This document shows, piece after piece, positions 1-38,191 of a stretch of DNA of 38,191 nt; the first letter of the stretch is position 1, and the number at the start of each line of letters is the position of its first letter. The stretch lies in NCBI GenBank assembly GCA_017523285.1, contig JAFWWU010000055.1:1-38191 (forward strand). The letters run 5' to 3'. Made by a program: the position numbers and the translations under genes. This stretch comes from Ruminococcus sp. GTDB taxonomy: Bacteria; Bacillota; Clostridia; Oscillospirales; Ruminococcaceae. A model generated the notes under the pieces. It did no database searches and was not told the origin of the DNA. It worked only from the letters and a program-made list of their open reading frames with translations.

Positions 1-298
1 AACCACAACAACAACCACAACAACGACAACAACTACTACCACTACAACGACAACTACAACAACTGCTCCGACAACAGTTGACAATATTAAGTACGGTGAC
101 GCAAACTGTGACGGAGATATAAATATTTCAGACGTAGTAATGGTAAAATGCTATCTTCTTAACAGTACAAAGTACAGCATTTCAGCTAAAGGACTTTTAA
201 ATGCTGATGTGCAGAGTACAGGTAACGGCGTAAATTCACAGGATGCTCTTGCAATTCAGAAATATGTTCTGCTTCTTCTGACAAATCTTCCTGTATAA
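1..298 (+). CDS. Dockerin-containing secreted protein, C-terminal fragment
   Basis: The reading frame is open from the left edge and ends at TAA 296-298. It begins with a run of about 20 threonine codons, a linker typical of cellulosomal enzymes. A type I dockerin follows: first calcium-binding repeat GDANCDGDINISD, second repeat NADVQSTGNGVNSQDAL. Dockerins bind cohesins on scaffoldins, so the missing N-terminal part is probably a carbohydrate-active or other cellulosomal module; its identity cannot be read here. The dockerin resembles that of the GH48 enzyme downstream (shared VKCYL helix core, ISA spacer and LPV ending), suggesting the same cohesin partner. A terminator follows at 309-343. 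Confidence 0.9.
   Translation, partial: TTTTTTTTTTTTTTTTTTTTTAPTTVDNIKYGDANCDGDINISDVVMVKCYLLNSTKYSISAKGLLNADVQSTGNGVNSQDALAIQKYVLLLLTNLPV
2..61 (+). repeat. Threonine-codon (ACN) repeat encoding a linker
   Basis: Uninterrupted ACA/ACT/ACC/ACG codons encode a poly-Thr linker. This is low-complexity coding sequence that may vary in length by slippage, and it is likely to be O-glycosylated in the exported protein. Confidence 0.85.
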
Positions 299-308
299 AC
301 GGGATATA

Positions 309-343
309 AAAAAGCTCTGTATCGGATTGATACAGAGCTTTTT
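309..343. terminator. Bidirectional intrinsic terminator between convergent genes
   Basis: A 15-bp perfect stem (309-323 with 329-343, loop GGATT) has A-rich and T-rich flanks. It can end both the dockerin transcript (plus) and the ABC operon (minus), whose last stop codon is at 349. Confidence 0.9.
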
Positions 344-348
344 GCTGT

Positions 349-1767
349 TTATGAGTTTTTCTGTTCCATATAGGAAACAAGCATATCGTGCCAGTACATA
401 AATGATGATGTACCTGATATATCACGTTCTCTTATAATAAGACCCGTATATTCATGGTCAATTGTAAGATAGTATTTGTTTTCTTCAAACTTCATAAGTC
501 CTATTGTCTTTGATTTGCCGTCAAGGAAGCTGTATTTGATTGTTATATCATAATTTGCTTCGTCAGCAGCCTTTTCAAATGCTTCAGTAGCATCAGGGGC
601 AATTCCGTCAAATCCGAGATATGAAAGTGCATTGAAGAAGTTTGTCATATAATCGCAAGCCTCAGCACCGAGTATATCAATATCTTTTCCGTTTAATGTA
701 TACTGGCTTGATGCTGCGTCAAATGTGTATTTGATTTCTTCGCCGTGATATTTCATATCAATTGCAGAAACGTCGTTTATGCTTTCCTCATTGAATGTAG
801 GATAAAGAACAGCGCTCATATCCTTTTCGATGAAGTCAACGTCATAAGTGTAGTAAGTTCCTACAACGCCTGTGTCAACATCAAGAACGTGAGTATACAT
901 ATCAGCATTATCGCCATAATAGCTGAACATGAGATGTGTGCAGTCGCCGTCCTTTGTGTAGACATAAAGCTCAGCATAAGGCTTATCAAATCCGTAATCT
1001 GATTTGTTTTCAATCTTGAAAGTAACAAATTCTTCTGCCTGAAGTCTTGTGAGGAGGCTTGTTATTGTTCTAACCTTTGTTGTATCAACATAAAGTTTGC
1101 CGAGAACGCCGTCCTTAACAGTGCTTTCCCACATATCAGTATTGTTTCTTGTTACGTCAAGAACATCCTTGCCGTTTCTTACAAGACGAACTCTTGAAAG
1201 CTCTGCGTCGGTATATCCTATCATATTTGAATTTCTTATCATAGCGTCGTTTGCTACAAGTACGCATCCGTAATATGCGTCTACAAGATATACTGTATCA
1301 TTGCCCTCAACTGTAACATAGTAGTTATCAGATGTAGGAGTGATATTTCCGATATTGAGCTTATAGTTGTTTACTCCGTCGCTAACATTGACATAGTAGC
1401 CGTTATTAAGACCGTAATCTGCTTTTTTTGCATCATCGGCTTTGCCAAGGTCGTCTTCTGCTGTAAGAGTAGAAAGGAATGTGAGAAGGCTGTTGCAGTA
1501 GTCAAGGCTTACAGGATAGTTTTCATGGTTTTTCATTTTCCATGCTGACTGTTCTGCGGAGTAAGTGATATTGTATTCGCCGTTTTCGTTTTTGAGGTCA
1601 ATAGAAGTTATGTTTGTATAATCGAAATTGAAAAGTGAATAACTCTGGATTTTTTCGTTTTTAGCTTCCGCTTTTTTATCCTGTGATGACTTTACCGCAA
1701 AGAAAGCTGAAATAGAGCCGACAGCAAGAACGAAAAGTATAACTGCAATTATTATAGGTTTTTTCAT
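349..1767 (-). CDS. DUF4340-domain membrane-anchored protein
   Basis: A 472-aa protein with one N-terminal membrane segment (about residues 4-24, preceded by MKKP) and a long extracytoplasmic part. The beta-rich repeats (NITSIDLKNENGEYNITY, then LSRVRLVRNGKDVLDVTR, then VSAIDMKYHGEEIKYTF) are the pattern of DUF4340 proteins, which accompany GldG-like ABC systems. It is the last gene of a four-gene operon: its ATG overlaps the upstream TAA by one base (TAATG), implying translational coupling. It is probably an accessory surface subunit of the transporter. Substrate and reaction are unknown. The family call comes from pattern and context. Confidence 0.8.
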   Translation of the reverse strand: MKKPIIIAVILFVLAVGSISAFFAVKSSQDKKAEAKNEKIQSYSLFNFDYTNITSIDLKNENGEYNITYSAEQSAWKMKNHENYPVSLDYCNSLLTFLSTLTAEDDLGKADDAKKADYGLNNGYYVNVSDGVNNYKLNIGNITPTSDNYYVTVEGNDTVYLVDAYYGCVLVANDAMIRNSNMIGYTDAELSRVRLVRNGKDVLDVTRNNTDMWESTVKDGVLGKLYVDTTKVRTITSLLTRLQAEEFVTFKIENKSDYGFDKPYAELYVYTKDGDCTHLMFSYYGDNADMYTHVLDVDTGVVGTYYTYDVDFIEKDMSAVLYPTFNEESINDVSAIDMKYHGEEIKYTFDAASSQYTLNGKDIDILGAEACDYMTNFFNALSYLGFDGIAPDATEAFEKAADEANYDITIKYSFLDGKSKTIGLMKFEENKYYLTIDHEYTGLIIRERDISGTSSFMYWHDMLVSYMEQKNS

Positions 1768-3248
1768 TATGCACTGCGCCTCCTTAACCAGATGATAACT
1801 CCGAATAATGTAACACAGAGCGGAGCAATAACGAAGATTGCAAGAACCTTGTTTGCCTTTGCTTCTGAATCAAAATGCATATAATCGAATGCACGGTTTT
1901 TATCAGGGATTTCCATATTGTATTCACTGTCGTACATCCATGAAATAGATGAAAGTGAAAGGTAAATAGGAATAATTGTATAGCCCATACCGCAGTTTTC
2001 GTCATCAAAGAAATCAGCGTTGCCGAAAACTACGAGCTTTGAATTGTTTGATTTGTTATATGAATAACATGCAAGATTGAAAAGTCCTGAGGTTGATTCA
2101 GTATCTGTTTCAGTACCGCCGAAAGGCTCGCTGCATGATGTATAGCCTGACTGTCCCTGAGCTGTCTGCATAAGCGGATTACATTCAAGTACAGCGCTGT
2201 TTTTGCCGTTTACAAGTCCGAAGCTTCTTGATGAAGTAATGTATGGGTAGATACCGCTTGAAACAAGTGAATTGAGATCAGTTGTAAGGTCTACTGTCTG
2301 TGATTCATCAGGTGCAGTGAGTGAGAAGAGGATTGTTGTAGGATCATCTTTTTTGCACATATCTGAGCTTGTTTCGTAAATACGGTCATAGTGAATAACA
2401 ATATTATATTCGCCGAGGAGAGCTTCAAGATTTGTATATCTGAACTTTTCTTCATTAGGTGAGAGGAAAAGTGAGATGTTTCCGCCTTTTGCCATAAAGT
2501 CCATAAGCTTTTCTTTTTCGCTGAGTGTGATATCGTTCTTCGGAGCACAGATGTAAATGATTTTTGCGTCTTCGGGAACAGCGTCAACAGAAGAAAGATT
2601 AAGCTCGTCAAGGTCATAGTTGGCATTTTTTGTCTGAGCTTCAAAGAAAGTATAGTTTTCCTTGATTGTTTTTTCACCATGTCCTGTAAGGAAATAGATG
2701 TTGGCAATATCGCCTTCGGTAACTGTTTTAATAGCACCTGCGATATTGTTTTCACCGACATATTTTTCTTCAACTACAACACCATTTGAGTCCTGAACGT
2801 CAACGAAGAGGTCTGAAACTCTGTGAACAAGGTCGTTGCATTTAAGAACTATATCACCGTTTGAAAGCTGTAAAAAGCCTTCGGGATCAAGTGATTTTGC
2901 AAGGTTAGGGTTTTCTTGTGGGTCAAAGCATGTGATTTTGATATTATCATATTCGGAATACTGCTTAAGACCGTAATATAAAGGTAGAGCAAGGTCATCT
3001 TTAGAGAAATCCTCGATATCATCAACGCCTCTTGCAAGAACGTACATTTCAATATTCTTATCCTTTACGCTTTCAAGAAGATCTCTTGTCTTATCTGTAA
3101 GAGAATACATTTTTGAAGGTGTTGTGTCGATATTTACATCGAAATAATTTACAATAAGGTTTATAGGGATGATTATTGCAACAAGAAGGAGTGCAAGAAC
3201 GAGAGCAACAATACCCGAAAAATTAAAATTGCGTTTAGTTTTATTCAA
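1767..3248 (-). CDS. GldG-like ABC transporter auxiliary protein
   Basis: About 493 aa: an N-terminal membrane helix (about residues 13-33), a large extracytoplasmic domain and a C-terminal membrane helix (about 466-486) ending in WLRRRSA. The segments beginning TPSKMYSLTDKTRDLL and IYFLTGHGEKTI are hallmarks of the GldG/ABC auxiliary family, which pairs with GldA/GldF-type transporters. I prefer a TTG start at 3248 because GGGGG at 3257-3261 sits 8 bases upstream. The frame stays open to another TTG at 3269, but that start would lie inside the permease gene and has no ribosome site. Which substrate this Firmicutes version of the system handles is not known. Confidence 0.82.
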   Translation of the reverse strand: MNKTKRNFNFSGIVALVLALLLVAIIIPINLIVNYFDVNIDTTPSKMYSLTDKTRDLLESVKDKNIEMYVLARGVDDIEDFSKDDLALPLYYGLKQYSEYDNIKITCFDPQENPNLAKSLDPEGFLQLSNGDIVLKCNDLVHRVSDLFVDVQDSNGVVVEEKYVGENNIAGAIKTVTEGDIANIYFLTGHGEKTIKENYTFFEAQTKNANYDLDELNLSSVDAVPEDAKIIYICAPKNDITLSEKEKLMDFMAKGGNISLFLSPNEEKFRYTNLEALLGEYNIVIHYDRIYETSSDMCKKDDPTTILFSLTAPDESQTVDLTTDLNSLVSSGIYPYITSSRSFGLVNGKNSAVLECNPLMQTAQGQSGYTSCSEPFGGTETDTESTSGLFNLACYSYNKSNNSKLVVFGNADFFDDENCGMGYTIIPIYLSLSSISWMYDSEYNMEIPDKNRAFDYMHFDSEAKANKVLAIFVIAPLCVTLFGVIIWLRRRSA

Positions 3249-3253
3249 AGTAA

Positions 3254-3985
3254 TTACCCCCTGTTCCAACGTCTTTTCTCAATTGAAATCATTGTCCAGC
3301 CGAGGAAAACGACGCATACTGAAATAAAGAAGATTATATCAGAGAGTCTGATAAGTCCTCTTGCGAAATAAACGAATTTAGGCTGTGCGGTGAACATAGC
3401 AATGAATGCCTGAAGCTTAGGGAAACGTGCGATAAAGTCACTTGTTGCGAAAGTATCGAGCCATACAAGAGCAAGCATTACAGCTTCACTGAGCAGAGCC
3501 GCTGTGATAGGATTTTCGGCAAATGATGAAAGAAGCATACCGATAGCAATACACATAATTCCCCAGAGGAAGAATCCGATGTATACACTTATAAGATGTG
3601 AAATAATGATTTCACCGTTCATTGCGGTAACAACAGGATAAACAACCGAGCATGCAAGCATAAAGATGAAAACTGTTGTAAGTGCAAGGAATTTCGCAAT
3701 AACAAGATGAAATACATTTATCGGTGATGTGAACAGCAGAACTTCTGTGTTGAGTTTTCTTTCATCTGCAAATGTTCTCATTGTGAGAAGCGGAATAAGA
3801 AGAATAAAATAGAATATATTATTGTAGAATAAGTCAGGATATGTAAATTTGATTGTACTGCTTGTCATATCTGCAATCTGACTGCCGATAAAGAACGAAA
3901 ACAGAAGCATGAACAGCGATGAGATTACATAAGCGAAAGGAGTACAGAAGAATGAATGTAATTCCTTTTTATAAAGTGAAAACAT
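3254..3985 (-). CDS. ABC transporter permease (GldF-like, ABC-2 type)
   Basis: A 243-aa integral membrane protein with about six hydrophobic helices and almost no soluble domain, of the ABC-2/GldF type: it opens MFSLYKKELHSFF and has the PLLTMRTFADERK cytoplasmic loop usual in this family. The start at 3985 is set by an AAAGGAGGAAAA ribosome site at 3991-4002, just inside the end of the ATPase gene; the longer open frame upstream merely overlaps the ATPase gene in another frame. One base separates it from the ATPase stop. Together with the neighbouring ATPase and GldG-like protein it forms a complete transporter. Confidence 0.88.
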   Translation of the reverse strand: MFSLYKKELHSFFCTPFAYVISSLFMLLFSFFIGSQIADMTSSTIKFTYPDLFYNNIFYFILLIPLLTMRTFADERKLNTEVLLFTSPINVFHLVIAKFLALTTVFIFMLACSVVYPVVTAMNGEIIISHLISVYIGFFLWGIMCIAIGMLLSSFAENPITAALLSEAVMLALVWLDTFATSDFIARFPKLQAFIAMFTAQPKFVYFARGLIRLSDIIFFISVCVVFLGWTMISIEKRRWNRG

Positions 3986-3986
3986 A

Positions 3987-5030
3987 TTATTTTTCCTCCT
4001 TTTCTTTATCGGTATCAGCGTCAGCATTGTCGGAAGCTGTTTCTTTTTCTTCAGGCATAGCTTCAAGAATATCAGAAAGAGTTTCCTTTTTGACAGGCTG
4101 ATTGATAAGCTTGATGAATACATCTTCAAGATTCGGCTTTTCTGTTGATATTTCAACAATTGACAAGCCGTTTGCCATAAGCTCAGACATAAGCTTGCCT
4201 CTTACAGCATCAGCCTCACCCTCAAGAATAATAGAGAAGAAGTTTACATTGCCCTCTTCATTTCTTGTTTCGGCAATTTCCTTGACGCCTTCAATTGAAG
4301 TGATGGTTTTCTGAGCCTTTTCCTTATCTCCGTCAATCTTGATGTTGATAATGAAGTTGGAGGTGAATTTCTTTTCAAGGTTTTCGATTGTATCGATAGC
4401 CCTTATTACACCTTTATTAATAATAACAACTCTGTCGCATATAGCGCTTACTTCGCTTAGGATATGTGAGCTGAATATAACAGAGTGGTCTTTCTTGAGT
4501 TCCTTGATGATTTCACGGACTTCTGCAACCTGTTCAGGGTCAAGACCTACGGTAGGTTCATCGAGGATTAGGAATTTCGGGTTGCCGAGAAGAGCCTGTG
4601 CGAAGCCTACTCTCTGTCTGTAACCCTTTGAAAGATGCTTTATCAGACGATTTGAAACGTCTGTGATTTTAAGCTTTCTCATTACATAATCAATCTGCTC
4701 GGAACGCTTTGTTACAGGGATTTTTTTAAGTCCCGCACAGAATTTCAGATATTCCTTGACCTTCATATCAGGGTAAACCGGAGGAATTTCAGGAAGATAG
4801 CCTATGCTTTTTTTAGCATCCATAGGTTTTTTGGAAATATCATTTCCGTAAATTGTTACAGTTCCCTTAGTCATAGGCAGGTAACCCGAAATCATATTCA
4901 TAGTAGTTGATTTGCCTGCGCCGTTAGGACCGAGGAAACCAAGAATCTCATTTTCATTTATTGTAAAACTTATGTTATTTACGGCAAGATTTTTACCGTA
5001 ATACTTTGTAAGATTTGAAATAGTAATCAT
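3987..5030 (-). CDS. ABC transporter ATP-binding protein (GldA-like)
   Basis: A 347-aa ATPase. Walker A GPNGAGKST lies at about residues 34-42, the signature LSKGYRQR at 133-140 and Walker B LILDEP at 154-159, with the switch histidine in SSHILSE. After the nucleotide-binding domain there is a DUF4162-type tail (IVEISTEKPNLEDVFIKL), then an unusual acidic and lysine-rich C-terminal extension (about residues 310-347, ending DADTDKEKEEK). First gene of the minus-strand operon, with an AAAGGAG ribosome site just upstream of the ATG. It should power the permease encoded directly behind it. Confidence 0.92.
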   Translation of the reverse strand: MITISNLTKYYGKNLAVNNISFTINENEILGFLGPNGAGKSTTMNMISGYLPMTKGTVTIYGNDISKKPMDAKKSIGYLPEIPPVYPDMKVKEYLKFCAGLKKIPVTKRSEQIDYVMRKLKITDVSNRLIKHLSKGYRQRVGFAQALLGNPKFLILDEPTVGLDPEQVAEVREIIKELKKDHSVIFSSHILSEVSAICDRVVIINKGVIRAIDTIENLEKKFTSNFIINIKIDGDKEKAQKTITSIEGVKEIAETRNEEGNVNFFSIILEGEADAVRGKLMSELMANGLSIVEISTEKPNLEDVFIKLINQPVKKETLSDILEAMPEEKETASDNADADTDKEKEEK

Positions 5031-5425
5031 GAGTTTCTCCTTTCAGATGAATTTGCCGAAGCATATAGTCATACAAGATACATTATCTCAAAAAAAGATG
5101 AATGTGATATGAATAAACTGTTACCAGAATATTAAAACAAGATAAAATGCACGAAAAAAGTAAATGAGTCGCACTAATAATAATTGAGTAATGTGTATGT
5201 TTCGTGAAAGAAAATTGTAAGATAAATGAATATTTGTGCAACAGAAAAACCGCTAAATATCGCGGAAAACGCTATTTAATAAAATGAATTGATTTTATAC
5301 TTATTTCGTTAATATTTTTGTTTGAGCCGATAATTATGCGTTGTCGTATTGCACAAAAAGAAATAAGATAGTGTGTGCATTGCGACAAAAAAATCAGTTT
5401 GAGCCATGTGCGTCGGCTTTTGGTG
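5031..5425. other. Intergenic region upstream of the ABC operon
   Basis: AT-rich, divergent spacer between the ABC operon and the GH48 promoter. Short open frames on the minus strand at 5272-5533 lack ribosome sites and family resemblance. I see no coding gene here; it probably holds the leftward promoter of the ABC operon. Confidence 0.6.
5062..5091 (-). promoter_or_regulatory. Possible promoter of the ABC operon
   Basis: On the minus strand TTGAGA (5086-5091) and TATATG (5062-5067) are separated by 18 bases, 32 bases upstream of the ATPase start. The match to the vegetative sigma consensus is moderate only. Confidence 0.3.
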
Positions 5426-5454
5426 TTGACAAGGTAAAAAATGTGTAATATAAT
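5426..5454 (+). promoter_or_regulatory. Consensus sigma-A promoter of the GH48 gene
   Basis: TTGACA (5426-5431), a 17-base spacer and TATAAT (5449-5454) match the vegetative consensus exactly, predicting a start near 5461 and a leader of about 150 nt. This implies strong expression. Confidence 0.85.
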
Positions 5455-5509
5455 AAACATGAAAATAGTTTGTGAGTTCTGTGTTTGCATTGTGATAATG
5501 TGACACACA

Positions 5510-5566
5510 GTGTGCTAAACCATTTTCGCACACGCTTTGGAAGTCTGATCACGAAAACAGGCTTCC
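5510..5566 (+). promoter_or_regulatory. Two hairpins in the GH48 mRNA leader
   Basis: Stem GTGTGC/GCACAC (5510-5515 with 5528-5533) is followed by a 9-bp stem (5539-5547 with 5558-5566, one G-U pair). Neither has a T-tract. They could stabilise the mRNA or carry regulation; the function is inferred only. Confidence 0.45.
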
Positions 5567-5612
5567 GGATTTATAATACTTTTCAAATTTTTTACGAGAG
5601 GGGTAAAATCAA

Positions 5613-8033
5613 ATGATATCAAAAAAGACTAAGGCATTAGTATCTGCTGCTCTTGCTGCAACAGTTACTGTTAGTTCAATGGTTCCTTGCTTCACATCAG
5701 CAGCAGGCTCAAGAACTAAAAAAGAAGCATTTGGCGACAGCACATATGCTGAAAGATTTATGTCACTTTATGATGACGTAGTTACAAACGGTGTAGAAAA
5801 CGGCTATCTCAGTAAGAACAACAATGGTGGTTCAGGTTCATTCGGTGTTCCATACCACGCTGCTGAAACAGTTATCGTTGAAGCTCCTGACTACGGTCAC
5901 GAAACAACATCAGAAGCTATGTCATACATCGTATGGGTAGCTGCTATGAGAGATAAGCTCGCTGCAGATGGCGTTGTTGACGGTGCTACAAATACTAATG
6001 ACCTTGCAAAAGCTTGGAAAACAATGGAAGTTATGATTCCAACAGTTCAGGAAAACTACTGGACAGTAGATAAGCTTTCAGCTCAGTATAACAATGAGTG
6101 TGATATGCCTGAGGATTATCCTGAAAAGCAGGAAACAAACTCAAACAACACAGGTGAAAACCCACTTTACAGCTCATTCAAGTCAGTTTATAAGAGTGAT
6201 GACGGTCTTTACCTCATGCACTGGCTCGCTGACGTTGATGACTGGTATGGCTTCGGCGGAGGCAGCGGTAAATTTACATTCATCAATACCTTCCAGAGAG
6301 GCGAAAATGAATCATGTTTTGAAACTGTTCCACATCCAGCTGTTGAAGAGCTTAAGTATGGTATGAAGGGCACAAGAGGTATGAAGGGTATCTTCAATAC
6401 TGAATCAGAAGTTGCTAAGCAGTGGGCTTATACAAACGCTCCTGACGCTGAAGACCGTGCTATCCAGGCTGTTTATGCAGCTAACAGATGGGGCGTTGGC
6501 GACAGCAAGGTAACTGCTCTTGCAGGTAAGATGGGTGACCAGCTCAGAAACGACATGTTTGACAAGTACTACAAGGCTATCGGCTGTCAGGATAAGACAA
6601 CAGATATGAGCGGTGGTTCAGGTCTTAAGGGCCAGCACTTCCTCAGAGCTTGGTATACATCATGGGGCGGCATGCTCGGCACAGAAAGCTGGGGCGGCTG
6701 GGCATGGCAGATCGGTTGTTCACACAGCCACGAATTCTACCAGAACCCACTTGCTGCTTACGGTCTTCTCTATGATGAGGGTCTTAATGCTGGCATGCAG
6801 GCTGATGGTGCTACAGACGACTACGAAACATCATTCCAGCGTCAGATGGAACTCTATCTCTGGCTCCAGTCAGCAGATGGTCCGATCGCTGGTGGTTGTA
6901 CAAACTCATATAAGGGTCGTTATGAAGGCTATCCTTCAGGCGAACCAACATTCTATGATATGATTTACCTTGAACACCCAGTTTACGCTGACCCAGGTTC
7001 AAACCACTGGATCGGTAACCAGGTATGGGCTGTTCAGCGTCTTGCAGAACTTTACTACGTTGTAAAGACAGAAGGTTCAAAGTACACTGGTAAGATCGGT
7101 GGCCTTTCACTTGAAGAGGCTCTTGAAAAGATTCTTGACAGATGGGTTAACTGGTTCGTTGAGAACACAGAACTTACTGATGATGGCGATTACTCAATCC
7201 CTGCTACACTTGACTGGTCAGGCAGACCTGCAACATGGGATGGTAACTATGATGAAAGCGCTAACGATGGCCTTACATGTGAAATCACTGCAAGAGGCAA
7301 CGCTGACGTAGGTTGTGTATCATCACTTGCTAATACACTTATCTACTATGCTGCTGCAACAGGCACAAAGACTGAAGCAGGTTCAAACGCTAACAATACA
7401 GAGCTCGGTGGTAAGGCACTTTACCTTGCTAAGGAACTCCTTGACAGACAGTGGGAACTCGCTCGTGATGATAAGGGTCTTTCAAGAACTGAAACAAACG
7501 GCAGCTTAAAGAGAATCTTTGATCAGGACGTTCACGTTCCTTCAAACTACTCAGGCACAATGCCAAACGGCGATAAGATTGAATCAGGTATCAAGTTCAT
7601 CGATATCCGTACAATGTACAGAGATGACCCAATGTTCCAGGATCTCGAAGCAGAATATAAAGCTTCAGGTTCAACAGAAGACTTCGAACTTCACTACCAC
7701 AGATTCTGGCATCAGGGCGATATTATGATGGCTCTCGGTGCTATGGCTCTCCTCTATCCTGATATGCAGGTAGGCGGCGCTCCTGTTACTACACCTGGTT
7801 CATCTGAAAACCCAACAGCTACACTTCCTGGTGATGCTAACTGTGACGGCGAAGTAGACCTTGCAGACGCAGTTCTCGTTAAGTGCTACCTCATCAACAG
7901 TGCAGCATACTCAATCTCAGCTGAAGGTAAGGCAAACGCTGATGTTCAGGGCGATGGCAACGGTCTTAACGCTCAGGACAGCCTTGCTATTCTTCAGAAG
8001 GCTCTCAAGTTAATTGACAAGCTTCCTGTTTGA
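5613..8033 (+). CDS. GH48 processive cellulase with C-terminal dockerin
   Basis: An 806-aa exported enzyme. The signal peptide covers about residues 1-31 (KKTK, hydrophobic core, cleavage near SAAG). The catalytic module (about 38-725) carries GH48 hallmarks: GHETTSEAMSY near residues 96-106, whose glutamate at about 101 is the likely proton donor by analogy with characterised GH48 enzymes; LMHWLADVDDWYGFG; NTFQRGENESCFETVPHP; and WIGNQVWAVQRLAELYYV. A short Pro/Thr/Ser linker joins a type I dockerin from about residue 740 (GDANCDGEVDLAD, then NADVQGDGNGLNAQDS). GH48 enzymes release cellobiose processively from cellulose chain ends and are central to cellulosomes. GAGAGGGG just upstream of the ATG is the ribosome site. 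Codons look strongly biased, as in a highly expressed gene. Transcribed alone. Confidence 0.97.
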   Translation: MISKKTKALVSAALAATVTVSSMVPCFTSAAGSRTKKEAFGDSTYAERFMSLYDDVVTNGVENGYLSKNNNGGSGSFGVPYHAAETVIVEAPDYGHETTSEAMSYIVWVAAMRDKLAADGVVDGATNTNDLAKAWKTMEVMIPTVQENYWTVDKLSAQYNNECDMPEDYPEKQETNSNNTGENPLYSSFKSVYKSDDGLYLMHWLADVDDWYGFGGGSGKFTFINTFQRGENESCFETVPHPAVEELKYGMKGTRGMKGIFNTESEVAKQWAYTNAPDAEDRAIQAVYAANRWGVGDSKVTALAGKMGDQLRNDMFDKYYKAIGCQDKTTDMSGGSGLKGQHFLRAWYTSWGGMLGTESWGGWAWQIGCSHSHEFYQNPLAAYGLLYDEGLNAGMQADGATDDYETSFQRQMELYLWLQSADGPIAGGCTNSYKGRYEGYPSGEPTFYDMIYLEHPVYADPGSNHWIGNQVWAVQRLAELYYVVKTEGSKYTGKIGGLSLEEALEKILDRWVNWFVENTELTDDGDYSIPATLDWSGRPATWDGNYDESANDGLTCEITARGNADVGCVSSLANTLIYYAAATGTKTEAGSNANNTELGGKALYLAKELLDRQWELARDDKGLSRTETNGSLKRIFDQDVHVPSNYSGTMPNGDKIESGIKFIDIRTMYRDDPMFQDLEAEYKASGSTEDFELHYHRFWHQGDIMMALGAMALLYPDMQVGGAPVTTPGSSENPTATLPGDANCDGEVDLADAVLVKCYLINSAAYSISAEGKANADVQGDGNGLNAQDSLAILQKALKLIDKLPV

Positions 8034-8053
8034 TTTAACAAGTAAATAATCAT

Positions 8054-8085
8054 AAAGATGCTCTCTTCGGAGGGCATCTTTTTTT
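8054..8085 (+). terminator. Intrinsic terminator of the GH48 gene
   Basis: The 8-bp stem AAAGATGC/GCATCTTT (8054-8061 with 8074-8081) extends by further pairs around a TTCG loop and is followed by a T-tract. Confidence 0.9.
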
Positions 8086-8117
8086 ACCGCAGAATAAAAT
8101 ATTCTGCGGTATTTTTT
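8086..8117. terminator. Second, adjacent terminator
   Basis: An 11-bp perfect stem (8086-8096 with 8100-8110, loop AAA) is followed by a T-tract. Two terminators in tandem insulate the pilus operon from the GH48 promoter. From 8118 to 8283 I see nothing but AT-rich spacer. Confidence 0.85.
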
Positions 8118-8283
8118 ATTGAAAGAATTTGGGTGATAAATACTATATTATTCTATAATTGACAAAAAATATAATGTGCGATTAATTATACGAAATGTAA
8201 TTGAAAATAGCACAATCGTTGTTTATGTATTTTGTTTGATATGTAGAAAAAACAGTCTGATGCATATAAAAACTGTAAAAACC

Positions 8284-8312
8284 TTGCAAAATAAGTCAAA
8301 TAATGCTATAAT
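8284..8312 (+). promoter_or_regulatory. Sigma-A promoter of the pilus operon
   Basis: TTGCAA (8284-8289), a 17-base spacer and TATAAT (8307-8312). No terminator is evident until the end of the last sortase gene, so this may drive all seven genes. Confidence 0.7.
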
Positions 8313-8393
8313 AAACATAAAGAATAATAATTTATCTAACTGTAAAAACTAAAAAACAGTATACGAATTGTAGAATTGGAGTAAATAATTAAT

Positions 8394-8750
8394 ATGAAAA
8401 AGAATAAGGAATTAAAACGGCTCAGGCGTTCCGAATTGCTTGAACTTATGCTTCAATTGCAAAAGGAAGTCGAAGAACTGAAAGAAGAAAATGACAGGCT
8501 CAATAAAAAACTCGCAAACAAGAAAATTCTGATTGCGGAATCGGGAAACCTTGCGGAAGTTGCATTAAAAATTTCAAACATACTTGAAGAAACGCAAAGA
8601 GTTGCCGATATATACTTAGAAGGTATTCGTTTCAGAGATGAAGAATCAACAAGAATTAACGAAGAACTCATAACAGAACGCAAAAAATCAGAGCAGAAAA
8701 CACGAATTCAGAATTTCAACGCAGGCTGGAGAACTAATAGGAGCAAGTAA
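8394..8750 (+). CDS. Small coiled-coil protein heading the pilus operon
   Basis: A 118-aa, highly charged cytoplasmic protein without signal peptide or membrane helix. Residues about 8-45 (SELLELMLQLQKEVEELKEE and onward) and 65-105 show heptad-like coiled coil. I do not recognise an enzymatic family. It starts the operon (GGAG about 12 bases before ATG) and ends 2 bases before the signal peptidase gene, so the two are probably co-translated. A scaffold, regulator or assembly factor for pilus export is plausible but is inference from position. Confidence 0.75.
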   Translation: MKKNKELKRLRRSELLELMLQLQKEVEELKEENDRLNKKLANKKILIAESGNLAEVALKISNILEETQRVADIYLEGIRFRDEESTRINEELITERKKSEQKTRIQNFNAGWRTNRSK

Positions 8751-8752
8751 AA

Positions 8753-9334
8753 ATGTCGGATTTAAAAAATATTGAGCTTTCATCGGACATGATTGAAGCT
8801 GAAATAAAAAGAATTAAACGCAAAAAAAATGGCAGAAAGATTTTCAGAGAAACGATATTTACGCTTGTCGTTGTGGCGGCAATAGCTGTTTTAGCGGCAA
8901 TGTTGTTCTTTCCGATATTCAGAGTAACGGGTTCGAGCATGGAGCCGTCACTCACGAGTGATGAAATTATAGTCTGCCTGAAAACTTCAAAATTTGAAAC
9001 AGGTGATATCGTTGCATTTTACTACAACAACAAAATTCTTCTTAAGCGAGTAATCGGCTCGTCGGGAGATATAATTGAAATTGATGATGACGGAAACGTC
9101 AAAGTCAACGGCTGTGAAATTTACGAGCCGTATTTAAGTAACAAAAGCAAAGGGAAATGTGATATAGAATTTCCGTATCAGGTTCCTGATAACAGAATTT
9201 TTGTAATGGGTGATAACAGAGAAACTTCGGTAGACAGCCGTTCGACTACGGTAGGCTGTATAGCGGACGAGTACATTTTAGGAAAAGTTTTTTTCCGTTT
9301 ATGGCCGTTTAACAGAATTGAAGTTCTCAACTGA
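8753..9334 (+). CDS. lepB: Signal peptidase I dedicated to the pilus locus
   Basis: A 193-aa membrane protease of the S26 family. After a basic N-terminus there is one membrane helix (about residues 35-54). The catalytic serine is Ser62 in GSSMEPS and the general-base lysine is Lys98 in KILLKRVIGSSGD. The conserved MGDNRETSVDSR box lies at about residues 152-163. All catalytic residues are present, unlike the inactive SipA-type chaperones of some streptococcal pilus loci, so it should cleave signal peptides, probably those of the pilins encoded next. Two bases separate it from the preceding gene. Confidence 0.93.
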   Translation: MSDLKNIELSSDMIEAEIKRIKRKKNGRKIFRETIFTLVVVAAIAVLAAMLFFPIFRVTGSSMEPSLTSDEIIVCLKTSKFETGDIVAFYYNNKILLKRVIGSSGDIIEIDDDGNVKVNGCEIYEPYLSNKSKGKCDIEFPYQVPDNRIFVMGDNRETSVDSRSTTVGCIADEYILGKVFFRLWPFNRIEVLN

Positions 9335-9369
9335 CGTTATTTTGATTTAGAATGAAAGGGGGAAGAATA

Positions 9370-12300
9370 ATGTTAAACTACACTTCAAAAATTCAGCATT
9401 TTTTAAATTTACATAGAAAGCACACAAAGTATATCGTTGTTCTTCTCCTTTTATCAGCGTTTGTGGCATCGTTCGTGTGTTCAGCTCTTACTGAGCCTGC
9501 GGTTAGTATGACGGATCCGATTCAGATGGGACAGAATGTTACATTACTTGCTGATGGTGATCAGAGCGATGGATTGCCTGTACTTGGCTATCATTATGCT
9601 GATGATAATAGCCAGTTTAAGGATTATATAAAATGGAACGAGAATTGGAAAAGTAATTTACAAATTGAACGTTTGCTAGGTAGTGCACATAATTTTGCTC
9701 TTTTTGGATTTCAAAGTATAACAACTACGAATACACCTTGTGGCGGCAATTTAGCAGCTCCCAAATTAACTTTAGGTGCACCATTTGGACTTGAAAGCAT
9801 TGCACAGGCTGGAGGACAATCTATTACTGTTGCAACAGAATCAGTTGAATTCACCTCATCGTTAACAAGTCGTAATTCAGTGTTGTTATTCCCTGAAAGT
9901 GCAGTTTTTAAAGAAACCACAGAACAGGCTCCGGTTGTAACGGTAAATCCTCTCCCAAGAGTTACTGTAAATGGTACTTTTGTTGAGGGCAATACAACGG
10001 TTTATGCTTATCATGTAACAAATAAGTTTATTAATTTTTCTGAAGAACAAAATAATTTCATAACCTTACAAAATAAGCTTATTGATAATGGTTTAAATTA
10101 TACAATAGAATATTATGGCGATAAAATTACAAGAAACCAAAACAATCAAAATGAAATATCAACTATTAAAATTGATAATGTAGGGCTTAATTACATTAAT
10201 ATTAATTATGATAACCTTCCAACAGGATTTCAGTCTTTAACAGTTGATCTTGCTACTGGTGCAGGTTTGGTTATTAATGTAGACTGTAAAGGAGTTACGA
10301 ATTTAACAACTACATTTCAATTTATTGAAAAGCATAGAGAATTAGGAGAAAATAATACACAATTGGATTATTTGACAGGAACAAATGTAATATGGAATTT
10401 TTATGATTCTACTAAAGGAAATAAACAATTCGAAAATGCTATAACTTTAAAAAATCAGTGTAGTGGTATTATATTGGCTCCATCAGCGAATGTAAACTTA
10501 GGTTCTCAATATGTAGGTGGCGTTATTGTTAATAATATTACAAACTCTGCGACATTTACTAAAGCAATGTTTATGACAACTGTTGAAAGTTTTGAGCAGA
10601 CTTCCATTGCTATAATGGCAAAGAAAAATTGGGCTGATGGAGTTCCTACTACAAACACAACAGTCTATGCAGAACTTTATCGCTCAAAAAATAAAGATTT
10701 GACAATTGATAAGTTAACTGCAGCTGATAAAGTTCCGGATGTCCCTGTACTTGAACTTACAGCTGATAAACATTGGAATGATACATGGTTCAATCTGGAT
10801 CAGAGTTACTATTATTATGTTAAAGAACAGCCTGTAAGTGCAGACGGAAAATATTACAAGGCTGAGTATACTAATAATGGTTGTAATAAGACAGGTACTG
10901 TTGATATTACTAATAGTGTATCGGCTGAAATCGGAGGAGAAAATCAAGAACCTCAGACTATAGATATTACTATTGAAGTTAAATCAAATCCGAATGATTT
11001 GTTTTATAATTCTGAACATCCAGGTAAAAATATTAATTTTTATCGTTCAACATATCCTAATCTGTCTATAGATGATTTGAGTGATTCAGATAAAGTGGAG
11101 CAAATTTTCTCAGATGACGATACTAGCAGGTCTGTCTTTATTACACCAAATTCTGAAAAAACAGAGGAAAATTGGAAATATACTTTTAAGGAGCAGCCAA
11201 TATTTGACGATAACAAAGTTCTATATTATTATATAAAAGAAACCTATTATAATAATGGAACTGCTAGTTATCAAGTATATTATCACAACAATGGAGTTTC
11301 CTTAAGTAATGCTACAATTACTATGTATGCTATTAAGTACATTGACATTACTGTTAAGAAAGAATGGAAAGATAGCAATGGTAATAATTTGAGTGAACTA
11401 CCAAGCTCAATTGAATTTGAAGTGCTTAGATCACGTGAAAATCAGCAGTCAGTTCCTAATGGTGCAGAAGTATTAGGTACATACACTATAAGCTCTAATG
11501 ATAGTTGGAGTAAAACTATTGAGAATCTTCCGATAGCTGATCGAAGTGATAATACATATTATTATTACATCAGAGAAAAGTCGATAAACAGCGGTAATCT
11601 TGATGATTATAATATATCATACAGTGCGGTTGGGTATAATGTTGACGGAGATAATAAAAATGAAAGTGATCAAGTTTACCCGATTTATTGTGATAATAGT
11701 CGTCAATTAGAAGAATACGATGTAACAATTACAAATCAAAAGAAAAAGGCTAATACAATTTCTATAACTGTTCAGAAAAATATGAATGGTAAAACAAGTC
11801 AATTCTGGACAAGTAAGACTTTCAAATTTAAGCTTTTTATGGGTAGGGATACTAATAGTATTAACACTCCTGTTGGCGAGGGCGAGTATGATTTATCTAT
11901 ATCAAACAATTGGCAGTATACTTTTAACGAGCTTGAAAGTGGATATTACTATAGGGTTGAAGAAATAAATACGCCAAGTGGATTCTACCCTGAGTATTCA
12001 AGTGCAATAAACACTAATGGTACATTATATATCAACAACTATCAAAAAACAGTCTCACTCAAAATTCAGAAGCAATGGCAAGGCATTAGTAAAGATCTCA
12101 TGAAACACGTTGTTGTTAATGTATACAGATATAAGGGTGATATCACACAGATTAGCAACCTTTCAATTGAAAATGGTATAGATATTAATTCTTATATTAA
12201 TATGCTTGATGATGCTCCTGTTATTAGTAACGAGGGCAAGACAGTTACTTATTCAAATCTTTCATTTGATGATGCTGCTGATAAGTCACTACATAACTAT

Positions 12301-14907
12301 GAAATCAGAATTGATTTAAGTTCGTATGTTGGCGTTCAACTTAATAGAATAAAAATAGCATTTAGTAGCACACCTAATTTAGAATCGGTTCAACATAATG
12401 ATGGCGGTTGGAGAAGTAATCATACATTATATATAGGTCAAAGTCTTATAAATATAGATTCTGACTTAATCGGAAATTATTGGCAGCGTATTGGTGACAA
12501 TCAAACTTTGATTATATCTTCAATGCAAGATGTAGATTATGAGATTTTATCACTTCAATTAGAATTTAATAGTGCAGTAAGCACAGGTGGCGAAACGACT
12601 ACTACAACTACTACAAAAGTTACAACAACAACTACAACAACAACTACTACAACAACTCAGAGTGGAAATACAAATAATACCGTTGTATTAACAAATCTAG
12701 TATATGATACAAATAAGCAATATTCAAATCATCAATATAATTTTGTTTTTGATTTGTCTCAGTATAAAAACAGAAAAGTATCAAAAATTGAATATAAATT
12801 CAACCAAAATGTTACTTTTACAGCGCGTGATAACAACGAGAATTGTCAATATTTTTTCATCTACGCTTTAAGAAGTCAACTGCCTGGAGATTTTAAAACT
12901 TTGAGAACAGAAACGGATTTTGCTACTAGTAATCATAATATTAGTTATAATTCTTCTAATTATGTTTTAACACTAAATGAAAGCTTTACAGTAGAAGAAA
13001 ACGATTTATTAGTTTTTACAAGTAATTCTGAACCTTATTTTTCAATCCAGCAACTTACAATCACTTTCGCTGATAGTAATCAGATGACATTTCCAACAGG
13101 CACATGGAATGACGCTAAGACAGAGCTTACATTTGATGCAGATATATCATATAACGATAGCAATGGTCAGTATTCAGATGATTATAGCAAATATAATTAT
13201 GTATATAAACTTCCATCAGATGCTTATGGCAAGCAGATAATGAAGGTTGAATATTCTTTTAATTCTGATTTAGGAATAACAAATAATAATAAAGAATATA
13301 GAATTTTTTGCGGTACCTATAATCAAGTTAATAGTACAAATGGAGTTCTTATTAAGATTGTAACTAACAGCAATATTTCTAAAGCAACAGATGGGCTTAC
13401 ATTAAATGGAAATGTGCTCACTTATACTGTATCATCTGATACAGATAATTATGGTGCAAATGGTAACGACCGATTAGGTGCTTTATCATCAAGTGAAGAT
13501 TCATATCTTGTATTTGCAACAAGTGATACGAATAACGCTCCTACATTTCAGATTACTAATCTTAAAATCACTTTTGCTTCTGATGAAGGTAATGATGAAG
13601 AAGAACTTACTGATGTTAATGTGAAAGTTGATATTAAAGATTATATGGAATATGAAATAAACTATTTTCAAACAAAAAAAATATTGAAAGTTGAAGGTTA
13701 TTTCCATAAGAGAGATACATTTAGTGAAGATGATGATAGCTTTAAAAATAAAATTTTTAGAGTAGATGTATCTAAGCCTTGGCTAAATCCAGATTCAAGT
13801 AAAAGCGGATGGAACAATAATGTTTTAACTCAAAATTACGAATCTAGTCAATGCAAAAACATACAACAACTTCAAATTAACTGTCCATCACAATATACCC
13901 AAAATTTAGAAAAAATTATAGTATATTATGAAGATGATTTAGAGTTGACAATTGAAAATAATTTTTATAATTCAAACAATCTCGCCACAGGCTCAGGCAA
14001 TCAAGGCGGCAACACCGAAAAATTAGAATACTCAAAAACAATCAACGTTCTATCAACAAACTTGAATGCTGACGGTAATCTCGATTATAGCAAAAGTCTT
14101 GCATGGCGAATTCCTGACCAGTTCAGAGGTTTTACAGTTAAAGAAATTAAAGCAGAATTTCATAATCGTAATAAACTAACTCGTGAGGGTACAGAATATT
14201 ACAATACAGTATTCAATATGAATATTTACGCAATTAATGATAAGCAGCTTTATGAGAACTGGGATATTGGTGATTATAAAAGTGAATTTGATGATGAAAA
14301 CCATTTGATTTACAAAAGATATTTACCAAAGAATTATAATAATGAAGAAAAGTATAGCTATAGCGAGCTTGATTTCCTGCTTATCTGTACAGCGTACACT
14401 GAAAACCTTAAGCAAATTGTCATTACGTTTGAAGGCGATCACACGATTACATTAATTAATGGCAATGCAGGTACTAATATAGAAGAACCACTTCCATACA
14501 ACCCTTATGACATCACTCTTGTTGAAACAATAACATTAACAGCTGGTAATAATAATTGGGAGCACATTCTCAGTAATCAGCCAATGGTAGCCCCTGACGG
14601 CACACCTTATTATTACGTTATTGAAGAAATAGAAATAGAATATAATGATGGTACTAAACTATCAAGTGCCATTTCTATCAATAACTTATTTGAAGTCGAA
14701 AGCACAGTTCTGAATGCTTTAGACTTAGAAGAAAATCCAGAGAACAACATTCTCACAGTAAAAAACACATTAAAAACAACCAACACAACAATGCCGTCAA
14801 CAGGCGGTATAGGAACTCATCCGTATCGTAATGCGGGAATATTAATGATGATATGTTCAGGAGGAATATATATATCATTAAGAGCATTACGCAAGAAACA
14901 AAATTGA
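9370..14907 (+). CDS. Giant sortase-anchored pilus adhesin with CnaB domains
   Basis: About 1845 aa. The ATG at 9370 follows AAAGGGGGAAG; an in-frame ATG at 9352 would lie upstream of that ribosome site. Residues about 20-42 are a hydrophobic export signal. About 70-405 resembles a choice-of-anchor A/ice-binding-like beta region (FALFGFQ; then GIILAPSANVNLG). CnaB-type domains follow at about 410-530, 531-655, 657-795 and 797-895, each with a V.K.W-type start and a YYYYVKE-type end. A fifth CnaB begins near 896 and resumes near 1714, split by an insert of five related modules with a Thr-rich linker at 1076-1096. The C-terminus has an atypical sortase motif MPSTGG (from about residue 1808), a hydrophobic stretch and a basic tail. 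It is probably the tip adhesin. The coding sequence is much more AT-rich than the GH48 gene. Confidence 0.88.
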   Translation: MLNYTSKIQHFLNLHRKHTKYIVVLLLLSAFVASFVCSALTEPAVSMTDPIQMGQNVTLLADGDQSDGLPVLGYHYADDNSQFKDYIKWNENWKSNLQIERLLGSAHNFALFGFQSITTTNTPCGGNLAAPKLTLGAPFGLESIAQAGGQSITVATESVEFTSSLTSRNSVLLFPESAVFKETTEQAPVVTVNPLPRVTVNGTFVEGNTTVYAYHVTNKFINFSEEQNNFITLQNKLIDNGLNYTIEYYGDKITRNQNNQNEISTIKIDNVGLNYININYDNLPTGFQSLTVDLATGAGLVINVDCKGVTNLTTTFQFIEKHRELGENNTQLDYLTGTNVIWNFYDSTKGNKQFENAITLKNQCSGIILAPSANVNLGSQYVGGVIVNNITNSATFTKAMFMTTVESFEQTSIAIMAKKNWADGVPTTNTTVYAELYRSKNKDLTIDKLTAADKVPDVPVLELTADKHWNDTWFNLDQSYYYYVKEQPVSADGKYYKAEYTNNGCNKTGTVDITNSVSAEIGGENQEPQTIDITIEVKSNPNDLFYNSEHPGKNINFYRSTYPNLSIDDLSDSDKVEQIFSDDDTSRSVFITPNSEKTEENWKYTFKEQPIFDDNKVLYYYIKETYYNNGTASYQVYYHNNGVSLSNATITMYAIKYIDITVKKEWKDSNGNNLSELPSSIEFEVLRSRENQQSVPNGAEVLGTYTISSNDSWSKTIENLPIADRSDNTYYYYIREKSINSGNLDDYNISYSAVGYNVDGDNKNESDQVYPIYCDNSRQLEEYDVTITNQKKKANTISITVQKNMNGKTSQFWTSKTFKFKLFMGRDTNSINTPVGEGEYDLSISNNWQYTFNELESGYYYRVEEINTPSGFYPEYSSAINTNGTLYINNYQKTVSLKIQKQWQGISKDLMKHVVVNVYRYKGDITQISNLSIENGIDINSYINMLDDAPVISNEGKTVTYSNLSFDDAADKSLHNYEIRIDLSSYVGVQLNRIKIAFSSTPNLESVQHNDGGWRSNHTLYIGQSLINIDSDLIGNYWQRIGDNQTLIISSMQDVDYEILSLQLEFNSAVSTGGETTTTTTTKVTTTTTTTTTTTTQSGNTNNTVVLTNLVYDTNKQYSNHQYNFVFDLSQYKNRKVSKIEYKFNQNVTFTARDNNENCQYFFIYALRSQLPGDFKTLRTETDFATSNHNISYNSSNYVLTLNESFTVEENDLLVFTSNSEPYFSIQQLTITFADSNQMTFPTGTWNDAKTELTFDADISYNDSNGQYSDDYSKYNYVYKLPSDAYGKQIMKVEYSFNSDLGITNNNKEYRIFCGTYNQVNSTNGVLIKIVTNSNISKATDGLTLNGNVLTYTVSSDTDNYGANGNDRLGALSSSEDSYLVFATSDTNNAPTFQITNLKITFASDEGNDEEELTDVNVKVDIKDYMEYEINYFQTKKILKVEGYFHKRDTFSEDDDSFKNKIFRVDVSKPWLNPDSSKSGWNNNVLTQNYESSQCKNIQQLQINCPSQYTQNLEKIIVYYEDDLELTIENNFYNSNNLATGSGNQGGNTEKLEYSKTINVLSTNLNADGNLDYSKSLAWRIPDQFRGFTVKEIKAEFHNRNKLTREGTEYYNTVFNMNIYAINDKQLYENWDIGDYKSEFDDENHLIYKRYLPKNYNNEEKYSYSELDFLLICTAYTENLKQIVITFEGDHTITLINGNAGTNIEEPLPYNPYDITLVETITLTAGNNNWEHILSNQPMVAPDGTPYYYVIEEIEIEYNDGTKLSSAISINNLFEVESTVLNALDLEENPENNILTVKNTLKTTNTTMPSTGGIGTHPYRNAGILMMICSGGIYISLRALRKKQN
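12595..12657 (+). repeat. Threonine-codon repeat inside the adhesin gene
   Basis: 21 codons, all threonine except a Lys-Val pair, form a linker between the first and second inserted modules. Slippage-prone low-complexity coding DNA. Confidence 0.85.
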
Positions 14908-14930
14908 CGATATTAAAGGAGTAATTTATT

Positions 14931-14948
14931 ATGAAGAATTCAAGTTAA
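14931..14948 (+). CDS. Five-codon upstream ORF before the major pilin
   Basis: ATG-AAG-AAT-TCA-AGT-TAA follows AAAGGAG at proper spacing, between the adhesin stop (14907) and the pilin start. It may be a decayed start site or a translated leader; it encodes only MKNSS. See the finding on the duplicated start region. Confidence 0.4.
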   Translation: MKNSS

Positions 14949-15065
14949 ATTAAAAATAAAGACCGACAAAATCCAAGACAGAAAGGAAGTTATAGTATGA
15001 AAGTTAAATTCAATCAGTTTAAAACGAAATCAACCCGAAATTCAGATTCGAAAGGAAGTAATATT

Positions 15066-16790
15066 ATGAAAAAGAACAGAAAATTAACAGCTCTCTTAGT
15101 AGCAGCTTGTATGACAATCCCTATGGCAGCAACTACTTTTACAGTGCCTATGGTGGCGAGTGGTGCGACGGTAACAATTCAAGCAGATAGTAATGCGATA
15201 GGATATACTTACTATTATGGCTATAAAGTGTTTGAAGGATATTCAAACGCAGGAAAATTTGGTATAACAAATTGGGGAAGTAATATTAATGTAGTTAGTC
15301 TTATAGAGGCTTTAAAAGCTGATTCTACTTTTGGAGCAGGGGAAAATAACCAGTTTTACAACATAGAGTCAGTAAAAACTCCAGAAACTGCAATGGCAGT
15401 AGCTAATATTATTAATGGTGTTGGGAATGATAGTGAAAAAGCCAATGCATTTGCAAGATTAGTTGGTGCTAATGTTGATAGTAGTGAAACTTATGAAAAT
15501 GCAGATATAAAAGGTGCGGGTAATGGTAATGCTGATGTTACTATGAAAATTGGAGAAAGTAGCGATATTCCACAAGGTTATTATGTTATTATTGAACGAT
15601 ATGCACCTGAGACTATTGATGGTGTGAATCAAGCAAGAACATTAGGTTTGTTAAGGGTTGTTGGTAGTGATAATCTAACTATTAGCACAAAACGTTCAGC
15701 TCCTACTATAGCGAAATCAGTAGAAAATGACGGTAGTTGGGGTAAAGTAGCCGATGCTTGTATTGGCGATGCGGTTGCTTTTAAGATTATAGGTACACTT
15801 CCAGTTACTATAGACGATTATGGTGCATACTATTATCTTATTACAGATACATTAGGAACAGAATTTGATGCTCCAGCAGCGGAAAATGTAACTGTAAAGG
15901 TTGGTAATAATACAATAAATCAGACTAACGACAAGAATTGTAGAGTAACTGTTTTAAATAACAAAATAACAGTTTCTTTTGAAGACGTTACAACTTATGA
16001 TGGTGTAACAAAAGATACAATAATTGAAGTTACATATAGTGCTAAATTAAATTCAAGTGCAAATATTGGTGAAACTGGTCAAACAAATAAAGTACAATTA
16101 ACTTATTTGAGCAACCCGAACTCTACATATTCTCCTGATTTAACTAATAATATATCTGAAGCTCCGACTAATGATTCAACAGGCGAAACGGATATTAAAG
16201 ACACCAAGACAACTGTAGATGATAATGTTAAAATTTTAACATATCAACTTGATATTGAAAAGGTGGACGCTCAAAATAGCGCTACTAAGCTTGCGAATGC
16301 TAAATTCAAATTAAAGAATGATGAAGGTAAGTATGCGTTAGTAACAACTGATAAGATATCTGGTTGGGGTGATGAAACATCTGCTTATGAGTTTGTATCA
16401 AATGGAAGCGGAATAATCAATATTATAGGACTTGATGAGGGTACATATTACCTTAAGGAAACTGCTGCTCCAGATGGATACAACGTTCTTCCAGAAGAGA
16501 TAAAAGTTGTTATTACAGCAAATACACAGGATAATACGTCAGATCCTATCAATAATGCTACAGAGAATTTAACAGTTCAAGTAAATGAAGGAACTGCTGT
16601 TGAGGGGTTAGAAGCGAATGATAATTATACAGGTGTTCTTCAGATTCAGGTAGCCAACAACAAGGGAACAACCTTACCTGAAACAGGCGGCATAGGCACA
16701 AAGATATTCTACATCCTCGGCGGAACACTCGTAATCGGTTCTGGTGCGGCACTCGTAATCAAGAAGAGAATGGGTAAGGATGAGGAATAA
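15066..16790 (+). CDS. Major pilin (isopeptide D2 / SpaA-type backbone), LPETG anchored
   Basis: 574 aa from the ATG at 15066, which follows GAAAGGAAG and opens a normal signal peptide (MKKNRKLTALLVAACM onward, cleavage near ASGA). The frame also has an ATG at 14997 with its own AAAGGAAG, but that adds a polar stretch ahead of the signal. A fimbrial D2-type domain covers about residues 210-370 and a SpaA/CnaB-type domain about 395-500 (LDIEKVDAQN with the candidate isopeptide lysine; GTYYLKETAAPDGYN with the catalytic glutamate region). The sorting signal is LPETGG at about 537, then a hydrophobic segment and KKRMGKDEE. Shaft subunits of this architecture are polymerised by class C sortases, and one is encoded next. 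Confidence 0.93.
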   Translation: MKKNRKLTALLVAACMTIPMAATTFTVPMVASGATVTIQADSNAIGYTYYYGYKVFEGYSNAGKFGITNWGSNINVVSLIEALKADSTFGAGENNQFYNIESVKTPETAMAVANIINGVGNDSEKANAFARLVGANVDSSETYENADIKGAGNGNADVTMKIGESSDIPQGYYVIIERYAPETIDGVNQARTLGLLRVVGSDNLTISTKRSAPTIAKSVENDGSWGKVADACIGDAVAFKIIGTLPVTIDDYGAYYYLITDTLGTEFDAPAAENVTVKVGNNTINQTNDKNCRVTVLNNKITVSFEDVTTYDGVTKDTIIEVTYSAKLNSSANIGETGQTNKVQLTYLSNPNSTYSPDLTNNISEAPTNDSTGETDIKDTKTTVDDNVKILTYQLDIEKVDAQNSATKLANAKFKLKNDEGKYALVTTDKISGWGDETSAYEFVSNGSGIINIIGLDEGTYYLKETAAPDGYNVLPEEIKVVITANTQDNTSDPINNATENLTVQVNEGTAVEGLEANDNYTGVLQIQVANNKGTTLPETGGIGTKIFYILGGTLVIGSGAALVIKKRMGKDEE

Positions 16791-16850
16791 AAAATCTTAA
16801 CCGAAACATATTTTAAAACGCAGTAAAATTCTGAATAAAACCAACGGTCT

Positions 16851-16872
16851 GCCCACAGAGAAATCTGTGGGC
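16851..16872 (+). promoter_or_regulatory. Intercistronic hairpin with GAAA tetraloop
   Basis: A 9-bp perfect stem (16851-16859 with 16864-16872) is capped by GAAA and lacks a T-tract. It lies between pilin and sortase genes and could stabilise the pilin message or reduce read-through into the sortase gene. Confidence 0.6.
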
Positions 16873-16896
16873 GGGCATTAGGGAGTGTACCATAAG

Positions 16897-17790
16897 ATGA
16901 AAAAAAAGAAGAAACAAAGCAAAATACTATCAATAATATTAATAATCATATTTCTTGTGGGACTCTCCGTAATGCTCTATCCTACGGTCAGCAACTACAT
17001 AAACACAAAGCACCAATCCTATGCTATTGCGAAATATGATGAGCAGATTAACAACATGGACGACACCCGTTATAACGAAATAATGGGACAGGCTCATGAT
17101 TATAACGAAAGACTGAAACAGCTCAGCTCACCGCTTACAAGCAAGGACGGCTTGCCAAGCGATTATAACAGCGTGCTTGATATTACGGGTACGGGAATTA
17201 TGGGGTATGTCACAATACCGCAGATACAGATTCAGCTTCCGATTTATCACGGAACAAGCGAGGCTGTACTTAATATAGCTGTCGGACATTTAGAGGGCTC
17301 GGCTCTCCCTGTCGGCGGAGAGGGCAATCACGCCGTACTTTCCGCACACAGAGGACTTCCTTCCGCAAAGCTTTTCAGCGACCTTGATAAGCTTGTAGTG
17401 GGAGATTTATTCACAGTAACAATTCTGAACGAGGTGCTTACATACGAGATTGACCGTATACTTATAGTAAAACCATACGAAATGGAAAATCTTGCCCGTG
17501 AGAATGGACAGGACTATATAACGCTTCTTACATGCACTCCATACGGCGTAAACACGCACAGACTTCTTGTAAGAGGCAAGAGAATTGAAACAGAGGCACC
17601 CGAAATGCAGGTGAGAGTATCGGCAGACGCAGTGCAGATTGAACGTATTGTAGTAGCGTCGATAGTAGTTATACCTATGCTTGTTCTCACATTTATACTT
17701 ATGATGATAATAGCCTCGATAAGAAATCGCAGAAAGAAGAAAGGAAAACACCACGGGATTAAGGTAGGTGACGAGGATGAAATGCTGTAA
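16897..17790 (+). CDS. srtC: Class C (pilin-polymerising) sortase
   Basis: 297 aa, preferred start ATG 16897 after GGGAG at 16881 (GTG at 16885 is an alternative). An N-terminal membrane helix covers about residues 9-28, and a second helix near 255-278 (VVIPMLVLTFILMMI) precedes a basic tail, the two-helix topology of class C enzymes. Catalytic residues are His151 (SAHRG), Cys213 (TLLTCTPYG) and Arg226 (HRLLVRG). It should join pilin subunits by transpeptidation between a sorting motif and a pilin lysine. Its end overlaps the following pilin gene. Confidence 0.94.
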   Translation: MKKKKKQSKILSIILIIIFLVGLSVMLYPTVSNYINTKHQSYAIAKYDEQINNMDDTRYNEIMGQAHDYNERLKQLSSPLTSKDGLPSDYNSVLDITGTGIMGYVTIPQIQIQLPIYHGTSEAVLNIAVGHLEGSALPVGGEGNHAVLSAHRGLPSAKLFSDLDKLVVGDLFTVTILNEVLTYEIDRILIVKPYEMENLARENGQDYITLLTCTPYGVNTHRLLVRGKRIETEAPEMQVRVSADAVQIERIVVASIVVIPMLVLTFILMMIIASIRNRRKKKGKHHGIKVGDEDEML

Positions 17791-18760
17791 AATTATAAAA
17801 GTGATGACTGCTCTTATGATATTTGCGAGCATGCTATGTCATTTTTCGTCAGCCGTATCAGCCGAGGGGAAAAGAGGACGTATTACTCTCGATTTCAGAG
17901 CATTTGAGGGGCTTGATACCGAAATGCGCTGGGATATTTTCAGGGTTGCGGACATAATAGATGCAGAAACATTTGAAATTACAGAGGGATTCAGAGAATA
18001 TCCGATTAAATTTGATATAAGCACGAAAGAGGCACTTAATTCTCTTGCGTATACGCTTTCGTATTACGCAATATCAGAGTCGCTTGAGCCTTATTGCAGT
18101 AAAAGCTGTATGCCTGATGATATGCTTATAGCGGAGAATCTTCCGCAGGGCTTCTATCTGATACAGTCGGGGCAGGTAGAGTATAATTCGTTTGTATATT
18201 CATCAGCTCCCGTAGTTGTATGCGTAGCAGACGGAGAGGTTTACGGAACAGACTGGCAGCTTGATATTACGGTTGTTCCGAAGCTCGGACTTGTATGTAG
18301 TGGTGCGGCAAGCGATAAGATAAGTTGTGTTGTAAAGGCAAAATTCACTAACACCGAGGAAACTCACGATGTAAAGGTTTCACTTTTCAAAGACGGTGTA
18401 ATCTACGATACAATCATACTCAATGCTGCAAATGAATGGCAGTATGTGTGGCCTGAGCTTGACAATAAAAACGAATGGACAATCATTGAAAACGATTTGC
18501 CTGAAAACTTCTTTGTAAATTTTGAAATGGAATATCTTGACGCAGAGGGGCGAGGAGTAAAATATTTCGAGATAACGAACTCGTATAAGGATAAAGTTAC
18601 AACGACAGCTCCGCCTGCAACGACAACTATTCAGACGACTACAACAGCTCAGAAGCTTCCGCAGACGGGAATGCTTCTGTGGCCGATACCTGTGCTTTCG
18701 CTTCTGGGAATTATACTTATAGCGGCAGGCAGTCTGATGCTGAGGAAAAAGACGCAGTAA
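17777..18760 (+). CDS. Small LPxTG pilin (minor or basal subunit)
   Basis: 327 aa, overlapping the sortase gene by 14 bases. The ATG at 17777 is preferred; an in-frame GTG at 17768 is possible. Signal peptide at about residues 1-30 (ends SAVSAEG). The middle region is beta-rich, including a CnaB-like segment (VKVSLFKDGVIYDTIIL, then WPELDNKNEWTIIE). A Thr/Pro linker precedes LPQTG at about residue 294, a hydrophobic helix and the tail LRKKTQ. Size and position after SrtC fit an anchoring or basal pilin joined to the wall by the sortase encoded next; that role is inferred. Confidence 0.87.
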   Translation: MKCCKIIKVMTALMIFASMLCHFSSAVSAEGKRGRITLDFRAFEGLDTEMRWDIFRVADIIDAETFEITEGFREYPIKFDISTKEALNSLAYTLSYYAISESLEPYCSKSCMPDDMLIAENLPQGFYLIQSGQVEYNSFVYSSAPVVVCVADGEVYGTDWQLDITVVPKLGLVCSGAASDKISCVVKAKFTNTEETHDVKVSLFKDGVIYDTIILNAANEWQYVWPELDNKNEWTIIENDLPENFFVNFEMEYLDAEGRGVKYFEITNSYKDKVTTTAPPATTTIQTTTTAQKLPQTGMLLWPIPVLSLLGIILIAAGSLMLRKKTQ

Positions 18761-18775
18761 TCATCGGAGGACTAT

Positions 18776-19429
18776 ATGAAAAGGAAAAAAATCGGGATAA
18801 TTCTTATTGCGGTTGGTGCTGTGATGCTTATTACAGCGGCGGCAATAGCGGGGTATAATATTTCATTGCAGAGCAAAGCAGAAAAGGCTTCGGATGAAAT
18901 TGTGTCAGAGATAAGGCAGATATATAATATTCCTGCACTTGATGAGGAAATTCCGATAAAGAATGAAAATGATATGCCTGATTTTGAAGCTATGACAGAA
19001 TCAGCGCTTCCCGATGCGGTTATATCGACTCTTGAAGATAAAAAAACTGTGAGCATAAAAAACAGCACATATACGGGAGTGCTTCAGATTATTCCGCTTG
19101 GAATAGAGCTTCCTGTAGCTGAAAAATTCAGCTATGCAGGACTTAAATCAACTCCTTGCAGATATATCGGAACAGCAGAAGATAAAAACCTTGTGATATG
19201 TGCGCATAATTATTCATCGCATTTCGGCGGAATAAATAAGCTTGTAAACGGTGATATGATACGCTTTATAGGCTTTGACAATACTGTTCACAGTTACAGT
19301 GTTGAAAGTATTGAGGTTATAGCGCCGACTGACATTGGAGCAGTTAAAACAGATGATTATGCACTGACGCTGTTTACCTGTACTCTCGGCGGAGAAGCAA
19401 GAGTTGTAGTAAAATGTGTTGAGCTTTGA
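18776..19429 (+). CDS. Second sortase, possibly cell-wall anchoring
   Basis: A 217-aa sortase with one N-terminal membrane helix (about residues 7-26) and no C-terminal helix, unlike SrtC. Catalytic residues are His144 (ICAHNYSSHFG), Cys202 (TLFTCTLGG) and Arg209 (EARVVVKC). GGAGG stands just upstream of the ATG. Single-helix sortases in pilus loci usually attach the finished fibre to peptidoglycan; the exact sortase class is not certain from reading alone. Last gene of the operon; no obvious T-tracted terminator follows before the next promoter. Confidence 0.9.
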   Translation: MKRKKIGIILIAVGAVMLITAAAIAGYNISLQSKAEKASDEIVSEIRQIYNIPALDEEIPIKNENDMPDFEAMTESALPDAVISTLEDKKTVSIKNSTYTGVLQIIPLGIELPVAEKFSYAGLKSTPCRYIGTAEDKNLVICAHNYSSHFGGINKLVNGDMIRFIGFDNTVHSYSVESIEVIAPTDIGAVKTDDYALTLFTCTLGGEARVVVKCVEL

Positions 19430-19435
19430 ATAATA

Positions 19436-19464
19436 TTGACAAGCTGAGTTTTTCGCAGTATAAT
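19436..19464 (+). promoter_or_regulatory. Consensus sigma-A promoter for the GNAT gene
   Basis: TTGACA (19436-19441), a 17-base spacer and TATAAT (19459-19464). A start near 19471 falls at the beginning of an inverted repeat. Confidence 0.85.
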
Positions 19465-19469
19465 AGTTT

Positions 19470-19606
19470 CAACGGAATGTCCTTTGTGGATATTCCGTTG
19501 TAATTATAAATTTATTTTAAGGAGATTGTTGTTTGAAGAAGAATAACAGACCTGAGATTGTAGCGTAAACGGGAGGTTTGCGAATACATTCTTACACAAA
19601 CCTCCC
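19470..19606 (+). promoter_or_regulatory. Structured 5' leader of the GNAT gene, possible attenuator
   Basis: Two stems are visible: 9 bp (19470-19478 with 19492-19500) and 10 bp perfect GGGAGGTTTG/CAAACCTCCC (19571-19580 with 19597-19606), neither with a clear T-tract. A short ORF lies between them. The CCTCC of the second stem (19601-19605) is also complementary to the GGAGG ribosome site of the acetyltransferase (19628-19632), so mutually exclusive pairings are possible. Confidence 0.5.
19533..19568 (+). CDS. Putative 11-aa leader peptide
   Basis: A TTG start 8 bases after AAGGAG (19519-19524) encodes MKKNNRPEIVA and stops 2 bases before the GGGAGGTTTG hairpin arm. Size and placement resemble the leader peptides of translational attenuators. 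There is no direct evidence of translation. Confidence 0.45.
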   Translation: MKKNNRPEIVA

Positions 19607-19639
19607 TCGTTGAGTCAACAACTTTCAGGAGGAAAAACA

Positions 19640-20296
19640 ATGAATAAAAATGACTATATTATCCGTTTGGAAACAGAAAAAGACTATCGTGAAACAGAGA
19701 ATCTTGCCCGTGAAGCATTCTGGAATTTAAGCGTTCCCGGCTGTAATGAGCATTATCTTATTCACACAATGAGAACACATAAGGATTTTGTGCGTGAGCT
19801 TAATTATGTAATTGAAGCTGGCGGAAAAATCATTGGTTGTATTATGTATACAAGAGCAAAGCTTGCAGATGAAAATAAAGAGGAAAAGCCTGTTCTTACT
19901 ATGGGACCGCTTTGTATTCATCCTGATTATCAGAGAAAAGGTTACAGCAGAATTTTGCTTGAATATACATTTGAAAAAGCAGCCGAGCTTGGATATGATA
20001 CAATTATAAACTTCGGGAATCCTGATAACTACGTTGCAAGAGGCTATAAAAGCTGTAAAAAATACAACGTATGCTTTGAGGGAGATGTATTTCCGACAGC
20101 ATTGCTTGTTAAGGTGCTTGATGAAAATGCACTTGACGGCAGAAAATGGTTTTATTATCCGAGTGATGTGGAAGCACCCTGTGACGATGCCGAGGCAGTT
20201 GAGAAGTTTGATGCTCTTTTTCCACCTAAGGAAAAGGCATGGCAGCCAAGTCAGGAAGAGTTCTATATTCACAGTCATTCTGTAATTAATTGGTAA
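19640..20296 (+). CDS. GNAT-family N-acetyltransferase
   Basis: 218 aa, ATG 19640 after AGGAGG. The acetyl-CoA-binding motif is HPDYQRKGYSRILLEY, preceded by the core strand VLTMGPLCIHP, both typical of GNAT proteins. The C-terminal half (YKSCKKYNVCFEGDVFPTALLVKVL) matches the pattern of uncharacterised clostridial GNATs that read extended substrates. Substrate unknown; small-molecule amines, antibiotics or protein N-termini are all possible. Monocistronic between promoter 19436 and a strong terminator. The structured leader suggests the protein is made only under some condition. Confidence 0.88.
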   Translation: MNKNDYIIRLETEKDYRETENLAREAFWNLSVPGCNEHYLIHTMRTHKDFVRELNYVIEAGGKIIGCIMYTRAKLADENKEEKPVLTMGPLCIHPDYQRKGYSRILLEYTFEKAAELGYDTIINFGNPDNYVARGYKSCKKYNVCFEGDVFPTALLVKVLDENALDGRKWFYYPSDVEAPCDDAEAVEKFDALFPPKEKAWQPSQEEFYIHSHSVINW

Positions 20297-20300
20297 TTCA

Positions 20301-20337
20301 AAAAGCCGACAGCATTTCATTCGCTGTCGGCTTTTTT
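20301..20337. terminator. Bidirectional terminator between GNAT and DUF4846 genes
   Basis: A 13-bp perfect stem AAAAGCCGACAGC/GCTGTCGGCTTTT (20301-20313 with 20323-20335) with a T-run on the plus side and T-rich sequence on the minus side. It serves two convergent genes. Confidence 0.92.
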
Positions 20338-20349
20338 GTACAATATAAA

Positions 20350-21261
20350 TCAGAATCCGTTTTGCCATCTGCGTACGTTATCATCTATGAACGTATATGA
20401 GCCAACTCTGAATTTTTCTTTAAGCTCTGATTCATAAAACCACGGGTCATCAAGATGCTTGTCATTTTCAATCATGTGGAAGCTTTGTGCAGGCATAAAT
20501 CCCTGAGCGAACAGATAGCATTTTTCACCGTCAGCGTTTACAGACATATCAACTGCAAGAACAACGTGACCGGGTGAGCCTGGGATAAGGAGAATATCTC
20601 CGGGTTTAAAATCTGAAAGCGGAATAGTTTCACTCTCATCGTAGAGCGATTTTGTTCCTGCATAATTCATTACGCATTCAAGATAAGCACGGAAGCATTC
20701 ATAGCTTTTGTTTTTGCCTTTCAGTTTAAGCTGAGTTGAAAAACTGCCTGCCGCAACAAGACGCTTGCCTTTTCGCCAGTCAGTATATTTCATAAGCTCA
20801 CCGTTTGTAAGATGAAATGCAATGCTGTCATAGTCTTTCTGCGACCAGAAATATTCGCTGTAAACACGTATTACACTGTCAGCACATTGCTGTAAATCAT
20901 GTGCGCCGATATCCATTGCATAGACGAGAGCGCAGTTGTTGCCAAGTTCATCACCGTCATAATAAACAATAGGATTTCCGTGCGGCAAAACCTCCATATT
21001 ACGCATAAAATGAAGCAGACTTGTTTCATCGGCTTCTATGCGGGTATATCCCTCAGGTGCAAGAATTCTTGTTTCCTGAGTCATACCATTGATATTGATA
21101 AGAGGAGAGTCAGATTCCTTTCCGTCATATATAACACGCTCAAGTGAAGGGTCAATTGTACTGCCGCTGAATCGAAGAAGAACGTATCCTCCGACAATCA
21201 GAACACAAAGAGCGACAAAGACAATAATTGCTGTTCTTGTAAGTAATAATACTCTTTTCAT
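20350..21261 (-). CDS. DUF4846-family exported protein
   Basis: 303 aa with an N-terminal membrane helix or signal anchor (about residues 8-30). The rest matches the DUF4846 pattern: IVYYDGDELGNNCALVYAMD, then LQQCADSVIRVYSEYFW, then HLTNGE..KYTDWRKG, then PGDILLIPGSPGHVVLAVDM, then AQGFMPAQSFH. The PGDIL and GHVVLAVD pieces resemble NlpC/P60-like and amidase folds, so a cell-wall role is conceivable, but I know no demonstrated activity for the family. It stands alone, with its own promoter (21295-21323) and the convergent terminator. Confidence 0.85.
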   Translation of the reverse strand: MKRVLLLTRTAIIVFVALCVLIVGGYVLLRFSGSTIDPSLERVIYDGKESDSPLININGMTQETRILAPEGYTRIEADETSLLHFMRNMEVLPHGNPIVYYDGDELGNNCALVYAMDIGAHDLQQCADSVIRVYSEYFWSQKDYDSIAFHLTNGELMKYTDWRKGKRLVAAGSFSTQLKLKGKNKSYECFRAYLECVMNYAGTKSLYDESETIPLSDFKPGDILLIPGSPGHVVLAVDMSVNADGEKCYLFAQGFMPAQSFHMIENDKHLDDPWFYESELKEKFRVGSYTFIDDNVRRWQNGF

Positions 21262-21294
21262 TTTTTACCTCATAAATATGTTTTTGATAATATA

Positions 21295-21323
21295 ATTATA
21301 ATATATTTCTTAATAAAAAGCAA
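21295..21323 (-). promoter_or_regulatory. Promoter of the DUF4846 gene
   Basis: On the minus strand TTGCTT (21318-21323), a 17-base spacer and TATAAT (21295-21300), 34 bases before the start codon. Confidence 0.6.
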
Positions 21324-21431
21324 TATTTTTAATTTGATGAGAACTGGATTATAAATCTTGTTAATATTGTCTGAATGTATTATGTGCGTTTGAGTAAAAT
21401 ATACAAAATTTCAAAAGTGCTGCAAAAACTC

Positions 21432-21460
21432 TTGACATTGATGATTTACAGTGCTAAAAT
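21432..21460 (+). promoter_or_regulatory. Promoter of the T-box/ilvA-leu operon
   Basis: TTGACA (21432-21437), a 17-base spacer and TAAAAT (21455-21460). The predicted start near 21467 places both T-box units in the leader. Confidence 0.85.
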
Positions 21461-21580
21461 ATAGTAAATTGAATATCAATAAAAGCTATGACGAAGAATG
21501 GTCAGGGTTGTATGGCATTTCAGAGAGCCGATGGTTGGTGAAAATCGGTATGCGAGACTTTGTTCTCTCCCTTCCGAGCT

Positions 21581-21821
21581 GGAAGCCCCAAAGGTTCACA
21601 CCCAGTAGGCGTTTCCCGTGTATGCTGCGTAAGTGCATAGAGGTTGATGGACTTCGAAATCAAAGGCGTTGATGAAGACGGAAACTACAACGAACTTCTC
21701 AGAGAGCCGGGGATGGTGTGATCCCGGTAAAGGACTGTAGACTTCCCATCCCTTCTGAGCCGGAAGCCCCAAAGGTTTACACCCAGTAGGCGTTTCCCGT
21801 GTATGCTGCGTTAGTGCATAG
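21581..21821 (+). repeat. 60-nt direct repeat within the T-box leader
   Basis: 21581-21640 and 21762-21821 are identical at all but two positions. They cover the stem II/IIA region (AGTAGGC and the TATGC..GCATA hairpin). The near identity points to a recent duplication or conversion, while the specifier arms between them differ. Confidence 0.92.
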
Positions 21822-21904
21822 AAGTTAATTGACTTCGAAGAGGTGGCGGATGATATATCCGCAATTTGAGTGGTACCGCGAGTGTTGTATATGTTAATTA
21901 CACC

Positions 21905-21946
21905 CGTCTCAAAGCAAGTTTGTAATGCTTTGGGGCGGTTTTTTAT
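21905..21946 (+). terminator. T-box controlled terminator
   Basis: A stem of about 13 bp with some G-U pairs (21905-21917 with 21927-21939) is followed by a run of T. Its left arm would be displaced when the antiterminator forms with uncharged tRNA. Confidence 0.9.
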
Positions 21947-21987
21947 TTACCTTGAAGCATATATATTATATGAAAGGCGGAATAAAA

Positions 21988-23178
21988 ATGTTGTCACTTG
22001 ATAAGGTCTTTAATGCACAGACTGTACTTAAAAAAATTATTCGTGAAACTAATGTGGTAAGAGCGTATGGAATTGCTCCGAACTGTGAGCTGTTTCTTAA
22101 ACCTGAGAATTTACAGATAACAGGCTCATTCAAGGTAAGAGGCTCGGCTTATAAAATTGCTATGCTTTCCGAAGAAGAAAAACAGAAAGGTGTAATTGCT
22201 TGTTCGGCTGGTAATCATGCACAGGGTGTTGCACTTGCCGCAACAAAAAACGGAATAAAATCATTGATATGCCTGCCTGATACAGCTCCGATTTCTAAAG
22301 TTGAAGCAACAAAGGGCTTTGGCGCAGAGGTTTGTCTGGTTGAGGGCTGTTATGACGACGCATATCAGAAAGCTTTAGAGCTTAAAGAAAAAGAGGGATA
22401 TACCTTTGTTCATCCTTTTGATGATGAAAATGTCATAGCAGGTCAGGGGACTATTGCACTTGAAGTTCTGACAGAGCTTGATGATATCGATGCTATTGTT
22501 GTGCCTGTCGGCGGCGGCGGACTTATTTCTGGAATTGCATATACCGCTAAGAAGATAAGACCTTCCGTAAAGGTTTACGGAGTTCAGGTTACAGGTGCGC
22601 CAAGTATGTATAATTCCTTGAAAAACGGAAAAATTAAATCGTTAAAATCAGTTTCTACAATTGCTGATGGTATTGCGGTTAAAAAGCCCGGAGATAATAC
22701 ATACGAGTATGTAAAAAAATATGTCGATGAAATCGCTCTTGTCAGCGATGATGAGGTTTCAAGTGCAATTCTTGCACTTATGGAAAAGCAGAAAATGATA
22801 GCTGAGGGTGCAGGTGCTGCAGCTGTTGCGGCGGTAATGTTCAATAAATTTGATTTCAATGGTAAACGTGTAGTAGCAATAGTATCAGGCGGCAACATTG
22901 ATGTCACAAGTCTTTCGCGAGTTATTGACAGAGGTCTTAGAAATTCGGGACGTTCTTCAAGTCTGCTGATTGAACTTATAGATAAACCGGGACAGCTTAA
23001 AAATATATCCCGTATTATTGCAGACTGTGGTGGAAATGTTACGGGAGTTCACTACGAGAAGGGCAATACCGAAAGCGTTAACGGATGTTTTCTTCGTATT
23101 GATATGGAAACAAGAGATTATGAACACGTTAACCTTATTACGCAGTCGCTTCGTAATGAGGGATTTAAAATAGTATAG
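21988..23178 (+). CDS. ilvA: Threonine ammonia-lyase (biosynthetic threonine dehydratase)
   Basis: 396 aa, ATG 21988 after GAAAGGCGG; the frame is open further upstream but that part overlaps the terminator. A PLP enzyme of fold type II: Lys49 in TGSFKVRGS is the Schiff-base lysine, SAGNHAQGVA and VGGGGLISG bind substrate and the PLP phosphate. A C-terminal ACT domain (about 325-396, from LLIELIDKPGQLKNISRII) suggests allosteric control. It converts threonine to 2-oxobutanoate, the committed step to isoleucine. First gene of the operon behind the T-box; only 12 bases to ridA. Confidence 0.95.
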   Translation: MLSLDKVFNAQTVLKKIIRETNVVRAYGIAPNCELFLKPENLQITGSFKVRGSAYKIAMLSEEEKQKGVIACSAGNHAQGVALAATKNGIKSLICLPDTAPISKVEATKGFGAEVCLVEGCYDDAYQKALELKEKEGYTFVHPFDDENVIAGQGTIALEVLTELDDIDAIVVPVGGGGLISGIAYTAKKIRPSVKVYGVQVTGAPSMYNSLKNGKIKSLKSVSTIADGIAVKKPGDNTYEYVKKYVDEIALVSDDEVSSAILALMEKQKMIAEGAGAAAVAAVMFNKFDFNGKRVVAIVSGGNIDVTSLSRVIDRGLRNSGRSSSLLIELIDKPGQLKNISRIIADCGGNVTGVHYEKGNTESVNGCFLRIDMETRDYEHVNLITQSLRNEGFKIV

Positions 23179-23190
23179 AGGAGAATAATT

Positions 23191-23568
23191 ATGAGCAATA
23201 AAATTCAGACAAACAATGCCCCTGCGGCAATCGGACCTTATTCACAGGCAATAGTTACAGGAAATCTTATTTTTACATCGGGACAAATTCCGCTTAACCC
23301 TGAAACAGGACTTATTGAGGGAGATAATATCACCGAACAGACTCATCGTGTATGTAAAAACCTTGAAGCTGTGCTTGCTGCCGCAGGAAGTTCATTGAAA
23401 AATGCGGTTAAAACAGTATGCTTTTTGAAGAATATGGAGGATTTTGCAGCATTTAACGAGGTGTATGCAGAGTATTTCACTGAAAAGCCTGCACGCTCCT
23501 GTGTGGCTGTAAAGATGCTTCCGAAGGATGCTCTTGTTGAGGTTGAAGTGATAGCGGAAAAGGAGTAA
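23191..23568 (+). CDS. ridA: RidA family enamine/imine deaminase
   Basis: A 125-aa YjgF/YER057c/UK114 protein: opens with IQTNNAPAAIGPYSQAIV, has FTSGQIPLNPETG and ends with the ARSCVAV..LPKDALVEVE signature, whose arginine binds substrate. RidA hydrolyses reactive 2-aminoacrylate/aminocrotonate released by threonine dehydratase, so its place directly behind ilvA makes biochemical sense. AGGAG precedes the start. Confidence 0.96.
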   Translation: MSNKIQTNNAPAAIGPYSQAIVTGNLIFTSGQIPLNPETGLIEGDNITEQTHRVCKNLEAVLAAAGSSLKNAVKTVCFLKNMEDFAAFNEVYAEYFTEKPARSCVAVKMLPKDALVEVEVIAEKE

Positions 23569-23572
23569 ATAT

Positions 23573-25243
23573 ATGATGGATTCAACTAAATATCGTGTCG
23601 GGTATTATCCCGTAGATGAGAAATATACTCATTGGGTTAAGAATGAATATATAAAAAAGCCGCCCGTATGGTGTAGCGTTGATATGCGTGACGGAAATCA
23701 GAGCCTTGTAATTCCGATGAGTCTTGAAGAAAAGCTTGAATACTATAAGGTTCTTCTTGAAGTAGGCTTCAAGGAGATTGAAGTTGGATTTCCTGCCGCA
23801 AGTGAAACAGAATATGAATTTCTGCGTACACTTATAGATAAAAATATGATACCTGATGATGTTACAGTTCAGGTTCTTACACAATGCCGTGAACATATTA
23901 TCCGAAAGACTTTTGAAGCCTGTAAGGGTGCGCCGAGTGCGATTATTCATTTTTATAATTCCGTAAGCGTTGCACAGCGTGAACAGGTATTCGGCAAATC
24001 AAAGGAAGAAATAAAACAGATTGCGATTGACGGAGCAAGACTTGTAAAAAAGCTTGCGAAGGAGTATGAAGGGAATTTCCGTTTTGAATATTCTCCCGAA
24101 TCCTTTACAGGAACAGAGCCTGAATATGCACTTGAAGTGTGCAATGCTGTACTTGATGTGCTTGAGCCTGATGAAAACAATAATGTTATTATAAATCTTC
24201 CTGTAACTGTTGAAATGAGCCTGCCGCACATATACGCTTCACAGGTTGCATATATGAGTGAAAATCTTAAATATCGTGAGTTTGTAACACTTTCGCTTCA
24301 TCCTCACAACGACAGAGGCACAGGTGTTGCAGATGCTGAGCTTGCACTTCTAGCAGGCGCAGACCGTGTGGAAGGAACATTGTTCGGAAACGGCGAAAGA
24401 ACAGGCAATGTTGATATAATTACACTTGCTATGAATATGTATTCTCACGGAGTTGACCCGAAGCTTAATCTTTCTGATATGAATTATCTTGTTGAAAAAT
24501 ATGAAAACTGTACCCGTATGCGTGTTCACGACAGAGCACCTTATGCAGGCTCACTTGTATTTGCCGCATTTTCGGGAAGTCATCAGGATGCTATCGCAAA
24601 GGGTATGAAATACAGACAGACAAACGAGCTTCATGAATGGACTGTTCCGTATATTCCGATTGACCCTGCCGATATAGGCAGAACTTATGATGCAGATGTA
24701 ATCAGAGTAAATTCTCAGTCAGGAAAAGGTGGTATTGGTTATCTGCTTGAACAGACATTCGGATATAATTTGCCTAAGAAAATGCGTGAGCATTTCAGCT
24801 ATCTCTGCAAGGATATTTCAGACAGAGAGCATAAAGAACTCAAGCCTGATGAAATGCTTGAAATATTCAAGGAGAATTATCTTAATATTCAGGGAGATAT
24901 AAAGGTTACGGAATTTGACTTTATCCGTGACCATGGCGCAGTAAAAATCAATATTACCTTTATGCAGAACGGAGTTGAAACAAAGCTTGAAGCTGATGGC
25001 AATGGTTCTCTTAATGCTGTAAGCAATGCTCTTAAAGCATATACGGGCAAGGAATATGTATTGCAGATATTTACTCAGCACAGTATGCAGGGTAAAGGCT
25101 CACAGAGTATAGCGGCTTCATATATCGGAATTGAAAACGAAAACGGCGAAATGTTCTGGGGAGCAGGTACTGATACCGACGTTATCAAAGCAAGTACAAA
25201 CGCACTTCTGAGTGCTTTCAGTAATATGACAAAGGGAGGCTGA
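23573..25243 (+). CDS. leuA: 2-isopropylmalate synthase, long form
   Basis: A 556-aa enzyme with an HMGL-type TIM barrel (about residues 25-320): [12 protein letters not shown] carries the metal-binding aspartate, [12 protein letters not shown] the metal histidines, and [12 protein letters not shown] is diagnostic of LeuA. The C-terminal third (about 400-556) contains the regulatory/dimer domain for leucine feedback. Length and N-terminus fit the long LeuA type. It condenses 2-oxoisovalerate and acetyl-CoA, the first leucine-specific step. The start follows AAAGGAG embedded at the end of ridA. Confidence 0.94.
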
Positions 25244-25247
25244 TTAT

Positions 25248-26507
25248 ATGGGAATGACTATGACGCAGAAAATTCTTGCCGCTCATGCAGGGCTTGAAAG
25301 CGTAACTGCAGGACAGCTTATAAACGCAAAGCTTGATATTGTTCTTGGCAACGATATCACTACCCCTGTTGCTGTAAATGAATTCAAAAAGGCAGGATTT
25401 GACAAGGTTTTTGATAAAGACAGAATAGCAATTGTGCTTGACCATTTTGTGCCTAACAAGGATATAAAAGCGGCTGAACAGAGTAAAACCTGTCGTAATT
25501 TCTCATGTGAGCATTGCATAAGTCATTTTTATGATGTGGGCAAAATGGGCATAGAGCATGCACTTCTCCCTGAACAAGGCATTGTGACAGCAGGTGACTG
25601 TATTATCGGTGCTGACAGTCATACCTGTACTTATGGAGCAGTAGGAGCTTTCTCGACAGGAGTAGGCTCTACCGATATGGCAGCAGGTATGGCAACAGGT
25701 ATGGCTTGGTTTAAAGTGCCGTCAGCAATAAAATTCAATCTTATCGGAAAGCTTCCCGATAATTGCAGCGGAAAAGACGTAATTCTTACAATAATCGGCA
25801 TGATAGGTGTTGACGGTGCTTTATATAAAAGTATGGAGTTTATTGGCGAGGGTGTGCGTAATCTTTCAATGGATGACCGTCTTTGTATCTGTAACATGGC
25901 AATAGAGGCTGGTGCAAAAAATGGCATTTTCCCTGTTGATGAGGTTACAATGGAATATTTAAGCGGCAGAAGTGAAAGAAATCCGATAGTATACGAGGCA
26001 GATGCAGACGCTGAATACGAAAAAGTAATTGATATTGACCTGAGCGCAGTTGTTCCTGTTGTAGCTTGTCCGCATCTTCCCGAAAATACACGTCCTGCAA
26101 GTGAGCTTCACGATATAGTTATAGATCAGGTTGTAATCGGTTCATGTACAAACGGCAGACTTGAAGACATGGAAGCGGCTTATAAAATTCTCAATGGCAA
26201 GAAGATAGCTGACGGAGTCCGTTGTATAATTATTCCGGGAACAATGCAGATTCTTCGTGAGTGCGTTCAGCGTGGCTGGTATACTGCATTTATTGACGCA
26301 GGAGCTGTTGTATCAACTCCTACATGCGGTCCGTGTCTTGGAGGATATATGGGCATACTTGCCGCAGGTGAACGCTGTATTGCAACGACAAACCGTAATT
26401 TTGTCGGACGTATGGGGCACGTTGAAAGTGAGGTTTATCTTGCTTCTCCGCATACAGCCGCCGCAAGTGCTTTAACAGGCTATATCACCGAATACAAGGA
26501 GGATTAA
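25248..26507 (+). CDS. leuC: 3-isopropylmalate dehydratase large subunit
   Basis: A 419-aa aconitase-family subunit of the shorter, separate LeuC type. The 4Fe-4S ligands are Cys300 (GSCTNG) and Cys360 and Cys363 (CGPCLGG); [15 protein letters not shown] and [10 protein letters not shown] line the active site. It pairs with LeuD to isomerise 2- to 3-isopropylmalate. Members of this subfamily can also act on homologous substrates, but the leuA and leuB neighbours settle the role. AAAGGGAGG precedes the ATG. Confidence 0.95.
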
Positions 26508-26510
26508 ACG

Positions 26511-27008
26511 ATGAATACACAAGGTAAGGTTTTTAAATATCCCGATAATGTCGATACCGATGTAATTATTCCTGCACGTTATCTTAATACTCCTGACGCA
26601 AACGAGCTTGCTCTGCACTGTATGGAGGATATAGACAAAGATTTTGTGAAGAAAGTCAGCAAGGGCGATATAATGGTAGCAGGCTGGAATTTCGGCTGTG
26701 GCTCTTCAAGAGAGCATGCTCCGCTTGTAATAAAAACATGTGGTACGGGTTGTGTTATTGCGAAAAGCTTTGCGAGAATTTTTTATCGTAACGCAATAAA
26801 TATCGGACTTCCTATTCTTGAATGTGAAGAGGCGGCAGAGGAAATAAATGCAGATGATGAAGTAAGTGTTAATTTTGATACAGGTGTTATTACTGATATT
26901 ACAACAGGAAAAAGCTATAAGGCACAGCCTTTTCCACCGTTTATTCAGAATATCATTAAAAGCGGCGGACTTCTTAATTCATTGAAAGAGGGTATGAGCA
27001 ATGATTAA
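26511..27008 (+). CDS. leuD: 3-isopropylmalate dehydratase small subunit
   Basis: 165 aa, the swivel domain of the aconitase fold: [14 protein letters not shown] at the start and the substrate-binding [12 protein letters not shown] loop at about residues 64-75. Forms the heterodimer with LeuC. It starts 3 bases after leuC, with AAGGAGG overlapping the leuC end, and overlaps leuB by 8 bases. Confidence 0.96.
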
Positions 27009-28062
27009 GAATATAGCAGTTATCCGTGGTGACGGAATCGGTCCTGAAATTACAGCGCAGGCAATCAGAGTTCTTGACAGAATTGCGGAGCTTTATGGAC
27101 ATACATTCAATTATACTGAAGTCGATATGGGTGGATGTGCCATTGATAAATATGGCGATCCGCTTCCTGAATCCGAGCTTGAAAAATGTCTTGCATCTGA
27201 TAGTGTACTTCTCGGAGCAGTAGGAGGCGAAAAGTGGAATAATGTTGAAGGAGATAAACGTCCTGAAAAAGGACTTTTAAGACTTCGTGCAGGAATGGGA
27301 GTTTATTCCAATAATCGTCCTGCAAAAATCTGGAAACAGCTTTCAGAGGCATCGCCTCTGAAAAAAGAAATAGTAGACAAAGGCATTGATTTTATTATCG
27401 TAAGAGAGCTTATCGGCGGAATATATTTCGGCGAGCATAAAACAGAGGGCAATACGGCAATTGATGTACTCAGATACAGCGAAGCGGAAATCGAGAGAAT
27501 TGGCAGAATAGGCTTTGAAACTGCAAGAAAACGCAATAAAAAGCTCTGTTCCGTAGAAAAGAGCAATGTTCTTGATTCAAGTCGTTTATGGAAAAAGGTT
27601 ATGCATCGTTTGGCAGAGGAATATTCTGATGTCGAGCTTTCGGATATGCTTGTTGATAACTGTGCTATGCAGATTGTAAAAAATCCTTCACAGTTTGATG
27701 TTATTGTTACTGAAAATATGTTCGGAGATATACTTTCAGACGAGGCTTCAATGATAACAGGCTCAATAGGAATGATTCCGTCATCAAGTCTTGGAGCGAC
27801 TGACTGTGGACTTTATGAGCCTATTCACGGCTCTGCTCCCGATATTGCAGGAAAGGATATTGCAAATCCTGTCGGAACTATTCTTTCAGCGGCAATGATG
27901 CTTCGTTTCAGCTTCAATATGCCAAAGGAGGCTGATGCGATTGAAGCGGCAGTTTCTGCTTATCTTGATGCAGGCTACCGAACTGCTGATATTATGAGCG
28001 AGGGAATGACACAAATAGGCTGCAGACAATGCGGCGATATTATTGTTTCCTGTTTGAAATAA
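27001..28062 (+). CDS. leuB: 3-isopropylmalate dehydrogenase
   Basis: A 353-aa NAD-dependent beta-decarboxylating dehydrogenase: [10 protein letters not shown] near the N-terminus, [18 protein letters not shown] with the substrate arginines, [16 protein letters not shown] with the metal aspartates, and [19 protein letters not shown] in the nucleotide site. Oxidises 3-isopropylmalate to the leucine 2-oxo acid precursor. Last gene of the operon, translationally coupled to leuD. The BCAA genes ilvBN, ilvC, ilvD and ilvE are not in this window. Confidence 0.96.
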
Positions 28063-28071
28063 AATAAATAA

Positions 28072-28115
28072 AAACCTCCATATTATGTACGATTAAGCAC
28101 ATAATATGGAGGTTT
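28072..28115. terminator. Strong hairpin terminator between leuB and the TetR gene
   Basis: A 17-bp perfect stem (28072-28088 with 28099-28115). T-rich ends on each side make it a plausible shared terminator for the two convergent units. Confidence 0.85.
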
Positions 28116-28154
28116 CTCTGTAAATTGCAAAAGTTTTTTTGAATTTCTCCTGAT

Positions 28155-28814
28155 TTATGAAAAAATCTTCTCTTCTACAAAGTGGCTGAACGCATCAAAT
28201 ACATAATTGCCTTTACTGCGGTAATCCATTAACATTACTTCATCGAGAGAATGCGTTCTGACAGCTTTTGGTACTTCATACAGTTTCAGGATAGCATCCA
28301 GAGAGCTTTTTACTCTCTGTTCAAATGTAATATTTTCTGTATTTTCCGTCATAAACATTGCATACTCAATACCTGATGCCACATTTTCTGCGAGAACAAA
28401 ATCTGTATCAGTCCAATCACGACAATATTTGCCGAATATCTGTTTTGTTCGAGCAACATCACCCTCACGGACAATCGCAAACGGGAGGGAATGAGTGTAT
28501 ACAGAAATTATCAAATCCTTTGCGTTAGGATTGTCTTCGCATACTGAAGCAATCATTGCAAGTTCATACAGATATGCCTGAAGCATATCCTGTTTATTTT
28601 CTTCCGTTTCCCATTGGAATTCAAACAGATTACGCACCAGTTCTGCAAGTATATGCTCTTTGGTAGGAAACCAGAATGTAATGTTTCCTGTGCTTATCTG
28701 TAACTCCTTGGCTATTGTAGTAATATACGAATCTGTATAGCCTTTTTCTAAAAAAAGCCTTGTAGCGCATTGCAGTATTTCATATTTTGTATTCTTTTTT
28801 GATTGCTTTGTCAT
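28155..28814 (-). CDS. TetR-family transcriptional regulator
   Basis: 219 aa from the ATG at 28814, which follows GGAGGT; the frame is open upstream but that portion lies in the promoter. The helix-turn-helix (about residues 8-55) reads LFLEKGYTDSYITTIAKEL then ISTGNITFWFPTKEHIL, the standard TetR pattern. The C-terminal ligand domain is not assignable. A dyad over its own -10 suggests autoregulation. No divergent target gene is obvious: the csoR promoter lies about 150 bp upstream and has its own operator. Confidence 0.9.
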   Translation of the reverse strand: MTKQSKKNTKYEILQCATRLFLEKGYTDSYITTIAKELQISTGNITFWFPTKEHILAELVRNLFEFQWETEENKQDMLQAYLYELAMIASVCEDNPNAKDLIISVYTHSLPFAIVREGDVARTKQIFGKYCRDWTDTDFVLAENVASGIEYAMFMTENTENITFEQRVKSSLDAILKLYEVPKAVRTHSLDEVMLMDYRSKGNYVFDAFSHFVEEKIFS

Positions 28815-28841
28815 TTTTATACCTCCATATTTGGTTAGCAG

Positions 28842-28857
28842 TGTTACAATTATAACA
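28842..28857. promoter_or_regulatory. Dyad operator over the TetR gene -10 box
   Basis: TGTTACAATTATAACA is an inverted repeat (TGTTA..TAACA) that contains the minus-strand -10 hexamer. A bound regulator would block RNA polymerase, the usual arrangement for an autorepressed TetR gene. Confidence 0.55.
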
Positions 28858-28877
28858 TTTTTCGACAAAAAAATCAA
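28849..28877 (-). promoter_or_regulatory. Promoter of the TetR gene
   Basis: Minus-strand TTGATT (28872-28877), a 17-base spacer and TATAAT (28849-28854). The spacer contains TTTGTCGAA (28861-28869 read on the minus strand), a match to the Spo0A box consensus. Confidence 0.7.
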
Positions 28878-29026
28878 TATTTTTTTGGAATTTTGTGTAA
28901 TTATACAATGAGTTTTGCTGATGATTAAAACAGGAAATACTTCTCTGTCAATAAAAAATCCGAAATAAATAGCCGGAATTAGCAGTAATGCTGTAATATT
29001 ATATTTATTCTTGCTTTACCTTCCTA

Positions 29027-29055
29027 TTGACATATAATCTCAGAAAGTGTATAAT
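29027..29055 (+). promoter_or_regulatory. Consensus promoter of the csoR-copA operon
   Basis: TTGACA (29027-29032), a 17-base spacer and TATAAT (29050-29055), followed directly by the CsoR operator. Confidence 0.88.
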
Positions 29056-29060
29056 AAAAA

Positions 29061-29075
29061 TACCCCCTATGGGTA
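29061..29075. promoter_or_regulatory. CsoR copper operator
   Basis: TACCCCCTATGGGTA has TACCC/GGGTA half-sites 5 bases apart, in the GC-rich style of known CsoR operators. It sits at the predicted transcription start, where apo-CsoR would block initiation until Cu(I) binds. Confidence 0.8.
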
Positions 29076-29091
29076 TGAGAGGAGGATGTTA

Positions 29092-29400
29092 ATGGTTGAT
29101 AAAAAATCCTGTGAATGCTGTTGCAAAACAACAAATCGCTCGGAAGAAGAACGAAAAAAACTGATTAATCGATTAAACAGAATTGAAGGGCAGATTCGCG
29201 GAATTCGTGGAATGGTGGAAAAAGATGTATACTGCACAGATATTCTGATTCAATCCGCCGCTGTAAATGCTGCTGTAAATGCATTCAATAAAGAACTGCT
29301 TGCAAGTCATATTCGTGGCTGTGTAGCGAGAGATATTCGTGACGGTAAGGATGATATAATCGATGAGTTGGTAGTAACTCTGCAAAAATTAATGAAATAA
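29092..29400 (+). CDS. csoR: CsoR-type copper-sensing repressor
   Basis: A 102-aa all-helical repressor. The Cu(I) ligands Cys48 (VYCTDIL), His73 and Cys77 (ASHIRGC) have the same spacing (25 and 4) as the Cys-His-Cys triad of characterised CsoR. The helix with LINRLNRIEGQIRGIRGMV is the family signature. An additional Cys cluster (CECCC, residues 7-11) at the N-terminus is not part of the canonical site. Start at 29092 after GGAGG. Autoregulated through the operator just upstream; copA follows 23 bases later. Confidence 0.95.
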   Translation: MVDKKSCECCCKTTNRSEEERKKLINRLNRIEGQIRGIRGMVEKDVYCTDILIQSAAVNAAVNAFNKELLASHIRGCVARDIRDGKDDIIDELVVTLQKLMK

Positions 29401-29423
29401 AGGGAGTTTTTATAAATAAAAAT

Positions 29424-31952
29424 ATGAAGCAATATACAATAATTGGTATGAGCTGTGCTGCCTGCACCGCAAGGATTGAAAAAGCGGTATCAGGTGTAAA
29501 AGGTGTAATTTCCTGTTCAGTCAGTCTGCTGACTCATTCAATGGGCGTTGAAGGCTCTGCCGATACTAATGAGATAATAGCGGCGATTCGCAACGCAGGA
29601 TATGACGCAATACCAAAAAATGAAAACGCAGAACAGCCAGCAAGTTTATCTGAGGATGATGAAATCTTGAAAGACAGAGAAACTCCTGTCCTGAAAAAAC
29701 GACTGATTGCTTCTATCGGATTTTTAATTGTGCTTATGTATATTTCTATGGGGCATACGATGTTTGGATGGCCTATGCCGTCCTTTTTTGAAAACAATCA
29801 TACGGCAATAGGAATTTTACAGCTGTTATTAACGGTTACAGTTATGATAATCAATCAGAAATTCTTTATAAGCGGATTTAAGAGTCTGTTGCATCGTTCT
29901 CCGAATATGGATACCTTAGTGGCATTAGGCTCTATGACTGCTTTCGGGTACAGCACATTCGCTCTGTTTGCAATGACTGATGCTCAGATAAAAGGAAATA
30001 CTTCTGCTGTAATGTCATATATGCATGATTTATATTTTGAATCTGCTGCAATGATTCTTGCATTGATAACTCTTGGAAAAATGCTGGAGGCACGTTCAAA
30101 AGGCAAAACAACAGACGCTCCGAAAAGTCTTATGAAGCTTTCTCCAAAGACTGCTGTTATCTGCCGTAATGGAACTGAAATAACAGTACCGATTGAAGAG
30201 GTAGCAATGGGAGATGTCTTTTTAGTTCGTCCTGGTGAGAATGTTCCTGTTGACGGAATTGTTATAGACGGAGAAAGTGCGGTAGATGAATCCACCCTTA
30301 CAGGCGAGAGTATACCCGTCGATAAAACAGCAGGAAATACAGTTTCCGCAGGAACGCTGAATCAATCAGGATTTTTACGCTGTGAAGCAACAAGAGTGGG
30401 CAAAGATACTACCCTATCCCAAATCATTCAGATGGTAAGTGACGCTGCTGCGACAAAAGCACCTATTACAAAGATTGCAGATAAAGTATCAGGGATATTT
30501 GTACCTGCAGTTATTACTATTGCTCTTATAACTATCGCAATATGGCTTATTCTCGGTCAATCGGTGGGGTTTGCTCTGACGCGGGGCATATCTGTGTTGG
30601 TAATAAGCTGTCCTTGTGCACTTGGACTTGCTACGCCTGTTGCTATTATGGTAGGTAATGGAATGGGGGCGAGAAATGGCATCCTCTTTAAGACTGCCGT
30701 ATCTTTAGAAACAACAGGAAAAGCACAGATTGTTGTATTCGATAAAACAGGAACGATTACACAGGGCGAACCGACGGTTACAGATATAATCCCATTAAAT
30801 AATATGAGCGAAGAGGAACTTTTGTTTACTGCTTATTCGCTTGAAAAGAAAAGCGAACATCCGCTGGCAAGGGCGATTAATCAGAAAGCGGAGCAAGAAG
30901 GATTAAAAGCCTGCGACGTTAAGCAATTCAAGGCTCTTGCAGGAAACGGACTTTCTGCCACACTTGATGATGATGTTCTTCTTGGTGGAAATTACAGATT
31001 TATCAGTGAGCAAATTACAGTTACAGATGAAATAAAAATCATATCCGAACAGCTTTCAGAGGAAGGCAAAACGCCGTTGTTTTTTGCACTTGGCGGAAAA
31101 CTTTGCGGAATTATTGCCGTTGCGGATACTATCAAAGAAGATAGTCCGAGAGCAATAGAGAAAATGAAAAACATGGGAATTCATGTGGTAATGCTGACAG
31201 GGGATAACGAGCGCACAGCTAAAGTTATCGGAGCAAATGCAGGTGTTGATGAAGTAATAGCAGGTGTATTGCCTGACGGAAAAGAAAAAGTAATCCGAAA
31301 ACTGCAGGAAAAAGGAACTGTAATTATGGTCGGTGATGGCGTCAACGATGCTCCTGCCCTTACAAGTGCGGATATTGGTATTGCTATCGGTGCAGGTGCA
31401 GATGTTGCAATTGATGCGGCAGATGTTGTGCTGATGAAAAGCCGTTTATCTGATGTTCCGGCTGCCATTCGTCTGAGTCGTGCAACGCTGAAAAACATTT
31501 ACGAAAATCTGTTTTGGGCGTTTATATATAACATTATCGGAATTCCATTGGCAGCAGGTGTATTTATCAGCATACTCGGCTGGCAGCTCAATCCTATGTT
31601 TGGCGCTGCGGCAATGAGCTTATCAAGCTTCTGCGTAGTTACTAATGCGCTGCGATTAAACCTCTTTAATATGTATGATTCAAAGCGTGATTACAAAATC
31701 AAAAACAAATTTAAAATAAAAATTGAAAAGGAGAATAAACCTATGGAAAAAACATTAAAAATTGAAGGAATGATGTGCGGACATTGTGAGATGCACGTCA
31801 AGAAAGCACTTGAGGCACTTGAAGGTGTAAAATCAGCAGAGCCAGATCATAAAACAGGAACTGCTGTTATAATAATGGAAAAAGAAATCTCCGATGATGT
31901 CTTAAAACAGATTATTTCGGAAGAAGGATATCAGGTAACTGATATTTTATAA
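29424..31952 (+). CDS. copA: Copper-exporting P1B-type ATPase fused to a CopZ-like domain
   Basis: 842 aa. N-terminal HMA domain with MSCAAC (Cys11, Cys14); membrane helices; actuator motif TGES (293-296); membrane copper site CPC (Cys396, Cys398); phosphorylation motif DKTGT (Asp440); SEHPLA in the nucleotide domain; GDGVNDAP in the P-domain. After the last helix and a basic linker (KNKFKIKIEKENK) a second HMA domain begins at Met774 with MMCGHC (Cys785, Cys788). That order is unusual, as metal-binding domains of CopA are normally N-terminal. Exports Cu(I) at ATP cost. The start ATG is about 17 bases after AGGGAG, which is long. Part of the csoR operon. Confidence 0.95.
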   Translation: MKQYTIIGMSCAACTARIEKAVSGVKGVISCSVSLLTHSMGVEGSADTNEIIAAIRNAGYDAIPKNENAEQPASLSEDDEILKDRETPVLKKRLIASIGFLIVLMYISMGHTMFGWPMPSFFENNHTAIGILQLLLTVTVMIINQKFFISGFKSLLHRSPNMDTLVALGSMTAFGYSTFALFAMTDAQIKGNTSAVMSYMHDLYFESAAMILALITLGKMLEARSKGKTTDAPKSLMKLSPKTAVICRNGTEITVPIEEVAMGDVFLVRPGENVPVDGIVIDGESAVDESTLTGESIPVDKTAGNTVSAGTLNQSGFLRCEATRVGKDTTLSQIIQMVSDAAATKAPITKIADKVSGIFVPAVITIALITIAIWLILGQSVGFALTRGISVLVISCPCALGLATPVAIMVGNGMGARNGILFKTAVSLETTGKAQIVVFDKTGTITQGEPTVTDIIPLNNMSEEELLFTAYSLEKKSEHPLARAINQKAEQEGLKACDVKQFKALAGNGLSATLDDDVLLGGNYRFISEQITVTDEIKIISEQLSEEGKTPLFFALGGKLCGIIAVADTIKEDSPRAIEKMKNMGIHVVMLTGDNERTAKVIGANAGVDEVIAGVLPDGKEKVIRKLQEKGTVIMVGDGVNDAPALTSADIGIAIGAGADVAIDAADVVLMKSRLSDVPAAIRLSRATLKNIYENLFWAFIYNIIGIPLAAGVFISILGWQLNPMFGAAAMSLSSFCVVTNALRLNLFNMYDSKRDYKIKNKFKIKIEKENKPMEKTLKIEGMMCGHCEMHVKKALEALEGVKSAEPDHKTGTAVIIMEKEISDDVLKQIISEEGYQVTDIL
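31743..31952 (+). CDS. copZ: CopZ-like copper chaperone, internal in-frame start within copA
   Basis: ATG 31743 lies in frame with copA, 9 bases after AAAAGGAG (31726-31733), a ribosome site as good as any in the window. Initiation here would give a free 69-aa HMA protein with MMCGHC, the size and fold of CopZ. So this stretch may be made both as the CopA C-terminus and as a soluble chaperone. The sequence does not show whether fusion, internal initiation or both occur in vivo. Confidence 0.6.
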   Translation: MEKTLKIEGMMCGHCEMHVKKALEALEGVKSAEPDHKTGTAVIIMEKEISDDVLKQIISEEGYQVTDIL

Positions 31953-32116
31953 ATGAAATATAGAGCAGTAATGAATAAGCATATGTATAAGTCACACCTT
32001 GTATGCAATGTAAATTTGTTGCCGGTTTAAATTGCATTAATAAATGAAAAATCCCTCGGAATATCGTGTTTGCGATAGGGAACAACATAAATCTAACCAA
32101 ACCGATTGGGCATAAG

Positions 32117-32156
32117 AAACCATGCAGTTTAATTGACTGCATGGTTTTGTTTTTAG
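32117..32156 (+). terminator. Intrinsic terminator downstream of copA
   Basis: A 12-bp perfect stem AAACCATGCAGT/ACTGCATGGTTT (32117-32128 with 32136-32147) is followed by TTTGTTTTT. Confidence 0.88.
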
Positions 32157-32268
32157 TATGCATCACGTATACAACTAAATGAACGTGAGTTTTTGTTAAA
32201 GTGATATCACAAATGACACTGTAAGACATAGCAAAATATTATATTGCTGACATCGACCAATCTAACAG

Positions 32269-32382
32269 TTACATCGACAGAAGTATAACCGCCAAGAGCA
32301 TTTTCATCACCAAGGAAGATTTCTTTAAACCTGTCAGCGAGTCAGCAACGACGATATCTCCTGCATCAGAGGGTAGCGTCAT
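32269..32382 (-). CDS. Possible 37-aa small protein or gene remnant
   Basis: A short open frame just downstream of the consensus promoter at 32420-32448. It encodes a polar N-terminus and a hydrophobic end (LVMKMLLAVILLSM). I see no good ribosome site. It could be a membrane microprotein, a pseudogene fragment or chance within a noncoding RNA. Confidence 0.2.
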   Translation of the reverse strand: MTLPSDAGDIVVADSLTGLKKSSLVMKMLLAVILLSM

Positions 32383-32419
32383 GTTATTGGAATTATATCC
32401 CAACTCTTTTATTAGCTTT

Positions 32420-32448
32420 ATTATATCGTAGATTGGGAACGATGTCAA
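32420..32448 (-). promoter_or_regulatory. Perfect-consensus leftward promoter without a clear gene
   Basis: On the minus strand TTGACA (32443-32448), a 17-base spacer and TATAAT (32420-32425). Transcripts would run left toward the hairpin at 32117-32147, predicting an RNA of about 300 nt. Confidence 0.65.
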
Positions 32449-32451
32449 GAA

Positions 32452-32898
32452 TTATAAAATCCTCTCATCAGAAATATTTATAACACTATTCCTTGAATTT
32501 ATGTTATTATAAAGCTCGTTTCCACTTTTGCCAAGATTTAATATAATGGTTTCCGCCATTGTAGCAATGAACTCTGAATTGGTCGGTGGATAATCAGCTT
32601 TTATATATGAACAACTAAATACTTCATGGTATATATTAAGTTCGTTTCCGCACCAAGCTGACTCTATTGATGTTTTAATTGCACTGTTAACACTTTTAGC
32701 GGTAATAGAGTATTTCTGTGCTATTGAAGATAACACGTCCTTGAAATTATAATCTGCAATCGAAGAATTTAAGTATATATAAATAGCTTCATTTGCATAA
32801 ACGAAACCTTTAAGTTTTGTCGTGAAGCCCAAATTCAATAGGTTTTCGGAGATGTGTTGCATTAAAGTATTTGTGTTTTGGGATATTTGTTTATTCAT
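32452..32898 (-). CDS. Stand-alone Spo0A C-terminal-type DNA-binding protein
   Basis: A 148-aa protein that matches the Spo0A effector domain over about residues 15-130. It has the KGFVYANEAIYIYL entry, the helix-turn-helix IAQKYSITAKSVNSAIKTSI followed by ESAW, and the PTNSEFIATMAETI motif nearly as in Spo0A. The receiver domain that normally precedes this is absent, so it cannot be switched by aspartate phosphorylation. It may constitutively bind 0A-type sites or compete with Spo0A. AAAGGAG lies 10 bases before the ATG. Separated from the upstream peptidase gene by a terminator-like hairpin. Confidence 0.83.
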   Translation of the reverse strand: MNKQISQNTNTLMQHISENLLNLGFTTKLKGFVYANEAIYIYLNSSIADYNFKDVLSSIAQKYSITAKSVNSAIKTSIESAWCGNELNIYHEVFSCSYIKADYPPTNSEFIATMAETIILNLGKSGNELYNNINSRNSVINISDERIL

Positions 32899-32966
32899 GT
32901 ATTCCTAGCTCCTTTACCATATATGAATTTATAAGTTCTGTCCTAATCATTGTGCTGGACAATTAT

Positions 32967-33004
32967 AAAGCTGACACACTCTGATTATAAAGTGTATCAG
33001 CTTT
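32967..33004 (-). terminator. Hairpin terminator of the ECF/dockerin operon
   Basis: A 14-bp stem with one mismatch (32967-32980 with 32991-33004), T-rich at the minus-strand end, 26 bases after the peptidase stop. Confidence 0.75.
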
Positions 33005-33029
33005 ATTAATATGAGGATAGAAATAATTT

Positions 33030-34778
33030 TTAATTTCCTGTTTGAGTATTAGCATAGTATTCAAGGATCAGCGAAGCGTCAGAAGCATCAACATTACCGT
33101 CACTGTTATAATCACCTAAATCTTCATTCACATAACTCCATACGTTTCCAGCCTGTACGTTAGCGTATCCCGCAAGAACAAGGGATGCATCAACTGCGTT
33201 GATATCGCCATCACAATTAACATCACCTTTTTTTACAATATTATCGAAATTTTCTCCTGTTGTAAAATATATTTTATCATTAAATTCGTCGTATTTCAAC
33301 ATTATATTATTATTTGAGGACATATTTATTGTTAATATTTGATTTGGATCATCGTTTGATAAATCCGATCTATATAAATCCATAAAACCATTAAATCCTT
33401 TATCCGTACATATTAAAACGCCTTGATCTGTTAATTGCATAGAAACTTCTCCTGCTGTAAATGCTTCTATTGAAATGTTATGATATGGCATATATGCATA
33501 ATCACTATTGCCTATAATCATATAAAATTTGCCTTTTTCCAAATCTTTATCCAGATGTGTGAATATACCTTTTTTCTCTTCAACATGTAATCTTGATAAA
33601 CTTTTCGATGTATTAGTTACATTTACACCCCATTTACCAAGATCACTAATCAATAAACCGAATCCACCATCATCATAAGAGGTTGAAGTAGTTTCTATTG
33701 TTACAGCGTCAGCTTCTCTATAATGTTCAAAATGATATTTTCCTGTTAATCGAGTAAGATAATTCTCTGTAAATCCTTCACATCCTTTATAAGGATAACC
33801 GTGATATTCTTCGATCTCATCATTTGTTGAAACTGTTAGATTGTATTCTGTTTCACGGAAATTGTCTATCTGTATCCTTTTAATATTTTCATATCTTGAA
33901 TCGTAAGAATTACTTGGATTTATATAACCTTTGTAATTGAATAAATCCATATCATTTCCTACATATGTTATATTAACGAACTCATCGTTGCTTCCGCACT
34001 CATATGCAGGGAAATAAAACTCGTTTGTCTTGGAATTGATATATATACATGCTTTTTCCTTGAATCCAACACCAATGGTTTTGTCATTTTCGTCAACACA
34101 GTTACTATCCAAAGTCAAAATACATTTATCAAACTTCATATTATCGTAAGTCCAATTGCCATCGGCTATACCTATTCCAACAATAGCGTGTCCGGCAACA
34201 AGGTTATCATTTTGAGCTTCAACTTTAATATTTATCATAAAATATTTATTTTCTCTCATTGCGTTTTCACTATAAGTAATAAGATCGTTTATTATTTCTT
34301 CTCGCGAATGTGAGCAATAATATTCAAACAATGCATATTGCTGTAAATTGAATAACTGCATAAAAGAATAATACGCAAGAATGCCGTTTATATCACTATT
34401 AAAGTTTATCTGATCAAGAGTTTCAGCGCCCTCTTGAATATTTGACGGAGAAATGACACCATTATGTGTAAGTATTTGAAGAACGGACATACCATAGCAA
34501 ACTCCGTTAAGCGGACCGCTATAAGATACTCCTGCTTGCCCTAACATTTCAGCAATTTTATCATTACCCTCTGTTACTACATAATTTGGGAAATTAAAAT
34601 GATCAGTATCAGCTCCAAGTGAAGTGGCAAGTGCATTCAGGTCAGGATTTGAAGATTCAGATTCCATAACAATACTTGTTCCGTTTGAATTTTCTCCTGT
34701 TTCTGCAGATAAAATAAGCGGATTAATAGCAGTAAGCATTAGGCTTAATGCACATAATGTTGATATTAATTTTTTCAT
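33030..34778 (-). CDS. Dockerin-bearing papain-like cysteine peptidase
   Basis: 582 aa from ATG 34778, which follows AAAAGGAG; the frame extends 6 codons further without a ribosome site. Signal peptide at about residues 1-25. The N-terminal half has a papain-like pattern: Cys94 in NGVCYGMSVLQIL, His197 in VAGHAIVGIGIAD and Asn226 in LTLDSN, a plausible catalytic triad. A beta-rich region of unknown function follows. The C-terminus (about 517-582) is a dockerin with two clear calcium repeats, DVNCDGDINAVD and DYNSDGNVDASD. It is thus predicted to be a secreted protease carried on a cellulosome or surface scaffold. Last gene of the ECF sigma operon. The protease call rests on motif order and is unproven. 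Confidence 0.8.
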   Translation of the reverse strand: MKKLISTLCALSLMLTAINPLILSAETGENSNGTSIVMESESSNPDLNALATSLGADTDHFNFPNYVVTEGNDKIAEMLGQAGVSYSGPLNGVCYGMSVLQILTHNGVISPSNIQEGAETLDQINFNSDINGILAYYSFMQLFNLQQYALFEYYCSHSREEIINDLITYSENAMRENKYFMINIKVEAQNDNLVAGHAIVGIGIADGNWTYDNMKFDKCILTLDSNCVDENDKTIGVGFKEKACIYINSKTNEFYFPAYECGSNDEFVNITYVGNDMDLFNYKGYINPSNSYDSRYENIKRIQIDNFRETEYNLTVSTNDEIEEYHGYPYKGCEGFTENYLTRLTGKYHFEHYREADAVTIETTSTSYDDGGFGLLISDLGKWGVNVTNTSKSLSRLHVEEKKGIFTHLDKDLEKGKFYMIIGNSDYAYMPYHNISIEAFTAGEVSMQLTDQGVLICTDKGFNGFMDLYRSDLSNDDPNQILTINMSSNNNIMLKYDEFNDKIYFTTGENFDNIVKKGDVNCDGDINAVDASLVLAGYANVQAGNVWSYVNEDLGDYNSDGNVDASDASLILEYYANTQTGN

Positions 34779-34792
34779 AATGATACTCCTTT

Positions 34793-35383
34793 TCATTTTA
34801 TGGATTTTAATATCTGATAAGCTTCATCGTAGCTTATATTTAAAGTAAATATTTCCATTAAAGTATTACCTTTATAATATATTATAAAATAAATTGGTAA
34901 ATCGGTATATTGATTAAGTGTAGATACAATATAACCCTCTGTACCATTTACCAAAATCGGTTCTTCAAGCTCCCAATCGTTAAATTCGAGAATATATTCC
35001 TCAGGTGATGTGCTTTTTTCTAAATTTTTGTAAACCATTTGTACGGATTTTTCAAGATAAGGGCTGTTATCAGACTCATCAACGTTAAAATACAAACAAA
35101 TTGAAGTGTTGTTCTTATTATCACTATATCTTTGATTCTTATTATCTGAACCTACATGATAATCAAAACTATTTAATGTTGAGCTATCAGGAAGATACTC
35201 AGGAGCATCCACATCAAAACCGAATTTACTGCAAAGCTCTTTAATTCCATATTTATCAGAAGTTTCTGCTTTAATACCATTTTTTGTATCGGCTGATATG
35301 CTATCCGCCTTATAAACAGCAGTTGAAAACAAAGATGTAAGCGTTATCATAGCAAGTCCGATTGAAATAAATAGTTTTTTCAT
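34793..35383 (-). CDS. Secreted paralogue of the anti-sigma ectodomain (DUF4367-like)
   Basis: 196 aa with a signal peptide (about 1-28) and no other membrane segment. From about residue 45 it parallels the extracytoplasmic part of the anti-sigma protein encoded just upstream: YGIKELCS versus YGIRYFCS, then a PEYLPD/PTWIPD element, and a closing ISYDEAYQILKSIK versus MTDEEACAILDGIR. It is therefore a free copy of that sensor domain and could bind the same ligand. GGGGGAG precedes the ATG; 13 bases from the anti-sigma stop and 14 bases to the peptidase start. Confidence 0.78.
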   Translation of the reverse strand: MKKLFISIGLAMITLTSLFSTAVYKADSISADTKNGIKAETSDKYGIKELCSKFGFDVDAPEYLPDSSTLNSFDYHVGSDNKNQRYSDNKNNTSICLYFNVDESDNSPYLEKSVQMVYKNLEKSTSPEEYILEFNDWELEEPILVNGTEGYIVSTLNQYTDLPIYFIIYYKGNTLMEIFTLNISYDEAYQILKSIK

Positions 35384-35396
35384 TGTTTTCTCCCCC

Positions 35397-36275
35397 TTAC
35401 CTTATACCATCAAGAATAGCACAAGCTTCTTCATCTGTCATATTAATGCAATTAATATATATATATGTGTTCCCATTCATAATAGTAATATCGTGATGAA
35501 CATTATTTAGTCCTTGAAATATATATGATGTAAGTCTACGATAATCATCTTCAATTATTATCCTTTCTTGTTCTGTGTCATTGTTATAACGGTAAGTTTC
35601 TGCATATTTTATCATATCATCATGATTATTAAAAAAATGATAATATATATTTACAAATCGCAGTTCAATGGCATTTTTTTCAGGGGCATATTCGTCAAAT
35701 TCTATACTTATATTCTTTTGTTTTCCAGATTTACTATATATTACGTCACAATATGATATATTATCAGGAATCCATGTAGGAACAACAGGCGGTACTTCAT
35801 CATATATCGAACAGAAATATCGTATACCATATGGGTCGTCATCTGTAGTTGGAGGAGAAAAATCATATTCACTGCTTTCTGAATCAGTTTCTATTTTAGA
35901 AAGGTCAATTAAAATCTGCTCGCCTTTTCTGAAAGCAGCCGTAAAAAGGTTTTCACCGAATACTGTAAGAGTACATATATTTCCTGCTGCAACTAAGGCT
36001 ATTACAGCTGCAATTGCGGCTCTTTTTTGCTTAAAGAAACCTTTTCTTCGATTTGTTCCTGCTTTTCTCTTTATGCTGAAAAACTCGCTTTCAACGTCAA
36101 CATCGGGAATGATTAGATTATCATTTTCAGCAATTGCTGATATAAGCTCATCAATAAGTTCGGTATCAGGATTTTCCTTAGCAATTTCTGCTTCAAGCAT
36201 ATCATTAAGCTCTGAATTATCGGGCAGCACAACGGAAGTATCAGAGCAGATTTTTTCAAATATATTCTCTTTCAT
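35397..36275 (-). CDS. Transmembrane anti-sigma factor with DUF4367-like sensor
   Basis: 292 aa. A cytoplasmic acidic segment (about residues 1-80) is followed by one membrane helix (about 86-106, rich in Ala/Val) after KQKRAA, then an extracytoplasmic domain of about 180 residues ending in MTDEEACAILDGIR. This topology and its start inside the end of the ECF sigma gene (ATGA overlap of 4 bases) define it as the cognate anti-sigma. It should hold the sigma factor at the membrane and release it on an external signal. No zinc-binding HxxxCxxC motif is visible, so it is not a ZAS-type anti-sigma. Confidence 0.85.
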   Translation of the reverse strand: MKENIFEKICSDTSVVLPDNSELNDMLEAEIAKENPDTELIDELISAIAENDNLIIPDVDVESEFFSIKRKAGTNRRKGFFKQKRAAIAAVIALVAAGNICTLTVFGENLFTAAFRKGEQILIDLSKIETDSESSEYDFSPPTTDDDPYGIRYFCSIYDEVPPVVPTWIPDNISYCDVIYSKSGKQKNISIEFDEYAPEKNAIELRFVNIYYHFFNNHDDMIKYAETYRYNNDTEQERIIIEDDYRRLTSYIFQGLNNVHHDITIMNGNTYIYINCINMTDEEACAILDGIR

Positions 36276-36733
36276 TCCTTTACCCCCTTAGATTTCAGAA
36301 TTTTCTTCCTTATACGTTGCAAACGCTTATACAATGCGGCTTCCGAAATATTAGTCATATCTGAAATAGTTTTAATATCCCTTCCGTCTATGTAATATGC
36401 TGTGAGCAGTTTTTCTTCTTCTTCCGATACTATGCCGTCAAAAGCAGTTTCTTCGTTCATATTTTCAGGCTGAGAAATATTTTCGCAGTTTTCTATAGGG
36501 ATAAATTCACGGGTATTTTTAATATAATTCTTTATAATGTTCTGCGCAGTTTTATAGAGCCATGCTTTTATACTTTCGGAAATATTCAGCCCGTCACGCT
36601 TTTTATGCATAACAAGAAAAACCTCCTGAGTGCAATCCTTTGCGGCAAACTCATCACGAAGCTTTATATAGCAATAATTATAAATCGACTGATAATATTT
36701 TCTTACGATATCATCAAAAATATCATCACGCAT
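36272..36733 (-). CDS. ECF-subfamily RNA polymerase sigma factor
   Basis: 153 aa from ATG 36733, about 12 bases after AAAGGAG; an upstream in-frame ATG at 36787 lies ahead of that ribosome site. Region 2 spans about residues 5-75 (YYQSIYNYCYIKLRDEFAAKD, then CTQEVFLVMHKKRD, then KAWLYKTAQNIIKNY). Region 4 spans about 100-148 (LLTAYYIDGRDIKTISDMT, then ISEAALYKRLQRIRKKI). There are no regions 1 or 3, as usual for ECF factors. It probably transcribes its own operon. I could not read a clear ECF-type promoter upstream, only an inverted repeat. Confidence 0.93.
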   Translation of the reverse strand: MRDDIFDDIVRKYYQSIYNYCYIKLRDEFAAKDCTQEVFLVMHKKRDGLNISESIKAWLYKTAQNIIKNYIKNTREFIPIENCENISQPENMNEETAFDGIVSEEEEKLLTAYYIDGRDIKTISDMTNISEAALYKRLQRIRKKILKSKGVKE

Positions 36734-36759
36734 AAATTTGTATATCTCCTTTTTTGGAA

Positions 36760-36777
36760 TTCCATATATAAATGGAA
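36760..36777. promoter_or_regulatory. Inverted repeat upstream of the ECF operon
   Basis: TTCCAT and ATGGAA, 6 bases apart, lie just ahead of the sigma factor ribosome site. This is a possible operator or mRNA hairpin; weak evidence. Confidence 0.3.
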
Positions 36778-36987
36778 AAAAATGCACTCATTTTGGACAT
36801 CTGAACCTGAATTTGTATGATTAAACAAAATCAGTATTTGATTCTTATTAAACATAAACAACTGATTCAATTATAACATATCATATAGAATTCTTCTACT
36901 AATACTTTTTATTCTTTTGAAATAATCATAATTATTGAATAAATGATTATCAAAAAGCAATTTCTTTAGTAACTGATATATAAAGAA

Positions 36988-37025
36988 AACAGGTGCGTAA
37001 CGAGTTGAGACGTTACGCACCTGTT
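36988..37025. terminator. 15-bp perfect hairpin with T-tract on the minus strand
   Basis: AACAGGTGCGTAACG (36988-37002) pairs with CGTTACGCACCTGTT (37011-37025). On the minus strand it is followed by TTCTTTAT, so it could end leftward transcripts from the repeat region. Confidence 0.65.
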
Positions 37026-37079
37026 TATTAGAAAAATGTCAAAGCTTGTAAAATAGTTCGTTTTTCGACTTCTCCAGCA

Positions 37080-37129
37080 GTAATACTATAGAGAATACTT
37101 TCTCAGTAAATACAGTTTTATAGTATTAC
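37080..37129. repeat. 11-bp inverted repeat
   Basis: GTAATACTATA (37080-37090) and TATAGTATTAC (37119-37129) are perfect inverted copies around a 28-base centre. This could be a protein-binding dyad, a hairpin or the ends of a tiny element; function unknown. Confidence 0.45.
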
Positions 37130-37212
37130 AAATATCGTAAACAATAAAAAATATATGTCTCCACATTTTATACCTTTTCTTAAAATACGGACATAGAATA
37201 TATAGAAACATT

Positions 37213-37246
37213 AAGCACTGCGGATTTTCTGCGGTGCTTTTCTTTT
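37213..37246 (+). terminator. Rightward intrinsic terminator in the gene-free region
   Basis: A 12-bp stem with wobble pairs (37213-37224 with 37228-37239) is followed by a T-rich tail. No gene on the plus strand explains it, so a small RNA or a lost gene upstream is possible. Confidence 0.7.
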
Positions 37247-37273
37247 TCTCTCACATAGTCGAATTGATAAAGC

Positions 37274-37608
37274 GTGTCAGTAGTGACGGTAAAAAACTGT
37301 GATATAGTTACCGTCGCGCAATGTGTTCTGAAACAACACAAACGTCTATATATCGTTGAATGCTGTGCGTGTCAGTAGAATTTGTATTACAATGTTACCG
37401 TCACAGATTGAAGTTACTGTCACGTTTGATTTATATATATCGGGTGACGGTAGTGACAGTAAAATACTGTAGAGGGTGGTCATACATTCTACTGGCACCC
37501 TAAATTTTGAGAATGTCGAATCTGCGTTGTTTGAGTGTAATGACAGTAATGATTCGGGTGCCGGTAACTCTCAAAAGGGTGACAGTAGAATGTCATCGGG
37601 TGACAGTA
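37274..37608. repeat. Iteron-like array of GTGACRGTA motifs
   Basis: About a dozen copies of GTGACAGTA/GTGACGGTA or one- to two-base variants occur in about 335 bp. Direct copies lie at 37274, 37283, 37369, 37444, 37453, 37540, 37558, 37579 and 37600; inverted copies at 37307, 37394 and 37413. The last three direct copies start exactly 21 bases apart with consensus GGGTGACAGTA, and two pairs are adjacent (9-base step). Such phasing is typical of binding-site arrays for a replication initiator or regulator. Confidence 0.75.
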
Positions 37609-37620
37609 ACTTATGAAAAT

Positions 37621-37669
37621 AAAAGTCGGTGCGTAACGAAATGAACTCGTTAAACGTGCCGACTTTTTT
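37621..37669 (+). terminator. Hairpin terminator after the repeat array
   Basis: AAAAGTCGG/CCGACTTTT plus further pairs with a small bulge, and a T-run at 37664-37669. The arm contains GGTGCGTAACGA, also present in the hairpin at 36988, so the two look related and flank the array. Confidence 0.8.
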
Positions 37670-37697
37670 CTTCTGTCAATGAATACACTATCAAAGC

Positions 37698-37715
37698 GTG
37701 ACGACAGTGACGACA
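37698..37715 (+). repeat. Tandem GTGACGACA pair
   Basis: Two adjacent identical 9-mers, a variant of the array motif, outside the right-hand hairpin. Confidence 0.6.
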
Positions 37716-38104
37716 AAAACGATGTGTCTTTTCCTTCTTCTGTTGACCCTGTGAGAAACGTCCAAACAGCGTGAAAACAGCAGTGCCGATAAGCTGAAAT
37801 AAGGGGGTGATATTTCTGACGCCCCTGTCGGCACTGTAAGCGATTTGTGCCACGCATTCTTGCATAGGGTAATTACACCACAAAATCAATTGAGAGCTAA
37901 AAAAGCCTCATATTTGCAGAATGTGAGCGTATTAAAAACGAAGATAAAAAGAATATGAATTCCGGTGAAAATGTGGGGCGATTAATGGTCTCCTTTTGGA
38001 GAGCAAGCATAGCGCATGGCATGCCGCCTGCGCCTTCAAGATGGGCAGTAGCCCGAACCCACTTCACATATAAGCTTGAAAAATATAAGAATGGAGGGAT
38101 CAAA

Positions 38105-38173
38105 ATGTATCACACAAGTCAAACAGGAATCAGAAGAAGGAGTGTGATGCCGATTGAAGAAAACGAATCTTAA
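38105..38173 (+). CDS. 22-aa ORF coupled to the next gene
   Basis: ATG 38105 is 6 bases after GGAGGG and encodes MYHTSQTGIRRRSVMPIEEN plus two residues. Its 3' end carries AGAAGGAG and overlaps the TTG start of the following gene. The good ribosome site and overlap suggest a translated leader or coupling ORF. No family recognised. Confidence 0.5.
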   Translation: MYHTSQTGIRRRSVMPIEENES

Positions 38174-38191
38174 GGCTTATGAATTTCAGAA
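38154..38191 (+). CDS. Start of an unidentified gene cut by the right edge
   Basis: TTG 38154 lies 10 bases after AGGAG (38139-38143) and opens MKKTNLKAYEFQ, continuing past the window. Only 12 residues are visible, too few for a family. Position after the repeat region makes a replication, mobilisation or element-borne gene possible, but this is a guess. Confidence 0.5.
   Translation, partial: MKKTNLKAYEFQ

Follow-up and report, generated by a model that had tools for sequence, protein, structure and literature searches.

A T-box leader with leucine and isoleucine decoding units in series and a single expression platform in Clostridia

Introduction

Can one T-box decision module serve two specifiers for different amino acids? 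This question is raised by the leader upstream of ilvA in the stretch of DNA analysed here (38,191 nucleotides from a gut bacterium, hereafter the window). The leader shares with the transcriptional T-box of RF00230 a stem I with its specifier, a stem II, a stem III, a T-box core and mutually exclusive antiterminator and terminator structures, but it differs in placing two units for different amino acids before one platform and in scoring below the gathering score of the family. We found that related bacteria keep the same codon pair, which suggests that one RNA may sense a shortage of either amino acid.

Results

Anatomy of the leader

Positions 21481-21944 form a transcriptional T-box leader. 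It contains two serial decoding units together with a single stem III, antiterminator and terminator. Unit 1 spans 21481-21655 and unit 2 spans 21662-21836, while the decision elements are located only 3′ of unit 2. A promoter-like site, which is a strong match, precedes both units. The features of the leader and its operon are as follows.

21432-21460, plus strand: promoter-like site TTGACA-17-TAAAAT, with 11/12 consensus bases, the best among 3 sites (mean of 1.3 in shuffles)
21481-21583, plus strand: stem I of unit 1, Leu type, with the bulge motif CAGAGA and distal loop GGTTGGTGAAA (RF00230 match; 88.8 bits with model R1; covariation in relatives)
21567-21569, plus strand: specifier 1, CTC (Leu), by the six-base rule described below; CTC or GTC in 39/39 double leaders
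21581-21655, plus strand: stem II of unit 1, stem IIA/B-like element and extra hairpin (21640-21655) (RF00230 alignment; consensus fold)
21662-21764, plus strand: stem I of unit 2, Ile type, with a shorter distal loop, GGATGGTGTGATCC (RF00230 match; consensus fold; 98.1 bits with model R1)
21748-21750, plus strand: specifier 2, ATC (Ile), by the six-base rule; ATC in 39/39 double leaders
21762-21836, plus strand: stem II of unit 2, stem IIA/B-like element and extra hairpin (21821-21836) (RF00230 alignment; consensus fold)
21845-21862, plus strand: stem III (GGCGGA...TCCGC), a single copy, after unit 2 only (RF00230 alignment; consensus fold)
21865-21913, plus strand: antiterminator with the sole T-box bulge, TGGTACC (21871-21877) (RF00230 alignment; sequence read directly)
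21868-21880, plus strand: T-box core GAGTGGTACCGCG, a single copy (sequence read directly)
21903-21944, plus strand: intrinsic terminator with a T run at 21939-21944 (consensus fold columns 511-545)
21988-23178, plus strand: ilvA, threonine ammonia-lyase (TIGR01127, above cut-off)
23191-23568, plus strand: ridA, Rid family hydrolase (TIGR00004)
23573-25243, plus strand: leuA, 2-isopropylmalate synthase (NF002991)
25248-26507, plus strand: leuC (TIGR02083)
26511-27008, plus strand: leuD (TIGR02084)
27001-28062, plus strand: leuB (TIGR00169)

The T-box core lies inside an antiterminator that excludes the terminator, since the hexamer CTCAAA (21908-21913) is common to both structures. RF00230 matched unit 2 at 21660-21914 (76.1 bits, E = 1.2e-16), with the T-box core inside the match, and unit 1 at 21479-21647 (53.8 bits, E = 6.7e-11), where the match is essentially stem I and stem II. 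These matches and direct reading of the sequence bear out the initial annotation, which had described two stem I/stem II units sharing one T-box core and one terminator. The ilvA and leuACDB genes that it placed behind the leader were likewise recovered by the NCBIfam-type matches listed above, in the order ilvA-ridA-leuA-leuC-leuD-leuB. In the RF00230 search that it had proposed, the two units were matched in series, but the codon columns, read by eye, were one base off and both scores fell below the gathering score of 93. A default Rfam scan of the window was empty for this last reason. The two-unit pattern occurred once in the window and in 0/100 shuffles, and a chance origin was rejected.

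A cryptic antiterminator or terminator in unit 1 had been named as an observation that would count against this anatomy. We sought one and did not find it. No T-box core lies between the units in the window or in any of 35 relatives found by the pattern, and the longest T run between the units was 2-6 bases at 37 loci. A terminator scan of the window also gave none between the units, which is weak evidence because the scan missed the real terminator too, the loop of which is longer than it permits. A T-box core or terminator belonging to unit 1 was rejected on the absence of cores, the short T runs and, within its loop-length limit, the terminator scan. A T-box match at base 316 of L131 sits inside stem II and is not a core.

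Register of the specifiers

The RF00230 alignment is loose at the specifier, and its codon columns, read by eye, are one base off (UCU and CAU). We therefore took the register from leaders of the host genome, in which the codon is followed by six bases and then by GAGY at the foot of stem I. This rule was correct in 5/5 aminoacyl-tRNA synthetase leaders of the same genome that have GAGY, giving GTA for valS, AAC for asnS, ACC for thrS, GCT for alaS and TTC for pheS. It yielded no usable candidate codon in L005 and L008, and it reads TAC in L001, which is not one of these five. In the window it assigns CTC to unit 1 and ATC to unit 2, and single leaders in the host genus have CTC or ATC at the same place. 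The specifiers assigned by the initial annotation, CTC at 21567-21569 and ATC at 21748-21750, thus agree with the register from the five synthetase leaders, and these stem I loop codons match the pathway of the ilvA-leu operon. The contrary outcome, the same amino acid in both units, was looked for with the calibrated register and in the codons of 39 double leaders; it was not found and was rejected. We consider the anatomy and the two specifiers, taken together, to be highly probable.

Conservation in Clostridia

We searched genome contigs with the two-unit pattern and obtained 53 stretches, of which we kept the 35 with CTC or GTC as the first specifier and ATC as the second. The other 18 departed from these codons in one unit or the other and were dropped; 17 are non-Clostridia by title, the other is L068, and no T-box leader was recognised in these 18. 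We attribute the GGTACC-like matches of L074 and L076 to chance. The T-box core follows unit 2 by 111-125 bases in 34/35 kept stretches, the remaining one being too short. The pattern-found leaders number 36 when the window is included and a duplicate is removed (L078, which repeats the leader L014); 31 stand before ilvA and 2 before leuA (L050 and L088), with 3 stretches too short. Three more (G229, G376 and G415) were added from an ilvA survey or a covariance model, both independent of the pattern, for a total of 39 distinct double leaders, all but that of the window in other Clostridia genomes. The codon pair is CTC/ATC in 36/39 and GTC/ATC (Val/Ile) in 3/39, from Candidatus Fournierella.

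The pattern is found in only 2/125 genomes of the host genus. In a sample of the family, this ilvA is present in 72/157 genomes; besides that of the host there are 71 ilvA upstream regions, 25 with a T-box motif and 5 double. For 19 of the ilvA leaders with a T-box motif, which are more distant, inspection covered the 230 bases upstream of the motif, and not all of these are taken to be single. A survey of 297 family genomes with the covariance model gave at least 12, host included, with a same-strand pair of units. Gemmiger sp. An87 and An194, whose records have no MAG label, carry the double leader; we take both to be cultured isolates. The same layout, which the initial annotation had suggested seeking in related Ruminococcus, is present in other Clostridia, and judged by these comparisons the double-unit layout is conserved and not a local accident.

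The codons were counted over the 36 pattern-found leaders, with only the third codon base fixed by the pattern itself. The first two bases are A (36) and T (36) in unit 2, and C (33) or G (3) and T (36) in unit 1. The six bases upstream of the codon are conserved in 14-34 of 36 leaders in unit 1 and in 17-36 of 36 in unit 2, so that codon conservation is conspicuous in unit 1 but less marked in unit 2.

For alignment A1 we omitted L090, which ends after unit 2, and for the fold and covariation sets we omitted L088 and L093, which are near-copies of L050 and L073. Stem I of unit 1 (33 sequences, 32 distinct) pairs in 97.1% of cells, and pairing drops to 25-40% in slid controls. Two-sided changes were observed in 25 cells, compared to 5.4 in shuffles, and in 5 pairs compared to 3.0, in a shuffle test that can be inflated by the relatedness of the sequences; further standard pair types went in the opposite direction (7 compared to 9.0). 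Overall, covariation in these sequences supports stem I of unit 1. In RNAalifold structures fitted to the same sequences, 704/758 stem I cells pair in unit 1 and 926/951 in unit 2. When the whole leader was folded by RNAalifold, the 3′ arm of unit 1 paired with its counterpart, the 5′ arm, in unit 2 in place of closure of each stem I; such pairing would allow the units to communicate. Folded as single sequences, the two stem I pieces did not take the textbook shape.

Relationship of the two units

In a tree of 98 stem I sequences, which has few columns and rough support, 34/34 unit 1 rows group with 11 single-Leu leaders and 33/34 unit 2 rows group with 19 single-Ile leaders. These separate clades indicate that the double leader combines a Leu-type with an Ile-type unit, rather than arising from recent duplication inside each genome. 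The exception is G229, in which unit 2 has a Leu-type stem I yet reads ATC. Unit 2 of L050, where the operon begins with leuA, groups with the single-Ile leaders. An assembly artefact or recent copy was rejected, given the 39 distinct leaders and the two stem I types in separate clades.

Units and operon content

Across the sequences compared, unit content tends to follow operon content. Operons with leu genes behind such leaders have a Leu unit in 22/22 cases, whereas unit 1 is present in 9/13 operons that lack leu genes; the other 4 have single-Ile leaders, before ilvA alone (G219), ilvA-ilvBNC at a contig end (G328) and ilvA-ridA-ilvBN (G379 and G323). Fisher's test of the Leu unit against leu genes gives p = 0.014, a value that ignores kinship and comes from loci mostly chosen for being double. 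In G243, ridA-leuACDB stands behind a single Leu unit. The contrary case is G320, where ilvA-ridA-leuACDB-ilvBNC has one Leu unit only, and the Ile unit is therefore not always retained with ilvA.

G287 has an intact double leader before ilvA-ridA-ilvBNC-ilvD and a second such leader before leuA (L230, G287:C85). In this second leader unit 1 is intact, while unit 2 has lost the distal part of stem I, folds as a closed hairpin and reads ATT by the six-base rule. It is the best hint that an upstream unit 1 can work by itself, and a natural test case for action at a distance. A second leuA in the same genome (L226/L227, G287:C12:94672-96329) occupies two frames, matching query 1-404 in one and 398-553 in the other, and looks broken or mis-assembled.

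The three GTC species have leuA elsewhere, under a separate T-box whose codon, read by eye with the six-base rule, is CTG. One of their double leaders (L087) stands before ilvA-ilvB-ilvN-ilvC-ilvD, where a valine signal makes sense; only ilvA-ilvB and ilvA are visible in the respective stretches of the other two (L065 and L075). Operon content does not fix the choice between Leu and Val, since CTC leaders also stand before ilvA-ilvB operons.

Possible mechanisms

Two genes for tRNA-Leu(GAG), each ending in ACCA, were identified in the host draft. We did not find tRNA-Ile(GAT) in the host draft, which may lack that region; the tRNA-Ile(GAT) of Gemmiger sp. An194 ends in ACCA. The TGGT bulge is complementary to the ACCA of tRNA-Leu(GAG) in the host and of tRNA-Ile(GAT) in Gemmiger sp. 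An194 only, and to that extent the match with discriminator A anticipated for both tRNAs holds. Among the part of the tRNA hits that were typed in L075, a GTC species, there was no tRNA-Val(GAC).

We propose, with a probability of roughly 0.6, that the leader is a dual-input T-box riboswitch in which either uncharged tRNA stabilises the shared antiterminator, giving OR logic. Uncharged tRNA-Leu(GAG) would bind unit 1, or uncharged tRNA-Ile(GAU) unit 2, and the free ACCA end of either would pair with the sole TGGT bulge and stabilise the antiterminator, allowing RNA polymerase to read through into ilvA-ridA-leuACDB. During action of unit 1, unit 2 would loop out or be bypassed, and a lack of either amino acid would switch the operon on. 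The anatomy, the two specifiers, the single platform, the conservation and the match of units to genes are supported by the sequence comparisons. Beyond these, we infer binding of both tRNAs, contact of unit 1 with a bulge ~300 bases 3′ of its codon, and the OR logic itself: one bulge can hold one tRNA end and, if both units keep their tRNA contacts, either uncharged tRNA should suffice. Such logic suits an operon serving two end products. Weighing against the proposal are G320 with its lone Leu unit, the two RF00230 scores below the gathering score, the cross-unit pairing given by RNAalifold, the atypical single-sequence folds of stem I and the failure to find tRNA-Ile(GAT) in the host draft. 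We lean slightly towards the broader view of a natural single-RNA OR gate with exchangeable modules (Leu or Val, plus Ile) and a shared antiterminator, in which the first module would act across a folded module of ~180 bases, and gain, loss or re-coding of modules would keep step with changes in the gene content of the operon.

Cooperation between the units is unlikely but would have a physical link in the possible pairing of their arms in the RNAalifold structure, and glycine and similar adjacent-aptamer riboswitches are described as cooperative in the accessible portions of PMC9481103 and PMC12452182. Here tRNA-Leu on unit 1 would be needed by, or would help, tRNA-Ile on unit 2, and the leader would open fully only with both uncharged. 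However, the antiterminator bulge accepts one tRNA end, and the same platform is kept in Ile-only leaders and in the G287 leader with its one working-looking and distant Leu unit. An operon for two end products would also miss a shortage of one under this AND-type logic.

The retained Leu codon (Val in three species) and the apparent dependence of G287, G243 and G320 on a Leu unit make it improbable that unit 2 decides and unit 1 only modulates folding, pausing or the threshold for tRNA-Ile, its own tRNA signal never reaching the bulge. This arrangement would fit the usual bulge spacing of unit 2 and the existence of single-Ile leaders that presumably work. Unit 1 might also be silent, left over from a full tandem T-box whose first terminator has been lost, as full tandem T-boxes are common on branched-chain operons in Bacillota according to the part of PMC12452182 available to us. 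A relic is very improbable when the specifier, motifs and pairing of unit 1 are retained across double leaders and no T-box core separates the units in any of the 35 pattern-found leaders. Of the options that the initial annotation left open (either-or, additive or one unit silent), the comparative data favour the either-or reading, in which each unit can signal to the shared antiterminator, and weigh against a silent unit 1.

Comparison with known RNA architectures

Work by Vitreschak from 2008 reportedly describes a doubled terminator-antiterminator in partially tandem T-boxes, which would be the reverse of the doubled decoding units in the window. The accessible text of PMC7583486 states that partially tandem T-boxes exist with an unknown mode of action and leaves the doubled part unstated. 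In full tandem T-boxes, such as those upstream of trp, thrS and ilv/leu genes, serial units also stand before amino-acid genes, but each unit has its own expression platform and both are expected to need uncharged tRNA (PMC12452182, in part), whereas the window leader has a single platform. One T-box of Clostridium acetobutylicum senses tRNA-Asn and tRNA-Glu, as PMC4052509 describes for the work of Saad from 2013; it uses two overlapping codons in one specifier loop, in contrast to the two stem I units with one codon each in the window. The window leader does agree with the definition of an adjacent-aptamer riboswitch in the accessible part of PMC12452182, namely two or more aptamers before one expression platform. 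In the glycine riboswitch the ligand is the same for both aptamers and binding is described as cooperative, whereas two different tRNAs are expected here.

A 2022 review lists OR among the two-input riboswitch logic functions unobserved in nature, in the portion available (PMC9481103). The literature searched, which covered few subscription papers, showed us no account of a T-box platform shared by two decoding units that read different tRNAs. If our proposal is correct, the T-box antiterminator is not tied to the adjoining stem I, and a far-upstream tRNA reaches past another folded module, which would revise the picture of T-box geometry and co-transcriptional timing. The leader would then be a natural OR gate, with regulatory modules that track operon content. 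The single-Ile, single-Leu, collapsed-Ile and Val relatives provide a ready test series. Default Rfam scans can miss such leaders, because both units of the window score under the cut-off.

Other leaders and neighbouring genes

Single T-boxes of the Leu and Ile types (L003/L006, L015-L042 and L249-L257) stand before long fusion-like proteins, which by eye have a sugar-isomerase-like or XRE/cupin-like start, followed in part by an AMP-binding-like region. The L003/L006 leaders are divergent neighbours in the host (contig C143, 7444-8081). One of these fusion-like proteins gave no match to NCBIfam; as a guess, they may serve to produce Leu and Ile, with branched-chain acids as the starting material. 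L016 and L023 (minus strand) have a leader that reads CTC by the six-base rule before a gene that is DAHP-synthase-like by eye, and their specificity is doubtful because the stretch TACTTCTCC holds Tyr and Phe codons too. A single CTC leader in L260 (G295:C75) precedes a protein that resembles, by eye, an ABC transporter substrate-binding lipoprotein. Elsewhere in the window, an open reading frame of 1851 aa occupies 9352-14907, and a copper-type P-type ATPase whose two ends both carry CopZ-like metal-binding stretches lies behind the leu operon (29424-31952).
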